From contig NZ_JAETXX010000014.1 of assembly GCF_021764745.1 (NCBI RefSeq), forward strand, positions 1 to 64,000: 64,000 bases of DNA, read 5' to 3'. Under the pieces are notes generated by a model that was given only the letters and a program-made list of their open reading frames with translations, was not told the origin of the DNA and ran no database searches. The translations under genes and the position numbers were made by a program. The DNA comes from Joostella atrarenae (GTDB lineage Bacteria > Bacteroidota > Bacteroidia > Flavobacteriales > Flavobacteriaceae). Of the stretch, positions 1 through 64,000 are shown piece by piece; the stretch's first letter is position 1; each line of letters begins with the position of its first letter.

Positions 1-50
1 TCTTTTATCTATTTAGAACAGCTAATAAGCTTTATAAATAGATAATATAA

Positions 51-95
51 TGCACACTTAATTGCGGTTTTCCGTATTTGAGTGTGCATTTTTTT
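51..95 (+). terminator. Rho-independent terminator of an upstream gene outside the window
   Basis: An 11-bp stem (51-61 pairs with 78-88, core TGCACACT / AGTGTGCA) is followed directly by seven T residues at 89-95 on the plus strand. No plus-strand gene lies before it inside the window, so it probably ends transcription of a gene to the left. Minus-strand transcripts from the lipoprotein at 232-711 also run into it, but the T-run is on the plus side. Confidence 0.75.
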
Positions 96-231
96 GGTTA
101 CTGAATTATTATGTAATCCTATAGTAATAAAGTTAAATACTTTTAAATTAGGAACAGTGCCAGACTCCAAAACCAGACACTGAATCATACATAAAAATTA
201 ACCTCTAATTATATTAGTTAACAGACTAATT

Positions 232-711
232 TTAGTCAATTATTTTAATGTCTATTGATGTTCTACTTTGCCAACCTGTTTCATCTGTTACGGAATAGGA
301 ACAGTGGTAGTCTCCAGTATCTATATCATTTGGGATTGTTATAGGAACATTAATCTCATAATTTGTTGGAGCATCTTCAATAGTGTAATTCTCCATAAAA
401 ATTAATGGGTTTACAGCTACTTTTATAGACTCTAATACACATTCTTCGCTTTGATCGTCATGTGTATGATGATCAAAATTATGATGAATATCTATGCTAT
501 AAGTGGCTAGCGCCATGTTGTCTGTTACTTTAGCTCTAAAGTTGTATGTCTCTCCTTTTACAAGTTCCGTACAAGCTTTAGGAAATCCTTCTGTATAATT
601 AATTGTGATAGAAGGTTTTTCTTCATCTTTATCTATACTATCATCACTAGTACATGAAATGACTGATGTGAGCAATGAAAAAAGGAATAAATGTTTTATT
701 ATTAATTTCAT
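232..711 (-). CDS. DUF4625-like His-rich lipoprotein
   Basis: A 159-residue exported lipoprotein. The N-terminus has a hydrophobic signal with the lipobox-like end VISC followed by TSDDS, typical of Bacteroidetes surface or periplasmic lipoproteins. The body looks like a single Ig-like beta domain of the DUF4625 type. It carries a histidine/aspartate cluster (HHNFDHHTHDD, about residues 77-87) and two cysteines. It is the last gene of a minus-strand run that includes a TonB receptor and a second protein of the same type, so a metal-related role (binding or delivery) is an inference. No catalytic function is recognised. Confidence 0.7.
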   Translation of the reverse strand: MKLIIKHLFLFSLLTSVISCTSDDSIDKDEEKPSITINYTEGFPKACTELVKGETYNFRAKVTDNMALATYSIDIHHNFDHHTHDDQSEECVLESIKVAVNPLIFMENYTIEDAPTNYEINVPITIPNDIDTGDYHCSYSVTDETGWQSRTSIDIKIID

Positions 712-791
712 TTGTGAAAATTTAAGTAATTAAATCTTTTATAGAAGCTATAATTCTTCGATCGGTGCTTCAATAGAGTTAAAGCTGTTTT

Positions 792-830
792 AATACAACT
801 CTCTCAAGAGTACCCTGAGAGAGTTGTATT
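792..830 (-). terminator. Strong hairpin between the two lipoprotein genes
   Basis: A perfect 15-bp inverted repeat (792-806 with 816-830, starting AATACAACTC) with a 9-base loop lies just after the stop of the 844-1623 gene. No clean T-run follows on the minus strand, so it may be an mRNA-stabilising or attenuating hairpin rather than a full terminator. Confidence 0.55.
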
Positions 831-843
831 TCATTTGTTTATA

Positions 844-1623
844 TTATTCAACAGTTACATCAATATGAGAACTGTATTCTTTAATATTTCCTTCTTCGTC
901 TTCAACTTTAAAAACCATATGATATTCTCCAGCTGGTGCAGTAGCAGGAATATCTATATGCTCATGAAATTCTACTTCTGATAATTCATGATACCCTTCT
1001 TCAAAAGTTTCTTCATAATGCCATTCTGCCTCTCCAGCTCCTGGAGTTATGCCATGGGCATGGATATCTACGGTAATGTTATGAACTCTATTAACAGCAT
1101 TAATCATAAATTCGGCATGGAAGTCGCTACCTCTAACCGCGGTAGCATCAATAGAGAAATTACTTAATACAATGGCATCCAATACTTGCACATGCCCTTC
1201 TACTTCAGTACTATTTCCAAGTTCATCATTTACCGTAAGAACCACATGGTATTCTCCAGCAGGAATATTACTCGGAATATCGATATGTTCATGAAATGTA
1301 GGATTGATTACCAGATATTTTTCATCTGTATAAACTTTCTCAAAATCCCAATCAACTTCTCCTTCTTCAGGAGTTAAATCGTGTCCGTGAATTGAAACAT
1401 CAATACTACTTACTACGGCAGGAGCATTAATTTCTGCTTCTAGGTGTATGTCGGAGCCTTTGTATGCTACTTGATCCGTAGAATGTGAGCTTCCTTCTCC
1501 GTATTCAAAGTTGGAAATTTCAGGAGCCTCTACGCTAATGTTGTTGTCATCATCACTACTACAAGAAGTTAATAGGATTCCTGAAAATGCGACGATTGCT
1601 AAAAATTTAGAATTGAAATTCAT
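844..1623 (-). CDS. Tandem-domain DUF4625-like His-rich lipoprotein
   Basis: A 259-residue lipoprotein with signal peptide and lipobox LLTSC followed by SSDDDN. The mature part is two tandem copies of one Ig-like domain (roughly residues 30-145 and 150-257). Both copies contain the pattern DI/SIHGH or HAH ... TPxxGEx(D/E)W ... FHEHIDIP. These repeated histidines and acidic residues suggest metal binding. The gene sits 24 bp after the TonB-dependent receptor on the same strand, so the two are probably co-transcribed. A role capturing a metal or metal complex for the receptor is inferred, not shown. Confidence 0.72.
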   Translation of the reverse strand: MNFNSKFLAIVAFSGILLTSCSSDDDNNISVEAPEISNFEYGEGSSHSTDQVAYKGSDIHLEAEINAPAVVSSIDVSIHGHDLTPEEGEVDWDFEKVYTDEKYLVINPTFHEHIDIPSNIPAGEYHVVLTVNDELGNSTEVEGHVQVLDAIVLSNFSIDATAVRGSDFHAEFMINAVNRVHNITVDIHAHGITPGAGEAEWHYEETFEEGYHELSEVEFHEHIDIPATAPAGEYHMVFKVEDEEGNIKEYSSHIDVTVE

Positions 1624-1647
1624 AATGATTGTGTTTAATTATTAATA

Positions 1648-4023
1648 TTAATTGAATGTTTGCGTTAGGGATATAGATATATTTCTTCCAGCCTCTGGGA
1701 CTTCTATAAGTCTATAGAAACTAGTGTGATTGAAATATTTCTTATTGAAAATATTGTTAACTTTTATTCTCACATCAAGTGGAAGTTTGTTTTTTAGTAC
1801 ATTGATTTCTGTGAGCAATGACATATTTAAAACTTGATATCCATCAGTAGGTTCTTCTGGCGGAACAATTTCATTTTGATCTGCAGTAACCCTATAATTT
1901 GCAACGATTTGCGGGTTTCTGAGAAAAAGTAATTTTTTAAACTGATAACTAGCCGTAAAAAGTCCAGATAGCGGTGGCGAAAAAGGTAATGTAAAGTCCT
2001 TTTTTGGACCACTTGTTTGTCTTGAATACACATATTCTACGGCAGCATCTAGTTGTATATTCTTAAACAACCTAGTGCTTGCTTGAATTTCTCCTCCTAT
2101 TCTAAAAACCTTACTTTGTGTATATTCATAAATTTGTAAGGTTTCATAATAATTGGAAGTTGGATTTAGATAAATGTAATTATCAAAAAAATTAACAAAT
2201 GGACTTATTCCTACTGAAAATTTATCTTGAGTATGGGTAATTTCTAGATCTAACTGATAAGATTCTTCAGCATCTAAATCTAAGTTTCCTTTTTCATACC
2301 GATACATATGATAGTTAACTCCATCCGAAGCTAATTCATTTGCTAAAGGCATTCTAAAACTTTTACCTAGGTTAACTTTATAAGATGTGTTATTGTTGAT
2401 GTAACTCAATCCAAGAGAACCGCTAAAATTCCCAAAGTTTAAAGTTTTATCCTGCGCTCTTTGTAAATACACATAAGAGGTAGAACCATCAGAATTGTTA
2501 ATTGTAGAAGGATACCAGTCGAAATATGATTCTGTGTTAAGAACCCCGTAATCATACCGTACTCCTGCTTGCAAATGCAAATCTGAATTAATTTCAAATT
2601 GATCATAAGCAAATAATCCTGCGGTATATCGTTGGTAGGCAGGAATTAAAAATCCCCAACCTCCAATGCTATTATCCTGAAATTCTCCATTTATACCAGC
2701 AACAATCTCATGATTTTCTCCTAGTTTAAATTGATCTCTAGCATTTAGGGTAAACGTATTTTTATTAAACAGTCTCTCCTTACTATCAGTAGGTTTAGGC
2801 ATATATCCATGGGGAACTGGCTCTGAGTGTTCTTCTCTGTAATTGTTCTGATAACCAATATCAAAATTAAGCTGATGGTTTCCCTTAAAAACTGTGGTGT
2901 TGTTAGTTAACTTAAAATGATTAACTGTATGAAAAGGCAAATCGATATCTCGATTAGAACTATCATAATCAATGTTTGATGTTCTAACTTCCAAACCATG
3001 GGCATTGGCAAAAAAGCCATTTTTAGCATTTACATTGCTTATGTAGGTAACCGTTTTAAGGTTATCTGTTATAAAACCTACACTAAAGCTTGCATTTGCC
3101 TCTTTCCCCGCAGTATTTCTTAAATTATTTTTATGTAACTCAAAAATGTAGTTTTCATAATTAATCTCATCTGTAGGAACTTTATAATCTCCATAATCAC
3201 GGTATGTTATTCGCCCATTATAAAACCATTTATCATTTCTAGTCTGTATTCCTGCTGAAATTCCAAATAAGTCATTGTTACTTTCTCCTAAAAGGTTGAC
3301 ATCTCCTTTAAAAGAATTTTTTATTGGTATTGAGGAGGGTTTTATATTTACTACACCAGCAATAGCATCAGAACCATATAACAGAGATGCAGGTCCTTTA
3401 ATTATTTGAATAGCTTCAAGTCCGTATTGATCAATTTCTAATCCATGATCGCCTCCCCATTGTTGTGCTTCATGTTTAATTCCATTTTGTACTACAGAAA
3501 CTCGGTTAAATCCAAGCCCACGTATTACGGGTTTAGATTGTCCAGATCCTATATTAATGGTACTCACACCAGGTAGCTTATCTAGTGTTTGCATTAAGCT
3601 ATTTTCCCTATTCTGTTTTAAAAACTCCTCATCTATTTCGTAAGAAACTGTAGGAGTTTCTTGGAGTTTTCTATTTTTAGATTTGCCATGCACCTCAATT
3701 TCATCAAGATTAGTAGTAGCTATATTTAAAGTAACTGCAGGCGTTTGCATATCTTCTATTACATGGAGGGTAAGCTCTTTAGGCTTAAAGCCGACATGAG
3801 AAACATATAATGTATGTGTTCCTTGAGAAAGATTATTAATTATAAATTGGCCTGTTGATGAAGATATAGCCTGAAAACCTTCACCTACAATAGTTACTCC
3901 CTCTATAGGATTTAATGTGTTAGCATTCAACACAGATCCCTTAACGGTGTAAGATTCCTGTGCAAATACTGTTGAGCATAGGGCAAAGCATAGCCATAAG
4001 CTCAGTATTTTAGAGATTATCAT
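1648..4023 (-). CDS. TonB-dependent outer-membrane receptor, probable metal uptake
   Basis: A 791-residue outer-membrane receptor. A signal peptide ends near FAQE, followed by a carboxypeptidase-D-like regulatory domain (about 25-105, ending in a plug-linker with the repeated TTNLDEIEV style), a plug domain (about 120-230, with QQWGGDHGLEIDQYG and the IIKGPASLLYGSDAIAGVV-like plug end) and a beta-barrel finishing with an aromatic C-terminus (SLTQTFN). It is not a SusC: it is shorter, and no SusD follows. The plug motif resembles those of zinc/copper-type TonB receptors, and neighbouring genes are His-rich, so metal import across the outer membrane is the best guess. The substrate is not certain. 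Confidence 0.8.
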   Translation of the reverse strand: MIISKILSLWLCFALCSTVFAQESYTVKGSVLNANTLNPIEGVTIVGEGFQAISSSTGQFIINNLSQGTHTLYVSHVGFKPKELTLHVIEDMQTPAVTLNIATTNLDEIEVHGKSKNRKLQETPTVSYEIDEEFLKQNRENSLMQTLDKLPGVSTINIGSGQSKPVIRGLGFNRVSVVQNGIKHEAQQWGGDHGLEIDQYGLEAIQIIKGPASLLYGSDAIAGVVNIKPSSIPIKNSFKGDVNLLGESNNDLFGISAGIQTRNDKWFYNGRITYRDYGDYKVPTDEINYENYIFELHKNNLRNTAGKEANASFSVGFITDNLKTVTYISNVNAKNGFFANAHGLEVRTSNIDYDSSNRDIDLPFHTVNHFKLTNNTTVFKGNHQLNFDIGYQNNYREEHSEPVPHGYMPKPTDSKERLFNKNTFTLNARDQFKLGENHEIVAGINGEFQDNSIGGWGFLIPAYQRYTAGLFAYDQFEINSDLHLQAGVRYDYGVLNTESYFDWYPSTINNSDGSTSYVYLQRAQDKTLNFGNFSGSLGLSYINNNTSYKVNLGKSFRMPLANELASDGVNYHMYRYEKGNLDLDAEESYQLDLEITHTQDKFSVGISPFVNFFDNYIYLNPTSNYYETLQIYEYTQSKVFRIGGEIQASTRLFKNIQLDAAVEYVYSRQTSGPKKDFTLPFSPPLSGLFTASYQFKKLLFLRNPQIVANYRVTADQNEIVPPEEPTDGYQVLNMSLLTEINVLKNKLPLDVRIKVNNIFNKKYFNHTSFYRLIEVPEAGRNISISLTQTFN

Positions 4024-4271
4024 ATTGAATATTATAAGATTTGAATGATTGTTCTAAGTGCAGAACCATTGCAAAACCTATACATAGAATTATACAGCGT
4101 ATCGTGCCTTTATAGCCTAGCTAGTATAACTAAGTCATAGTTATATAACTTAATTAAAGAGATATAATTAAAGGAGTTTTAATTTACATTATTAAAAGGT
4201 GTCTACGCAAAATAGCAACCATAAATGAAATTAAAGCTGTCTTGATTGTTTCTTAAAATGTATAGGATTAC

Positions 4272-4589
4272 TTATAATAAAAAAGGAGGGGGGCGTGAAA
4301 AAAGCTGATCGGTAGTAATGGTACCACAATTGTAAAAATCATAATGATTGATAATATCGTTTTCAACGAAAAAATGTGGATTTTCAATATTTACTTCCTG
4401 AAAGTCTGATGCTATAACAGGAGTTAATTCATGAGCAATGGCATGATCACATATCGTACAGTGTATAGCATGATCTTTATCATCCGCATGTGTAAGCGCA
4501 TGTAATCCAACCATTTTTACAGAAAGAAAAAGGGCTAGAAATATAAAGGTGATACTATTTTTTAGATAACCATTATTCATAAGAAGCAA
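4272..4589 (-). CDS. Small membrane or exported protein with CxxC and histidines
   Basis: A 105-residue protein with one hydrophobic segment (about residues 12-30) followed by a His/Asp/Cys-rich stretch (HALTHADDKDHAIHCTICDHA, with a CxxC pair). The C-terminus ends in FSRPPPFLL. It lies upstream of the TonB receptor on the same strand, with a 248-bp gap. Proteins of this kind are common beside metal-responsive TonB receptors in flavobacteria, but I do not recognise a named family. The CxxC plus histidines could bind a transition metal. This is inference. Confidence 0.55.
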   Translation of the reverse strand: MLLMNNGYLKNSITFIFLALFLSVKMVGLHALTHADDKDHAIHCTICDHAIAHELTPVIASDFQEVNIENPHFFVENDIINHYDFYNCGTITTDQLFSRPPPFLL

Positions 4590-4860
4590 ACCTACTAAAT
4601 AAAATTAAAAAGCTTGTTAATTTAATGTGAATAAAAACATGAAATGTTAAACTTTCAAAGGTTGATAAAGCGACAAGGGTTAGTGAGTTTAATAGTGAAA
4701 ATAGAGATGGTAAACGATTAACAACAATTGTTCCTGCAGTATTATTACTAATTTTGTTCTTATTATATTTTAACTTTGGTACTATTAAATATTCGTTAAT
4801 AACTCGTTTACAGTATTACCGCTAGTATTCTATTTTGTAATAAAGACAAAGAAATTATAG

Positions 4861-5856
4861 ATGAAAATTAAGATAGATAAATTTGTTCTCTCTATTATCG
4901 GGATTATTATAATAGCCTATTTTTTTCCGGAATGGGGAGCAAAAGAAAGTAAAATTCCTATTGACACAATAAGTGCGATAGGAATTTCGCTAATATTCTT
5001 TTTCTACGGACTTAAACTAAGTCCTACGAAATTAAAAGCAGGGCTTAAAAACTGGAAACTTCATTTGTTAGTTCAAGTATCTACGTTTTTAATATTTCCG
5101 TTAATAGTATTAATGTTTCAACCATTAATTAAAAATGAAGAACAAGAAACTATTTGGTTGGCATTCTTTTTTCTAGCCGCGCTACCATCTACAGTATCAT
5201 CTTCTGTAGTAATGGTTTCTATGGCTAAAGGAAATATTCCAGCTGCTATTTTTAATGCTAGTATCTCAGGTATTATTGGGATTATAATTACTCCACTTTG
5301 GATGGGACTTTTTGTGCAAGGACAGCAAGCAGAATTTGATTTTACAGAAATTTATAGCAAATTAATTATTCAAATAGTCCTCCCAGTAATATTGGGACTT
5401 TTACTACAACGTTTTTTGGGTGATTTTGCTCAAAAACATAATGCAAAACTCACATTTTTTGATAAATCGATTATTTTATTAATAATATATAAAAGTTTTG
5501 CTGAATCTTTTAATGGAGATACTTTCAAAACTATATCTATAAAGGACCTGTCATTTCTTCTTTTAGGAGTATTAGCTTTATTCATGTTCATGTTTATGAT
5601 AACAAATTTTATTTCAAAAAAGCTCTCTTTCTCCAGAGAAGATCAAATTACAGCAACATTTTGTGGGACTAAAAAATCTTTAGTGCATGGAACAGTTTTC
5701 TCAAAAATAATCTTCGGAAATATGGCGGTACTAGGTATAATTTTACTGCCTTTAATGTTATATCATGCTGTACAATTATTATTAATCAGTACTATGGCTT
5801 CAAGGATGGAGCAAGAATATTCCAACTTACAAGTTAATAAAGAGGGAGATGCATAA
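4861..5856 (+). CDS. Bile acid:sodium symporter family transporter (YfeH/SBF-like)
   Basis: A 331-residue polytopic inner-membrane protein with about 9-10 hydrophobic segments. It matches the SBF-like group (YfeH type), including the LPSTVSSSVVMVSMAKGN region after the fourth segment and a conserved TFCGTKKSLVHGTVFS motif near residue 265. The family moves organic anions or related solutes with sodium, but the substrate of this branch is unknown. It is transcribed away from the metal-type cluster on the other strand, with a 271-bp divergent gap at 4590-4860. That gap includes a perfect 10-bp palindrome AACAATTGTT at 4723-4732. Confidence 0.8.
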   Translation: MKIKIDKFVLSIIGIIIIAYFFPEWGAKESKIPIDTISAIGISLIFFFYGLKLSPTKLKAGLKNWKLHLLVQVSTFLIFPLIVLMFQPLIKNEEQETIWLAFFFLAALPSTVSSSVVMVSMAKGNIPAAIFNASISGIIGIIITPLWMGLFVQGQQAEFDFTEIYSKLIIQIVLPVILGLLLQRFLGDFAQKHNAKLTFFDKSIILLIIYKSFAESFNGDTFKTISIKDLSFLLLGVLALFMFMFMITNFISKKLSFSREDQITATFCGTKKSLVHGTVFSKIIFGNMAVLGIILLPLMLYHAVQLLLISTMASRMEQEYSNLQVNKEGDA

Positions 5857-5886
5857 TTATAAACAATGGAAAATAGGGAGGCAACA

Positions 5887-6029
5887 GGGGGGCTTGCCCC
5901 CTTATGGATACCCCCTAGAGGGGTGTTGAGATGGGTTCTAACCGTTAAATTAATGCTTATAAGCGATAAAAGAAGGCTTTTTTGCCACTTGCTATGGCCT
6001 TTTAGGGGTATTGAGGTGGGCAACACCCC
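5887..6029. repeat. G/C-tract inverted and direct repeats
   Basis: Direct repeat: GGGGTGTTGAGATGGG at 5920-5935 and GGGGTATTGAGGTGGG at 6005-6020. Inverted partner of the first nine bases: CAACACCCC at 6021-6029. Two small hairpins lie at 5886-5903 and 5908-5926. This looks like a remnant of a dispersed repeat or mobile element, but no terminal repeats or transposase are visible. Confidence 0.6.
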
Positions 6030-6524
6030 ATGAAGAGAGGGGTCAAAGGGGGTGTAGATAGGGCTATGTGGTGGCTTAATAGGGGTTTTTAGCCATAAAA
6101 CGACCCAAATAAGGTCTTCCGTAACCGCTATAAGGGGTGTTCTGACCTATCTAGGCATATGTAGTACGCCTTCGATTTAGTTGATTTTGAGGTGAATTAG
6201 TATTGAGAGCATGAGAATATATAAGATTATTTTTATCTTGAAGACAAAAGTAAGGTTGACTTTTTATTGTGTTTACCTATGCTAAAATGGTAGATTCCCA
6301 CAGAAACATATTTTAAAAGATTTACCGCTATTTCTTACACAAAAGCATCAGAAAATACTAAAGCTTTGTAATACTATATACTACTTAATAATCGATAGTT
6401 TAATCAATTTAGACTGAAGTCTTAAAACGTGTAGGTGAATTAATTATCTACTTTATTTTATTATTATTACCTGATAATTAGTTCTTTGTGTTTTTGTGAC
6501 TTCACTTTTGTTTCCTGTAAAAAC

Positions 6525-6583
6525 CATATGTTGTACAAAAAAAGACATGATTAAATCATTTTGCCACATTGTTACATATATTG
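6525..6583 (+). promoter_or_regulatory. Candidate promoter and activator site of the hybrid regulator gene
   Basis: CATATGTT at 6525-6532 lies 45 bp (first base to last base of the spacing) before TATATTG at 6577-6583, which is one T short of the Bacteroidetes -7 consensus TAnnTTTG. The same octamer and spacing recur upstream of three other transcription units in this locus. An alternative -7 is TCATTTTG at 6556-6563 with TTG at 6531-6533. Confidence 0.45.
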
Positions 6584-6605
6584 CATTCTATATTATTAAT
6601 TATAT

Positions 6606-9600
6606 ATGGCTATAAATAAATCAACCTTACCTATTATCCATTTTATAACTATTTTCTTAGGAATTTCAGGTGTAATTAGTGCTCAACAAAGTAATTATTT
6701 TGATCATATTACTACTGCTGAGGGGCTTTCTCAAAATGATGTAAACTCTATATACCAAGATGTATATGGTTATATGTGGTTTGGTACGCATGATGGGTTA
6801 GATAAATATGATGGATATGACTTTCACGTTTTTAAACCTGACCCTAATAACGATACTTCCATCAATAGTAATTTGATATTTTCAATTGTTGGGGATACTG
6901 TAGGTAATCTATGGATTGGTACCACAGGAAATGGATTGACATATTTAGAAAGAGATACGGGTAAGTTTATAAATTTTGAGCATCAAGAAGGAAACAATAA
7001 AAGTATCAGTAATAATTATGTTTCTAGGGTACTTTTAGATTCTAAAAATAGGCTTTGGGTAGGAACTAATGAAGGTATTAATATGCTAAAGCTTCATGAT
7101 TCTATAGCTAAAAGTACTTTTTTAAGATATAATTTAGAAGATAAATTTACAGGTTTTGATAAGGAAGTAAATACTATTGGTGAGATATATGAAGATAATA
7201 TGGGAGACATTTGGGTTGGAGCTACATATGGTCTTTATAAATTATCTCGTGATAATAATGGGGAGGCTTATTTTAAACATATGAATGGTTATTTTAATCT
7301 TCCAGAAGTAAATAATTCAAGTATAGCTCAAGATTATAATGGCAATTTGTATGTAGGGACTTCTTTAGGGTTGTATTTTATAGATGTTCATGATAAAAGG
7401 CCACAAGCTGAATTAATTTATGATGGTTATTATAATGAGTTGATTATTGATCAGCAAAACAATATTTGGGGAGGAACAAACAATGGACTCTTATTGTTTG
7501 AAAATAAAAATGGAACTCCAAAATTTGTAGATAGGTTCGTGTATAATCCAAGGAGTAATTTTAGTATTACAAAAAATATTGTTAAGTCTTTATTTATTGA
7601 TGATACAGGGATCATTTGGGTAGGAACAAATGGAGGTGGAGTTAATAAGTTAGATCCTAATAGGAAAAAGTTTGATCATGTAAAAAAAACTGTAGACCCT
7701 CAAAGTTTAAGTTACGATAAAATAAGATCCATGTATGAAGACTCTAATGGGACCATGTGGATAGGTACAGAAGGAGGAGGCTTAAATATGCAGCTTAAAA
7801 GTGAGGGGAGTTTAGGGCAAGTTAAGTTTAAAAAGTTTCCATCGGTACATAAGGCTTTTGTTATTTCTGAAGTTGATTATCTTAATAGAAAAGAACTTTG
7901 GATAGGAGCAGAGGGGTCGCCTAGTTTATATAGATTAAATATGAATTTAACAAGACCCGTTCAAGACAAAGATTTTATTCCTATAACGGAACTTGAAAAA
8001 AGTGTATTTAGTATTAAGCAAGACTCTGATGAAAATATATGGTTGGGAACATATTCAGGAGGAATTTATAGATACAAGCTTAATACTGATAAAACTGCTT
8101 ATCAAATAGATAACTTTCATCATGAGAAGTTAAATTTAAATTCCCTTTCTAATGATATTATAAGAGATATTTTAGAGGATAACGAAGGAAATTTATGGTT
8201 TGCAACTGGTAATGGTCTCTCATTTATATCTTATGAAGAGCGCTCAAAAAAGACACCAAATTTTAAGAATTATAAGAATCTTAAAGGAGCGGCTACATCT
8301 CTTAGTCATAATTATGTATTGTCGCTATTTCAAGATAGTAAGAACAATATTTGGGTGGGTACTTTTGGAGGAGGACTCAATAAGCTAGTACGAAATGAAA
8401 AAACAAATAAAGTTCACTTTCAAGTATATACCGAAGCAAATGGACTTCCTAATAACGTAATAAAAGCGATTCTAGAAGATGATAAGGGAGATTTATGGAT
8501 TTCTACAAATCAAGGATTAAGTATGTTCAATGTTGAATCAGAAACTTTTACTAATTATGATGTTAATGATGGTTTACAAAGTAATGAGTTTCAAGAATTG
8601 GCATATTTAAAAAAAGATAATGGGCAGTTATTATTCGGAGGGGTTAATGGATATAATTCTTTTTATCCTTCAACTATAGAGAACAATAAAATCCCATCTA
8701 AAACGGTAATAACAGAGTTTTTAATTAATAACAATCCCATTGAGGTAGGAAAGGAAGTAGATGATAGGGTTATTTTAAATCATGCAATAGAGAACACAGA
8801 TAAAATCGAATTAGCATATAATCAAAATAGTTTCTCTTTTGAGTTCTCAGCATTACATTATGCAGCTCCTCAGAAAAACAAGTTTCAATATAAATTAGAA
8901 GGTTTTGATGAAAATTGGATGAAAACTGACGCTTCAAAGAGATTTGCAACTTATACTAATCTGGAACCAGGAGATTATAAATTAAAAGTAAAGTCATCTA
9001 ATAATGATGGGTTGTGGGACCCCACACCATCTGTTTTGTCAATCCACATAATACCCCCATTTTGGAAAACCGAACTGGCTTATTGCACATATATATTATT
9101 AATAATTTTAATTCTCGTGTTGTCATGGCGATATACAATAAAGAATGCTACTAAGAAACACCAATTAGAGCTAGATGAATTAGAAAAAGAGCAAACAGAG
9201 GAATTACAACGTTTAAAACTAGAGTTTTTTACTAATATTTCTCATGAGTTTAGAACACCGTTAACCTTAATAAAAGGACCCTTAGAGTACATTCAGAAGA
9301 GTGGAGAACAGCTTAATTGGAAAGTATTACAGGAACAATTAGGGCTTATGAATAAAAATACTGATTATTTAATGCGTCTTGTGAATCAGTTATTAGATTT
9401 TCGAAAAATTACGCAAGGAAAAATGCGACTTGTAGTGCGTAATACTAACATCGTTTCTTTTATCAAAGAAGTGTCAGAACCTTTTCAGTTCTTAGCTCAA
9501 AAGAAAAAGATAGATTTCAAAATTAAAACAGACGACACGTCATTAAAATCATGGTTTGATCATGATGCATTAGAAAAAATATTGAATAACCTATTATCTA

Positions 9601-10838
9601 ATGCATTTAAATTTACTCCTGATAATGGAAAAATAAGAGTTAAAATTAAAGTGCGAAAAAATATAGCTAATTCTTCGTATGCTAATAAAATGGACTATGT
9701 AGAGATTGTAGTTAAAAACTCTGGGCATGGAATTCCGAAGGAGAAAATGAATAATATTTTTGAGCGGTTTTATGTTGATGGAGACAAAAAAGATAGAAAT
9801 CCTGAAGGAATGGGAATTGGCCTTTCTTTCGTTAAAAATCTTGTAAACCTTCATGTAGGGGAGATTACAGTTACTAGCAAAGAAAATATTGGAACGAAGT
9901 TTAAGATTTTAATTCCAAAGGATAAAGAAGCATATATTAATATTCCAGAAATAACTTGTAAAGAAGCTTCAGATAACGATTATTATGTGCGTTCTTCTGA
10001 AAGTGAATCTTTTGCAATTGGAATTAATGACGATATCGTTGACGGAAATTTACCTAGAACAAGTTCTAAGAAACCTGTTTTACTAATTGTAGATGACAAT
10101 AAAGATATTCGAACTTTTATAAATCAGGCCTTAAAAGAAGAATATTTTATTTATGAAGCTGAAAATGGGAAAAGTGGTTTTGAAATGGCAAAAAAGCACG
10201 CTCCAAATATTATTCTTACCGACTTATTGATGCCAGTAATGGATGGCATTGAATTATGTGAACAATTAAAAACAAACCCTACTACAAGTCATATCCCTAT
10301 CATTATGCTAACTGCTAAAGCTTCTCAAGAGAGTGAAATACAGGGCTTGAAAAATGGTGCAGATGATTATATCCGTAAGCCTTTTGATATGGATGCTCTT
10401 CAATTAAAACTAGCTAATATTATAAAGCAAAGGGAATTATTTAGAAAACGCTTTAATAGAGAGATTCATTTACAACCCAATGAGGTGACTGTAACCTCAA
10501 CTGACGAAAAATTTCTAAATCAAGCTATGGAGATTGTTGAGAAACATATGATGAATACCGATTTTAATGTTGAAATGCTTGTAAAAGAAATGGGTTATAG
10601 TCGAAGCAACCTCTATTTAAAATTCAAAGAATTAACAGGGCTGACTTCTAGTGAATTTATAAGAAATATACGACTAAAACGTGCGGTTCAGCTATTCGAA
10701 AATAGTGATTTAACAGTAAAAGAGGTGATGTACAAAACAGGTTTTAACACAGCATCTTATTTTTCTAAATGCTTTAAAAAACAGTTTGGAGTCATACCAA
10801 GTGAGTATGTACAGCAAAAAGGAAATAAAACAGATTAG
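6606..10838 (+). CDS. Hybrid two-component system regulator (HTCS)
   Basis: A 1410-residue one-protein signalling system typical of polysaccharide loci. In order: signal peptide (about 1-27); about fourteen Reg_prop beta-propeller repeats with the W-I/V-G-T pattern (about 35-735) that form the periplasmic sensor; a Y_Y_Y domain (about 745-820); one transmembrane helix (about 825-845); a HisKA dimerisation domain with the phospho-acceptor His880 in FTNISHEFRTP; HATPase_c with N, G1 and G2 boxes (about 985-1110); a receiver domain (about 1158-1275) with the phospho-acceptor Asp1206 in LTDLLMP; and an AraC-type DNA-binding domain (about 1303-1405). It senses an oligosaccharide and activates the locus. 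CATATGTT sites upstream of this gene and three other units are candidate targets. It is followed on the same strand by a sulfatase with a 114-bp gap. Confidence 0.95.
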   Translation: MAINKSTLPIIHFITIFLGISGVISAQQSNYFDHITTAEGLSQNDVNSIYQDVYGYMWFGTHDGLDKYDGYDFHVFKPDPNNDTSINSNLIFSIVGDTVGNLWIGTTGNGLTYLERDTGKFINFEHQEGNNKSISNNYVSRVLLDSKNRLWVGTNEGINMLKLHDSIAKSTFLRYNLEDKFTGFDKEVNTIGEIYEDNMGDIWVGATYGLYKLSRDNNGEAYFKHMNGYFNLPEVNNSSIAQDYNGNLYVGTSLGLYFIDVHDKRPQAELIYDGYYNELIIDQQNNIWGGTNNGLLLFENKNGTPKFVDRFVYNPRSNFSITKNIVKSLFIDDTGIIWVGTNGGGVNKLDPNRKKFDHVKKTVDPQSLSYDKIRSMYEDSNGTMWIGTEGGGLNMQLKSEGSLGQVKFKKFPSVHKAFVISEVDYLNRKELWIGAEGSPSLYRLNMNLTRPVQDKDFIPITELEKSVFSIKQDSDENIWLGTYSGGIYRYKLNTDKTAYQIDNFHHEKLNLNSLSNDIIRDILEDNEGNLWFATGNGLSFISYEERSKKTPNFKNYKNLKGAATSLSHNYVLSLFQDSKNNIWVGTFGGGLNKLVRNEKTNKVHFQVYTEANGLPNNVIKAILEDDKGDLWISTNQGLSMFNVESETFTNYDVNDGLQSNEFQELAYLKKDNGQLLFGGVNGYNSFYPSTIENNKIPSKTVITEFLINNNPIEVGKEVDDRVILNHAIENTDKIELAYNQNSFSFEFSALHYAAPQKNKFQYKLEGFDENWMKTDASKRFATYTNLEPGDYKLKVKSSNNDGLWDPTPSVLSIHIIPPFWKTELAYCTYILLIILILVLSWRYTIKNATKKHQLELDELEKEQTEELQRLKLEFFTNISHEFRTPLTLIKGPLEYIQKSGEQLNWKVLQEQLGLMNKNTDYLMRLVNQLLDFRKITQGKMRLVVRNTNIVSFIKEVSEPFQFLAQKKKIDFKIKTDDTSLKSWFDHDALEKILNNLLSNAFKFTPDNGKIRVKIKVRKNIANSSYANKMDYVEIVVKNSGHGIPKEKMNNIFERFYVDGDKKDRNPEGMGIGLSFVKNLVNLHVGEITVTSKENIGTKFKILIPKDKEAYINIPEITCKEASDNDYYVRSSESESFAIGINDDIVDGNLPRTSSKKPVLLIVDDNKDIRTFINQALKEEYFIYEAENGKSGFEMAKKHAPNIILTDLLMPVMDGIELCEQLKTNPTTSHIPIIMLTAKASQESEIQGLKNGADDYIRKPFDMDALQLKLANIIKQRELFRKRFNREIHLQPNEVTVTSTDEKFLNQAMEIVEKHMMNTDFNVEMLVKEMGYSRSNLYLKFKELTGLTSSEFIRNIRLKRAVQLFENSDLTVKEVMYKTGFNTASYFSKCFKKQFGVIPSEYVQQKGNKTD

Positions 10839-10865
10839 TTATACTTATAAATACGTCAAATTAGA

Positions 10866-10926
10866 CATATGTTGCCTAATTATAATGATCAGTTATAGAG
10901 GTGCACTTTTTGATAGCTTACTTTTA
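10866..10926 (+). promoter_or_regulatory. Candidate promoter and activator site of the first sulfatase
   Basis: CATATGTT at 10866-10873 begins a 46-bp step to TACTTTTA at 10919-10926, a 7 of 8 match to TAnnTTTG. The ATG is at 10953. The arrangement equals that before the L-galactose operon. Confidence 0.45.
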
Positions 10927-10952
10927 ATCCTAAATAAATTAACCATACTGTA

Positions 10953-12635
10953 ATGAAATACATTAAAGAAAATACATGGATATTGCTTTTAGTATCTATA
11001 GTGTTTTTATTTCCATCTTGTAAAGGAGAAAAAGAGGAAAAAGAAGTACAACCTAATATTTTGTATATCATGGCCGATGATCATACAACACAAGCATTTG
11101 GGGTGTATAAGAGTAGATTGGCTAAGTTAAATCCTACACCGAATATTGATAAAATTGCTAAAAATGGAGTTGTTTTTGATAATTGTTATGTAAATAATTC
11201 TATCTGTGTTCCAAGTAGAGCAGCTATTATAACGGGACAAAGAGCGCAAACAAATGGCGTAATCGACTTGGAAGGTGTTTTACCGCCAGATAGACAGTAT
11301 TTACCAAAAGAAATTAGCGCTCTGGGATATCAAACTGCAATTATAGGAAAATGGCATTTACATGAAGAACCTGCTGCATTTGATTATTATAAAGTTTTAC
11401 CTGTTCAAGGAAAATATTTTAATCCTGATTTTAGAGTAAAGGGAAATGGACAATGGCCAAATAACATTGAACATACTACAGGGCATTCTTCTGATGTTAT
11501 TACTAATTCTACACTAGATTGGTTGAAAAATAAAAGAGATCCCAGTAAACCATTTTTCTTAATGCATCATTTTAAGGCACCTCATGATGATTTTGAAAAT
11601 GCTCCTCGATATGATAATTATCTTGAAGAAGAGTTTATTCCTGAACCAGAAAGTTTGTATGATAATAAGTCAAATGGATCTATAGCTACTCGTGGTATAA
11701 ACGATTCTTTAACGCGAATTATCGGTTCTTCTGTATCTAGAAGGAATTTAATTCGTAATCAAGCTATGAATATATATCCTGATAGCAGCGTTTATAAAAA
11801 TTATAGAGATGCAAATGCTATTGCACAAAGTGAATATGTACCTTTTGATAATACTTCTGAAGAAAAAAATATTACTAAAAAAGTATATCAAGATTATCTA
11901 AAAAAATATTTGCGCTGTGTAAAAGGGGTAGATGATAATGTAAAAAGAATAATAGATTATTTGGATAAAGAAGGATTGTTAGAAAATACTATCATTGTAT
12001 ATACAGGAGACCAAGGGTTTATGCTTGGAGAACATGATTATATTGACAAACGATGGATGTATGAAGAATCCATGCGAATGCCGTTAATAGTAAGCTATCC
12101 AAAGAAAATAAAAGAAGGAATTAGAACGGATGCAATTGTTAATAATACTGATTTTGCACCAACACTAATAGAGTTAGCAGGAGGTAAGAAACCAACTTAT
12201 ATGCAGGGTAATAGTTTTAAAGAAATCCTAGAAACGGGTAAAGAACCAAAAGATTGGCAGCAGTCAACTTACTATCGTTATTGGATGCATATGGCTCATA
12301 AGCATGGTAATCCTGCTCATTTTGGAATTCGGACAAAGAAATATAAACTTATTTTTTTCTACGGAAGGTATTGGGTAGATACAGATGACCCAAAAGCAAC
12401 ATGGAATAAGGACAGTTGGGGTAATGATTTTACGAGAAAAACACCTGTTGCATGGGAGTTTTATGATTTGGAAAAAGATCCTAATGAAATGAATAATGCC
12501 TATAAAGATCCCAATTATAATAAGATTATAGATAGCTTAAAGTTAGAACTTATAAAACTTAGAAAGCAATTAAATGAAACTGATAAAAACTACCCTCATA
12601 TTCAAAAGGTAATCGATGCTCATTGGAATGATTAA
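10953..12635 (+). CDS. Secreted S1-family sulfatase
   Basis: A 560-residue exported sulfatase with lipobox LFPSC (about residue 23). The formylglycine motif is CVPSR at Cys85. Calcium-binding carboxylates are visible in MADDH near residue 42 and in YTGDQG near residue 350, and GKWH carries the usual lysine and histidine. The length is normal for family S1. It hydrolyses a sulfate ester from an algal galactan or its oligosaccharides. Given the L-galactose operon alongside, L-galactose-6-sulfate is a reasonable but unproven substrate. It needs an anaerobic sulfatase-maturing enzyme or equivalent, which is not in the window. It is convergent with the RhaM-like gene and shares a bidirectional terminator with it. 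Confidence 0.9.
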   Translation: MKYIKENTWILLLVSIVFLFPSCKGEKEEKEVQPNILYIMADDHTTQAFGVYKSRLAKLNPTPNIDKIAKNGVVFDNCYVNNSICVPSRAAIITGQRAQTNGVIDLEGVLPPDRQYLPKEISALGYQTAIIGKWHLHEEPAAFDYYKVLPVQGKYFNPDFRVKGNGQWPNNIEHTTGHSSDVITNSTLDWLKNKRDPSKPFFLMHHFKAPHDDFENAPRYDNYLEEEFIPEPESLYDNKSNGSIATRGINDSLTRIIGSSVSRRNLIRNQAMNIYPDSSVYKNYRDANAIAQSEYVPFDNTSEEKNITKKVYQDYLKKYLRCVKGVDDNVKRIIDYLDKEGLLENTIIVYTGDQGFMLGEHDYIDKRWMYEESMRMPLIVSYPKKIKEGIRTDAIVNNTDFAPTLIELAGGKKPTYMQGNSFKEILETGKEPKDWQQSTYYRYWMHMAHKHGNPAHFGIRTKKYKLIFFYGRYWVDTDDPKATWNKDSWGNDFTRKTPVAWEFYDLEKDPNEMNNAYKDPNYNKIIDSLKLELIKLRKQLNETDKNYPHIQKVIDAHWND

Positions 12636-12694
12636 GTAATGAATATTTATAAATTCAAATTATAGTTAAATTGGTTAGTTAAATATGTTTGATT

Positions 12695-12726
12695 AAAGCC
12701 CATTCCTGATATATGGAATGGGCTTT
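12695..12726. terminator. Bidirectional terminator between convergent units
   Basis: A perfect 12-bp stem, AAAGCCCATTCC at 12695-12706 with GGAATGGGCTTT at 12715-12726, with A and T tails on both sides. It lies between the sulfatase stop (12635) and the end of the minus-strand L-galactose operon (12769). Confidence 0.85.
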
Positions 12727-12768
12727 ATTTCTTGTAGATTCTATAGTTAAGAATGTATGCTGTCAAAT

Positions 12769-13113
12769 TTATTCTAATTTAAAGATTTGTTCTGTTGGAA
12801 GCCATTTAATTCCTTTTGGAGCCCATGGAAGCTCTTGTTGAAAATTCTGCATTAAACTTTCCCATTCTTGTACCTTTTTATTGTTTGCATCCATATAAGC
12901 TTTGGTATCAAAATCGAAAGTTTCATTAACTTCCATAACCATAAACAGTCTATTGCCAGTTAGATAAATTTCCATATCAAGGATACCAGCCTCTTTAATT
13001 GATTTAGTTATCTCTGGCCAGGCATTACCCGCAGCATGATATTCTTTGTATTTTTCTATTAGTTGTTGGTCTTGTTTAAGGTCACAAGCCATACAATGTC
13101 TTTTAGTTTTCAT
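12769..13113 (-). CDS. L-rhamnose mutarotase (RhaM/DUF718) family, probable L-galactose mutarotase
   Basis: An approximately 115-residue protein of the RhaM fold, a small ferredoxin-like dimer that interconverts alpha and beta anomers of L-sugars. The start is placed at the Met that begins MKTKRHCMACDLKQ, which matches the family start. The open frame extends a further 45 bases upstream, but that part is not family-like and would overlap the transporter more deeply. Visible family features are CMACDLK, EYHAAGNAWPEI and NRLFMVMEV, and the tail PWAPKGIKWLPTEQIF. It ends the L-galactose operon and overlaps the FucP-like gene by 11 bases. L-fucose and L-galactose share ring configuration, so either could be the substrate. 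Confidence 0.85.
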   Translation of the reverse strand: MKTKRHCMACDLKQDQQLIEKYKEYHAAGNAWPEITKSIKEAGILDMEIYLTGNRLFMVMEVNETFDFDTKAYMDANNKKVQEWESLMQNFQQELPWAPKGIKWLPTEQIFKLE

Positions 13114-14431
13114 CAGCAGTATGATATTTTTTATAAACGTTTCTACTATATATCGCAATTACAATAAAACAAAGAAGTGGGAGAATAAATGAAAAATTTA
13201 CTTCAGGTACACCAAGAATTAATGTGTCGGTATATCCATCGCCTCCTATATCTAAAATAATTCCCTGTAGAGTGGGCATAAGTGCACCTCCTACAATAGC
13301 CATTACTAAAAAGGCCGCTCCAAATTTAGCATCTTCCCCTTGTCCTTCTAATGCAATTCCGTAAATAGTTGGAAACATGATAGACATAAAAAATGATACA
13401 GTTACTAAGGCGTAAAGTCCAATATATCCAGGAATAAAAATGGTAATTAATGTTGCAACCATAGCTCCTATGGAAAATATAAATAGTAGTTTTCCTGAAT
13501 TAATATAACGTAGTAACGCTGTACCTATCCATCTACCAATTAAAAAGACGATCAGTGCAATGATTCCATATTTTACAGCTGTTTGGTTATCTATTCCGAT
13601 AGATTCCGCATATTGATATAAATAAGTCCAACACATTATTTGAGCCCCTACATAAAAAGCTTGAGCTATTACCCCTCCATAAAATTTAGGATGTGAGAAA
13701 AGTCTTTTTATGGCATCTTTAATGTTTACCTTAGATTCTTGTTCTTTATTTTTAGGCATTTTAACAATAAAAATCAATATAAAAAAGGCAATTACAACGA
13801 GGCCTAAGATTACATATGGATTTCTAATAACTGCAAGGTCACTGGTTCTTATAGTAGCTTTTGCAGTCTCAGATAAAGTTTCATACACAGAGTTTCCTTG
13901 AGAATCTAAGTCATCTGATTGTAGGGCCCCTAAAATAAAATTTTGAGCGACTATAAGTCCTCCTAAGGCTCCGATAGGATTAAAAGCTTGTGCTAGATTG
14001 AGTCGCTGTGTAGCAGTTTCAGGAGCTCCCATAGATAATATATAAGGATTAGCAGTTGTTTCTAAAAAAGCTAAGCCAAAAGTGAGTATGTATAATGCTG
14101 CCAAGAAGTAAACAAATTCTTGATATGCAGCAGCTGGGATAAAAAGTAAGGCACCTATAGCATAAAGAGCCAAGCCTAAAAGGATTCCTTTTTTATATGA
14201 GTATTTATTAACAAAGATAGCAGCGGGTAGTGCCATTGTAAAGTATCCTCCATAAAAAGCTAATTGTACTAAAGAGGCTTGAAAATTATTAAGCTCCAAG
14301 ACTTTCTTAAAAGCAGATACCATAGGATTGGTAATATCATTTGCAAAGCCCCATAAAGCAAATAAAGAGGTAATTAAAATGAATGGTATTAAAACTTTCT
14401 TTGAAACAATAGCATGGGTGTGTTTTTTCAT
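13103..14431 (-). CDS. fucP: FucP-like MFS sugar:proton symporter, probable L-galactose importer
   Basis: A 442-residue inner-membrane transporter with twelve predicted helices. It has FucP signatures: LWGFANDITNPM in helix 1, GGYFTMALPAA in helix 2, LAFLETTANPY (helix 4) and RLNLAQAFNPIGA (helix 5). E. coli FucP carries L-fucose and also accepts L-galactose, so import of L-galactose fits both the family and the operon. It lies between the SDR dehydrogenase gene (51-bp gap) and the mutarotase gene. L-fucose remains possible as a substrate, but no fucose-specific catabolic enzyme is present. Confidence 0.87.
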   Translation of the reverse strand: MKKHTHAIVSKKVLIPFILITSLFALWGFANDITNPMVSAFKKVLELNNFQASLVQLAFYGGYFTMALPAAIFVNKYSYKKGILLGLALYAIGALLFIPAAAYQEFVYFLAALYILTFGLAFLETTANPYILSMGAPETATQRLNLAQAFNPIGALGGLIVAQNFILGALQSDDLDSQGNSVYETLSETAKATIRTSDLAVIRNPYVILGLVVIAFFILIFIVKMPKNKEQESKVNIKDAIKRLFSHPKFYGGVIAQAFYVGAQIMCWTYLYQYAESIGIDNQTAVKYGIIALIVFLIGRWIGTALLRYINSGKLLFIFSIGAMVATLITIFIPGYIGLYALVTVSFFMSIMFPTIYGIALEGQGEDAKFGAAFLVMAIVGGALMPTLQGIILDIGGDGYTDTLILGVPEVNFSFILPLLCFIVIAIYSRNVYKKYHTADEN

Positions 14432-14482
14432 AAGGTTAATTTAACTGCGTAATATTATAATTTTTTTTATTGTAGCTATACG

Positions 14483-15274
14483 TTACTGTGGAAGTAATGA
14501 GCGGTCTAAGTGTACATATCCTCCATCAATGAATATAAATTGCCCAGTTGTATGAGAGGAAATATTAGAAATAGTGAATAAACATGCATTTGCGATTTCC
14601 TCAGGGGTAGTCATTCTATTTTCTAGTGGGATTTTTTTTGTGATTGCTTTTAATTTTTCTTGCCCATTTTGAAGGGAATCAATCCAGTTTTCATAGGCAG
14701 GAGTATAGCTTTCTGCAATGATAATAGCATTGGATCGGATTTTGTAGTTAATAAGATCAACAGCCCATTCTCTAGTTAATCCTAAAACACCTCCTTTTGA
14801 TGCTGCATAACCAGAAGTTCCGCCTTGTCCTGTTAATGCGACTTTAGACCCTATGTTTAAGATGTTTCCTTTAGAAGCTTTTAAAAGGGGTAATGCATAT
14901 TTTACCATGGCAAAATAGCTAACTAAATTTAATTGGAGTGACTTCATAAATTCTTCAATGCTACCATTAATTCCAACTCCATCATTTACACCAACATTAT
15001 TTATAATAACATCTATACGATGGTATTTATCTTCCACAGTTTTTATAGCCTTTTCAATTTGTTTGGTGTCAGTGAGATCTGTTTTAACAAAGAGGCTATC
15101 AATACCTTTATCATTCAATTCTTTTTGGTATTCAAAACCACGGTCATTTCTACAAATAATAACAGGAATTGCTCCTTCATTTGCCAATGATTGAACGATG
15201 GTCTCTCCTATACTTCCTTTTATTCCAGCTGCTCCAGTTACTAAAACAACCTTATCTTTTAATTGTAAATCCAT
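14483..15274 (-). CDS. SDR dehydrogenase, probable L-galactose (L-fucose-type) 1-dehydrogenase
   Basis: A 263-residue short-chain dehydrogenase/reductase. It shows the cofactor motif TGAAGIKGSIG (about residues 14-24), NNVG (about 91-94), the active-site Ser in IGSK, and YAASKGG with the catalytic Tyr and Lys. It lies 3 bases after the lactonase-like gene. SDRs in this position oxidise L-fucose or other L-sugars to the 1,5-lactone with NAD(P)+. With the next enzyme a lactonase and the later steps leading through tagaturonate, L-galactose is the expected substrate. The exact sugar is inference. Confidence 0.8.
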   Translation of the reverse strand: MDLQLKDKVVLVTGAAGIKGSIGETIVQSLANEGAIPVIICRNDRGFEYQKELNDKGIDSLFVKTDLTDTKQIEKAIKTVEDKYHRIDVIINNVGVNDGVGINGSIEEFMKSLQLNLVSYFAMVKYALPLLKASKGNILNIGSKVALTGQGGTSGYAASKGGVLGLTREWAVDLINYKIRSNAIIIAESYTPAYENWIDSLQNGQEKLKAITKKIPLENRMTTPEEIANACLFTISNISSHTTGQFIFIDGGYVHLDRSLLPQ

Positions 15275-15277
15275 ATC

Positions 15278-16105
15278 TTATAAATTATAAAATTCTATTG
15301 CATTTTCACCCCAAAAAGCAGCTTGTTCACTATTAGATAAACGAGTTACAAATTGAGATACTAATTTTTTAACTTCATTATAATTCCCAGCCACTAAACA
15401 TACCGGCCAATCAGATCCAAACATAATTCGTTTTGGACCGAAGCTCGCTAATATTAGCTCCATATATGGAACTATTTGCTCATAATTCCATTGTTTATAA
15501 TCGGCTTCTGTGATCATCCCAGAAAGTTTGCAATACACATTTTCATGTTTTGATATAGCGTTTATTAAAGTAGCCCAACCGCTATAAAACCCATCTTTTA
15601 TATATGGTTTTGCTATATGATCTATTACAAATTTTTGATTAGGAAATCGCTCTATGAATTCTAAAGTAGCTCCTAGTTGGTGTGGAAATACAAGAATATC
15701 ATAACTGAGCTGATATTTTTCTAATAGAGAAACTCCATTACTAAAAGATTTTCTGAGAACAAAATTTGGATCTTCTTCCCCTTGTACAATATGTCTAACA
15801 CCTTTAAATAAAGAGTTAGATGCATATTGTTCTATGCTCTTTTCTATGTTATTATTTTGAAGGTCTAACCAACCTACAACACCTTTAATAAAGTTATTAT
15901 CGGCAGCAAGTTTTAAGAGGAAATCATTTTCTTCTAAGGTTTGGTCTGCTTGAACTGCAACACACCCGGTAATAGAATGCTGATTGTATATTGGTTTTAA
16001 ATCTTTTGGAAGGAAATCCCTACGGATAACTTTCATTTCATCATTTATCCAAGAATGCTTTTCAATTTCATAATTCCAAAAATGCTGATGACTATCGATA
16101 ATCAT
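15278..16105 (-). CDS. Amidohydrolase (COG3618), probable L-galactono-lactonase
   Basis: A 275-residue metal-dependent hydrolase of the TIM-barrel COG3618 group, which includes L-fuconolactonase and L-rhamnono-lactonase. The start MIIDSHQHFWNY carries the first metal histidines. Further along are DHIAKP (about residue 158) and the terminal MFGSDWPVC motif with the metal aspartate (about residue 233). It opens the lactone formed by the SDR to the free aldonate. The spacing is 4 bp from UxaB and 3 bp to the SDR, so it is part of one operon. Confidence 0.83.
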   Translation of the reverse strand: MIIDSHQHFWNYEIEKHSWINDEMKVIRRDFLPKDLKPIYNQHSITGCVAVQADQTLEENDFLLKLAADNNFIKGVVGWLDLQNNNIEKSIEQYASNSLFKGVRHIVQGEEDPNFVLRKSFSNGVSLLEKYQLSYDILVFPHQLGATLEFIERFPNQKFVIDHIAKPYIKDGFYSGWATLINAISKHENVYCKLSGMITEADYKQWNYEQIVPYMELILASFGPKRIMFGSDWPVCLVAGNYNEVKKLVSQFVTRLSNSEQAAFWGENAIEFYNL

Positions 16106-16109
16106 ATTT

Positions 16110-17567
16110 TTAATTTTCTAGATTAATTGCAGATAAACTATTCAAAACCCCCATGCTTAAGATGGAGTTTATGTATTGTTCTAATAAAATTGTTAATTCT
16201 GGAAATTGTGTTAAGTCGTTCTCAAATAAGAGTTCACTCTTTGCAATTATATGTGTAAACTGATTAATGCTTATTCTTTCCTTATTTAAATCATCCCACT
16301 GTCTTTTAAAGAATTTTAGATATTTTTCATCATCTTTTAAAGGGATTTCTGTCTCTTGATATTTGCCTTTATAAAAAACGATTAATGCAGCAAGTGAAAA
16401 GATAATATGCTTTGGAGGACTATTTTTTTGCTCGTAAAAATCAATTAGAGTAGGGAGTAAGCGTGTACGAAACTTCGTAATGCTATTTAAAGAAATTCTA
16501 ATAAGCTGATGTTCTAAATATGGGTTTTTAAACCTATTTAAAGTATCGTTAATAAAGTTTTCAATTTCATTTTCAGAGAATTCCTTGCTCATTATAGGCA
16601 TTACTTCCAGTTGTAAAAAGTTTTGTACGAAGTTCAATAGCTCTTGCTGTTTCATTACATCTTTTACCGTTTTTATTCCGGCCAAATAAGCTACAGGAAC
16701 CATGGCAGTATGTGCTCCATTAAGTACTCTAACTTTTAATTTTCTATAGGGAGTTAAATCATTTACAAATTTAACTTGCAAATCAGTTTGTGAAAAAGGA
16801 AGTTCCTTAGCAATAAAATCTGGTCCCTCAATTAACCAGCTATGGTAGGTTTCTCCAACAACCAAAAGCTCGTCTTTATACCCTTTCTCTTTATAAATTT
16901 TTTCAGATAATTTTTCTGAATATCCTGAAACAATACGATCTACCAATGTATTACAGAAATAATTACTTTTTAAAATCCATTCTTTAAAATCATTAGGTAA
17001 TTCCCAAAGATTGATGTAATCAATAATTGCTTTTTGCAAGGACGTTCCGTTACTTTCAATTAATTCACATGGTAGAAAGATGCACCCTTTATCTTTTTCA
17101 CCGTTAAAGTGATTGTATCGTGTAAAGAGCCATTGTGTTAATTTAGCAGGGAATTCTTTGGCAGGTGTATCTTCTAATAAATCATTATTATTAAAGGTAA
17201 TTCCCGCTTCTGTAGTGTTCGAAATAATGAAGCGAATACTTGGAATTTTAGCAGTAGCTATGTAAGCATCATATTCATTGTAAGAATGTATGATATTACT
17301 TATGCAATTTATAGTTCTAGTTATGGAGGAGGCCTTTTCATCTTTAATACCTTCTAAAATTATATTGTAATGACCATTCTGATTTTTTAATGCAGCATAA
17401 TCACCGCTTTTAGTAGGCTTGACAATAATAATATTTCCATTAAATGAAGTTTTTTCATTTAAAACCTCTATAAAATCATCTATAAACGCTCTTAAAAAGT
17501 TACCTCCACCAAATTGTAAAACTTTAGCGGGGTTATCTCTTGTTGTATGTATTTTATTTGACTTCAT
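16110..17567 (-). CDS. uxaB: Tagaturonate reductase (altronate oxidoreductase)
   Basis: A 485-residue member of the polyol-specific long-chain dehydrogenase family. The Rossmann start reads VLQFGGGNFLRAF, and the catalytic region has KLRVLNGAHTAMVPVAYLAG with the conserved Lys, Asn and His. The length matches E. coli UxaB (about 483). It reduces D-tagaturonate to D-altronate with NADH. No uronate isomerase (UxaC) is nearby, so galacturonate is unlikely to be the source of tagaturonate; the zinc dehydrogenase at 21056-22063 is the likely source instead. Confidence 0.88.
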   Translation of the reverse strand: MKSNKIHTTRDNPAKVLQFGGGNFLRAFIDDFIEVLNEKTSFNGNIIIVKPTKSGDYAALKNQNGHYNIILEGIKDEKASSITRTINCISNIIHSYNEYDAYIATAKIPSIRFIISNTTEAGITFNNNDLLEDTPAKEFPAKLTQWLFTRYNHFNGEKDKGCIFLPCELIESNGTSLQKAIIDYINLWELPNDFKEWILKSNYFCNTLVDRIVSGYSEKLSEKIYKEKGYKDELLVVGETYHSWLIEGPDFIAKELPFSQTDLQVKFVNDLTPYRKLKVRVLNGAHTAMVPVAYLAGIKTVKDVMKQQELLNFVQNFLQLEVMPIMSKEFSENEIENFINDTLNRFKNPYLEHQLIRISLNSITKFRTRLLPTLIDFYEQKNSPPKHIIFSLAALIVFYKGKYQETEIPLKDDEKYLKFFKRQWDDLNKERISINQFTHIIAKSELLFENDLTQFPELTILLEQYINSILSMGVLNSLSAINLEN

Positions 17568-17596
17568 ATTTACTTCAATAAAAGGGTTTCTCTACT

Positions 17597-17624
17597 GATA
17601 AATGTTATCGAATCTATCGTAGAT
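17597..17624. repeat. Two adjacent small dyads between uxaA and uxaB
   Basis: GATAA-ATG-TTATC at 17597-17609 and ATCTA-TCG-TAGAT at 17612-17624, both perfect 5-bp arms around three bases, lie in the 75-bp gap between the UxaA stop and UxaB start. They could be RNA elements or an internal operator. The evidence is only the symmetry. Confidence 0.35.
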
Positions 17625-17642
17625 GTTATTGGTTATAATTAC

Positions 17643-19295
17643 TTATAGCGATATCCCTCTTTTCCAAGGAATAAAATCATTATTACTATTAATTTCAGCT
17701 TTCACTTCTTTTCTACCGCTTGCAACTTCAATAATATCTGATATTATTTTTTCTCCCATACTTTCTATAGAAGAATCTCCAGTTATTATTGTCCCTGCGT
17801 CGATATCTATAATATCTTTCATCTTATTGTATAAGGTAGTATTGCTAGACATTTTAAGAACTGGTGTAATTGGGTTGCCAGTTGGAGTACCTAAACCAGT
17901 AGTAAAAACAATTATATTACATCCAGAACCTGCTAGTCCAGTGGTGCTCTCTACGTCATTTCCTGGGGTACATAGAAGACTTAGACCAGGTTTTTCTGCT
18001 TGTTCGGTATAATCTAAGACACTCACAATAGGAGAAGTTCCTCCTTTTTTAGCAGCTCCAGCAGATTTCATAGCATCAGTAATAAGGCCATCTTTTATAT
18101 TTCCAGGGGAAGGATTATTTTCAAATCCAGACCCTACAGCTACAGCCGCCGAAGAGTATGCTTTCATGAGTTTTGTGAACTTTTGAGCATCTTCTTCATG
18201 GACACATCTATTAATTAACTCCTGTTCAACACCATTCAGTTCAGGAAACTCGGATAGAACAGCACTTCCACCTAGAGCTATTAATAAATCGGAGGCATAC
18301 CCCAACGCAGGATTGGCTGAGATTCCTGAAAATCCATCAGACCCTCCACATTCTAACCCTAATTTTAACTTGCTTAATGGTGCTGGTTTTCTAGATGTTT
18401 TATTAGCTTCAATTAGACCAAGAAAAGTTAGTTTTGTAGCTTCTTCAATGAAAGTGTGCTCATTTTTACTTTGTTGCTGTTCAATATAATGAACTGGTTT
18501 CTCAGAGTTAGGACTAATCTCTTTTATAGCTTTTTCTAACATTTCCATTTGTGCATTCTGACACCCTAAACTTAAAATTGTCGCTCCTGCTACATTTGCA
18601 TTGATTATGTATCCTGCCAATAACCTACAAAGTGTTTCGGCATCCTGCCTTATTCCTCCGCATCCGCCATCGTGTTTTAAATACTTGATACCATCTACAT
18701 TTTTAAAAACTCTATTTTTCATTAACTCCTTACGAGTACTTATAATAGGTGTATTATAAATAGCATCTATACTATCTCCAGCTTGATATTTTTTTATTAG
18801 TTCATGGGTATCTATAGAAATATCTTTTTTATTATTATAACCTAATGCTTCATTTAGAGAAGCTTCTAATAATTCTACATTTCTATTTTCACAGAAGACT
18901 AAGGGAATAACAAGCCAATAATTAGCAGTTCCAACCTTTCCATCTTTGCGGTGATATCCATCAAAAGTGCGGTTTTTAAAATTTTGAATAGAAGGAGGTA
19001 TCCATTTTTCTATTTTTTTTCTCTCTAGATATTCAGCAGAAGCATGTTTTATATTAGATACAGTAATAGCGGTACCAGCATTAATATCTTTTGTAGCAAT
19101 ACCGATTAACACGCCATACATATATATTGGTGCTTCGTTTTTTATAGCGTGTAAAGCAAATTTATGTTTCTGTTTTATATCTTCTTCTAGGGTAACTGAT
19201 AAATCCCCAATCTGTGCTATTGTTCCTTTAGGTAAATTTTTAATGGCGACAACAATATTATCTTTAGGATCTATTTGTACGTAACTGAACTCCAT
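17643..19295 (-). CDS. uxaA: Altronate dehydratase
   Basis: A 550-residue protein with the N-terminal SAF/UxaA domain (about 1-100) joined to the C-terminal dehydratase domain. Key motifs are LKHDGGCGG (about residue 207), GCQNAQME (about 245), LGLECGGSDGFSGI (about 314-327) and LCTPGNDVESTTGLAGSGC (about 435-455). These conserved Cys and His residues form the metal site. It dehydrates D-altronate to 2-keto-3-deoxy-D-gluconate (KDG). It lies 9 bp from the KDPG aldolase gene. A related activity on another aldonate (L-fuconate, for example) cannot be excluded, but UxaB next door supports altronate. Confidence 0.88.
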   Translation of the reverse strand: MEFSYVQIDPKDNIVVAIKNLPKGTIAQIGDLSVTLEEDIKQKHKFALHAIKNEAPIYMYGVLIGIATKDINAGTAITVSNIKHASAEYLERKKIEKWIPPSIQNFKNRTFDGYHRKDGKVGTANYWLVIPLVFCENRNVELLEASLNEALGYNNKKDISIDTHELIKKYQAGDSIDAIYNTPIISTRKELMKNRVFKNVDGIKYLKHDGGCGGIRQDAETLCRLLAGYIINANVAGATILSLGCQNAQMEMLEKAIKEISPNSEKPVHYIEQQQSKNEHTFIEEATKLTFLGLIEANKTSRKPAPLSKLKLGLECGGSDGFSGISANPALGYASDLLIALGGSAVLSEFPELNGVEQELINRCVHEEDAQKFTKLMKAYSSAAVAVGSGFENNPSPGNIKDGLITDAMKSAGAAKKGGTSPIVSVLDYTEQAEKPGLSLLCTPGNDVESTTGLAGSGCNIIVFTTGLGTPTGNPITPVLKMSSNTTLYNKMKDIIDIDAGTIITGDSSIESMGEKIISDIIEVASGRKEVKAEINSNNDFIPWKRGISL

Positions 19296-19304
19296 AAATA
19301 AAAT

Positions 19305-19979
19305 TTATAAGGTATTTTTTATAAGTTGAATGTCTTTAAGGGTGTTGGCAATATTATTTTCTAATAATGTATAATTTGAAGTATTGATAATCTCTTTAGA
19401 AATTAGATTAGATCCCATTCCTACGCAGCATACTCCCGCTCTGAACCATTTTTCTATGTTTTCTTTTTCAGAAGTTACACCTCCAGTAGGCATAATACGT
19501 GTCCATGGTTGCGGACCTTTAATCGATTTAACAAATTCAGGTCCATAAATTGATCCAGGAAAGAGTTTAATAATTTCACAACCAAGTTCTTCTGCAGTTG
19601 CGATCTCTGTAAGACTTCCGCAGCCTGGCATCCATAAAACCTTTCTACGATTACATATCTTAGCAATATCTTCTCTTAATACTGGAGTAACTATAAAATT
19701 AGCACCCATTTGCATATATAAAGATGCTGCTGCAGCATCTGTAATAGAACCAACCCCTAAGAGCAATCCTGGAAGTTCTTTATTAGCATATTTAATTAAT
19801 GCCGAAAATACTTCTTGAGCATTTATGCCACGGGCAGTAAACTCGATCGCTATTGCACCCCCTTTATAACAAGAGTTTAAAATTCTCTTAGCAATTTCAA
19901 TATCATTATGATAAAAAAGAGGTACTAAACCCAGATTTGTTATGGTTTCTGCTACTATGGTTCGGTTGGTATAATTCAT
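19305..19979 (-). CDS. eda: KDPG aldolase, copy 1
   Basis: A 224-residue class I aldolase of the KDPG/KHG family. The Schiff-base lysine is Lys138 in EIIKLFPG. The phosphate-binding end reads MPTGGV, and EFTARG holds the conserved Glu. It splits 2-keto-3-deoxy-6-phosphogluconate into pyruvate and glyceraldehyde-3-phosphate. A close paralogue of identical length lies at 42186-42860, with runs such as CNRRKVLWMPGCGSLTEIA shared exactly. It follows KDG kinase in the same operon with a 52-bp gap. Confidence 0.93.
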   Translation of the reverse strand: MNYTNRTIVAETITNLGLVPLFYHNDIEIAKRILNSCYKGGAIAIEFTARGINAQEVFSALIKYANKELPGLLLGVGSITDAAAASLYMQMGANFIVTPVLREDIAKICNRRKVLWMPGCGSLTEIATAEELGCEIIKLFPGSIYGPEFVKSIKGPQPWTRIMPTGGVTSEKENIEKWFRAGVCCVGMGSNLISKEIINTSNYTLLENNIANTLKDIQLIKNTL

Positions 19980-20031
19980 ATATTATTAGTTACAATGTAA
20001 TAATTTAATCCTTTTGTATTTTTATTAATAT

Positions 20032-21054
20032 TTATCGAGCTACTAATGCAGCCTCATTCCCTGAAATTAGTTTTTCTACTTCAGAAACACTTACAAGATT
20101 ATAATCTCCCGGTATAGAGTGTTTTAAACAACAAGTGGCCGCTGCAAAATCTATAACATATTGAAGGTTATCGGGTTGTTTTATAAGTCCGTATATAAGA
20201 CCTCCCATAAAGGCATCTCCACTTCCAACTCTATCTACAACAGGAACAACCTCTCTTAAAGAGGCAACATATACTTTATTTTTATCATATAATACCCCTC
20301 CAATTTTTTGATGCGAAGCATTTAATGAATAGCGAAGAGTAGTAGCCATTACTTTAATGTTAGGAAAATGTTGTAAAAAAGAATCATATGCTTCAGATAG
20401 AATATTTGCTTGACTGTAATCGGGATTGATTTTTTCAAGTCCCGTCATTAAACATGCAGTATCTAAATCTCCCAATATGAGGTCACAATGTTTTAGCAAT
20501 TCAGGCATTATTTCTGAAGGTTTTTTTCCATATTTCCATAATTTAGACCTGTAATTTAAGTCACATGAAACACTGATACCTAATGATTTTGCGACTTTTA
20601 TAGCTTCTAAACACAGTGCTGATACTTCTGAAGACACTCCTGGGGAAATTCCACTCCAATGAAACCAATCTGCATTTTTAAAAATAGAGTTCCAATCAAT
20701 TTCTCCAGTAGTTAAAGATGTAAAGGAAGAGGCCTCCCTGTCATACAGTACGTTACTAGCACGAGAAGAAGCACCAGTCTCTAAATAGTAAACCCCTAAT
20801 CGATTCCCTTTTTTTTGAATGAAATTAGCACCTACATTCTTTTTTCTTATTTCTTCTAAGGCACGTATTCCTAATTCGCTATCAGGAATGCTAGTGATGA
20901 ATTCAGTAGAGATATCAAAATTAGAGAGAGATACAGCAACATTAAACTCACTCCCTCCATACGTAGCGAGAAAGGAGTTTGCTTGAGAAAAGCGTAAATG
21001 TCTTTCCGTAGATAAACGGAGCATAATCTCGCCAAATGTTACTACTTTTTTCAT
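20032..21054 (-). CDS. kdgK: 2-keto-3-deoxygluconate kinase, copy 1
   Basis: A 340-residue PfkB-family kinase. The N-terminal sugar site reads YGGSEFNVAVSLSNF, and the catalytic DRVGSGDAFMGG motif has the base Asp280. It phosphorylates KDG at O6. A paralogue of the same length, with the same C-terminal EVEKLISGNEAALVAR, lies at 42879-43901. The start is 1 base from the stop of the zinc dehydrogenase gene, so the two are translationally close. Confidence 0.92.
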   Translation of the reverse strand: MKKVVTFGEIMLRLSTERHLRFSQANSFLATYGGSEFNVAVSLSNFDISTEFITSIPDSELGIRALEEIRKKNVGANFIQKKGNRLGVYYLETGASSRASNVLYDREASSFTSLTTGEIDWNSIFKNADWFHWSGISPGVSSEVSALCLEAIKVAKSLGISVSCDLNYRSKLWKYGKKPSEIMPELLKHCDLILGDLDTACLMTGLEKINPDYSQANILSEAYDSFLQHFPNIKVMATTLRYSLNASHQKIGGVLYDKNKVYVASLREVVPVVDRVGSGDAFMGGLIYGLIKQPDNLQYVIDFAAATCCLKHSIPGDYNLVSVSEVEKLISGNEAALVAR

Positions 21055-21055
21055 A

Positions 21056-22063
21056 TTACACTATATTAACAATTGCTTTAATAACCCCTGTTTTTGGGTC
21101 TAACCATGAGTCGAAATTAGATATCATATCCTTAAAATCTACCTCATGAGTAATAAAAGATTTAGTAGGGAACTCTTTAATATGATCTATAACAAATTGA
21201 AAATCTTCTCGAGTAGCATTTCGGCTGCAGAGCAATGTAGTTTCTTTAGCATGTATTTTAGGATGGGTAAAGGTGAGGTCTCCTTTAGATAACCCTACCA
21301 AAATATAGCTTCCGCCATGTGCCATGTAATTTATACCAGATTCCAATGCTCCTTTGTGCCCAGTTGCATCAAAAACTGCATCTGCCAAATTTCCATTGGT
21401 AATTTCCGCTACTTTCTCAACAGGATTTTTAGTAGCATTAACTACATGTTCTGCGCCTATTATCTCTTTTGTATATTGTAATCGACTATCATTCGTGTCT
21501 ATGGCAATTACTTTTGCACCTTTTATCTGAGCCAATTTAATAATTCCGATTCCTATAGGTCCACAACCTACAACTACAATGGTATCCCCTTTTTTAGTTG
21601 AAGCACGCCTAAGAGCATGGGCTCCTATTGCTAAAGGTTCAATAATAGCAATCTCATTATCAGTTAGATTAGGAGCTGCCATTAATACTGACTCAGGAAG
21701 AATAACTTTTTCTTGCATTCCTCCGTCTGTATGAACCCCAAATACTCGAATATTTTGACAACAGTTTGTTTTTCCATTTTTACAGGCAATACAATTACCA
21801 CAACTTAAATAAGGCATAATGACAATTTTGTCACCTTTTTTAAACTTACTTTCGGAATCTGCTTCAAGTACTTCGGAGGCTAACTCATGACCTAAAATTC
21901 TTGGATATGTAAAAAAAGCTTGATTACCAGCATAAGCATGTAAATCCGTGCCACAAATCCCAATTTTATTAATTTTTAAAAGAACTTCCCCTTTTTTTCT
22001 AGAAGGATCTTCTTTTTCCTTTAGCGTGAATTTTTTTGGCTCTTCACAGATTATATATTTCAT
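21056..22063 (-). CDS. Zinc alcohol dehydrogenase, probable L-galactonate 5-dehydrogenase (LgoD-like)
   Basis: A 335-residue medium-chain dehydrogenase. Catalytic zinc ligands are in GICGTD (Cys about 37) and GHELASEV (His about 61). The structural zinc lobe is intact, with CGNCIACKNGKTNCC (about residues 92-106), and the Rossmann fold reads VVGCGPIG (about 166-173). E. coli YjjN/LgoD of this family oxidises L-galactonate to D-tagaturonate, and here it sits in one operon with UxaB and UxaA. That makes it the missing link between an L-galactonate-forming pair (SDR, lactonase) and tagaturonate reduction. Specificity for another polyol or aldonate remains possible. Confidence 0.8.
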   Translation of the reverse strand: MKYIICEEPKKFTLKEKEDPSRKKGEVLLKINKIGICGTDLHAYAGNQAFFTYPRILGHELASEVLEADSESKFKKGDKIVIMPYLSCGNCIACKNGKTNCCQNIRVFGVHTDGGMQEKVILPESVLMAAPNLTDNEIAIIEPLAIGAHALRRASTKKGDTIVVVGCGPIGIGIIKLAQIKGAKVIAIDTNDSRLQYTKEIIGAEHVVNATKNPVEKVAEITNGNLADAVFDATGHKGALESGINYMAHGGSYILVGLSKGDLTFTHPKIHAKETTLLCSRNATREDFQFVIDHIKEFPTKSFITHEVDFKDMISNFDSWLDPKTGVIKAIVNIV

Positions 22064-22087
22064 ATCGTTTAATTTAAAATTTAAAAA

Positions 22088-22112
22088 GAATACCCTTGAA
22101 GAGAGGGTATTC
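22088..22112 (-). terminator. Terminator or attenuator after the GH29 gene inside the operon
   Basis: A perfect 9-bp stem (22088-22096 with 22104-22112, GAATACCCT / AGGGTATTC) is followed on the minus strand by TTTTT then an AT-rich tail. It lies between the GH29 gene and the catabolic genes, so part of the transcription may stop here, giving more GH29 than enzyme mRNA. Confidence 0.65.
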
Positions 22113-22169
22113 TAATAAAGCTAACTGCAAACTGAAAATAAATCAGTATTAGTTAATATATTTTATTAT

Positions 22170-23723
22170 CTATTGAAGTTCAATCTTAAAAACATGTGCA
22201 TAATCAGTAGGCTTTTTAGATGGTAATTCAACTTTTACTCCCGTTTCTTTTAGCTCCCAATTTATTTTTTCTGAAGAACCTAACATAGTTACATTCTTAA
22301 TTTTTAGATCATAGTCTGCAATAGATTTTATGGTGATATCCTTTTCTGTAGGCCATGCCATCAAAGTAGCATATAGATTATTGTTACTGCTAGTAAAGCG
22401 TATATCATGCCCAGTGAACGGAACGTTATTCTTTTCTGAATGGTGACCTTTTTTAACTTTAGTAGGTCCTTCTCCAAAAGTTTTCCAATATTTAGTGTTG
22501 TATATAGCTTCTCCATTTACATCCAACCAATGTCCAATTTGTAATAAAATTTCTTTTTGATCATTAGGAATAGTACCATCAGATTTAGGACCTACATTTA
22601 AAAGTAAGTTCCCATTTTTGGAAACAACATCTACTAAATCGTCAATTAATTGATTGGTAGATTTAGACTCCCAATCGGTAACATAAGACCAAGAATTTTT
22701 TCCGATAGAAGTATCTGTTTGCCAAGGAAGTTTACGGATTCCAGGAAGTTTACCACGTTCTAAATCATAAACAACTGTTCCTTCTGGAAATGCTTCGTGG
22801 TCAAAATTTTTATCATTTATAACAACTTCTTTTCCCCATTCTATTCCTTTATTATAATAGTATGCAGCTATTTTTGGACGTAAGTCTGCGTAATCAGAAA
22901 TATCTAAATAAAAATCAAACCAAAGAATATCTGGCTTGTAGTTATCAATCAAATCAGTTGTTCTTTCCCACCACATTTCTTTAAATTCATCAGAAACAGG
23001 TTCATTTATATCTTTTCCTTTAGGAGAATATAGGTCGGCATACTTCGGGTCCGTAGTGTCAAACTTATCTTTTTTATTATAAAAAGACCAATTAAAGGCA
23101 TAGTGGGAGGAAGCTCCCATAATAAGACCTTGTTCTCTTCCTTCTTTAAATAGCTCTCCTAGGACATCTCTTTTAGGGCCCATGTTAACCGAATTCCATT
23201 TGGTAGTTTTAGCATCATACATGGCAAAACCATCATGATGATCGGCTACAGGGATAACATATTTAGCACCTGCCTTTTTAAAAAGTGTAATCCATTCTTT
23301 AGGATCAAACTTTTCAGCTTTAAACATGGGGATAAAATCTTTATATCCAAATTCTTTTTGGTCTCCCCATGTTTTTTTATGATAAAGATATGTATTATTA
23401 GGCCCCTTTTTCTCAAGGTTTAATTGTGCCGTAAATGTAGCCGTATCCATATACATTTGCCTTGGATACCATTCAGATCCATATGCAGGAACAGAATATG
23501 CTCCCCAATGAATAAATATTCCAAATTTATTATTATTAAACCATTCAGGGTCTTTATAGTTTTTTTTAATCGATTCCCAATTAGGCTCGAATACTACTTT
23601 ACCTGTTTCAGAAGTTTCATTTTTAAGACCTTCATCTTTGGAAGTCTTTTTTGATTCATTTCCACAGGATAACAATGAAAATGCACAAATGGAGCAAAGG
23701 ATAAACCTATTAATATATTTCAT
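22170..23723 (-). CDS. GH29 glycosidase lipoprotein (alpha-L-fucosidase family, candidate alpha-L-galactosidase)
   Basis: A 517-residue exported lipoprotein with lipobox LLSC followed by GNESKK. It has a GH29 TIM barrel: GIFIHWGAYSVPAYGSEWY (about 68-86), DHHDGFAMYD (about 163), and the nucleophile Asp270 in LWFDFYLD. VYDLERG (about 315) contains a candidate acid/base Glu. A small C-terminal beta domain is present. GH29 enzymes remove terminal alpha-L-fucose, and some act on alpha-L-galactose, the 6-hydroxy analogue, in porphyran. As the first gene of an operon for L-galactose catabolism, alpha-L-galactosidase is favoured. A second GH29 (25886-27421) shares the fold and many motifs. Confidence 0.9.
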   Translation of the reverse strand: MKYINRFILCSICAFSLLSCGNESKKTSKDEGLKNETSETGKVVFEPNWESIKKNYKDPEWFNNNKFGIFIHWGAYSVPAYGSEWYPRQMYMDTATFTAQLNLEKKGPNNTYLYHKKTWGDQKEFGYKDFIPMFKAEKFDPKEWITLFKKAGAKYVIPVADHHDGFAMYDAKTTKWNSVNMGPKRDVLGELFKEGREQGLIMGASSHYAFNWSFYNKKDKFDTTDPKYADLYSPKGKDINEPVSDEFKEMWWERTTDLIDNYKPDILWFDFYLDISDYADLRPKIAAYYYNKGIEWGKEVVINDKNFDHEAFPEGTVVYDLERGKLPGIRKLPWQTDTSIGKNSWSYVTDWESKSTNQLIDDLVDVVSKNGNLLLNVGPKSDGTIPNDQKEILLQIGHWLDVNGEAIYNTKYWKTFGEGPTKVKKGHHSEKNNVPFTGHDIRFTSSNNNLYATLMAWPTEKDITIKSIADYDLKIKNVTMLGSSEKINWELKETGVKVELPSKKPTDYAHVFKIELQ

Positions 23724-23758
23724 CTAAATTTAATTATGTTTAACGGTTATAGCTGTTA

Positions 23759-23819
23759 CAAAGCTATTTGCTTGCTCCATTATTACGGGTAACAGATGTT
23801 TTAAAGGTTAAAACATATG
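23759..23819 (-). promoter_or_regulatory. Candidate promoter and activator site of the L-galactose operon
   Basis: On the minus strand, a perfect TAGCTTTG (TAnnTTTG) occupies 23766-23759, about 36 bases before the ATG at 23723. CATATGTT at 23819-23812 lies 46 bp upstream of it. It is the clearest member of a group of four such sites. Confidence 0.6.
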
Positions 23820-24042
23820 GGTTTAGGTTGGTCTAATTAGTTTTTAACTACCACCTCTTGGTTTAGAGAATAGTAATTAGGTTTATTTAATAGCATCGTT
23901 AATTTAGAACTTCATATTTAAAAACTACTCTATTTTATGTTTTTGCACATTAATTAACCTTGATTATGTATGTGAGAAATAATTCACTATAACAAATGAT
24001 TTTAATAGTACTACAGATTCTTAGTTTATTTTGACATGATAT

Positions 24043-24050
24043 TAGGTTTG
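24043..24050 (+). promoter_or_regulatory. Candidate -7 element of the sulfatase/GH29 unit
   Basis: TAGGTTTG is a perfect TAnnTTTG match 82 bases before the sulfatase ATG at 24132. No good -33 TTG or CATATGTT lies at the usual distance. Confidence 0.4.
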
Positions 24051-24131
24051 AATAGTTTTAGAAAAGGCATTTACCTTTCTATGGTTTTTTGTCTGTTATT
24101 ATATGATTAAACCAACTACAAAACACTAACT

Positions 24132-25802
24132 ATGAGAAGATATAAGCTCCTATTAGGTTTTTTAATATGCACAATACACTTTGCGGCGACATCTCAAAAT
24201 AAACCAAATTTTATATTTGTACTTACCGATGATCAACCGTATGGTTATTTGGGATGTACAGGAAATGACATTGTAAGAACACCAAACATTGATAAAATAG
24301 CTAATGAAGGTGTGTTGTTTACCAACGCGCATGTTACGAGTGCTATTTGTACTCCTAGCAGAGTTTCCATATTATTAAGTCAGTATGAAAGAAAACACAA
24401 TGTAAATTTTAATTCAGGAACGAGTGTAGCTCTTGATGCATGGAATAAATCATATCCAGTTATAATGCGTAATGCTGGTTATTATTCAGGTTGGGTAGGT
24501 AAGAATCATGCTCCTGTGGGTAAAGGAGGGTATTCAAGTGGTGTAATGGAGTCTAGTTTTGATTACTGGTACGCTGGTCATGGTCATTTAGGATTTTATC
24601 CTAAAGAAAAACATGAAATATTTAACGATGCTATTGCAGATACTCAGGTTGAAATAATTCAAGAGGGAGTGAATGATTTTTTAGACCCTAATGAAAGACG
24701 ATTAAATGGAGCGATACATTTTTTAGAACACAGACCCGAGGATAAACCTTTTATATTATCTATTAATTTTAATCTTCCTCATGGTGCAAGCACAAGTACT
24801 ATGGAGATGAGATCTACTGATGATAGTATCTATAAGACTCTATATAGAGATATAGAAATACCACTTCCAATTAATTACGTAGCCAAAAAAGATATAACAA
24901 CTCCAAAGTTACCAGCAGATTTGTTCAAAGTTGACGAGCGTCAAGATATCTATGATTATGTTGATAAACCTTCCGATTTAAAAGAAAGATATATTAGACA
25001 GTTAGCTGCTATGACTGGTATTGATAGATTAATTGGTAGGTTGAGAGCTAAATTAAAAGAAGTAGGTGTAGCTGAAAATACAATTATTATTTTCACTTCA
25101 GATCATGGATTGTTTATGGGAGAAAATGGTATTGGAGGGAAAGCATTATGTTATGAAAAAACCACTCATGTACCCTTAATTGTTTTAGATCCACGTTTGC
25201 CCAAAACATTTAAGGGACGTAAAATTGATGCTCTCGTACAAACTATTGATATAGCTCCAACAATTTTATCCATGGCAGGTATAAAGAAGCCGAGTGTATT
25301 TCAAGGAAAAGATATTTCAGCAATTCTAAATAACAAAAAACAGGAAGTTCGAGATTATCTGTACACTGAAAATTTATGGTCTACTCAATTTGGAAATCCC
25401 AGATGTGAGTCTATTCAGAATAAAAAATTCAAGTATATAAGGTACTATGCTAATAAAACATTTCCTGCTTCTAAGAAAATAGAGATAGCAAAAGAATTAG
25501 GCTTGCCAATAGCAAAAATGTTGTATACCGTACACGATACCGATATCGCAATTTATAGAGACTATGTAGAATCACCCTTAAGAGGAGAACAACCTGTGTA
25601 TGAAGAATTATATGATTTAGAGAGAGATCCTACTGAACAAAAAAATATTATAGAAGATCCAAATTATAATAAGGATTTAGAAGCTTTAAAAGTAGCCTGG
25701 AGTACGGCTATTAAAGAGGCTAGAACAGAAGAAGAGCCTAAAGTATTCCGATATACTGTTGAAAGTCAATATGAATTGAATCAGAAATTACAACTGGAAT
25801 AA
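24132..25802 (+). CDS. Secreted S1-family sulfatase
   Basis: A 556-residue sulfatase with a cleavable signal peptide ending near ATSQN. Formylglycine motif CTPSR with Cys73, metal site LTDDQP (about 34) and TSDHGLFMGENG (about 326). It is large and family-typical. It is transcribed with the GH29 gene that follows (83-bp gap), so it likely removes sulfate from the same oligosaccharide that the GH29 enzyme trims. An L-galactose-6-sulfate exo-sulfatase is one plausible role. It differs clearly in sequence from the sulfatases at 10953 and 59850, suggesting different positional specificity. Confidence 0.9.
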   Translation: MRRYKLLLGFLICTIHFAATSQNKPNFIFVLTDDQPYGYLGCTGNDIVRTPNIDKIANEGVLFTNAHVTSAICTPSRVSILLSQYERKHNVNFNSGTSVALDAWNKSYPVIMRNAGYYSGWVGKNHAPVGKGGYSSGVMESSFDYWYAGHGHLGFYPKEKHEIFNDAIADTQVEIIQEGVNDFLDPNERRLNGAIHFLEHRPEDKPFILSINFNLPHGASTSTMEMRSTDDSIYKTLYRDIEIPLPINYVAKKDITTPKLPADLFKVDERQDIYDYVDKPSDLKERYIRQLAAMTGIDRLIGRLRAKLKEVGVAENTIIIFTSDHGLFMGENGIGGKALCYEKTTHVPLIVLDPRLPKTFKGRKIDALVQTIDIAPTILSMAGIKKPSVFQGKDISAILNNKKQEVRDYLYTENLWSTQFGNPRCESIQNKKFKYIRYYANKTFPASKKIEIAKELGLPIAKMLYTVHDTDIAIYRDYVESPLRGEQPVYEELYDLERDPTEQKNIIEDPNYNKDLEALKVAWSTAIKEARTEEEPKVFRYTVESQYELNQKLQLE

Positions 25803-25885
25803 CTATCGCGTTTTTATATATGTTATTGACTGAAGGATGTTGTTTTTTTATTTAATACTTAAAATTAATTATAAATACTATTTAA

Positions 25886-27421
25886 ATGAGGCTAATAATT
25901 TTTTATTTAATTTATTTATTATCAAGTTTTCATGTGTATTCTCAAGAGCGTTATCTTCCAGATTGGGAATCTTTAAAGAGACATCAAACACCAAAGTGGT
26001 TTATGGATGCTAAGTTCGGCATATACTGTCATTGGGGGCCATATTCAGTTCCAGCTTTTGAAAATGAATGGTACGCTCATTGGATGTATGTGAATGCTGA
26101 TAATCCTGAAGCTAAGAATGGGAAACCAAGTAAGTTCTATGAACACCATGTAAAAACGTATGGGACTTTAGATACGTTTGGATACAAAGATTTTATCCCC
26201 ATGTTTAAGGCTGAAAAGTTTGATGCAGAGCAATGGGCTGATTTATTTGAAAAAGCTGGAGCAAAATTTGCTGGTCCTGTTTCAGAACATGCGGATGGAT
26301 TTGCAATGTGGGATAGTAGTATTACAAAATGGGACGCTATGGATATGGGTCCTAAGCGTGATATTATGGGAGAATTGTCGGAAGCGATTAGAAAAAGAGG
26401 AATGAAATTTATAGCAACTTATCATAGGCAATGGTTGTATGGATGGTATCCCACTTGGGATAAAACCACAGACGCTTCTAATTCAAAATATGCAGGTTTA
26501 TATGGGCCTTTATTAAAAAAGGGAGATTTCCAATATCCTCTTTTCACAGATGAAATAGATAAAGGAATTGATCGATACTATCCTGTAGCAGGGAAAAAGT
26601 TTAATGAAGAATGGTTGGCTCGATTAAAAGAAATTATAGATAAATATAGTCCTGATATGGTTTGGTTTGATAATAAAATGGATGTTATAGATACAAAATA
26701 TAGAAAGGAGTTCTTAAGCTATTATTATAATGATGCCGCTAAGCAAGGAAGAGAAGTAGTCTCTACTTATAAATTCTATGATTTTGAGAAAGGTACAGCC
26801 GTGTTAGATTTAGAAAGATCTAGAATGAGCGACAAAATGGACTTCCCATGGCTTACTGATGATTCGATAGACTGGAAATCTTGGAGTCATGTAGCAAATC
26901 CTGACTATAAATCTGCCAATAGAATTATAGATTTTTTAGTAGATGTTGTAAGTAAAAATGGATGTTTATTACTCAATATAACTCCTAAAGCTAATGGAGA
27001 AATACCAATTCCAGTTCAAGAGCGATTATTAAAAATTGGAGGTTGGTTAAAAGTAAATGGAGAAGCAATATATGGAACAAGGCCGTGGAAGATATATGGA
27101 GAAGGTGACGCAACTGTAACGGAAGGTCACTTAAGCGAACATAATAATCCTGATAATACAGATAAAGATATTCGATTTACCGTCAATGGCACTGTTCTTT
27201 ATGCTATAGCATTAGCTTGGCCAGAAGATGGGTTTATAGAAATTAGTACATTAAAAAAAAGTAATCCATACTTAGATAAAGAAATAACTTCTATTGAATT
27301 ACTGGGATATAATAAAAATATCAACTTCGTCCAGGGTTCTGATAATTTGAGAATTGAAATGCCTGCAAAGAAAATAGGAGATTATGCTTATGCTTTTAAA
27401 ATCATCACTAAGGCATATTAA
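25886..27421 (+). CDS. GH29 glycosidase (alpha-L-fucosidase family, candidate alpha-L-galactosidase)
   Basis: A 511-residue exported enzyme with a simple signal peptide ending near HVYSQ and no lipobox, so it is probably periplasmic. GH29 motifs are GIYCHWGPYSVPAFENEWY (about 45-63), the nucleophile Asp262 in VWFDNKMD, and AVLDLERSRM. A second beta domain is at the C-terminus (about 420-510). It resembles the lipoprotein GH29 at 22170-23723 throughout. Having two GH29 enzymes with different cell locations suggests sequential action or different linkages. L-fucose-bearing substrates remain an alternative. Confidence 0.9.
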   Translation: MRLIIFYLIYLLSSFHVYSQERYLPDWESLKRHQTPKWFMDAKFGIYCHWGPYSVPAFENEWYAHWMYVNADNPEAKNGKPSKFYEHHVKTYGTLDTFGYKDFIPMFKAEKFDAEQWADLFEKAGAKFAGPVSEHADGFAMWDSSITKWDAMDMGPKRDIMGELSEAIRKRGMKFIATYHRQWLYGWYPTWDKTTDASNSKYAGLYGPLLKKGDFQYPLFTDEIDKGIDRYYPVAGKKFNEEWLARLKEIIDKYSPDMVWFDNKMDVIDTKYRKEFLSYYYNDAAKQGREVVSTYKFYDFEKGTAVLDLERSRMSDKMDFPWLTDDSIDWKSWSHVANPDYKSANRIIDFLVDVVSKNGCLLLNITPKANGEIPIPVQERLLKIGGWLKVNGEAIYGTRPWKIYGEGDATVTEGHLSEHNNPDNTDKDIRFTVNGTVLYAIALAWPEDGFIEISTLKKSNPYLDKEITSIELLGYNKNINFVQGSDNLRIEMPAKKIGDYAYAFKIITKAY

Positions 27422-27508
27422 ATACTTCTTATATGTATCGTTAATTACTGTAAGTTGTAGGTAATATTATTACTCTTTGATAATCAGTGTTTAATAATGT
27501 TTTTAATA

Positions 27509-27570
27509 CATATGTTAATCATATGTTATAGTAATAGAACCATCTATAACGTTGTAGTCTGTATAGTTTC
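27509..27570 (+). promoter_or_regulatory. Direct-repeat activator site and promoter of the first susC
   Basis: CATATGTTA occurs twice, at 27509-27517 and 27520-27528, an 11-bp period (one helical turn) typical of hybrid-regulator sites. The first copy is 46 bp from TATAGTTTC at 27562-27570, an imperfect -7 element with one extra base. The ATG is at 27612. Confidence 0.5.
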
Positions 27571-27611
27571 TTCAAATTGCAGCATACAAATTATCTAACA
27601 ATTATTAAATT

Positions 27612-30600
27612 ATGAATCTCACCGAGCATTTCAAAAAAAGGAGTATTGAGAACAAATATTTATGGTGTTTGTTTTTAATCTTCGCTATGGTAAGTGCAAA
27701 TGCACAAACCAAAACTTTAACAGGAACTGTTGCAGACAGCCAAGGGCCATTGCCTGGGGTAAATGTAATAGTTAAAGGTACTACTAATGGAATCACTACA
27801 GATTTTGATGGGAACTTCGAAGTTTCCAATGTCACTGTAGGAGATGTTTTGTCTTTTTCTTATATCGGCTTTAAATCTAAAGAAGTAGAAGTAACTTCTC
27901 TAGATCCATTGAATGTTATAATGGAAGAAGATACGCAAGCTTTAGATGAAGTTGTTGTTATTGGGTATGGTACTCAGAAAAAATCAGATTTAACAGGTTC
28001 AGTCGGCCAAGTAGACGGGGGAGACATCGATAAGTATACTTACTCTGATGCCTCTCAAGCCCTACAAGGGAGAATGGCAGGAGTTAGTGTAGAAGCAAAT
28101 GGTGGAGCTCCTGGAGCAAATGCTATTGTAACTATTAGAGGGTCTAGCACATTATCTGATGCAGGTCCATTATACGTAATAGACGGAATGTTTACAGATA
28201 ATATGAATGCTTTAAATCCATCAGATATAGAATCTATATCTGTGCTTAAAGATGCTTCAGCTGCTGCAATTTATGGTTCTAGAGCAGCTAACGGAGTTAT
28301 TATTGTAACCACAAAAAAGGGTAAAGCAGGAAAAGTAGGAATCGATTTTGATTACAGTTATGGATTTCAAAAAGCTGCAAATAAATTGGATTGGGCGAAC
28401 TCACGTCAATATGCAGATATTGTTAATAGAGCTCGTGACAATGATGGGAATCCGAGATTTCCAGCAAACGATTCTCAATTCAATCCGAATATAGATAGTG
28501 ATATTCAAGAAGAAACACTTAGAACTGCTCCAGTTTTAAATGCTAACGCGAGAGTTTATGGAGGAAGTGAAAATCTAACATATAGTTTGTCATTAAATCA
28601 TTTAAATCAAGATGGGATTATAAAAGAGTCTAGTTTTAAAAGAACCACAGTGAGAGCTAATGGTACTTTCAATCTAGGGAAATTTAAACTGGAAAGTACA
28701 ATTGGACTTACAAGATCTGAAGACAATCCAAATAATTATTTCGGAAAGGAAAGGGATATCCTACCCACTATAAATATTTATGATGAGGATGGAAATTTTA
28801 ATGGTTCTGATATTCCAGATGTACCAGGAGCACCTTCTTTATCTGCATTTTATGGAATTGGAAACATTAGAAATTCATTAGGAACAGCTACATTAGAAGA
28901 CAGAACTGTAACAAGAAATACTGTTTTGGGTAGTATTGCCGCTTCCTATGAAATTGTAGACGGATTAACCTATAAACTAAATTTAGGTTTAGATAGTTAT
29001 GCAGATAATAACTATACGTTTACACCATCTTATTATTTTAATGCAGGTACTTATGGAAATGAGCCATTTGCAGAATTAAGAGAAACAAATACAAATTACA
29101 TCTCTACTTTAATAGAGAATACATTAACCTATGCTAAGGTTTTTGGTAAGCATAACATAAATCTAATAGGCGGTTATACAGACCAAGTTATTAATAATAG
29201 ATATTTAGGTGTAGTTGCTCGTAAGTTTCCTTCTAATGATATTAGAGTAGCTTCTGCTGCTGAAGATAGAGCAGAAATGCCATCTGCTGATTTAACAAAA
29301 GGAATACGCTCTTACTTTGGAAGATTGAGTTACTCTTTTGATAGTCGTTATCTATTAACAGCTACCGTTCGTCGTGATGGATCATCATTATTTAAAGAAG
29401 ATTTAAGATGGGGAACATTTCCTTCTGTAGCTTTAGGATGGAACATAAGTAATGAAAAATTTATGGAGGACGTGACTTTTATATCTAATTTAAAACTTAG
29501 AGCTAGTTACGGTGAAGTAGGTTCAGATAATGTAAATATTTATTCAATAAGTCCAGAGCTTAACTTAAATAGTGAATATCCGCTAGGTGAAGATCAGCAC
29601 AGAGAACCTGGGTACTCTATCACCAAAGGAGTAAATGATAATATTACATGGGAAACCAGTAAGACCACAGATATAGGATTGGAATTTGCCACATTAAATA
29701 ATCGATTAAAGTTTACGATGGATTACTTTAATAAAGATTCTGAAGATGTGTTAGTAGAATTAGCATTACCATTATATACAGGATTTGCAAACAGAGTTCC
29801 TTTCAATACAGCTAGTATTACCAATAAAGGTTTTGAGTTTTTAGCTAGTTACGCACAGTCATTTGGAGACTTTATGTTTAACGTTAGTGGAAACTTTACT
29901 GTTTTAGATAATGAAGTAACGGCTTTAGGAGATGCAACTCCAATTGTAGAAGGGGAATTTACAGATAACGGACTTAAAAGTACTCGAACAGATGTAGGGC
30001 AACCTGTTTCTTCTTTCTACGGATATGTTACAGATGGGATTTATCAAACAGATGCCGAAGCGGCAGCTGCTAACAGTGCATACAGCCCACAGGCGGGAGA
30101 TATTAGATTTAAAGATTTAAATGGAGACGGTCAAATTGATTCAGAAGATCAAGAGTTTTTAGGAAGTCCGGCACCAGATTTACAATACGGTTTCAATATT
30201 ACGGCACAGTATAAAGGCTTCGATTTAAACATGTTTTTTAATGGAGTATCAGGAAATAAAATATTGAATTCTAATTTATATAGAGGATATTTTGATACTG
30301 AAGGAAATTACCTTGCAGGAGCTTTAAACGCATGGACTCCAACAAATACAGACACTAATATACCAAGAAACACACAAGTAGACCCTGGATTTAATAGAAG
30401 AATGTCAGACTTTTATCTTGAAAGTGGTAATTACTTTAGGTTGAGAAATATGCAAATAGGATACACATTGCCTATAGATATTAGTGAACAAATGAAAATG
30501 TCTAAACTTCGTTTATATTTTTCAGCAAGTAATGTATTTACCATTACAGATTATACAGGTTATTATCCAGAAGTAGGAAGAAATACAAGAGGAAACTCTA

Positions 30601-30683
30601 GTAGAGTATTCAGTTCTGGAGTAGATGAAGGTTCATACCCAACAGCTAGATCTTTTCAACTTGGATTACAAGTGTCATTTTAA
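27612..30683 (+). CDS. susC: SusC-like TonB-dependent oligosaccharide transporter
   Basis: A 1023-residue outer-membrane porin of the SusC/RagA class. Signal peptide ends near ANAQ. It has a carboxypeptidase-D-like domain (about 35-105, with GVNVIVKGTTNGI and DFDGNF), the linker DEVVVIGYGTQKK (about 116-128), a plug (about 130-235) and a barrel ending in GLQVSF. It pairs with SusD 17 bp downstream. It imports oligosaccharides, here probably sulfated or desulfated porphyran fragments. It is not closely similar to the SusC at 47328-50414 beyond family motifs, so the two likely take different chains. Confidence 0.95.
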   Translation: MNLTEHFKKRSIENKYLWCLFLIFAMVSANAQTKTLTGTVADSQGPLPGVNVIVKGTTNGITTDFDGNFEVSNVTVGDVLSFSYIGFKSKEVEVTSLDPLNVIMEEDTQALDEVVVIGYGTQKKSDLTGSVGQVDGGDIDKYTYSDASQALQGRMAGVSVEANGGAPGANAIVTIRGSSTLSDAGPLYVIDGMFTDNMNALNPSDIESISVLKDASAAAIYGSRAANGVIIVTTKKGKAGKVGIDFDYSYGFQKAANKLDWANSRQYADIVNRARDNDGNPRFPANDSQFNPNIDSDIQEETLRTAPVLNANARVYGGSENLTYSLSLNHLNQDGIIKESSFKRTTVRANGTFNLGKFKLESTIGLTRSEDNPNNYFGKERDILPTINIYDEDGNFNGSDIPDVPGAPSLSAFYGIGNIRNSLGTATLEDRTVTRNTVLGSIAASYEIVDGLTYKLNLGLDSYADNNYTFTPSYYFNAGTYGNEPFAELRETNTNYISTLIENTLTYAKVFGKHNINLIGGYTDQVINNRYLGVVARKFPSNDIRVASAAEDRAEMPSADLTKGIRSYFGRLSYSFDSRYLLTATVRRDGSSLFKEDLRWGTFPSVALGWNISNEKFMEDVTFISNLKLRASYGEVGSDNVNIYSISPELNLNSEYPLGEDQHREPGYSITKGVNDNITWETSKTTDIGLEFATLNNRLKFTMDYFNKDSEDVLVELALPLYTGFANRVPFNTASITNKGFEFLASYAQSFGDFMFNVSGNFTVLDNEVTALGDATPIVEGEFTDNGLKSTRTDVGQPVSSFYGYVTDGIYQTDAEAAAANSAYSPQAGDIRFKDLNGDGQIDSEDQEFLGSPAPDLQYGFNITAQYKGFDLNMFFNGVSGNKILNSNLYRGYFDTEGNYLAGALNAWTPTNTDTNIPRNTQVDPGFNRRMSDFYLESGNYFRLRNMQIGYTLPIDISEQMKMSKLRLYFSASNVFTITDYTGYYPEVGRNTRGNSSRVFSSGVDEGSYPTARSFQLGLQVSF

Positions 30684-30699
30684 TTAAAAAAATATAGTA

Positions 30700-32259
30700 A
30701 TGAAGAAAAACATAATAAAAGCAAGTTTGTATTTATTCGTGGCCACTATAGCTGTCATTGTTTATGGTTGTAGAAAAGACGATATACTAGACCAAGAAAA
30801 TCCAAATGCAATTACTCCAGATTCCTTTTGGAATACAGAAGAGGATGCTACAAAAGGTATTATCGGAGCCTATAGTCCTTTTACACACATATGGTATTAT
30901 AGTAGATTCGAAATATTTTTATCAGACTATAGGGATGATGTAGTAAATGCATTTGGAACTTCAGAACGTACCGCAGCTGGATCTTTTAATGGAATATCGA
31001 CCTCTAATGGAGCGTTTTGGGTATGGAGTGCCATGTACCAAGGAGTTACAAGAGCTAATGAAGTAATAGCAAATGTTCCTAATATAGATATGAATGCCAC
31101 TACGAGAGATAATATCGTAGGAGAAGCATATTTTATCCGAGCATATAATTATTTTCATTTATTAAATAACTGGAAAAATGTTCCTTTAATTACTGTTCCA
31201 ATAAGCGATATAGAAAATCCTAAAAATTTAGAACAAGCAAACCCAGCTGATGTTTGGGCACAGATTGAATCTGATTTAAAAGAAGCACAAAATTTACTTC
31301 CAGACTCATGGCCAGCAGAATTTAAAGGGCGTGTAACAGCTGGTACAGCTATTGGGTTACTTGGTAAAGTATATTTATATGAAGGTAAATATATGGAGTC
31401 CAAAACTGAGTTTATGAAAATTATGGATGGACGTTATGAATTAATGGCAAACTATGCTGATAATTTTACTGAAGCAGCTGAAAATAATAAAGAGTCGTTG
31501 TTCGAAATCCAATTAGTAGCAGATGGTAGTCAAGGATGGGGAGGAGATGCTCCCGGAGCAGGAAAAGGAGCTGCATTTCATCCAGATCTAGCACCAAAAG
31601 GATTTACAGGTCAAGATGGAATGCGAATTAATGATTGGGTGTTAGATTTATTCTTAGATGAAAGAACAGTAAATGGAGAGATTGACCCAAGAACATACAC
31701 AACATTATTTTTTAATTCCGAAGAAACTACAACCTACGAAGGAGAAGAGTTAAAATCTACTACTTACGGTAATAGAACATACCAAGAAGCTTACCCAGGA
31801 GAAAATACAGTATGGGGTAATAAATGGTTAGATATAGAATATGGAGAATATACAGGTGCTCAAGATGAGGGTTGGCATCAATCGGGTAATAACCTTAGAC
31901 TATTGCGTTATGCAGATGTTTTATTGATGTTTGCAGAAGCAGAGTTTAAATTAAATGGTTCTACTCAAGCGGCTTTAGATGCTATCAACGAGGTGAGAAA
32001 TCGTGTAGACATGCCAGCTTTTACGAGTATTACAATGCAGGATATTGAGGACGAACGTATAAAAGAGCTTAGTTTAGAGCGATCTCGTTATTTTGACTTA
32101 TTGCGTTGGGATAAAGTTAAAGAGCGTATTGTGGATAATCCTCAATTTAAATCAGAAAGTGGGGGAACATCTTCATATAAACCAGGAAAAGAATATATTG
32201 ATATTCCACAGAATGAAATAGATTCAAATCCTAACTTTGAGCATAACCCAGGCTATTAA
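30700..32259 (+). CDS. susD: SusD-like carbohydrate-binding lipoprotein
   Basis: A 519-residue surface lipoprotein with lipobox VYGC followed by RKDD. SusD/RagB features: LDQENPNAITPDSFW near the N-terminus, TPR-like helices including GEAYFIRAYNYFHLLNNW, and the C-terminal motif RLLRYADVLLMFAEAE plus DERIKELSLERSRYFDLLRWDK. It caps the SusC at 27612-30683. A strong terminator follows at 32279-32313, so the SusCD unit ends here. Confidence 0.95.
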   Translation: MKKNIIKASLYLFVATIAVIVYGCRKDDILDQENPNAITPDSFWNTEEDATKGIIGAYSPFTHIWYYSRFEIFLSDYRDDVVNAFGTSERTAAGSFNGISTSNGAFWVWSAMYQGVTRANEVIANVPNIDMNATTRDNIVGEAYFIRAYNYFHLLNNWKNVPLITVPISDIENPKNLEQANPADVWAQIESDLKEAQNLLPDSWPAEFKGRVTAGTAIGLLGKVYLYEGKYMESKTEFMKIMDGRYELMANYADNFTEAAENNKESLFEIQLVADGSQGWGGDAPGAGKGAAFHPDLAPKGFTGQDGMRINDWVLDLFLDERTVNGEIDPRTYTTLFFNSEETTTYEGEELKSTTYGNRTYQEAYPGENTVWGNKWLDIEYGEYTGAQDEGWHQSGNNLRLLRYADVLLMFAEAEFKLNGSTQAALDAINEVRNRVDMPAFTSITMQDIEDERIKELSLERSRYFDLLRWDKVKERIVDNPQFKSESGGTSSYKPGKEYIDIPQNEIDSNPNFEHNPGY

Positions 32260-32278
32260 TATAAAATACTCTTAGAAT

Positions 32279-32313
32279 GTAAAGAGGAGCTACAAAATAT
32301 AGTTCCTCTTTAC
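32279..32313 (+). terminator. Terminator after the first susCD pair
   Basis: A 13-bp stem with one G-U pair (32279-32291 with 32301-32313, GTAAAGAGGA / TCCTCTTTAC) followed by TATTTT. It separates susCD from the FG-GAP lipoprotein gene that starts at 32375. Confidence 0.75.
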
Positions 32314-32374
32314 TATTTTAATCTTATATTAGATGAGAGAATTAAAAAAATTTAAACTGTTTTAAATTATTCAT

Positions 32375-35300
32375 ATGATATTGAATTTTAGATATAGCTT
32401 TTTATTTATTTCAATTTGTTTACTATTAAATTCCTGTCAGCAGGATAATGCTAAACAGTTTACTTTAGTTGAAGCTGAAAAATCTGGAATTGCATTTAAA
32501 AATTCAATCACAGAAACAGACTCCCTTAATTATTTTAGCTTTCCATATATGTATAATGGTGCAGGAGTAGGTGTTGGTGATTTTAATAATGACGGTTTAG
32601 AAGACATTTTTTTTGCTGGAAATGAAACTTCTTCAAAACTATATATTAATGAAGGAGATTTTAAGTTTAAAGATATTACAGAAAAAGCGGGATTAGAAAC
32701 CAATGTTTGGTGTAATGGTGTTTCTATTATCGACATTAACCAAGATGGTTTACAAGATATTTATATCAGCGTTGGAGGATTTTCAGATAATCAAAAAAGA
32801 AAAAATAAGTTATATATAAATAATGGAGATCTTACTTTTAGTGAACAATCAGCAGTATATGGAATAGATGACAACGGCTATTCAACGCAATCTACTTTTT
32901 TTGATTATGATAATGATGGAGACCTTGATCTATACATATTAACACATGCAAACGAACCTACAACTAAAATTGATAAGCTTTATACGTTAACTGATGGCAC
33001 AGGACCGAGTACAGACAGATTATATGAAAATGTAGGATTTATAGATGGACATATAAGATATAAAAATGTTTCTAATATAGCAGGAATTACGATTGAAGGC
33101 TATGGATTAGGAATTGCGGTTTTGGATATAAATAAGGATGGTTACCAAGATTTATATATAGCTAATGATTATGTTGCTGATGATATACTTTATGTTAATA
33201 ATAAAAATGGAACTTTTACTAACCATGCAAAAAACTATTTTAAACAAACTAGTAGAAATAGCATGGGAATTGATGCAGCAGATATAAATAATGACCAATT
33301 GGTGGATATCGTTACATTAGATATGCTTCCGCAGTCAAATCTTCGTAAAAAGACAATGACTGCAAATATGAATCATGAGCATTATAGGGAGTTAATTAAA
33401 AAAGGGTATTCACCTCAATTTATTAGAAATGCACTGCAATTAAATAGAGGTCAAGGGGCAAATGATCACCCTGTTTTTAGTGAAGTTGGACGACTCGCAG
33501 GTATCTTTGAAACAGATTGGAGCTGGTCGCCTTTGTTAGCAGATTATGATAACAATGGTAAGAAAGATTTATACATAAGCAATGGATTTATGCGTGATAT
33601 TACAGATCATGATTTTCAAGAATACTCTAGTCAGACAACCATATTTGTAAAGGGTTCTGGAAAAATTTCTAAAACTGATATTTTACAGAAATTGCAAAGC
33701 TTAGAGAGTATAGAATTGCCTAATTTTTTATACAGTAATGAAGGAGATTTACATTTTAAGGATCGTACCAAAGAATGGGGGTTATCCCATGCCTCTTTAT
33801 CAAATGGAGCTGCTTATGCTGACTTTAATAATGACGGGAATTTAGACTTAGTTGTTAATAACCTTAATTCTCCAGCTTTTTTATATAGAAATAATGGAAA
33901 TTTAAATAAGGAAAACCATTACATACAGATTAAATTAGAAGGAGAGAGCGGGAATTTGAATGGTATTGGAGCTAGTATAACAACATATTTACCTAATAAT
34001 GTAGTTCTTTCTAATGATGTTTTTCCTGTACGAGGATTTATGTCTTCTTCAAGTATAAAAACACACATTGGTTTAGGGAGGGAGAATATAGTAGACTCCA
34101 TAGTTATTAAGTGGCCTAATAATACTCAGCAAACATATAAGGAGCTTGCTGTAGACTCTACTTATGTTTTTAAACAAGAGTCAATTTCAATTGGAAAAAG
34201 TAAAGAAGATAGAAGCTATCTATTCACAGAACTCTCCGATAGTTTACACTTAAAATATATTCCTGTTGAGAATGATAACAATGACTTTAGACAGGAGCCA
34301 TTATTAATGCACCTCAATGATAATAATGGGCCTTCTGTGGCAGTTGGAGACGTTAATGGTGATGGATTAGATGATCTTTTTATGGGTGGGCCTCGCTATC
34401 AAAATGGATCATTTTTTATTCAAAAAGGTGATGGAACTTTTATATCAAGACCATTATTAGGTTCAGATAAATTTGAAGATATGGGAGCTTTATTCCTTGA
34501 TGTAGATAATGATGGTGATCAAGATTTATATGTCGTTAGTGGAGGAAGTTCGGTTAAGTTTTATAATCGTGGTCATTATCAAGATAGGTTATATCTTAAC
34601 GATGGTACAGGAAACTTCTTATTAGATACTGATGCTTTACCTGAGATAAAATCTAGCGGTAGTTGTGTTATAGCTGGAGATTATGATAATGATGGTGATT
34701 TAGACCTTTTTATCGGGGGGATGATAGAACCTGGATCTTTCCCAACAAGTCCAAAGAGTTATCTTTTGCAGAATAACGGAGGAAAATTTACAGATGTAAC
34801 AAATACAATTCCGAATCTTCAAAAAGCAGGGATGGTACGTGGAGCTTTATTTAGTGATTATGACAATGATAATGATGTTGATTTATTATTAGTAGGGGAA
34901 TGGATGCCTATAATGCTTTTTGAAAATAATGGAGGAGAGTTTGTTTTAAATAATGAGGGAGAATTGTTTGCTCATAAAGGATGGTATAATAGCATAGCTG
35001 GTGGAGATATGGATAATGATGGGGATATTGATTATATAGTTGGGAATATAGGTGAGAATACAGTATATAAGGCTACAAATGATAAGCCGATCCGAATGTA
35101 TGTTAAAGATTTTGATACCAATAATAGCTTGGACCCAATAATTACAAGAGATATCCAAAATAAAGAAGTTCCAGTAGCACCGAGGGGTCTTTTGGGATCT
35201 CAATTAAGAATGTTATATAAGGCGTTTCCTTCATATAATGACTATGCTAATGCCAATATGAATCAGTTTTTAAAAGTTTTAGACACTACAGGAATGAAAG

Positions 35301-35905
35301 TGTTAGAGATAAATACGAATGCTTCCAGCTACATTGAAAATTTAGGAAACGGAAAGTTTAAGTTTAAAGACTTACCATTAGAGGCGCAATTTTCACCAAT
35401 TTTTGGAATACAAATTCAAGATCTAGATCAGGATGGAAATCTTGATATTTTAGGAGTTGGTAATTATTATCAAACGGAGGTTATTTCGGGGAGGTATGAT
35501 GCAGGAAAGGGGATTGTCTTAAGAGGAAATGGAAAAGGAGATTTTAATAATATATCACTAGATGAAAGTAATTTTTTAGTTGATAATGATGCTAAATCCA
35601 TTGCTCGTTTACAATGGAAAGATCAACTTCTCTGGATTGTAGGTGGTAACGCTAGCAAAACATTAGCTTATAAACAAACTAATACCGCTAATAAAGCTAA
35701 ACTAGTTAAGTTTGAAGAGAAAGATAATTTCGCAATTATTTATTTAAATAGTAATAAGATTACTAAAGTAGAAAATTATAAAGGAGAAGGATACTTATCA
35801 CAAGCTTCCGCTACTTTATACTGGAATCCTGATGTCATGAAAAAAATAGAGTTTTTTGATAAAGATGGTGAATTATTGAGAACTTACGATCATAGCTTTA
35901 AATAA
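32375..35905 (+). CDS. FG-GAP/VCBS repeat and ASPIC/UnbV surface lipoprotein (CRTAC1-like)
   Basis: A 1176-residue lipoprotein with lipobox LLNSC followed by QQDN. About thirteen D-x-(D/N)-x-D-G/N-x2-D calcium loops occur, such as DFNNDGLEDIFFAG, DYDNDGDLDLYIL and DMDNDGDIDYIVGN. They form two propeller-like halves, about 50-500 and 640-1100, on either side of an ASPIC/UnbV domain (about 508-602, with GLGRENIVDSIVIKWPN). The family is often next to susCD genes in marine Bacteroidetes. The usual proposal is glycan binding or assembly of surface machinery; no enzyme activity is established. It has its own start after a terminator and is followed by a convergent AraC gene. Confidence 0.85.
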   Translation: MILNFRYSFLFISICLLLNSCQQDNAKQFTLVEAEKSGIAFKNSITETDSLNYFSFPYMYNGAGVGVGDFNNDGLEDIFFAGNETSSKLYINEGDFKFKDITEKAGLETNVWCNGVSIIDINQDGLQDIYISVGGFSDNQKRKNKLYINNGDLTFSEQSAVYGIDDNGYSTQSTFFDYDNDGDLDLYILTHANEPTTKIDKLYTLTDGTGPSTDRLYENVGFIDGHIRYKNVSNIAGITIEGYGLGIAVLDINKDGYQDLYIANDYVADDILYVNNKNGTFTNHAKNYFKQTSRNSMGIDAADINNDQLVDIVTLDMLPQSNLRKKTMTANMNHEHYRELIKKGYSPQFIRNALQLNRGQGANDHPVFSEVGRLAGIFETDWSWSPLLADYDNNGKKDLYISNGFMRDITDHDFQEYSSQTTIFVKGSGKISKTDILQKLQSLESIELPNFLYSNEGDLHFKDRTKEWGLSHASLSNGAAYADFNNDGNLDLVVNNLNSPAFLYRNNGNLNKENHYIQIKLEGESGNLNGIGASITTYLPNNVVLSNDVFPVRGFMSSSSIKTHIGLGRENIVDSIVIKWPNNTQQTYKELAVDSTYVFKQESISIGKSKEDRSYLFTELSDSLHLKYIPVENDNNDFRQEPLLMHLNDNNGPSVAVGDVNGDGLDDLFMGGPRYQNGSFFIQKGDGTFISRPLLGSDKFEDMGALFLDVDNDGDQDLYVVSGGSSVKFYNRGHYQDRLYLNDGTGNFLLDTDALPEIKSSGSCVIAGDYDNDGDLDLFIGGMIEPGSFPTSPKSYLLQNNGGKFTDVTNTIPNLQKAGMVRGALFSDYDNDNDVDLLLVGEWMPIMLFENNGGEFVLNNEGELFAHKGWYNSIAGGDMDNDGDIDYIVGNIGENTVYKATNDKPIRMYVKDFDTNNSLDPIITRDIQNKEVPVAPRGLLGSQLRMLYKAFPSYNDYANANMNQFLKVLDTTGMKVLEINTNASSYIENLGNGKFKFKDLPLEAQFSPIFGIQIQDLDQDGNLDILGVGNYYQTEVISGRYDAGKGIVLRGNGKGDFNNISLDESNFLVDNDAKSIARLQWKDQLLWIVGGNASKTLAYKQTNTANKAKLVKFEEKDNFAIIYLNSNKITKVENYKGEGYLSQASATLYWNPDVMKKIEFFDKDGELLRTYDHSFK

Positions 35906-35931
35906 TAGATATTTTATTGATAGGATCTATT

Positions 35932-36774
35932 TTATCTGTATTTTTTTCGATAATTACCTGGAGAAGTGTTTTTTAACTCTTTAAATTTTCGAAAAAAGAA
36001 GGGAGGAGATTCAAAACCACAAGAGAAAGCTATTTGAGAAATAGGTTCTTCAGTGTGTATTAACATTCTAGTTGCAATATGAATTCGATATTCGGTTAAA
36101 AAGGTAAAAAAAGATCGCCCCATCATTTTATTAAAAAATCTAGAAAAAGCCTGTTCAGATAGACCAACAAGCTTACTAACCTCTTTTAGGTATATTTTTT
36201 CATTATAAGAACTAGCAATGAATTCATGAACTTTATTCATTCTGCTTGTATGTACAACAGATATATCTTTTGTGAAATTAGTATTGCAGATTTCTTTTTG
36301 AGGAATCGTTGTTAAACGATTTAATATTGTAAGAAGGCCAAGATATAAATCGCTGCCTTTTTTGGTAGGAAGTTTTTTTATTTCCTGAATAATATCTAGA
36401 CTATTTTTCTTGTCAAAAAGTATCCCTTTAGAAGCTTTATATAACATTTCGGACACATTATTCAGCTCAGGTATATTTTTAAATGCTATATCATCCCATT
36501 GAATAACGTAGGATTTTGATTTTGAATTAGGATCTAAGATATTTTTCCAACAATGAGGAACGTTTGATCGTATAAGAACCAGTTCCCCTGGTTCATAGGC
36601 TCCAGCAAAATCTCCAATAAATTTTGTACCATAACTACTTTCTATGTACGTAAGTTCATGCTGTGGATGAAAGTGCCATGGAGTCTCAAAATTATCTTCT
36701 TCGTACTCAAAAGCAATTATAGTTTGTTCCATTCCTAATTGGAGAGACTCTAATATTGGCTTCATAACTAACAA
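35932..36774 (-). CDS. AraC-family transcriptional regulator
   Basis: A 280-residue regulator with an N-terminal cupin sensor domain (about 15-95, with HFHPQHELTYIE and GELVLIRSNVPHCW) and a C-terminal AraC domain with two helix-turn-helix units (about 180-279, including LSEQAFSRFFNKMMG and IAFSCGFESPPFFFRKFKE). It is divergent from the P450 operon with a 159-bp gap, so it may control demethylation genes in response to a sugar. A direct repeat TAGTTTA at 36824-36830 and 36841-36847 in that gap is a candidate site. It is convergent with the preceding lipoprotein gene. Confidence 0.88.
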   Translation of the reverse strand: MLVMKPILESLQLGMEQTIIAFEYEEDNFETPWHFHPQHELTYIESSYGTKFIGDFAGAYEPGELVLIRSNVPHCWKNILDPNSKSKSYVIQWDDIAFKNIPELNNVSEMLYKASKGILFDKKNSLDIIQEIKKLPTKKGSDLYLGLLTILNRLTTIPQKEICNTNFTKDISVVHTSRMNKVHEFIASSYNEKIYLKEVSKLVGLSEQAFSRFFNKMMGRSFFTFLTEYRIHIATRMLIHTEEPISQIAFSCGFESPPFFFRKFKELKNTSPGNYRKKYR

Positions 36775-36933
36775 AACTATTTTTATTAAAATAACTTATA
36801 CAGTCGTAAATATATTTATTATTTAGTTTAAATGACATAATAGTTTACTTTATTGAGATAAAAGGATATAAAAAAAAGCTGTAATTGATTGATATTTGAT
36901 TTACTAAACAACATATAATTAAACAAAATCATT

Positions 36934-38091
36934 ATGTCATCAAGTGACTTTAAAGATCCCTTTGGGGAAGCCAGAGTACTAAAAGGTTATGGAGAAATGA
37001 ACGATCAGCATGATCCAGTGGTGATGCTATTAAGGCATAAAGATGTAAGAAAAGGAGCCCATGATTGGAAAACTTATAGTTCTCAAGCAGAACCAGGAAG
37101 AATAGTAGTTCCTTCTGAAGTTTCTATAAGAGACACTCGACAGATTCCTTTTGAAGTAGACCCGCCAGTGCATGGCGATTATAGGACGTTAGTAGCCCCT
37201 TGGTTTAAAAGACCTCTTGAAGATGAATATCAAAAAAGGTTAGAAGAGATTATAAGTGAAGCCTTAAAAGGTAGTCTTTCCAAAAAGAGCATAGATGTAG
37301 TAACTGAACTAGCATTACCAATTCAATCTAGAGCCTTGACTTTATTACTAAATGTTCCCTATTATGAAGCTGAAAAATGGATATCATGGGGAACTCATGT
37401 TTTTCGTAGTGAAGGAGAAGCTTTAGACAAAGAAAAAGCATTTATCCTATATGATTATATTGATGAAGAGATAGATAAAGCAATAAAAAATCCCAGCAAT
37501 GATTTATATTCTATGTTGTTAGCATCCGAAGTAAATGGGGAAAAGCTAACTAAAGAGGAGGTTAAGGGAGTTATGATTTTAACTTTTGCAGGAGGTAGAG
37601 ATACAGTTATTAATGCTATAACTAATACGATAGCATACTTTGCAGAGAATCCTTCATCATTATACCACCTTAAGGAAAATCCAGATATTATAAATAATGC
37701 AGTAGAAGAATTAGTACGCTATTTCTCACCATTAACACATATGGGAAGAGAAGTAACCAAAAATACCTCCGTTTGTGAGCATGCAATTAAAGCAAATAGC
37801 AGGATTTCATTATGTTGGGCTTCTGCTAATAGAGATGAGAATGTATTTGAAGATGCTAATACCGTTAAGTTAGATAGAAAGTTAAATCCACATGTAGGCT
37901 TTGGTTTTAGTCACCATAATTGCTTGGGTGCTACTCATGCTCGTCAAATATTAAGAACGTTACTTAAAGTTTTTTTACTAGAAGATGTGTCAATTCAGGT
38001 ATTAGATTCAGAAGAAAACATTGAACAGTTAGGAGATTTTAAAAGAAAAGTAGGTTTTAATAAGCTACAAGTGCAATTCAGTAAAAAATAA
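36934..38091 (+). CDS. Cytochrome P450, probable 6-O-methyl-D-galactose demethylase
   Basis: A 385-residue soluble bacterial P450. The I-helix motif reads TFAGGRDT (about 224-231), the ExxR motif EELVR (about 267-271), and the heme ligand is Cys330 in FGFSHHNCLG. The usual glycine four residues before Cys is Ser here. It is 7 bp upstream of a [2Fe-2S] ferredoxin and its reductase. A P450-ferredoxin-reductase trio in agar/porphyran loci of marine flavobacteria (Zobellia, Formosa) is known to oxidatively demethylate 6-O-methyl-D-galactose, giving D-galactose and formaldehyde. The match of context supports that role; the substrate is not shown by sequence alone. Confidence 0.85.
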   Translation: MSSSDFKDPFGEARVLKGYGEMNDQHDPVVMLLRHKDVRKGAHDWKTYSSQAEPGRIVVPSEVSIRDTRQIPFEVDPPVHGDYRTLVAPWFKRPLEDEYQKRLEEIISEALKGSLSKKSIDVVTELALPIQSRALTLLLNVPYYEAEKWISWGTHVFRSEGEALDKEKAFILYDYIDEEIDKAIKNPSNDLYSMLLASEVNGEKLTKEEVKGVMILTFAGGRDTVINAITNTIAYFAENPSSLYHLKENPDIINNAVEELVRYFSPLTHMGREVTKNTSVCEHAIKANSRISLCWASANRDENVFEDANTVKLDRKLNPHVGFGFSHHNCLGATHARQILRTLLKVFLLEDVSIQVLDSEENIEQLGDFKRKVGFNKLQVQFSKK

Positions 38092-38097
38092 TATAAA

Positions 38098-38406
38098 ATG
38101 GCAAAGGTTACATTTATAACGAGTGATAATAACACAATAACTTTAGAAGCAGAAAGTGGTTCTGTAATGGAGTTGGCAGTAAATAATAATATTAAAGGAA
38201 TTGATGGTGATTGCGGAGGTGTTTGTTCTTGCGCTACATGCCATGTACACGTGGACCCTATGTACTTTGATAAAATTGAAGAAGCTTCAGAAATAGAAAA
38301 AGATATGTTAGAATTAGATGATAACGTAAATCAGTATAGTCGATTGTCTTGTCAACTACAAATAAGTGAAGACTTGGATGGAGTTATTTTAACAGTTGCA
38401 AAATAA
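38098..38406 (+). CDS. [2Fe-2S] ferredoxin, electron donor to the P450
   Basis: A 102-residue putidaredoxin-type ferredoxin. Cluster cysteines are Cys39, Cys45 and Cys48 in GDCGGVCSCATC plus a fourth in RLSC (about residue 83). There is one extra cysteine at 43 inside the loop. It passes electrons from the reductase encoded just downstream to the P450 encoded just upstream. Confidence 0.9.
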   Translation: MAKVTFITSDNNTITLEAESGSVMELAVNNNIKGIDGDCGGVCSCATCHVHVDPMYFDKIEEASEIEKDMLELDDNVNQYSRLSCQLQISEDLDGVILTVAK

Positions 38407-38422
38407 ATTACACTCTCTTCGG

Positions 38423-39664
38423 ATGAAAAATAATAAAGAGGTTTGTATAATAATAGGAGCGAGTCACGCAGGTGTTAATTGTGCCTTTGCGTTGCGTAAG
38501 GAAGGTTGGCAAGGCGATATTATTTTATTAGATTCAGATCCAGAATTACCATATCATAGACCCCCATTATCAAAAACTTACCTAAATGATTCTGCAGCTA
38601 TTTTACAACCATTAAAATCATTGGAAAGCTATACTAAAGATGGAATAAAGTTAATTTTAGGGAAAGAAGTAACAGCTATTAACTCCAATATAAAGCAACT
38701 GAAATTAAATGACGGTTCTACTTTAAATTATGATAAATTAGTTCTCGCAACTGGAGCTAAACCAATTATACCACCGATAGAAGGATTGAGAAATTCTAAT
38801 ATGACTTTTACGCTAAGAACAGCAGCAGATATAACAGAAATAAAGAATACACTTTCTAAGGCTAAAAGAAAAAGAGTAGCAATAATAGGAGGCGGGTATA
38901 TTGGATTAGAGACTGCAGCTTCTCTAAATAAGATGGGAGCTGAGGTTACAATTTTGGAACGCGAATCTAGAATTTTAGCTAGAGTTACTTCTATATATAT
39001 TAGTAATTTCTTTCAAGAATTGCATAGGTCTAATAAGGTTGATATTCAGTTAGGAAAGAATGTTTCGATTGTAGAAAACAGCGATGACTCTATTTGCATT
39101 CATTGCAGTGATGCTACAAAGCTAGATGTAGATATTTTAATTCTGGGAGTAGGGGTAATACCTAATTGCGAAATAGCTAGCAAAGCAGGTTTGAATGTAA
39201 AGGATGGTATCTTGGTCGATGAGTTTACAAGAACATCTAATAGATATATTTATGCTATTGGAGATGTAAGTAATCATTATAATAAACATTACGGATATAA
39301 TATTCGTGTTGAGTCTGTTCAGAATGCAGTTGAACAGTCTAAAATAGCGGCAGCAAATATCACTGGAAAGAAAATAGAGTATAATACAGTGCCTTGGTTC
39401 TGGTCTGATCAATTCGATGTAAAGCTTCAAATAGTAGGATTAGCAAATGGATATACAGATATAGTTATTAGAGAAGAAAACCTTGAAAAGAATATAATAT
39501 CTGTTTGGTACTTTAATAAAGATATATTGTTAGCTGTTGATGCTATTAATAATGCAAAAGCATACGTTTTTGGGACTAAATTTATTAAAGACAATTTGGT
39601 GATTGATAAAAAAAAATTACGAGATATTTCTATACCAATTAATAAAGACTTGATTGTTGGTTAA
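38423..39664 (+). CDS. FAD-dependent ferredoxin reductase
   Basis: A 413-residue NAD(P)H:ferredoxin reductase of the putidaredoxin-reductase type. The FAD-binding fold reads CIIIGASHAGVNCAFALR, the NAD-binding fold IIGGGYIGLETAAS (about 155-168), and the second FAD motif YAIGDVSNHYN (about 276). The start is placed at the Met of MKNNKEVC at 38423. An earlier in-frame ATG at 38396 would overlap the ferredoxin gene and add nine non-family residues. It completes the three-part electron chain. A terminator follows at 39684-39715. Confidence 0.9.
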   Translation: MKNNKEVCIIIGASHAGVNCAFALRKEGWQGDIILLDSDPELPYHRPPLSKTYLNDSAAILQPLKSLESYTKDGIKLILGKEVTAINSNIKQLKLNDGSTLNYDKLVLATGAKPIIPPIEGLRNSNMTFTLRTAADITEIKNTLSKAKRKRVAIIGGGYIGLETAASLNKMGAEVTILERESRILARVTSIYISNFFQELHRSNKVDIQLGKNVSIVENSDDSICIHCSDATKLDVDILILGVGVIPNCEIASKAGLNVKDGILVDEFTRTSNRYIYAIGDVSNHYNKHYGYNIRVESVQNAVEQSKIAAANITGKKIEYNTVPWFWSDQFDVKLQIVGLANGYTDIVIREENLEKNIISVWYFNKDILLAVDAINNAKAYVFGTKFIKDNLVIDKKKLRDISIPINKDLIVG

Positions 39665-39683
39665 AGGTTTACATAAAAGCATT

Positions 39684-39717
39684 AAAAAAGCTCATAATTG
39701 ACTATGAGCTTTTTTTT
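39684..39717. terminator. Bidirectional terminator between convergent units
   Basis: GCTCATA at 39690-39696 pairs with TATGAGC at 39703-39709, flanked by six A and eight T residues. It serves the reductase on the plus strand and the sodium symporter operon on the minus strand. Confidence 0.85.
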
Positions 39718-39737
39718 ATACATAATAAATGGTTTCG

Positions 39738-41321
39738 TTATCTAAAATGGTAATAGATATAGATTACAATGATAACAATTGCAATACCAAAAAACTTTAT
39801 GTATTTGTAGGGAGTTATATCGACCTTTTGCGTATAAGTTAATTTGAATGCTGGTTCCAAAGGATATAGTTTTCCAATTATCAGCATTATTCCTACGTTA
39901 GTTATAAATATAATAGCTTGTACATGAAGAAAATGAGGCATCATCTTTTCATCCAAAATAAAATATTTTAAAAACAGATATATCAAGTATAAAATAACAC
40001 CAGAGACTATACCTATTTTAGCAGCAATAGCTGGTACTTTTTTAGTAAAATATCCCACTACAATTATAGAAAGAATAGGTATTGTATAGCAACCATTTAC
40101 TTCTTGTAGATATCCAAACAAGCCTTGTGGCGCTTTAGCAATTAGTGGAGCAATTATCATGGCTGCTATCGCCAAGAGTACACCAAAGTACTTACCATTT
40201 CTTATAACATCAATATCTGATGCATTTGAATGAAAATATTGCTTGTAAAAATCAATACTAAATAGAGTGATAGAACTATTGAGTGCACTATTGAAAGAAC
40301 TTAAAATGGCTCCAAATAAAACTGCAGCAAAAAAACCTATTAAAACTGTAGGGAGCACTTTATTTACTAATAACGGATATGCTTGGTCTGGAGTTTCTAT
40401 ATTCCCTCCAAAAATGTAGTAAGCAATGATCCCAGGTAAAACAACAATTAATGGGCCTAATATTTTAATGAAAGCAGCCAGGAGTAGTCCTTTCTGTCCT
40501 TCTTTTAAGTTTTTGGCAGCTAAAGCACGCTGAATTATCGCCTGATTGGTACCCCAATAAAATAGTTGAACTAACATAAGACCTGTAAAAATGGTGCTAA
40601 AAGGAACCGAACTATTACTATCTCCCATTGCTTTGAATCTTTCAGGAGCTTCTCTAAGTAGTATTTCTGTCCCGTTAAATATAGAACCATCACCAATATA
40701 CATTAGTCCGAAAACTGGAATCATAAGACCGCCTATCAATAAGCCAATAGCATTGATGGTGTCTGAGATAGCGACAGCCTTCAGCCCTCCAAAAATTGCA
40801 TATATAGAACCAATAGTGCCAATACTCCAGACACAAATCCATAGTGCTGTGTTTTCAGAAACGTTTAAAAGCTCAGGGATGTTAAACATAGTGCTTATTG
40901 CTAGTGACCCTGAGTAGAGAACAATGGGGAGTAAAATAATAATGTAACCTAGTAAGAATAATCCTGAAGTAATAGTTTTAGTAGTATTGTCGTATCTCTC
41001 AGCTAAAAACTCAGGAAGGGTGGTAATACCACCTTTTAAATATTTAGGTAATAAATACATCGCTGTAAATACCATAGCAATAGCAGCTAGAGTTTCCCAT
41101 GCCATGACTAAAATCCCTTCAGAATATGCTTGGCCGTTTAAGCCTACTATTTGCTCTGTAGATAAGTTAGTGAGTAGTAAAGACCCTGCAATAACACCTG
41201 CAGTTAGTGATCTTCCTCCTAAAAAATACCCGTCACTTGTGTTCTCATTCGTTTTTAATGTAGCAACATATGAAATAATAGCAACTAGAAGTGTGAAACC
41301 AATAAAAGTAAGTAAAATCAT
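39738..41321 (-). CDS. Sodium:solute symporter (SSS family), probable monosaccharide importer
   Basis: A 527-residue inner-membrane transporter with about fourteen helices. It shows SSS/SGLT features: SDGYFLGGRSLTAGVIAGSLLLTNLSTEQIVGLNGQAY near the N-terminus (helix 1-2 region), GGLKAVAISDTINAIGLLIGG, and NQAIIQRALAAKNLKEGQKG. Relatives in Bacteroidetes sugar loci carry galactose or other monosaccharides with sodium. It is the last gene of the susCD-KDG kinase operon, 13 bp after the TIM-barrel gene, so 3,6-anhydro-L-galactose or D-galactose are possible cargoes. The substrate is not known. Confidence 0.85.
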   Translation of the reverse strand: MILLTFIGFTLLVAIISYVATLKTNENTSDGYFLGGRSLTAGVIAGSLLLTNLSTEQIVGLNGQAYSEGILVMAWETLAAIAMVFTAMYLLPKYLKGGITTLPEFLAERYDNTTKTITSGLFLLGYIIILLPIVLYSGSLAISTMFNIPELLNVSENTALWICVWSIGTIGSIYAIFGGLKAVAISDTINAIGLLIGGLMIPVFGLMYIGDGSIFNGTEILLREAPERFKAMGDSNSSVPFSTIFTGLMLVQLFYWGTNQAIIQRALAAKNLKEGQKGLLLAAFIKILGPLIVVLPGIIAYYIFGGNIETPDQAYPLLVNKVLPTVLIGFFAAVLFGAILSSFNSALNSSITLFSIDFYKQYFHSNASDIDVIRNGKYFGVLLAIAAMIIAPLIAKAPQGLFGYLQEVNGCYTIPILSIIVVGYFTKKVPAIAAKIGIVSGVILYLIYLFLKYFILDEKMMPHFLHVQAIIFITNVGIMLIIGKLYPLEPAFKLTYTQKVDITPYKYIKFFGIAIVIIVIYIYYHFR

Positions 41322-41334
41322 AGAAGTAAAAAGG

Positions 41335-42147
41335 TTATAGATTTTTTTTAAGATATTTCATCATTTCAATATTTAACTCCCATTGATCTATTATTGGCTT
41401 TGAAGAATTTGTAATTGTTTGCATATATGGAATTGGACCAAATTCTGGACAGATATAAAAGGTTTCAATCCCTTTTTTTATTGCTTTCTGAAGAATCTCT
41501 TGCCACCATTTAAAGAATGTCTCCAAATAAACTTTATTTTCTTCTGCAAATGGAGCATGTACTTGTGAGCGTTGTGTGTCTGCTACCCGAGCATGAAAAT
41601 AATGACTGTTATCAGTAGCTTTACTAAGACTTTCCTGTTGGTCGTGAAGTAACGTTTCTGATACTACTGTCCAATGGCTGAAGTCTGCTGTAAGCTTTAA
41701 ATTTGGATATATTTTTTGAAAATTACTAAAGGATTGAGCACAGTAATTGAATCTTCCTCTATGAGTTTCATGATATACAGGAACGTTTGTTTCCTTTTCA
41801 AAAAGAAATATTCTTTCTAAAATTTTTGTATTTTCTTCTAACGTATAAAAATCTCTGCCTGTATGCGAGTTAATAAAAATAGGATTAAACTCAACGAGTT
41901 TGTATAACCTTTTTTCTAATCGTTTTATATATGAATCTACTGACTCGTTTAGTGGTTCTAACCACTGCTGACTAATAAGTTCTATGCCTGATGTAGGGAG
42001 TATTTTTTTAAGATCATTCTCAAAACTTGAACTTTCTGGAATATTCATTTCTACAGCATCATATCCAGCTTCTTTTACTTTCTTAATAAAATCTTTTGCA
42101 GCAATACCTTCTTGTCCCCAAAATGGACATACGTATTTAATATTCAT
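41335..42147 (-). CDS. Sugar phosphate isomerase/epimerase-like TIM barrel
   Basis: A 270-residue protein of the AP-endonuclease-2/xylose-isomerase-like fold. Metal-ligand type motifs are visible: INSHTGRDFY, YHETHRGR, LTADFSHW and the C-terminal YICPEFGP. The reaction is not recognisable from motifs. It sits between the KDPG aldolase and SSS symporter genes, so it probably acts on a sugar or sugar acid of the same pathway, perhaps as an epimerase or isomerase. It could also be an uncharacterised hydrolase or dehydratase of the fold. Confidence 0.72.
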   Translation of the reverse strand: MNIKYVCPFWGQEGIAAKDFIKKVKEAGYDAVEMNIPESSSFENDLKKILPTSGIELISQQWLEPLNESVDSYIKRLEKRLYKLVEFNPIFINSHTGRDFYTLEENTKILERIFLFEKETNVPVYHETHRGRFNYCAQSFSNFQKIYPNLKLTADFSHWTVVSETLLHDQQESLSKATDNSHYFHARVADTQRSQVHAPFAEENKVYLETFFKWWQEILQKAIKKGIETFYICPEFGPIPYMQTITNSSKPIIDQWELNIEMMKYLKKNL

Positions 42148-42185
42148 TCCTAATTATTTTTATTATTAACCAAGTTGAGTAAATT

Positions 42186-42860
42186 TTAATGATTGGCACG
42201 TATTAGTTTGATATTTTCTATTGTTGCTGATATTAAGGTCTCGATTTCCAGATAATCAAAGTTTCCATCATTATCTTTTTTAATTAAGTTGGATCCCATA
42301 CCTACACAGCAAACACCTGCATTAAACCATTTTTTGAGATCTTCTTTTTCGGTAGACACACCTCCTGTAGGCATAATTTTTGTCCATGGTTGAGGTCCTT
42401 TTATGGCTTTTACAAATTCGGCGCCATAGATAGCACCAGGAAATAATTTTATTATTTCGCAGCCCAGTTCTTCGGCAGCAGCGATTTCAGTAAGGCTTCC
42501 ACAACCTGGCATCCAAAGTACTTTTCTACGATTACATACTTTAGCTATATCTTCTCTAAAAACAGGAGTTACAACGAAATCTGCACCTAATTGCATATAA
42601 AGAGATGCTGCTGCTGCATCTGTAATAGAGCCTATACCTAATAACATTCCAGGTAGCTCATGGTTAGCATATTTTACTAAAGCTTCAAATACCTCATACG
42701 CAAAGGCACCACGAGCTGTAAACTCTACAGCTATAGCACCACCTTCATAACAAGCCCTAACAATGTTTTTGGCTGTTTGTATATCGTTGTGATAAAATAA
42801 TGGTACTAATCCTGTAGTGGTTAATTGTTGGGCAACCTCTATACGGTTTGTTGGTTTCAT
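42186..42860 (-). CDS. eda: KDPG aldolase, copy 2
   Basis: A 224-residue class I aldolase, with the Schiff-base lysine Lys138 in EIIKLFPG and the phosphate-binding MPTGGV. It is the paralogue of 19305-19979 at equal length, with most of the core identical and differences at both ends. It lies 18 bp after KDG kinase copy 2. It provides the last step for KDG made from 3,6-anhydro-L-galactose by the enzymes encoded at 56-63 kb. Confidence 0.93.
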   Translation of the reverse strand: MKPTNRIEVAQQLTTTGLVPLFYHNDIQTAKNIVRACYEGGAIAVEFTARGAFAYEVFEALVKYANHELPGMLLGIGSITDAAAASLYMQLGADFVVTPVFREDIAKVCNRRKVLWMPGCGSLTEIAAAEELGCEIIKLFPGAIYGAEFVKAIKGPQPWTKIMPTGGVSTEKEDLKKWFNAGVCCVGMGSNLIKKDNDGNFDYLEIETLISATIENIKLIRANH

Positions 42861-42878
42861 GATGTAAGTTTTGAGTGT

Positions 42879-43901
42879 TTATCGTGCTACTAAAGCAGCT
42901 TCATTTCCAGAAATCAATTTTTCAACTTCAGTGATACTAACTAAATTATAATCTCCAGATATAGAATGTTTTAAGCAGCATGCGGCAGCTGCAAAATCTA
43001 TAGCGTATTGAAAATTGTTCGGTTTTGAGAGAAGTCCAAATATAAGACCTCCCATAAAGGCGTCTCCACTTCCTACGCGATCTATAACAGGAATAACCTC
43101 CCGTAGCGTAGCTTTAATAACTTCTTTCCTATTATACATAATACCACCAATTTTTTGGTGAGAAGCATTAATTGAGTAGCGTAGGGTAGTAGCCATGATT
43201 TTTATGTTCGGATATTTTTTAAGCACCGCATCATAAAGCTTAGACACTTCTTCTATGTTATTATAATCAGGGGTCATTCTTTTTTGTCCTGTTACTAAAC
43301 ATGCCGTATCAATATCACCTAAAAGTATATCGGTATATTGTAAAAGTTTAGGCATTACATCTTTAGGTTTTTTACCGTATTTCCACATTTTGGAGCGGTA
43401 ATTTATATCACATGAGACTGTAATATTCCTTTTTCTCGCCTGCTTTATTGCTTCTAAGCATATAGCGGCTGTATTTTCTGAAATTGCTGGAGTTACACCG
43501 CTCCAATGAAACCATTGAGCATCTTTAAAAACCATTTCCCAGTCAATTTCATCTATTTGTATTTCGGAAAAAGAAGAACCTTCTCTATCATAAAGTACAT
43601 TACTAGCGCGTGATGATGCTCCAGTTTCAAGAAAATACATTCCAAGTCTATTTCCTCCCGTACATATAAAATCAGTACCAACATTTTTTCTTCTAATCTC
43701 TTCCATACTCCTTGTGCCCAATTCATTATTGGGTATTTTGGTTATAAACTCGCTTTTAATTCCAAAATTAGCTAAGGAGACAGCAACATTAAATTCACTT
43801 CCGCCAAAAGAGGCTAAAAATGAATTCGCTTGTGATAAACGTAAATGTCTTTCAGTTGATAGTCGGAGCAAAAATTCTCCGAACGTAATTACTTTTTTCA
43901 A
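42879..43901 (-). CDS. kdgK: 2-keto-3-deoxygluconate kinase, copy 2
   Basis: A 340-residue PfkB-family kinase with FGGSEFNVAVSLANF and catalytic Asp280 in DRVGSGDAFMGG. It is the paralogue of 20032-21054, with the identical C-terminal segment EVEKLISGNEAALVAR. It is the first enzyme gene after the susCD-lipoprotein set, preceded by a hairpin at 43921-43962. It probably serves the anhydrogalactose branch. Confidence 0.92.
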   Translation of the reverse strand: MKKVITFGEFLLRLSTERHLRLSQANSFLASFGGSEFNVAVSLANFGIKSEFITKIPNNELGTRSMEEIRRKNVGTDFICTGGNRLGMYFLETGASSRASNVLYDREGSSFSEIQIDEIDWEMVFKDAQWFHWSGVTPAISENTAAICLEAIKQARKRNITVSCDINYRSKMWKYGKKPKDVMPKLLQYTDILLGDIDTACLVTGQKRMTPDYNNIEEVSKLYDAVLKKYPNIKIMATTLRYSINASHQKIGGIMYNRKEVIKATLREVIPVIDRVGSGDAFMGGLIFGLLSKPNNFQYAIDFAAAACCLKHSISGDYNLVSITEVEKLISGNEAALVAR

Positions 43902-43920
43902 GGATTGTATATTTATATTA

Positions 43921-43962
43921 ATAGCTTGTCTATGCCTATAAATAAAGACTTAGACAAGCTAT
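43921..43962 (-). terminator. Hairpin between the surface lipoprotein and KDG kinase genes
   Basis: A perfect 12-bp inverted repeat, ATAGCTTGTCTA (43921-43932) with TAGACAAGCTAT (43951-43962) and an 18-base loop. The minus-strand tail is AT-rich but has no pure T-run. It may partly terminate or stabilise the susCD-lipoprotein message, matching the hairpin placement in the L-galactose operon. Confidence 0.55.
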
Positions 43963-43982
43963 AGATAGTATTTTATTTAATT

Positions 43983-45566
43983 TTATGGTCTCAAAGAAGC
44001 TTCGGATACGCTTAAATTATCCATGTAAAAACTTATTGTTTCTGCATTTGCTTCGTTAAATCCTCTTATTTGAAATGTTTTATCTCCTGATTGGCTAAAT
44101 TCTACAAAAGTCGAGCTATATACCCATTCTCCAGTTTTAAAATCAGTTGAAAAGGTTGGATTACCAGCTACAGCCCAATCAGTATCAGGGAACCAGAAAA
44201 ACCTTAAATCTGGAGCCGAACCAGAAGGATCGTTATTTCCTAAACTAGTTACATATACCCAAACTCCAATCTCATATGTTTTTCCTGCTTCTACAGGAAA
44301 AGTAATTTCGTTTCCTGCATTATCCTTATGCCCTATAATCATTCCTCCAGCAGGATTCATTTCTATATAAGCACTGCTAGTACCATTTTGTGCTTGTGAG
44401 TTAGAGATGCTTAGTGTATATCCATCCCAAGGTGCTCCCCAAAACATATATGGCCAATTAGTTGCAGATGAATTTTCAAAGCTATAATCATATTCTGAAG
44501 ATTCTTTTAAAATATTTACCTTGTTAAAGATTACTTGCTGTTCGATAAAACTATCTGCTTTAACTCCATCTAATGTTGCCATATTACCAGGAGTATATGA
44601 TATTTTGATAATATCATCATTATAAATTTGTTCTCCTTCTAAAGAAATTAAAATAATGTTTCCTTCCTCATTGTCTACAGTTATAGAACTTATCATAGGA
44701 TTTAAAACAGTGGTACCATTTTCTAGAGATATTGTAAAATCGCTACTATTTAATGTAGAAGCATCCATTTCTCTACTATAAACTAACGCAATTTTCCCAT
44801 TTTTATCTGTAACTTTTTCTAAATCAACAGGGTCAGTAGAAGGAATTACTTTTATCAGATTTTTTAACGTTATAGTGTCACCACCAAAAGGTCTTTCTCT
44901 TGTAGCAGAAAAAGTAAGGTCATATACACCTTGCTTTTTATATTTAACATCTACTTCTGTATCTTCCCCTTCAAAAGTAGTTGGATCACCACCTTCAAAA
45001 TTCCATATAAATTCTTCAGGTTCTCCTTCTGTACTATATGTAAAACGAACAGATCTACTTGCTGTAACTTCATTTTCAGCATTATCATTCATTTTTAGTG
45101 CAGCACCTATAGTTCCATCTTTATTTATATAATTAGCTTTAATACTGCTATTTACTTTGCTTAGTACGGTAATTACTATAGTGGTGTCTAATTCTTTTCC
45201 CTTCAGGCTGGTTCCAACATAAGCATCTTTCTTAAATACTTGATGCAATTTAACATCGTGTTGTCCCGTTTTTTTGAAAATAACTTTAAGGTTCTCTTCT
45301 GAAGAGTTTATATCGTCCCCAGCGTTTAATATATCTGCAACTCCTTCTGGGAAAGTCCACAACCTTGATGATACCCCTGGAGAAATATCTCCAAAGGAAA
45401 TATCATTATTTACTTCAATTTTGTTTTCAAAATCCATTTCAGAAGTAAAAACAACACGGTGACTAGGTTCAATTAATTCGATGTCTTCATCATCACTACA
45501 AGAAGCGATAAAAAGAGAAATAACCATACCGAGCCATAGTATTTTATTTATATATAGTGGTTTCAT
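43983..45566 (-). CDS. PKD-domain surface glycan-binding lipoprotein
   Basis: An approximately 527-residue lipoprotein with lipobox LFIASC followed by SDDED. The start is set at the Met of MKPLYINK (45566); the longer frame from 45596 would overlap the susD stop. It has two PKD-like domains (about 50-130 and 150-235, with FIWNFEGGDPTTFEG), a bacterial Ig-like domain (about 240-340) and a C-terminal jelly-roll carbohydrate-binding-like domain (about 360-525). It follows susD by 10 bp, the usual place for a SusE/SGBP-type protein that binds the glycan at the cell surface. Confidence 0.82.
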   Translation of the reverse strand: MKPLYINKILWLGMVISLFIASCSDDEDIELIEPSHRVVFTSEMDFENKIEVNNDISFGDISPGVSSRLWTFPEGVADILNAGDDINSSEENLKVIFKKTGQHDVKLHQVFKKDAYVGTSLKGKELDTTIVITVLSKVNSSIKANYINKDGTIGAALKMNDNAENEVTASRSVRFTYSTEGEPEEFIWNFEGGDPTTFEGEDTEVDVKYKKQGVYDLTFSATRERPFGGDTITLKNLIKVIPSTDPVDLEKVTDKNGKIALVYSREMDASTLNSSDFTISLENGTTVLNPMISSITVDNEEGNIILISLEGEQIYNDDIIKISYTPGNMATLDGVKADSFIEQQVIFNKVNILKESSEYDYSFENSSATNWPYMFWGAPWDGYTLSISNSQAQNGTSSAYIEMNPAGGMIIGHKDNAGNEITFPVEAGKTYEIGVWVYVTSLGNNDPSGSAPDLRFFWFPDTDWAVAGNPTFSTDFKTGEWVYSSTFVEFSQSGDKTFQIRGFNEANAETISFYMDNLSVSEASLRP

Positions 45567-45576
45567 GTTAGTCTTT

Positions 45577-47307
45577 TTAATTATTAATTTGATCATTAGT
45601 TTGAAGTTCCTGTGAAGGAATTGGCAGGTAATTATGAGCTTCTGGAGTATAGTTATCAGCAGCTAAAAAGAAGTCTGGTCTAATACGTTCTTTAATAAAA
45701 AGTGGCGCTACACCATCTTCGGAAATTTCTAACTCTTCCAAATGATTTCCTCTCCATACTTCATCAGCTCTTAATTTTTGGAATACTTCATTGACTATTC
45801 CCCAACGTACTAGATCTTTCCATCGATGACCTTCATAACAAAGTTCCAATGGTCTTTCAACACGTTGAATATGTGTCATAACGTTATCTGCATTTGCTAC
45901 TACTAATGGTTGTGAACCATTCACTTGAACACTTATATGTAATTGTGGAAATTTACCTCCATTTTCATCCATATACTGTTGTAAAGTTTTTACACCAGCT
46001 CTACTTCTTACCATATCAATGTAGGTTATGGCGGTATTGTAATCTCCTGATGCATTTATAATAGCCTCGGCATACATCAGATAGACATCAGCCAAACGTA
46101 TATGCCTAAAATTAATACCAGATCTAGAGTTCGTGTCTTCTGATTTTAAATCATACCAATTAGTGAATTTTTTTATATAAGCACTTTGACCAAAGGCCCA
46201 ACCACCTTTTTCACCAATTTCTAAACCATAGTAAAGACCATCTCCATTGATAGGAACAATACTAGAATTCATTCTCTTTGAAAAAGTATTACCATCATTG
46301 ACACTATTAGTTGGATCAATTTCATCATTTACAAATAATTCATGCAAATAATAAGTAGGAATAAGGGTGTTATATCCACCAAAATTTAATTGCCCAAAAG
46401 CATTTGCCATTGTGGATGCTTCAGCACCAGTTTCGCTTGGAGTATCATCTACTGCAGCACCAGGAACACCAGGTCTTAATTCATCGGAATAGGCAACTTC
46501 AAATATAGATTCGCTATTAAATTCATTGAGATCTGTAAAGTTGTCCATAATATCTGGAGTTAATGCATAGATATTAGAATCTATTACCTCTTTAAATAGT
46601 GAAGCAGCTTGAGACCAATTTTTTGAGTATAAATAGTTCTTTGCTAATAAAGATGTTGCTGCACCCCAAGTTGCTCTTCCTTCATCTTCTGCACTCCATT
46701 CTAAAGGCAAATTATTTCTTGCGAATTCTAAATCAGGAATTATTACTTGGTTATTTACTTCTTCAATTGAAGAAAATGGTTGATTTAATTCTTCGTCAGT
46801 TTCCGCTACTTTAGTATGTATAATAGCACCATTATAGGTGTTAGCTATTTGGAAATAATAAAATGCTCTTAAAAACTTAGCTTGTGCTTCAATCTCTACT
46901 TTACTATTACCAGTAAATTTTGAGTCGTCTGCATCTTGAATGTATTGAATAACTTGATTTGCTCGAAACACACCAATGTATAGTTCATTCCATTTGTTTG
47001 TAACATAGTATGTAGCGTCGGTAAATGTAAGGTTTCTAAAAGCTGAAGGACGGTACCAAGATTCTGTCCCAGCGATGTCTCCCATAGCCATTTCATATTG
47101 TAATTCTCCACCGCTGACATTTTGGAATTGTAATGCTCCATAAGCAGCTGTTAATCCACTATTAAACTGTTTCTCAGTTTCCCAAAAGGTATCTGTCGTA
47201 ATAGCGTTTGGATTTTCAAGCTCTAAAAACTTATCTTCATCACAACTGCTAAAAGTTAGCAAAGTAATAATAGATAGTGCTGTTATATGTTTTCTATATA
47301 TTTTCAT
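45577..47307 (-). CDS. susD: SusD-like carbohydrate-binding lipoprotein
   Basis: A 576-residue lipoprotein with lipobox TFSSC followed by DEDKF. SusD traits: LELENPNAITTDTFWETEKQ at the start of the mature protein, EAQAKFLRAFYYFQIANTYN, FRHIRLADVYLMYAEAI and RVERPLELCYEGHRWKDLVRWG. It is 20 bp after the SusC at 47328-50414. It is longer than the partner of the first pair (519), and the loop inserts differ, consistent with another glycan. Confidence 0.95.
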   Translation of the reverse strand: MKIYRKHITALSIITLLTFSSCDEDKFLELENPNAITTDTFWETEKQFNSGLTAAYGALQFQNVSGGELQYEMAMGDIAGTESWYRPSAFRNLTFTDATYYVTNKWNELYIGVFRANQVIQYIQDADDSKFTGNSKVEIEAQAKFLRAFYYFQIANTYNGAIIHTKVAETDEELNQPFSSIEEVNNQVIIPDLEFARNNLPLEWSAEDEGRATWGAATSLLAKNYLYSKNWSQAASLFKEVIDSNIYALTPDIMDNFTDLNEFNSESIFEVAYSDELRPGVPGAAVDDTPSETGAEASTMANAFGQLNFGGYNTLIPTYYLHELFVNDEIDPTNSVNDGNTFSKRMNSSIVPINGDGLYYGLEIGEKGGWAFGQSAYIKKFTNWYDLKSEDTNSRSGINFRHIRLADVYLMYAEAIINASGDYNTAITYIDMVRSRAGVKTLQQYMDENGGKFPQLHISVQVNGSQPLVVANADNVMTHIQRVERPLELCYEGHRWKDLVRWGIVNEVFQKLRADEVWRGNHLEELEISEDGVAPLFIKERIRPDFFLAADNYTPEAHNYLPIPSQELQTNDQINN

Positions 47308-47327
47308 AATAAATTAATGATCTAATT

Positions 47328-50300
47328 TTAAAAGTGTAATTGTACTCCAAGTAAAAATTGTCGTGCTACAGGATAATTTCCCCTATCAATTCCTCTTGTA
47401 AAAATTCCATCTCCACCTACCTCTGGATCGTATCCATTATAATTAGTGAAAGTAAATGGGTTTGTTGCAGAAATATATAGTCTAGCAGACTCCATACCCA
47501 AAGTAGGAATGTCTTTTATAGTATATCCTAAACTCATGTTTCTAATTCTTAAATAGGTACCATCTTCTAGAAAATAGTCTGATCTTGCTCTGACATTGTT
47601 ATGTAGCGCGTCTTCACGATCCGTAGGAACATCAGAATTTGGATTTTGCGGAGACCACATATAATATTGTTCTAGATGTCTTCCTTGAGTGTAAGCATAA
47701 TAGCGAGCACCATTATATATCTCGGCACCCTGAGAATAATAACTTTGTATGTAGAAATCGAAATTTTTATAGTCTACATTTAAGCTTAAACCAGCTTCAA
47801 ATTCTGCCTGTCCTGAACCAGAATAGACACGATCGTTATCATCGATAACATTATTTCCGTCTGTATCCTTATACATCATGTCCCCTAATTGTGCACTTGG
47901 ATTGATGGTTTTATATGCGTCTAATTGTTCTTGAGTTTTAATAACTCCATCATTCTGCACTAAGAAGAAAGAACCAGCTTCGTATCCTTCTGCTAAATAT
48001 GTTGTATAGTCAATATTAGGTCCTAATGAAACAGCAGGTCTACCATTGGCATAACCTCTTTCAATTCCATTTAAGTCCGTTACTTCATTTTCATTTTTAG
48101 TAAACGTTCCGCTTATAGTATAACCAAAATCTCTATTTTCAGATCTATGTTTATAGCTTAAAGCTAATTCAATTCCCTTATTAACCATATTACCAGCATT
48201 AACCACCTTTGTATCATAAACACCGTCTGCTCGAGGCTGGTATGTACCTGTAGATGCTGGAAGACGCTCTTCTAAGAGCATATCTTCTTTTAGGTTTTCA
48301 TATAAATCTAAAGTGAAATTAAATTTGTTTTTAAACATGGTTAGATCAAGTCCTATGTTTTTAGATACTGTAGTTTCCCATTTTATATCTGGATCTACAT
48401 ACGTACGTTGTGTTAATCCGTAGTTTAATTCTTCATTAGCTCCAAAAGGGTAATTAACACCGCTTTCGATAACTGGAATGTAGGAATATGAAGAAATGTT
48501 TTGGTTTCCTAACTCAGCCCAACTTAATCTTAGTTTTAGTTGATTAATGAAAGTTACATTTTCAAAAAATTTCTCTTCATGGATATTCCAACCAGCTGAA
48601 AATCCATAAAAATCTCCATATCGGTTACTTTCCGAAAATCTTGAAGAACCATCTCTTCTATAACTTGCAGATAATAAGTATTTTTCATCAAAATTATATT
48701 GAACTCTACCTAGTTTACCAGCTAATCTTCTTTCATCATTATAAGTGTTTGGTAAAATAGCTTCACTACCAGATCCTAATGTCTGAGATCCATTTCCAGA
48801 TTCTTCGCTATAAATAACACCAGTACCCAATGTTTTAGAAATAAACTTCTCGTATGAGAGCACAGCTAATAAATCTAAATTATGTTTCCCAAATGATTTT
48901 TTATAGGCTAATTGGTTTTCTATAACATCTCTTTCAGTCCAAATAAAGTCTTCGTTTAATATAGCTTGCTCTCTAGAAGCTGTAGGATTTAGTCCTTCTG
49001 TATCATATACTAAATATTGTGGTTGAAAAAATTTGCGACGATACTCCCAAGTATTTCTACCAAGATTAACTTTATAAGTAAACCCATCGAATATTTCATA
49101 TTGAAGGTTTGCTGCAATATTTACACTCTCGGTGTTGCGCTTATCAATATTTTCTAATTGTTGTGATAAGTAGCTATATAAAATGGCATTTCTTACGGGA
49201 ATCTCCACACCATTTCCACCAACAGTTTGTAGTCCATCCAATGGCGGTTGCCATGGTCTTTGTGCGATTGCATACTCATAAAGAGCCCATGGCTCTTGTT
49301 CTGTATTTTCGTCTGTATATCCAATAGTTGCAAAAGCTTTAAAACGTCCTTTTCTATATTCTCCTGTTAACCTCGTAGTAAGTCGGTTAAATCCTGAATT
49401 AATTAAAACTCCTTCTTGATCGAAGTAATTTGTATTAAAACTAAGCGAGAGGTTCTCACTTCCACCAGAAACTCCTAACGTGTAATTTCTTATGGTAGCT
49501 CCATCATTTTGGACACCATCAACAAAATCAGAATCATAATCTAATGCATTAGGATTAAAGAAAAATATTAATGGGTCTCTTCCTAAAGCTTCAAGCTTTA
49601 TTTCCTCCTCATACATTTGTTGTTGTGTATTCATTAAGGGAGTTCCAGAAGTGATATCTTGAATACTAGTATAAGTACTAAAGTCTACTTTAATGCTTCC
49701 TGCTTTCCCTTTTTTTGTAGTAATGAGCACAACACCATTAGATGCTCGCGTACCATAGATAGATGCAGCAGCTCCATCTTTTAAAATATCTATGGTTTGT
49801 ATTAATTCTGGAGAGATATTTGGATTTCCTTCATATGGAATCCCATCCACAACATATAATGGCCCTAATGCATTTGCACTTACAGAACCAAGCCCTCTAA
49901 TTTGTACATTAGCAGCTTCTCCAGGTCTACCACTACTAGCTTGAATATTTACCCCAGCCACTTGACCTTGTAATGCAGTACCTAGATCGGAGGTTGCTGT
50001 TTTTTGAATAATATCATCTCCAACACTAACAACAGCTCCAGTTACTTCTTTCTTTTTTTGAGTACCATAACCTACCACAACAACTTCCTCTAAATCTGAA
50101 GCATCTATTTCTAGTGATACATCAATAGTACTTTTACCATTAATAGGTATTTCTTGACTTTTAAATCCGATATAACTAAAAGTTAGTACATCATCTTTAG
50201 TTACAGTTAAACTATAGTTACCATCAAAGTCAGTTACGGTACCGTTAGTTGTTCCTTTTACCATGACATTCACTCCTCCTAATGGCATGTCATCTGTTTT

Positions 50301-50414
50301 AACATTTCCGTTAACCTTAATGCTTTGTGCATAGGTGAGGGTAACACTAAATAACAAAACCCATAAGAGTATTTGTGATTTAAGTTTCCTTTCTACAGGT
50401 AATTTAATTTTCAT
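47328..50414 (-). CDS. susC: SusC-like TonB-dependent oligosaccharide transporter
   Basis: A 1028-residue SusC-type transporter. Signal peptide ends near TYAQS, then the CarboxypepD-like domain (GGVNVMVKGTTNGTVTDFDG), the linker LEEVVVVGYGTQKKKEVTGA, a plug with QIRGLGSVSANALGPLYVVDG, and a barrel ending FLLGVQLHF. It heads the operon that also carries susD, the PKD lipoprotein, KDG kinase, KDPG aldolase, the TIM barrel and the SSS symporter. It probably imports agar/porphyran oligosaccharides. A TGTCTAGT box with a -7-like element lies upstream. Confidence 0.95.
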   Translation of the reverse strand: MKIKLPVERKLKSQILLWVLLFSVTLTYAQSIKVNGNVKTDDMPLGGVNVMVKGTTNGTVTDFDGNYSLTVTKDDVLTFSYIGFKSQEIPINGKSTIDVSLEIDASDLEEVVVVGYGTQKKKEVTGAVVSVGDDIIQKTATSDLGTALQGQVAGVNIQASSGRPGEAANVQIRGLGSVSANALGPLYVVDGIPYEGNPNISPELIQTIDILKDGAAASIYGTRASNGVVLITTKKGKAGSIKVDFSTYTSIQDITSGTPLMNTQQQMYEEEIKLEALGRDPLIFFFNPNALDYDSDFVDGVQNDGATIRNYTLGVSGGSENLSLSFNTNYFDQEGVLINSGFNRLTTRLTGEYRKGRFKAFATIGYTDENTEQEPWALYEYAIAQRPWQPPLDGLQTVGGNGVEIPVRNAILYSYLSQQLENIDKRNTESVNIAANLQYEIFDGFTYKVNLGRNTWEYRRKFFQPQYLVYDTEGLNPTASREQAILNEDFIWTERDVIENQLAYKKSFGKHNLDLLAVLSYEKFISKTLGTGVIYSEESGNGSQTLGSGSEAILPNTYNDERRLAGKLGRVQYNFDEKYLLSASYRRDGSSRFSESNRYGDFYGFSAGWNIHEEKFFENVTFINQLKLRLSWAELGNQNISSYSYIPVIESGVNYPFGANEELNYGLTQRTYVDPDIKWETTVSKNIGLDLTMFKNKFNFTLDLYENLKEDMLLEERLPASTGTYQPRADGVYDTKVVNAGNMVNKGIELALSYKHRSENRDFGYTISGTFTKNENEVTDLNGIERGYANGRPAVSLGPNIDYTTYLAEGYEAGSFFLVQNDGVIKTQEQLDAYKTINPSAQLGDMMYKDTDGNNVIDDNDRVYSGSGQAEFEAGLSLNVDYKNFDFYIQSYYSQGAEIYNGARYYAYTQGRHLEQYYMWSPQNPNSDVPTDREDALHNNVRARSDYFLEDGTYLRIRNMSLGYTIKDIPTLGMESARLYISATNPFTFTNYNGYDPEVGGDGIFTRGIDRGNYPVARQFLLGVQLHF

Positions 50415-50441
50415 AAATTGTTAGTTTTAGTTAATTACCTA

Positions 50442-50488
50442 CAAATGTTGTTAATATTACCTTAAACATGCTTTAAATTAACTAGACA
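50442..50488 (-). promoter_or_regulatory. TGTCTAGT box and -7-like element of the second susC
   Basis: On the minus strand TGTCTAGT (50488-50481, extending to TGTCTAGTTAAT) is followed after exactly 31 bases by AACATTTG (50449-50442), a 7 of 8 match to TAnnTTTG. The GH2 gene has the same box and the same 31-base spacing. Confidence 0.55.
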
Positions 50489-50563
50489 AGAACTGAACAA
50501 AACTGTACAAATTTTTAAAAACAACTAGATTTCAAATGAACAATAATTTAGCTTTATAATTAC

Positions 50564-50578
50564 AACTAACTGTTAGTT
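50564..50578. promoter_or_regulatory. CTAA-N3-TTAG dyad upstream of the second susC
   Basis: AACTAAC-T-GTTAGTT is a perfect 15-bp dyad. Its core CTAA-CTG-TTAG equals the core of the two dyads upstream of the GH2 gene. Confidence 0.45.
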
Positions 50579-50655
50579 AGTTTCTTGTGTTTATTTTGCG
50601 TAGGTTTTTGATTTTAAGTAACTATACTTTTTATTTAAAAGTGCTTGATTAGTAA

Positions 50656-52269
50656 TTAGAATTGATTGATAAAGTCTTCTAGATTATCCTCTCTATTTAA
50701 GTTCAATTTTTTTCTGAGTCTATATCTAGATGTGTGTACACTTTCTACAGAAATACCTAATAAACGAGCCATGTCTTTACTCGCAAAATTTAGACGAACC
50801 AATGCGCATATTTTTTGATCTGTTTGACTAAGTTGCGGAAACTTATCTTTTAAATTATCATAGAAACTTTGATTGATAGCAGTGAATCTAACTTCAAATT
50901 CAGACCAATTTTTTGAAGGACTTCCTTGAAATCTTTTTAAAGCTCGTAGTATAACTTTTTTGTTAAGAGCTTCATCTGTTCCTTCAATTTTCTTTTGGAT
51001 ACCTGCAATGAACTCATCTTTTTCTATGTGACGGAGGGAGGCTTGTGTGAGTTCTTTATTTTTTAATTCTAGTACTTCATTTTTTTTCTGAAGTTTTAAT
51101 TTTTGTTTTTCTGAGAGAATCCTTTTCTCATTTTTATGCTTAAGTTTTATTTGTCTTATTAAGATAAATCCATAGAAAATGATTGAAATAATTACGATTA
51201 CTAAAATGATAGATTTTAACAACCAAATTTTATCTTCTTGCTCGTAATTTTCTAAAAGTTGTGCATTTAGGGCATCTTCTTGCTTTTCTTTTTCAATTCT
51301 ATATTGATCTTTTATTTCTATAAGGTGTTTGCTATTTTCACTTTTTAATCCAAAAATCTTATTGTTTAATTCAGTTTCTTTATTTAAATATTGGAAAGCG
51401 ACTTTGTAATTTTCCTTTTGTAAATAAATATTCTTTAGTCCTTCGTAGGCTTTTAGCTGGTAATTTAAATGACTTTTGCTGTTTTCGGAGAGCTTTAGAG
51501 ATGATTTATATTCCTCTAAACTTAAATCGTATTTTTTCATCATTCTATATACGTCTCCTTTCAGCACATGTATTACTACAAGATAGGTCTTGGAATTTTT
51601 GGAGAAATACTTTTGGCAGCTATTTAACTTCGAAATGGATTCTTTAAAATTACCATTGGTAGCATCTAAAAAACCTTCTTCTGCTTTAATGTAATAGCTT
51701 TCATAATTGGGACTAATTCTATTTTTCCATATTCTGCAAGAATCTAAATAATTACTTGCTTGTTTATACTCTTTATTTACTCTATGTAAGTTGAGAATTG
51801 AAAAATAATCACTTAGTACATATTCTTTAACGTTTGGATTTTTTTGAATTAACTCTTTTCTAATTTTAATAGCTCTATTAAAGTATTCTAATGCTTTTTC
51901 GTCTCTCTTGTAGAAACTATAAAGCCATCCAAGTTCATTATAAATTTTTGCTATGGATGCGCTATCTTTAGTTTTATCTGCTAGGAGTAACGCTTTCCAG
52001 TAACCATCATAAGATTTACTATAATTTAAATTATGACTGTATAAAGTCGAAAGTTCCATTAATGCATTTATGGCACTAATAGTATCATTACTTTTTAAAT
52101 TTTCATTAATTTTCTTCTGAAATAAAACAGCCGCGCTATCTGGATTCGTATGGATTAACTTTCTCGCAAGAACCAATGTGGTATTTTCTTGTCTATTAGA
52201 TTGAGCTAGTATGTTGGTGCTTATCAGAATTAATACTAGAGATAGAATTACTTTTTTTAAATTATCCAT
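50656..52269 (-). CDS. TPR-containing transcriptional regulator with LuxR-type HTH
   Basis: A 537-residue protein with a signal peptide (about 1-22), five or more TPR-like helical repeats (about 30-330), one transmembrane helix (about 351-372), a coiled-coil stretch (about 375-420) and a LuxR/GerE helix-turn-helix at the C-terminus (about 475-530, with LPQLSQTDQKICALVRLNFASKD region and ARLLGISVESVHTSRYRLRKKL). It senses through its periplasmic TPR part and acts on DNA from the membrane. Regulators of this build sit beside susCD loci in flavobacteria. It lies between the two units that share TGTCTAGT and CTAA-N3-TTAG elements, and is therefore the best candidate to bind them. Confidence 0.87.
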   Translation of the reverse strand: MDNLKKVILSLVLILISTNILAQSNRQENTTLVLARKLIHTNPDSAAVLFQKKINENLKSNDTISAINALMELSTLYSHNLNYSKSYDGYWKALLLADKTKDSASIAKIYNELGWLYSFYKRDEKALEYFNRAIKIRKELIQKNPNVKEYVLSDYFSILNLHRVNKEYKQASNYLDSCRIWKNRISPNYESYYIKAEEGFLDATNGNFKESISKLNSCQKYFSKNSKTYLVVIHVLKGDVYRMMKKYDLSLEEYKSSLKLSENSKSHLNYQLKAYEGLKNIYLQKENYKVAFQYLNKETELNNKIFGLKSENSKHLIEIKDQYRIEKEKQEDALNAQLLENYEQEDKIWLLKSIILVIVIISIIFYGFILIRQIKLKHKNEKRILSEKQKLKLQKKNEVLELKNKELTQASLRHIEKDEFIAGIQKKIEGTDEALNKKVILRALKRFQGSPSKNWSEFEVRFTAINQSFYDNLKDKFPQLSQTDQKICALVRLNFASKDMARLLGISVESVHTSRYRLRKKLNLNREDNLEDFINQF

Positions 52270-52361
52270 TCGCTATATAGGTGTTTGTTTGTATGTATTC
52301 AATGGTTATGTGGGGACTATTTTATTTAGTTGATAATTTATTTATCAAATTTATATCGAGT

Positions 52362-52449
52362 TGCTAATTGTTAGCATTAAACATTGTTTTTCTTTTTCTG
52401 CCTACAAATAAAATAAATGTCTAGTTAATATCGATGCTAAACTTTAGCA
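52362..52449. promoter_or_regulatory. Paired TGCTAA-N3-TTAGCA operators
   Basis: TGCTAA-TTG-TTAGCA at 52362-52376 and TGCTAA-ACT-TTAGCA at 52435-52449 are 15-bp dyads 73 bp apart centre to centre, close to seven helical turns. The second extends to 17 bp (ATGCTAAA-C-TTTAGCAT at 52434-52450). Confidence 0.6.
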
Positions 52450-52507
52450 TGTCTAGTTTTTGTCTAGTAAATTTTAACAAAAATCATCGAGGTTTGATAG
52501 AAATTTG
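52418..52507 (+). promoter_or_regulatory. Three TGTCTAGT boxes and -7-like element of the GH2 operon
   Basis: TGTCTAGT at 52418-52425, 52450-52457 and 52461-52468. The last is 31 bases before GAAATTTG at 52500-52507 (7 of 8 match to TAnnTTTG), identical spacing to the second susC. The first copy shares the longer TGTCTAGTTAAT with the susC site. Confidence 0.55.
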
Positions 52508-52652
52508 GTCTTCAAACCAAAACTAATACATCGATGAATATTTACAAGAGTCTCTCTTTTTACAATCTCTTCAATTTTATTGTTAAGTCACTTTAAATAT
52601 CTATAAGGTGATAATTAGTTCAAGATTTTACTAAAAATAGTATTGAGTAGAA

Positions 52653-55208
52653 ATGAAAAAGAATAATATATACATAGGAATTTTACTGTTTGTTGCGATT
52701 GTTGCTTTATCAATGATTCCGTGGAAATCAGAAAAAGATATCAAAACAAAAAAGTTAGACTTTAATTTAGGTTGGCAGTTTCATTTATCTAAAACAGATG
52801 TTGCAATTGCTGAAATTAAAGAAGATAGCTGGCAAAATATCCAATTACCACATGATTGGGTAATTAAAAAAGAATTTGACTCTAGCCTAGCTTATAATGC
52901 AAAGGCCACAGGTTATTTAGATGGAGAAGGTTATGGGTATTACAAAAAAATGTTCCCTACTGAAGTAACTAACAAAGAATCTTGTTTTATTCTTTTTGAT
53001 GGAATATACAATAATAGTGAGGTTTATATTAATGGTAAAAAGCTAGGTAGCCATCCATATGGTTACTCTCCATTTTATTATGATCTAACAAACTATCTTA
53101 AACCATTAGGCGCATCTAACACAATAGAAGTTAAAATTGATCATTCCCGTTTTGCAGATAGTAGGTGGTATACAGGAGCAGGCATATATAGAAATGTGAC
53201 ATTAATCAGAACTTCAAAATTACATGTGCCAGTATGGGGAGTAAATATTTTTACTCCATCAATAAGTAAAGACAGTGCCAAAGTTAATATAGAATTAGAG
53301 CTAGAAAACCATTTTCAAGAGGATAAAGCATTTAATCTTACTACTGTTATTTATGACAATCAGGATAATGAAGTCTCTAGAATTAGTGATGATAAGAATA
53401 TAGAATCCCAATCCAATCAAAAATTAATACAAGTAGTCAATATAGACAATCCTAATCTTTGGAATATTGAATCACCTCACCTTTATAAAGCTGTAACAAC
53501 TATTACTAGCGATGGCGAAGTATTAGATATTACTAAGGAAAAGTTCGGAATAAGATCAATCGACTTTGATGCTAAACGTGGTTTTTTTCTTAATGGAAAG
53601 AATATGAAAATAAAAGGCGTATGCCTTCATCACGATGGAGGTCTTGTTGGAGCTGCAGTTCCAGAAGGGGTTTGGAAGCGTAGATTGAAAATATTGAAGG
53701 AAGGTGGTTGCAATGCTATTCGTATTTCTCACAATCCAGCATCAAATGAATTTCTAAACCTATGTGATGAAATGGGATTTCTAGTTCAAGATGAGCTCTT
53801 TGATGAGTGGGATAATCCTAAGGATAAAAGGTTCAATCAAAATGAACAAAAAGTTGACTATATAACAAGAGGGTATACGGAACATTTCCAAGAATGGGCA
53901 GAAAAAGACCTAAAATCCATTATTAAAAGTCATAGAAATCATCCATCAATTATTCAATGGAGCATCGGTAATGAAATCGAGTGGACATATCCGCGGAATG
54001 CTGAAGCTACAGGTTTCTTTGGAAATATGAGTTGGAAAGGAAATTACTTTTGGTCGGAACCGCCATTTACAACAGAAAAAATTAAAAATAAATTAGACTC
54101 GCTACCACATGATAAATATGACATTGCAGAAACAGCAAATAAATTGTCTAAATGGGTAAAGGAACTTGATACAATGCGCCCTGTTACTGCAAATCTAATA
54201 CTGCCTTCAGCAAGTCATCTTTCTGGGTATACTGACGCTTTAGATGTTGTGGGTTATAGCTATCGTAGAGTTTTATATGATTATGGACATCTTAATTATC
54301 CTAATAAACCAATAATGGGTACTGAGAATTTAGGGCAATATCATGAATGGAAAGCCATTATGGATCGCCCATTTATTGCTGGTACTTTTTTATGGACCGG
54401 AATAGACTATATGGGAGAGATACGCGATCCTTGGCCAGTTAGAGTTCAACCTTCTGGATTATTAAATACAGCAGGTTTCCCTAGAGGGAGTTATTATATG
54501 TTCAAATCGCTTTGGACAGAAACACCTTCAATACATATTGCAACCCAAAACATAGAAAAATCATTGAATAAACTTAATGAGAAAGGGGAGATAGTTCCAA
54601 AAGATTCAGAAGCATGGAAGAAAGCATTATGGTCTTGGCAGGATGTTAATAGCCATTGGAATTATAGTAAAGATGAAATCATAAATGTTGAGTTGTATTC
54701 TAATTGTGAAGAAATTGAGCTTTTTCTAAATGATAAGAGTTTAGGTAAAAAACACCTTAAAAGTTTTGAAGACCATATCTATAAATGGGCGGTTCCATAT
54801 AAAAAAGGAACTCTAAAAGCAATAGGAACTAAGGAAGGAGAGGTTGTTAAAGAATCTATCACAACTGCATTAACTGCATCACAAATAAGTATCATGGTAG
54901 ATAAACAGGTTCTAGAATCAGATAATTATGATGTTGCTCATGTAGTAGCTCAGCTCTTAGATAAAAATGGTAATCCTGTTAAAGTTGATAATAGAGAATT
55001 GACATTTTCTGTAGAAGGGCCTGCAAAGATACTTGGTGTAGATAGCGGATGGATTAAAAGTGTGGAGAAATTCCAATCTAATAAAAGCACGACTTATGAG
55101 GGAAGAACACTTCTTATCATTCAAGCTCTAGATAAATCAGGTGAGATTATTATTACTGCGGAAGGAGATGGATTGAAGTCTAACCAAGAAATCATCAAAA
55201 TTAAATAA
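52653..55208 (+). CDS. GH2 beta-galactosidase
   Basis: An 851-residue exported GH2 enzyme with an N-terminal hydrophobic signal or anchor (about 6-24). Order of domains: sugar-binding jelly roll (about 45-200), Ig-like domain (about 210-305), TIM barrel (about 310-620) with acid/base Glu441 in IGNEIEW and probable nucleophile Glu558 in MGTENLG, then DUF4982-like and further Ig-like C-terminal domains. It removes terminal beta-D-galactose (or close relative) from galactan oligosaccharides. It is the first gene of a plus-strand operon with GH16 and anhydrogalactose enzymes. Specificity for 6-O-methyl-galactose or plain galactose is not visible from sequence. Confidence 0.9.
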
Positions 55209-55209
55209 G

Positions 55210-56556
55210 ATGAAACTTCAAATTCTACTATACATATACTGTTTACTTCAAATAAGTTCATGTGATTCAAATTCAACTGAGGAAGGTGACAATCTTTTAC
55301 CAGAATCGGAGGATGAGATTTTGGAAGATCCTACGGTGGGTTATACTCTTGGAGATTTAGAGATCCCAAATAGTCAGGGTAATCCCCCAATAGATATGAA
55401 TTGGTCACTTCTGAATGATTTTTCTGATGAGTTTAATTATGACGGAAAGAGCGAAGAATTCTCAAAAAAATGGAATGACACATATTTTAGTAGTTGGGTA
55501 GGCCCAGGATTAACAGAATGGACATCACAAAACTCTAATATTGATGGAGGAAATTTGATTTTAGAAGGCTCCAGAAAGCCAAACACAGATAAGGTTTATT
55601 GTGGTGTAATATCTTCCAAAAATAAAATTAAGTTCCCTATTTATACAGAGGTAAGAGCTAAAATTGCGAATCAAGTGTTATCCTCAAACTTTTGGTTTTT
55701 AAGCGAGGATGACGAAAGAGAGATTGATGTTTTGGAATGTTATGGTAGTGATCGTCCTGACCAAAGCTGGTTCGCAGCAAGAGCTTCTTCTAATACACAT
55801 GTATTTATTAGGGACGAGGAAACCAATGCAATAATAGAAAATTTTGATGACCAGACCCATCATACATTACCTAATGAAGAGCCATGGCGAAAGGATTTCC
55901 ATCGTTATGGAATTTATTGGAAGGATGCTTTTAATCTGGATGTTTTTTATGACGGAGTGTTAGTAGATCAAATAAGAGCTGACGATATAAAAGATCCCGA
56001 AGGCCTAGGAATAGATCGAGAAATGTATATGATTCTAGATTTAGAAGATCATGCATGGCGATCTAATCAAAATCCACCCATCGTCGCTACAGATAATGAA
56101 TTAGAAAACGAAGATAAGAATAAGTATCTAGTAGATTATGTTAGAACGTATCAACCAATAACAGAATTTAATGGTGGTTTGATTAAAAATGGTAGCTTCA
56201 ATAATCCTAACCTGTCAGATTGGTACAGGAAAGGACCAGTTTCTATTTCTACAAGTTCAGAAACTAATATAGACGAAGCGTATACACTAAAGTTAGAAAC
56301 ATCTGGCTCGGTAATTCAAAAGATTCAAGTAACTCCTAATACCAATTATAAGCTTATTTGGAAGTATTTCTCATTTGGTAGCGGTTCTGAAATCAATGTA
56401 TTAGGGATAGCGAAATCGACTTTAGCTGCAACAGAAAATTGGAAAAATAATAGTATAACCTTCAATTCGAAATCTCAAAACGAAATTTTTATAAAAGTAG
56501 AGAACACTATAGATAAGCCATTATTTATAGATGCATTTCAATTAAATAAAGAATAA
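55210..56556 (+). CDS. GH16 endo-beta-galactanase lipoprotein (agarase/porphyranase type)
   Basis: A 448-residue lipoprotein with lipobox QISSC followed by DSNST. The GH16 jelly roll (about 60-310) has the catalytic motif EIDVLE with nucleophile Glu171, Asp173 and acid/base Glu176. Downstream aromatic and acidic residues (FHRYGIYWKDAFNLDVFYDG) match beta-agarase/porphyranase folds rather than laminarinases. The C-terminal part (about 318-448) is a CBM-like beta sandwich. It cuts the beta-1,4 linkages in agar or porphyran chains. It follows the GH2 gene with a one-base gap, so both are made together. Confidence 0.85.
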   Translation: MKLQILLYIYCLLQISSCDSNSTEEGDNLLPESEDEILEDPTVGYTLGDLEIPNSQGNPPIDMNWSLLNDFSDEFNYDGKSEEFSKKWNDTYFSSWVGPGLTEWTSQNSNIDGGNLILEGSRKPNTDKVYCGVISSKNKIKFPIYTEVRAKIANQVLSSNFWFLSEDDEREIDVLECYGSDRPDQSWFAARASSNTHVFIRDEETNAIIENFDDQTHHTLPNEEPWRKDFHRYGIYWKDAFNLDVFYDGVLVDQIRADDIKDPEGLGIDREMYMILDLEDHAWRSNQNPPIVATDNELENEDKNKYLVDYVRTYQPITEFNGGLIKNGSFNNPNLSDWYRKGPVSISTSSETNIDEAYTLKLETSGSVIQKIQVTPNTNYKLIWKYFSFGSGSEINVLGIAKSTLAATENWKNNSITFNSKSQNEIFIKVENTIDKPLFIDAFQLNKE

Positions 56557-56565
56557 TAAATAAAC

Positions 56566-57582
56566 ATGAAAGCAACACAATATCAAGGAAACAAAACATT
56601 TAATGTCATCGACAAAGAAATCTCGGAGCCAAGTAAGGGGGAAGTTAGAATCAAAGTAGCCTATGTAGGTGTTTGTGGCACTGATGTGCATATATATCAT
56701 GGAATGATGGACAAACGTGTTGATTTTCCAGCTACTATAGGTCATGAAATGTCTGGTACTATTGATGCTATAGGAGAAGGGGTTACAGAGTTTAAAACAG
56801 GTGATAAAATTGTAGTAAGACCGCTAGATGATCGTTTAGTAAAACCATCTGATAAGGGGAATAATCATATTTGTGAAGACTTAAAATTTATTGGTATCGA
56901 CAGTGAAGGGGCTATGCAGCAATATTGGAATGTTCCCTCCTTTGTGCTACATAAATTAAAACCTGAGACAGATTTAAAACTAGCAGCTTTAATAGAACCT
57001 CTTTCGGTAGCAACGCACGATGTTCGTAGAAGCGGACTTGTAAAAGGAGAAACAGCTGTTGTGTTGGGAGGCGGACCTATAGGAATGTTAGTTGCTATGG
57101 TTGCAAAAGAAAAAGGGGCTCAAGTAATAATCTCTGAAGTTAACCCTAAGCGAATTGAAAAAGCTAAAGCTTTAGGCTTTGATGCAATAAATCCTATGGA
57201 AGTGGATTTAGTTGAATATATAAAATCAAAAACAGATAATCGCAAAGCCGATGTAGTTTTTGAAGTTGCAGGAGTTCAACCTGCATTAGATATAATGTGC
57301 GAAGTAGCGGGAATTCGAGGAAGAATTGTAATGGTAGCAATTCACGGGGAGAAGAAACCTGTAGACCTTTTTAAATTCTTTTGGAAAGAACTTAGTCTTA
57401 TTGGAGCAAGAGTTTATGAGAAAGAAGATTATGAGAAGTCTATTGAATTAATTACCGCAAATGAATTGCCTTTTCAAGAAATGATAACGGATGTACAACC
57501 GTTAACTAATATTCAGCAAGTTTTTGAAAACATAGATAAGAATCCTTCTGGAATGAAGGTATTAATGGATTGTAGTTTATAA
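56566..57582 (+). CDS. Medium-chain dehydrogenase, probable 2-keto-3-deoxy-L-galactonate 5-dehydrogenase
   Basis: A 338-residue zinc-type dehydrogenase. Catalytic ligands are in GVCGTDVH (Cys about 37) and GHEMSG (His about 63), with a Rossmann motif VLGGGPIGM (about 167). The structural zinc lobe that normally has four cysteines is replaced by RPLDDRLVKPSDKGNNHIC, so only the catalytic zinc should be bound. In the 3,6-anhydro-L-galactose route an enzyme of this type oxidises 2-keto-3-deoxy-L-galactonate at C5. The following SDR would reduce the product to KDG. An L-idonate- or threonine-dehydrogenase-like role is the alternative. Confidence 0.78.
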   Translation: MKATQYQGNKTFNVIDKEISEPSKGEVRIKVAYVGVCGTDVHIYHGMMDKRVDFPATIGHEMSGTIDAIGEGVTEFKTGDKIVVRPLDDRLVKPSDKGNNHICEDLKFIGIDSEGAMQQYWNVPSFVLHKLKPETDLKLAALIEPLSVATHDVRRSGLVKGETAVVLGGGPIGMLVAMVAKEKGAQVIISEVNPKRIEKAKALGFDAINPMEVDLVEYIKSKTDNRKADVVFEVAGVQPALDIMCEVAGIRGRIVMVAIHGEKKPVDLFKFFWKELSLIGARVYEKEDYEKSIELITANELPFQEMITDVQPLTNIQQVFENIDKNPSGMKVLMDCSL

Positions 57583-57596
57583 TAAAAAGAGATAAA

Positions 57597-58367
57597 ATGA
57601 GTGTTTTAGATACGTTTAAATTAGAAGGAAAAACAGCCTTAGTAACAGGGTGCAAAAGGGGAATAGGAAAAGCTATGGCGATTGGTCTAGCTGAAGCAGG
57701 AGCTAATATTATTGGTGTTTCTGCTAGTTTAGAATTAAATGGAAGTGATGTCTCTAAAGAAGTAGAATCTAGAGGGAAGAAGTTTAGCGCATATCAGTGT
57801 GATTTTTCAGATAGAAAGTCCCTATATAAGTTTATTGAAGAGGTTAAAAAAGATCATAAAAAGATTGATGTTTTAATCAATAATGCAGGAACAATTCTTA
57901 GAACTCCTGCAGCAGAACATCCTGATGAAATGTGGGATAAAGTTATTGAAGTAAATCAAAATGCACAGTTTATTTTAACAAGAGAAATAGGTAAAGAAAT
58001 GATAGCGAGAGGGGAAGGTAAAATTATTTTCACTGCTTCTTTATTAACGTTCCAAGGTGGAATTACTGTACCAGGATATGCTGCAAGTAAAGGGGCTATT
58101 GGACAATTAACAATGGCTTTTGCAAATGAATGGGCTAGTAAAGGGGTAAATGTAAATGCTATCGCACCAGGCTACATAGCGACTGATAATACGGAGGCCT
58201 TGAGAAATAACCCTGAAAGAGCTGAATCTATATTGTCTAGGATCCCATCCGGTAGATGGGGAGAACCAAAGGATTTTGCTGGTCCTGTTGTGTTTTTAGC
58301 TTCTGAAGCAGCTAGTTATATGAATGGATCTATCGTTTTAGTTGACGGTGGATGGATGGGGAGATAA
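57597..58367 (+). CDS. SDR oxidoreductase, KduD-like, probable 2,5-diketo-3-deoxygluconate reductase
   Basis: A 256-residue classical SDR: TGCKRGIGKAMA (about 17-28), NNAG (about 97-100), catalytic Ser in FTASLL, Tyr and Lys in YAASKGA, and a C-terminal YMNGSIVLVDGGWMGR. Very similar in layout to 2-dehydro-3-deoxygluconate 5-dehydrogenase KduD. Working in the reductive direction it would turn the 2,5-diketo product of the preceding dehydrogenase into KDG, inverting C5. It lies 14 bp after that gene and 25 bp before the aldehyde dehydrogenase. Confidence 0.82.
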   Translation: MSVLDTFKLEGKTALVTGCKRGIGKAMAIGLAEAGANIIGVSASLELNGSDVSKEVESRGKKFSAYQCDFSDRKSLYKFIEEVKKDHKKIDVLINNAGTILRTPAAEHPDEMWDKVIEVNQNAQFILTREIGKEMIARGEGKIIFTASLLTFQGGITVPGYAASKGAIGQLTMAFANEWASKGVNVNAIAPGYIATDNTEALRNNPERAESILSRIPSGRWGEPKDFAGPVVFLASEAASYMNGSIVLVDGGWMGR

Positions 58368-58392
58368 ATTTTAAACCTTAAAGAAAACGATT

Positions 58393-59847
58393 ATGTCAGA
58401 AATTAAAGAATATCAGTTATTTATAGATGGTAAATGGAAGACTTCAACTTCAGGAGAAACCATTGATATTGTGAGTCCTTCAACGGGAGAAGTTTTTGCA
58501 AAAGTACAGAATGGAACTCCAGAAGAGGCGATTGATGCTTTAAATGCTGCAGATAAAGCTCAAAAGGAATGGAAAAAAATACCAGCACGAAAACGAGCAG
58601 AACTACTCTATAAATTAGCAAATGAAATAAAAGAGAATGCCGACTTCTTAGCTGAATTATTGGTTAAAGAACAAGGTAAGCTATTGAAAGTGGCGAAAGG
58701 TGAAGTAGCAGTAACAGCATCATTTATTGAATATGCTTGTGAAGGTGCTCGTAGGATTGAAGGAGATATAATTCCTTCTGATAACCCAGACGAGCAGATA
58801 TGGATACAGAAAGTACCGAGAGGAGTAGTAGTTGCAATTACAGCTTGGAATTTTCCTTTAGCATTAGCTGGTCGTAAGTTGGGGCCAGCACTAATTGCAG
58901 GAAATACTATTGTAATAAAACCAACTTCAGAAACACCATTAGCTACCTTAGAATTAGGGGCTTTAGCTAATAAAGTAGGAATCCCTCCTGGAGTTATTAA
59001 TATCCTTACAGGTCCAGGGAGAGCTATGGGAAATACACTTGTGGAGAGTCCTATTACAAAAATGGTAACGATGACGGGTTCTACTCCCGTAGGACAACAA
59101 ATAGCAAGAAACGCAGCACAAAATCTTACACATGTTCAATTAGAATTAGGAGGAAAAGCACCTTTTATTGTATTTGAAGATGCAGATATCGATGCAGCAG
59201 TAGCTAGTGCTTTACATTCACGTTTTGATAATTGCGGACAAGTATGTACTTGTAACGAACGATTATATGTTCATGAAGATATTTATGATGTATTTATTAA
59301 AAAATTTATAGATAAAGTAAAGGCGATAAAAATTGGAGATCCTATGTTGGAAGACACTGATATGGGACCAAAAGTAAATGCCTCAGAGTTAAAAAACATG
59401 GAGCATTTGGTAGCTGTTAGTATAAAGGAGGGAGCAACGATTGCCACAGGAGGAAAAAAACCAGAAGGCGACCAATTTAAAAATGGATATTGGTTTGAAC
59501 CAACAGTACTTACAAATGTGTCTCAAGATATGACTATTGTACACGAAGAATCTTTTGGACCAATTTTACCTGTTTTGAAATTTAAAACATTTGACGAGGT
59601 AATCGGGTATGCAAATGATTGCGAATATGGATTAGCAGCAATGGTATTTACTAATGACATGAATACTATTATGAAGTGTAATGATGAGCTAGAATTCGGA
59701 GAGATATATGTAAATCGAGGTCATGGAGAACAACATCAAGGTTTTCATAATGGATATAAATTATCGGGCTCTGGGGGAGAAGATGGGAAGTATGGATTTG
59801 AGCAATATTTAGAGAAGAAGACATTTTATTTAAAGTTTAAATCATAA
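58393..59847 (+). CDS. Aldehyde dehydrogenase, probable 3,6-anhydro-L-galactose dehydrogenase
   Basis: A 484-residue ALDH of the AldA (lactaldehyde dehydrogenase) type. Key residues: LELGGK with the general-base Glu (about 251), catalytic Cys285 in CGQVCTCNE, and EESFGPILPV (about 385). In agar-degrading bacteria an AldA-like enzyme oxidises 3,6-anhydro-L-galactose to the acid with NAD(P)+. The gene order dehydrogenase-SDR-ALDH-(sulfatase)-cycloisomerase supports this here. Lactaldehyde dehydrogenase is the main alternative, but no fucose or rhamnose aldolase step is present. Confidence 0.82.
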   Translation: MSEIKEYQLFIDGKWKTSTSGETIDIVSPSTGEVFAKVQNGTPEEAIDALNAADKAQKEWKKIPARKRAELLYKLANEIKENADFLAELLVKEQGKLLKVAKGEVAVTASFIEYACEGARRIEGDIIPSDNPDEQIWIQKVPRGVVVAITAWNFPLALAGRKLGPALIAGNTIVIKPTSETPLATLELGALANKVGIPPGVINILTGPGRAMGNTLVESPITKMVTMTGSTPVGQQIARNAAQNLTHVQLELGGKAPFIVFEDADIDAAVASALHSRFDNCGQVCTCNERLYVHEDIYDVFIKKFIDKVKAIKIGDPMLEDTDMGPKVNASELKNMEHLVAVSIKEGATIATGGKKPEGDQFKNGYWFEPTVLTNVSQDMTIVHEESFGPILPVLKFKTFDEVIGYANDCEYGLAAMVFTNDMNTIMKCNDELEFGEIYVNRGHGEQHQGFHNGYKLSGSGGEDGKYGFEQYLEKKTFYLKFKS

Positions 59848-59849
59848 CC

Positions 59850-61397
59850 ATGTTTAAGTTTAGTTTAATTTTTTCAACAGTCTTGAGCTTACTTGGAAAC
59901 CCCATTTTTAATATTGAAAACCAAGAGATAGTTCCACAAAATAAAATTGTTAATAATGATACACTTCCGAATGTTGTGATTATTTATTTAGATGATTTAG
60001 GATACGGAGATCTTAGTAGTTATGGTGCAACAGAGATTAAAACACCTAATATTGATAGATTAGGAAATGAGGGAATTCGCTTTATAAATGGATATGCTAC
60101 CTCCGCCACATGTACACCTAGTCGTTATGGATTACTAACAGGAGTTTATCCATGGAGAAATAAAAATGCTAAAATATTACCTGGTGATGCGCCAATGCTA
60201 ATTGATACTAAACAGAAAACATTGCCAAAAATGTTTAAACAGAAAGATTATCATACAGCAGTAATTGGAAAATGGCACTTAGGATTAGGTAATGGTAAGA
60301 TAAATTGGAATGAATATATAACACCAAACCCAAATGATGTAGGATTTGATTACTCTTATATCATGGCGGCTACGCAAGACCGTGTTCCCACAGTTTATAT
60401 TGAAAATGGTAATGTAGTGGGTTTAGATAAAGATGATCCTATTGAAGTTAGTTATTCTGAAAATTTTAAAGGAGAGCCAACAGCAATTTCAAATCCAGAA
60501 TTATTGACCATGAATTGGCATCATGGTCATAATAATAGTGTTGTGAATGGAATACCAAGAATTGGTTTTATGAAAGGAGGAGAAGCCGCTAAATGGAGCG
60601 ATATTGATATGGCCGATCATTTTTTATCTAAAGCTAAATCGTATGTAAAAGAACATAAATCAGCACCTTTTTTCTTGTATTATGCTTTGCAACAACCACA
60701 CGTCCCTCGTACACCACATCCTCGTTTTGTAGGTAAGTCTGGAATGGGACCTAGAGGTGATGTTATTTTAGAAGCTGACTGGGTTATTGGAGAGTTCATT
60801 AAAACTTTAGAAGAGGAACAATTACTAGATAATACATTAATAATACTTTCTAGCGATAATGGTCCAGTTTTAAATGATGGTTACAATGATTTTGCTGTTG
60901 AGAAATTGGGAAATCATGACCCAAAAGGAGGATTACGTGGAGGAAAATACAGCTTATTAGAAGCGGGGACTCATGTTCCTTTTATGGCTTATTGGAAAGG
61001 TAAAATCAAGCCTAGCGTATCAAACGCCTTAATTTGTCAGGTTGATTTAATGACGTCTTTATCAAGTTTAATAGGTGTAGACTATTCTTCTGATTATTTA
61101 GATAGCCAAGATTTGTCTTCAGTCCTAACAGGAAAAAGTAATAAAGGGAGATCAGAACTAATTATAGAAGCCAATTCATTAACAGCATTACGAGCTGGTA
61201 ATTGGGTTATGATACCTCCTTACGATGGAAATTCATTTAATGAAAATGTACAAATAGAATTGGGAATCTCAGATAAGTACCAATTATATAATCTAAAGGA
61301 GGATAAAAGTCAGGAGAAAAACTTAGCACTTGTAAAAACGAAAAAGCTTAAGGAAATGGTAGCACTTTTTGAAACTATAAGAGGTAGGCATAAATAA
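59850..61397 (+). CDS. Secreted S1-family sulfatase (arylsulfatase A-like)
   Basis: A 515-residue sulfatase with a signal peptide (about 1-20). The formylglycine motif is CTPSR with Cys88, the metal site YLDDLGYGD (about 45-53), GKWHLGLG (about 146) and SSDNGP (about 332). It is a different branch from the two sulfatases at 10953 and 24132. It starts 2 bases after the ALDH stop, so it is tightly linked to the anhydrogalactose operon. It probably desulfates an oligosaccharide intermediate in the periplasm; the position of the sulfate is not predictable here. Confidence 0.9.
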   Translation: MFKFSLIFSTVLSLLGNPIFNIENQEIVPQNKIVNNDTLPNVVIIYLDDLGYGDLSSYGATEIKTPNIDRLGNEGIRFINGYATSATCTPSRYGLLTGVYPWRNKNAKILPGDAPMLIDTKQKTLPKMFKQKDYHTAVIGKWHLGLGNGKINWNEYITPNPNDVGFDYSYIMAATQDRVPTVYIENGNVVGLDKDDPIEVSYSENFKGEPTAISNPELLTMNWHHGHNNSVVNGIPRIGFMKGGEAAKWSDIDMADHFLSKAKSYVKEHKSAPFFLYYALQQPHVPRTPHPRFVGKSGMGPRGDVILEADWVIGEFIKTLEEEQLLDNTLIILSSDNGPVLNDGYNDFAVEKLGNHDPKGGLRGGKYSLLEAGTHVPFMAYWKGKIKPSVSNALICQVDLMTSLSSLIGVDYSSDYLDSQDLSSVLTGKSNKGRSELIIEANSLTALRAGNWVMIPPYDGNSFNENVQIELGISDKYQLYNLKEDKSQEKNLALVKTKKLKEMVALFETIRGRHK

Positions 61398-61420
61398 GAA
61401 TAAAATAAGCATAGTAATAA

Positions 61421-62512
61421 ATGGGTACAAAAATATCAAATATAAAAACAAGATTATTTAAAGTTCCACTTCCAGAAGTAATGTCTGATGCAAAGCATGG
61501 AGATCATTATCATTTCGAGTTGATTACGGTAACCATTACTCTAGAAGATGGCTCTGAAGGTACCGGGTATACCTATACTGGAGGTAAAGGAGGATTTGCT
61601 ATCAAAGCCATGATTCAGCATGATTTTGAAAAGGTTTTAATAGGTAAGGATGGAACTAATATTTATGAAATTTATGATTTTTTAGAATGGCATATTCATT
61701 ATGTGGGTCGAGGTGGAATAGCTTCATTTGCAATATCTGCTATAGATATTGCGCTGTGGGATATTCGATGTAAGAAAGCAGAAAAGCCTTTGTGGCAAAT
61801 GGTAGGAGCATCCGGTAATACCTGTAAAGCTTACTGTGGAGGAATTGATTTAATGTTTCCGAAGGAAAAATTATTAAATAATATTCAAGGGTATTTAGAT
61901 CGAGGTTTTTCAGCTGTGAAAATTAAAATTGGTAGAGATAATTTAAGCGAAGATTTAGATAGAATTAAAGCCGTGAGGGAATTAATTGGTCCTGATGTAA
62001 CTTTTATGGTTGATGCTAATTATTCTATGACAGTAGATGAAGCAATTAAAGCAATAGAAGGATTTAAGCAGTTTGATATTACCTGGTTTGAAGAGCCTAT
62101 AATTCCTGATAATTATAAGGGATATGGAGAAATTGTTGATAAAACTGGATTTCCTATTGCCATGGGAGAGAACTTACATACTATTCATGAGTTTGAGTAT
62201 GCATTTGAGCAATCTAAATTATCATTCATTCAGCCAGATGCTTCTAATTGTGGGGGGATAACAGGTTGGCTAGCAGCTGCTAGATTGGCAAATAAATATG
62301 GTATTCCTGCTTGTTCACATGGAATGCAAGAACTACATGTAAGTCTTGTCTCAGCTCAACCAAATTCGGGTTGGCTAGAGGTACATAGCTTTCCAATAGA
62401 TGAGTACACCTTGAGACCATTGGTTGTAGAAAATCATAGAGCGGTAGCTTCGGATAAGCCAGGAATAGGAGTCGAGTTCAATTGGGAGAAATTAAAACCT
62501 TTTAAAGTATAA
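61421..62512 (+). CDS. Enolase-superfamily enzyme, probable 3,6-anhydro-L-galactonate cycloisomerase
   Basis: A 363-residue mandelate racemase/muconate cycloisomerase-type protein. It has AVKIKIG (KxK, about 165-171), metal ligands in VDANYS (Asp about 193), FEEPI (Glu about 221) and GENLH (Glu about 245), and the C-terminal [10 protein letters not shown] with a likely catalytic His. Its length matches the known anhydrogalactonate cycloisomerase (about 360). In context it would open 3,6-anhydro-L-galactonate to 2-keto-3-deoxy-L-galactonate. Galactonate or fuconate dehydratase activity are less likely alternatives. Confidence 0.83.
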
Positions 62513-62516
62513 AAGT

Positions 62517-63566
62517 ATGAATATATCAAAATCACAGTTTGGGATTTTAAATGGGAAAGAAGTTTACAGATATACATTATCTAATAATAATGGGATGCAA
62601 GTAAGCATAATTAATTATGGAGCCACAATTACTTCAATAATGATTCCAGATTCAGAAAATAATCCGCTTGAGATAAGCTGTGGTTTTGATAAAATAGAAG
62701 ATTATTTTTCCGAAGAGTACATAATGAATTCCCCGTATTTTGGAGCCACTATAGGTAGATATTGTTCCCAAATAAAAGATGCAACTTTTAATTTGAATGG
62801 AGTTACATATAATTTATCAGCTAATGCAGGTAAGAATAATTTACATGGAGGAAAAGTAGGCTTTGACAAAAAACTATGGGAACTAGAATCTCTTTATGAA
62901 GGAAAAGAGGAGTGCTTTATAGTTTTAACATTAAATAGTATAGCTATGGAAGAGGGGTTTCCAGGAGATACACTCATTAAGTTAAAGGTGTTACTTAACA
63001 ACAGTAACGAACTCAAATTTAATTATGAGGCTATTCCTGAGAAGGATACCCCTTTATCTCTTACAAATCATACCTATTTCAATTTATCAGGGTTTGAAGA
63101 ATCTATAGAAAATCACTTGGTTCAAATTTCAAGTAAAGAGAAATTAAAATTAGATGAAACAGGAGCTGCGATAGGTGAAATTGTTTCGCTAGAAAATAAT
63201 CCTGATGATTTAAGAAATCCGCAAACGATTTCGGAAGTACATGCAAAAATGAATGATGGTTTTGAGCATTATTACATTTTTGAAAAGCAAGACTTTAAAC
63301 TTCAGAAGATCGGATTCATAAAAGACATTGATAGTAATAGGACTCTTGAAATAAGTACAACAGAGCCTGGAATGCTATTTTATACAGGAAAGTATACATC
63401 AGATACATTGAAAAGAAACTCAGAAATAAAATATGGAAAATATAGAGGCTTTTGTTGTGAGACACATAGATATCCTAACGGGCCGAATATAAAAAATTCA
63501 CCTAAGTCAATTACCAATGCAGGAGAAACCTATAAAAGTACTACTATTTTTAAATTTATTTTTTAA
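62517..63566 (+). CDS. galM: Aldose 1-epimerase (galactose mutarotase)
   Basis: A 349-residue GalM-type protein. Recognisable motifs: INYGATITSI near the N-terminus, GRYCSQIKDATF, NLHGGKVGFDKKLW with a conserved His, LTNHTYFNLSG with the catalytic His, and the C-terminal CCETHRYPNGPN carrying the Glu base region. No signal peptide, so it is cytoplasmic. It interconverts anomers of D-galactose or a similar sugar freed by the GH2 enzyme. It lies 4 bp after the cycloisomerase gene. Confidence 0.88.
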   Translation: MNISKSQFGILNGKEVYRYTLSNNNGMQVSIINYGATITSIMIPDSENNPLEISCGFDKIEDYFSEEYIMNSPYFGATIGRYCSQIKDATFNLNGVTYNLSANAGKNNLHGGKVGFDKKLWELESLYEGKEECFIVLTLNSIAMEEGFPGDTLIKLKVLLNNSNELKFNYEAIPEKDTPLSLTNHTYFNLSGFEESIENHLVQISSKEKLKLDETGAAIGEIVSLENNPDDLRNPQTISEVHAKMNDGFEHYYIFEKQDFKLQKIGFIKDIDSNRTLEISTTEPGMLFYTGKYTSDTLKRNSEIKYGKYRGFCCETHRYPNGPNIKNSPKSITNAGETYKSTTIFKFIF

Positions 63567-63588
63567 CCTAAACTAAACTAAAAGAATT

Positions 63589-64000
63589 ATGCTAGAAGGA
63601 GTAATATTAGCAATTATAGCTGGACTTATGCTAGGTTTATATGCTTTGCCAGAGAAGTTCACAAAAGATTTTAAGTTCGAAAACACATGGGGTTTGTTTT
63701 TTTTACTCACCATGTTTGTAGTTCCAATCTTAGCTTCTTTTATATTAATAAATGATTTTGGAGGTGTATTCGAGGCCGTTCCAAATCATATTTTATTTAA
63801 AATGGCGGGAGCCAGTTTTCTTTGGGGAATAGGAGTAATGATGTGGGGTAAAGCAATAAACCATATAGGACTTTCCCTAGGTTTTTCTCTTTTTATAGGA
63901 ACTGTTATTCTTGTGGGGTCAATATTACCTTTTATAGTAGAAGGTCTTCCTTCTGAGAATGTCTTTATTACTATTTTAATAGGGATTCTTATAGTTCTTA
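63589..64000 (+). CDS. RhaT-like sugar:proton symporter (partial, cut by window end)
   Basis: The first 137 residues of an inner-membrane transporter, with four hydrophobic segments visible before the window ends. The opening MLEGVILAIIAGLMLGLYALPEKFTK and later FLWGIGVMMWGKAINHIGLSLGFSLFIGTVILVGSI match the L-rhamnose/proton symporter RhaT family (drug/metabolite transporter fold). The ATG at 63589 follows the GalM gene by 22 bp. In this operon an anhydrogalactose or galactose role is more likely than rhamnose, but the family does not prove it. The 3' end is missing. Confidence 0.8.
   Translation, partial: MLEGVILAIIAGLMLGLYALPEKFTKDFKFENTWGLFFLLTMFVVPILASFILINDFGGVFEAVPNHILFKMAGASFLWGIGVMMWGKAINHIGLSLGFSLFIGTVILVGSILPFIVEGLPSENVFITILIGILIVL

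Follow-up and report, generated by a model that had tools for sequence, protein, structure and literature searches.

Gene organization of the locus

The DNA analysed here, a stretch of 64,000 nucleotides that we call the window, lies on contig C6 of the 4.0 Mb genome of Joostella atrarenae (genome label G000). Two rows of genes diverge outward from a regulator gene on the minus strand (Table 1). According to a domain scan, the left row encodes SusC, SusD, a PKD protein, a PfkB kinase and a KDPG-type aldolase, while the right row begins with GH2, GH16, a zinc dehydrogenase, a short-chain dehydrogenase and an aldehyde dehydrogenase and continues with a sulfatase, an enolase-like enzyme and an aldose epimerase. 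The gene content of both rows would fit the use of agar and anhydrogalactose. The regulator gene directly adjoins susC, a position beside susC/susD that is a trait of SusR-like regulators. The other half of the locus contains a cytochrome P450, a 102-aa frame and a reductase in a row (36934-39664), which we take to be perhaps a demethylation system for the methylated galactose in porphyran, and an AraC-type regulator is also encoded in the window (35932-36774).

The 537-aa regulator contains a TPR_12 domain (Pfam, 1.1e-16). Its GerE match (0.0023, 18 bits) is below the Pfam cut-off of 23.5; GerE was matched weakly, at 0.01, in 13 of 20 family members, and a response regulator family with a LuxR/GerE-type HTH matches residues 474-530 at 5.9e-4. 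Helices were predicted at 482-492, 498-503 and 508-521 of the HTH region in a single structural model (mean pLDDT 73.6, 4 sequences) that was used for helix positions only, and the recognition helix LGISVESVHTSRYRLRKKL is well conserved among close homologues. Read by eye, the N-terminus is signal-like and a hydrophobic stretch lies near 347-371. Pfam searches at 1e-4 and 0.01 found no kinase, receiver or AraC domain, and an NCBIfam search returned only the BT3442 family, at 40.5 bits against a cut-off of 940.

Table 1. Positions of genes, boxes, -7 elements and dyads in the window
Feature	Position	Strand	Remarks
Regulator gene	50656-52269	-	TPR, putative transmembrane, HTH; 537 aa; likely binder
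susC, first gene of left unit	47328-50414	-	TonB plug and CarboxypepD_reg domains; exceeds SusC cut-off
GH2 gene, first of right unit	52653-55208	+	Pfam GH2 domains
susD	45577-47307	-	5' part holds third dyad copy
susC box A AATCTAGT	50524-50531	-	Kept in 3/3 orthologous loci
susC box B TGTTCAGT	50492-50499	-	Kept in 3/3 orthologous loci
susC box C TGTCTAGT	50481-50488	-	Kept in 3/3 orthologous loci
susC -7 element AACATTTG	50442-50449	-	Identical in 3/3 orthologous loci
GH2 box A TGTCTAGT	52418-52425	+	
GH2 box B TGTCTAGT	52450-52457	+	
GH2 box C TGTCTAGT	52461-52468	+	
GH2 -7 element GAAATTTG	52500-52507	+	5/6 letters of TAnnTTTG
Regulator gene perfect -7 TAAATTTG	52346-52353	-	
Dyad TGCTAATTGTTAGCA	52362-52376		8 bp before perfect -7 of regulator gene
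Dyad TGCTAAACTTTAGCA	52435-52449		Abuts GH2 box B
Third dyad copy	47247-47261		In 5' part of susD; may be chance in coding sequence
Looser dyad AACTAACTGTTAGTT	50564-50578		AACTAA-N3-TTAGTT; upstream of susC box A

Phased repeats upstream of susC and GH2

The original prediction had placed one box 31 bp before a -7 element in front of both susC and the GH2 operon, and its coordinates for boxes, -7 elements and dyads were all correct when checked again. The 31-base gap between box C and the -7 element is exact at both AACATTTG (susC) and GAAATTTG (GH2), and the 12-base identity that the promoters were said to share is TGTCTAGTTAAT, found at susC box C and GH2 box A. The single box itself gave way to a phased doublet or triplet: boxes A and B of susC, which had been overlooked, are spaced as in GH2, and the layout common to both promoters is, from start to start, A-32-B-11-C-39-(-7). 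The sigma-A promoters of Bacteroidetes have a TTG-like -33 element; none was seen by eye 19-21 bp before either -7 element. Both -7 elements agree in 5 of 6 letters with TAnnTTTG, the Bacteroidetes sigma-A -7 consensus, which spans -12 to -5 in the accessible part of the source (PMC9723704).

The window contains four copies of TGTCTAGT, all inside the two intergenic regions; by itself this count is weak, with 1.62 expected and at least four reached in 7 of 100 shuffles. Across the 4.0 Mb genome the combination TGTCTAGT-N34-ATTTG occurs only at the two promoters (reversed pattern 0), and the full triplet with up to 3 mismatches likewise has 2 places, with none for the reversed form. The 12-mer and the layout common to susC and GH2 could be taken to mean that the promoters are alike through duplication, or that susC or polysaccharide utilization locus (PUL) promoters carry such repeats in general, with no dedicated activator. 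However, the two promoters agree in their boxes and spacing and differ in the letters in between, and when 30 of the 38 own-genome SusC loci over the cut-off were scored, the upstream region of this susC reached 17 and the next best 13. The other 29 scored lack the doublet, for which reason a general susC promoter motif was rejected, and together with the evidence given below from GH2 paralogues and from genomes lacking the regulator this makes duplication or a general feature very improbable.

A second homologue of the regulator in the same genome (531 aa, 27% identity) had no doublet in the genome scan. Two further proteins of this genome, of 938 and 975 aa (G000:C56:84057 and G000:C1:640621), share the C-terminal HTH region of the regulator; the susC genes near them have upstream regions without the doublet (scores 12 and 11).

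Conservation in Galbibacter and Cellulophaga

Orthologues of the regulator were found in Galbibacter orientalis (locus L003, 72% identity), Cellulophaga omnivescoria (L004, 68%) and C. fucicola (L005, 68%). In their susC promoters boxes A and B are 32, 31 and 31 bp apart, respectively, boxes B and C 11 bp, and box C and the -7 element 39 bp, the latter being AACATTTG in all three as in the window. On the other side of the regulator the A-B distance of 32 and the B-C distance of 11 are also retained in all three loci. In Galbibacter this second promoter belongs to GH2 and has CAATTTTG at 39; the Cellulophaga loci have no GH2 beside the regulator, and their letters at 39 are a poor fit to a -7 element (4/6 and 3/6). 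The Cellulophaga triplets lie upstream of the regulator (5735-5785 in L004, 5747-5797 in L005), with the GH2 operon on another contig, and may be either a relic or a site with another use. Over the eight promoters of the four genomes, the B-C distance is 11 in every case, A-B is 32 in six and 31 in two, and six have a -7 element with 5 of 6 letters at 39 from box C. A triplet search in the three orthologue genomes gave four places (2, 1 and 1), the Cellulophaga susC promoters being missed because their A-B spacing is 31 bp. Comparison with related genomes, on which the original prediction had staked itself, therefore found the boxes conserved in all three orthologous loci found; the 4 Mb J. 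atrarenae genome has the layout at exactly two places, and Galbibacter and the two Cellulophaga have largely retained it.

Association of the doublet with TPR-HTH regulators

The core pattern that emerges is TGTNNAGT-N3-WGTNNAGT, about 39 bp before TAnnTTTG. A homologue of the regulator at 1e-40 or better is present in 30 of 397 genomes of the family, a list that is incomplete because three candidates were scored per genome; two other genomes of the same genus have no homologue at 1e-40. With one mismatch allowed, the doublet plus -7 element gave 101 matches in 62 of the 397 genomes, including 28 of the 30 with the regulator (G075 and G251 had none) and 34 of the 367 without it (Fisher 1.7e-23, kinship ignored). 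The regulator genomes contain 66 matches versus 6 for the reversed pattern, and the other 367 contain 35 versus 39. Genomes without the regulator are thus at the level of the reversed control, which argues against a general promoter feature. Among exact matches, 22 of 24 are inside the 30 regulator genomes; of the remaining two, one (G326, L184) adjoins a more distant TPR-HTH gene and one (G294, L185) comes from a 3.4 kb contig that has no TPR-HTH gene. In G314 and G381, both without the regulator, one-mismatch matches (position 8001 of L198 and of L199) are found 41-42 bp upstream of where similar genes of 290 aa start; this seems to be a related promoter that either matches by chance or is used by another factor.

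The 66 matches include 22 within 2 kb and 38 within 40 kb of a listed regulator. It could be argued that the boxes are real operators bound by another co-conserved agar/porphyran transcription factor rather than by the TPR-HTH protein: the link to the regulator is one of association, 21 of the 66 matches sit on contigs without a listed regulator, and the window itself encodes an AraC-type regulator. Such a factor is unlikely, however, as many genera have doublets that adjoin TPR-HTH genes and face outward from these, and two genomes below the 1e-40 cut-off, G326 and G198, also have exact or double matches beside more distant TPR-HTH genes.

The geometry was also recovered from the regulator side. 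In 59 regulator flanks, same-strand pairs of TGTNNAGT within 60 bp peak at a distance of 11 (23 of 57 pairs), followed by 32 and 22 with 5 each, and the reversed word gave 1 pair; offsets from doublet to -7 element included 39 (15 cases), 40 (6) and 8 (5). When 59 regulator loci were selected by protein, a score of at least 16 of 18 was reached on 34 flank-strands, belonging to 27 loci; in 21 loci no doublet scoring 15 or higher lay within 800 bp. The 86 loci scanned altogether include seven fetched for a pattern match (L176, L179, L184, L193, L195, L197 and L202); at least 16 is reached by 42 flank-strands in 34 loci with these seven and by 35 in 28 of 79 loci without them, and by no reversed control in any of the 86. 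Of the 42 doublets, 39 point away from the regulator gene, which is therefore probably not driven by the boxes.

The triplet was considered as the family-wide unit and rejected, as outside the window's clade box A is found at offset 32 in just 3 of 36 doublets; further boxes there occur at offsets 41 (4), 42 (3) and 43 (3), the mean being 0.47 per offset. In the 397 genomes the triplet search gave six places in five genomes, with no reversed hits among the matches listed; beyond the two of J. atrarenae, three of four are beside a homologue (G064 at 96 bp, G329 at 226 bp, G022 at 372 bp) and one (G326:C49) is not beside a listed one. The doublet is the common core across the family.

Twenty homologue loci from other families of the class were also scored, and L237 reached 16 and L238, L247 and L249 reached 15. 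Because the reversed control gives 2 at 15 or more in 86 loci, only L237 and L238 are worth noting. Both belong to genome G602, which has three full-length homologues (L237-L239), the closest being L237; doublet and homologues may point to transfer of the whole locus.

Target genes

Neighbourhoods holding 41 of the 101 matches were fetched, 40 in all, and 34 of these 41 lie outside reading frames of at least 100 aa. We scanned 20 of the 28 genes that follow matches in regulator genomes, excluding four whose match falls within a reading frame (L168, L171, L192 and L195, the last also beside a regulator), two others beside a regulator (L179 and L193), and L190 and L196. The 20 comprise four GH16 genes, three with porphyranase domains, three SusC-like genes and one each of GH2, sulfatase and fucosidase, so that 13 of the 20 genes after these remote matches serve glycan uptake or degradation; three have other domains and four no domain. 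One genome, G087, has eight doublet matches, four remote ones (L180-L183) preceding two porphyranase-domain and two GH16 genes, and its regulon would appear to be widely scattered.

GH2 genes were then picked by protein similarity alone, and 30 of the 48 matches listed were scored within 500 bp upstream; some of these promoters are the same as in the regulator-flank scan. At 57% identity or more, 16 of 18 score at least 14 of 18, the other two being G005 (12) and G004 (13). None of the 12 paralogues (at most 51% identity) reaches 14, and the reversed control for the 30 upstream regions reaches at most 13. The doublet thus goes with GH2 orthologues and not with paralogues, contrary to what a general promoter feature would give. 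In both Cellulophaga genomes, where GH2 is on a contig other than that of the regulator, TGTTCAGT-N3-TGTCTAGT lies 39 bp before CATATTTG, and these doublets are therefore the best sign of control in trans. The proposal that susC and GH2 are controlled together has accordingly been strengthened: the boxes are kept in three orthologous loci, they track the regulator family over 397 genomes, and GH2 orthologues are boxed even in the two genomes that have the regulator on another contig.

Palindromic dyads

Dyads with a CTAA core had been counted as part of the same signature. Their positions stand, but their membership is not supported: the intergenic regions of the three orthologous loci contain no dyad, and 58 other regulator flanks are not enriched (4 seen vs 2.85 in shuffles). 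Because they are missing from the orthologous loci, the dyads look like a separate, lineage-specific layer. We also considered mere chance. Across the window the short core CTAA-N3-TTAG occurs about as often as chance would give (5 seen vs 2.83 expected; at least 5 in 15 of 100 shuffles), but the 12-letter form TGCTAA-N3-TTAGCA is confined to this locus, with three places in the 4 Mb assembly (47247, 52362 and 52435), all in the window and spanning at most 5.2 kb, and none for the reversed word; chance was thus rejected. In the two window flanks WRCTAA-N3-TTAGYW has 4 copies versus 0.01 in shuffles, and none of 2000 shuffles reaches 4. Of 23 other regulator genomes, 4 have a single dyad copy, in no case within 200 kb of a listed regulator; these 23 genomes have the reversed word more often (10 places in 8).

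It is possible, though at somewhat less than an even chance, that a second regulator, one that binds palindromes and is most likely a repressor, uses the dyads as its operators; this would add to the main model and not replace it. Since dyads precede the -7 element of the regulator gene and abut GH2 box B, such a protein could hold both the regulator gene and GH2 down. In addition to the confinement of the 12-letter form and the enrichment in the window flanks, two copies are separated by 73 bp, or about seven turns, and the four copies elsewhere are far from listed regulators. On the other side stand the dyad-free orthologous loci and the unenriched flanks, the lack of an obvious palindrome-binding regulator in the subset of window proteins scanned, and the susD copy, which may be chance.

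A proposed mechanism for co-regulation

From the observed box geometry, genome uniqueness, conservation, association with the regulator family and kind of target gene, we infer binding, activation, a ligand and a membrane topology as follows. We consider it quite likely that the regulator is a membrane-anchored one-component activator of both units acting through the tandem repeats. Its periplasmic TPR part would sense an algal-galactan product and its cytoplasmic LuxR-like HTH would bind tandem direct repeats of TGTNNAGT. Box B at about -62/-55 and box C at about -51/-44, separated by one turn of the helix, would sit immediately before the -33 region, and box A at -94/-87, three turns further up, would be an extra site on the same helix face. 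Boxes close upstream of -33 on one face, with no TTG seen by eye, fit an activator. The bound regulator would bring RNA polymerase to promoters whose -7 is imperfect and that lack a clear -33. Transcription is predicted to start near 50437 (minus) and 52512 (plus), and both units, susC/susD as well as GH2/GH16/dehydrogenase, would thereby be turned on together. Against this activator count the poor -7 and missing GH2 at the Cellulophaga regulator-upstream triplets, the weak GerE match of the HTH, and the rarity of box A outside the window's clade. To these are added the 21 of 59 regulator loci lacking a nearby doublet, the absence of matches in G075 and G251, the low scores of the G005 and G004 GH2 orthologues, and the doublet-free 531-aa homologue.

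The original prediction's choice of the TPR/HTH protein as candidate regulator is well supported insofar as it is the likely binder, judging from sequence. The conserved operator grammar of the TPR-HTH activator family of flavobacterial galactan loci is real, and its binding by these proteins is predicted. Because the same repeats recur near related regulators and seaweed-sugar genes, the spaced repeats are probably a switch that turns on agar and porphyran digestion.

More tentatively, and with more doubt than confidence on our part, TPR-HTH activators may share one grammar across the red-algal galactan loci of the Flavobacteriaceae (TGTNNAGT twice, one turn apart, 39-40 bp before the -7 element), in which the central two letters form an address that co-varies with a recognition-helix residue; paralogues in one cell could then read different addresses. 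The residue, which follows SR in the helix, is Tyr516 in the window protein, and the box forms contrasted are TGTCTAGT and TGTCAAGT. Among 24 C boxes paired with Tyr, position 5 is T in 22 and G in 2; among 16 paired with His it is A in 9, T in 4 (L080, L067, L081 and L089, the exceptions) and C in 3. On box counts Fisher's test gives 2.2e-5 (T) and 4.2e-5 (A), with both boxes and regulators related to one another. Of six independent pairs on the tree, box letter A on average goes the same way in 3.4 and the other way in 0.0, a result that cannot reach significance; for "not T" the values are 2.6 and 0.5. The tree-corrected support is suggestive, a lead.

If the model is true, sequence can be used to predict agar and porphyran regulons, even for members distant from the regulator, and the question of how scattered promoters are reached by a protein bound to the membrane can be put to the test. 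A short searchable pattern ties a regulator family to target genes in about 30 marine genomes, and without prior gene choice it lands on porphyranases, GH16 and GH2 enzymes and SusC-type transporters.

Comparison with known systems

The family of the window regulator resembles LuxR/GerE proteins in its C-terminal HTH, with a weak GerE match in 13 of 20 members. It differs in that the window protein is below the GerE cut-off, is a probably membrane-anchored TPR protein and has direct repeats, whereas lux boxes are an inverted repeat. Among polysaccharide-locus regulators there is a likeness to SusR-like proteins as they appear in the accessible part of one study (PMC3878776). These are membrane regulators with a periplasmic sensor and a C-terminal HTH, a build that the window protein, with its TPR domain, HTH region and topology read by eye, may share; the genes lie beside susC/susD, and direct-repeat operators precede susC on both sides of the comparison. 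The predicted SusR-like motifs of Bacteroides have 67 or 77 bp between repeat centres on one helix face; here the repeats are 11 bp apart (plus 32/31), fixed 39 bp before the -7 element. HTCS motifs of Bacteroides, in the same part of that source, are likewise direct repeats upstream of susC-type operons, but with an average spacing of 21 bp and an AraC-type HTH (PMC3878776); at the Pfam thresholds given above, the window regulator showed no kinase, receiver or AraC domain. The accessible part of a study of the carrageenan locus of Zobellia describes CgrA as its positive regulator, again a red-algal galactan locus of a marine flavobacterium, and names no operator for it (PMC5698469). CgrA belongs to the AraC family, unlike the TPR-HTH regulator of the window. 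The operators of membrane-bound PUL regulators are poorly known, the Bacteroides predictions in the part of PMC3878776 accessible to us having other spacings, and no prior description of the doublet motif was found in the searchable open literature.
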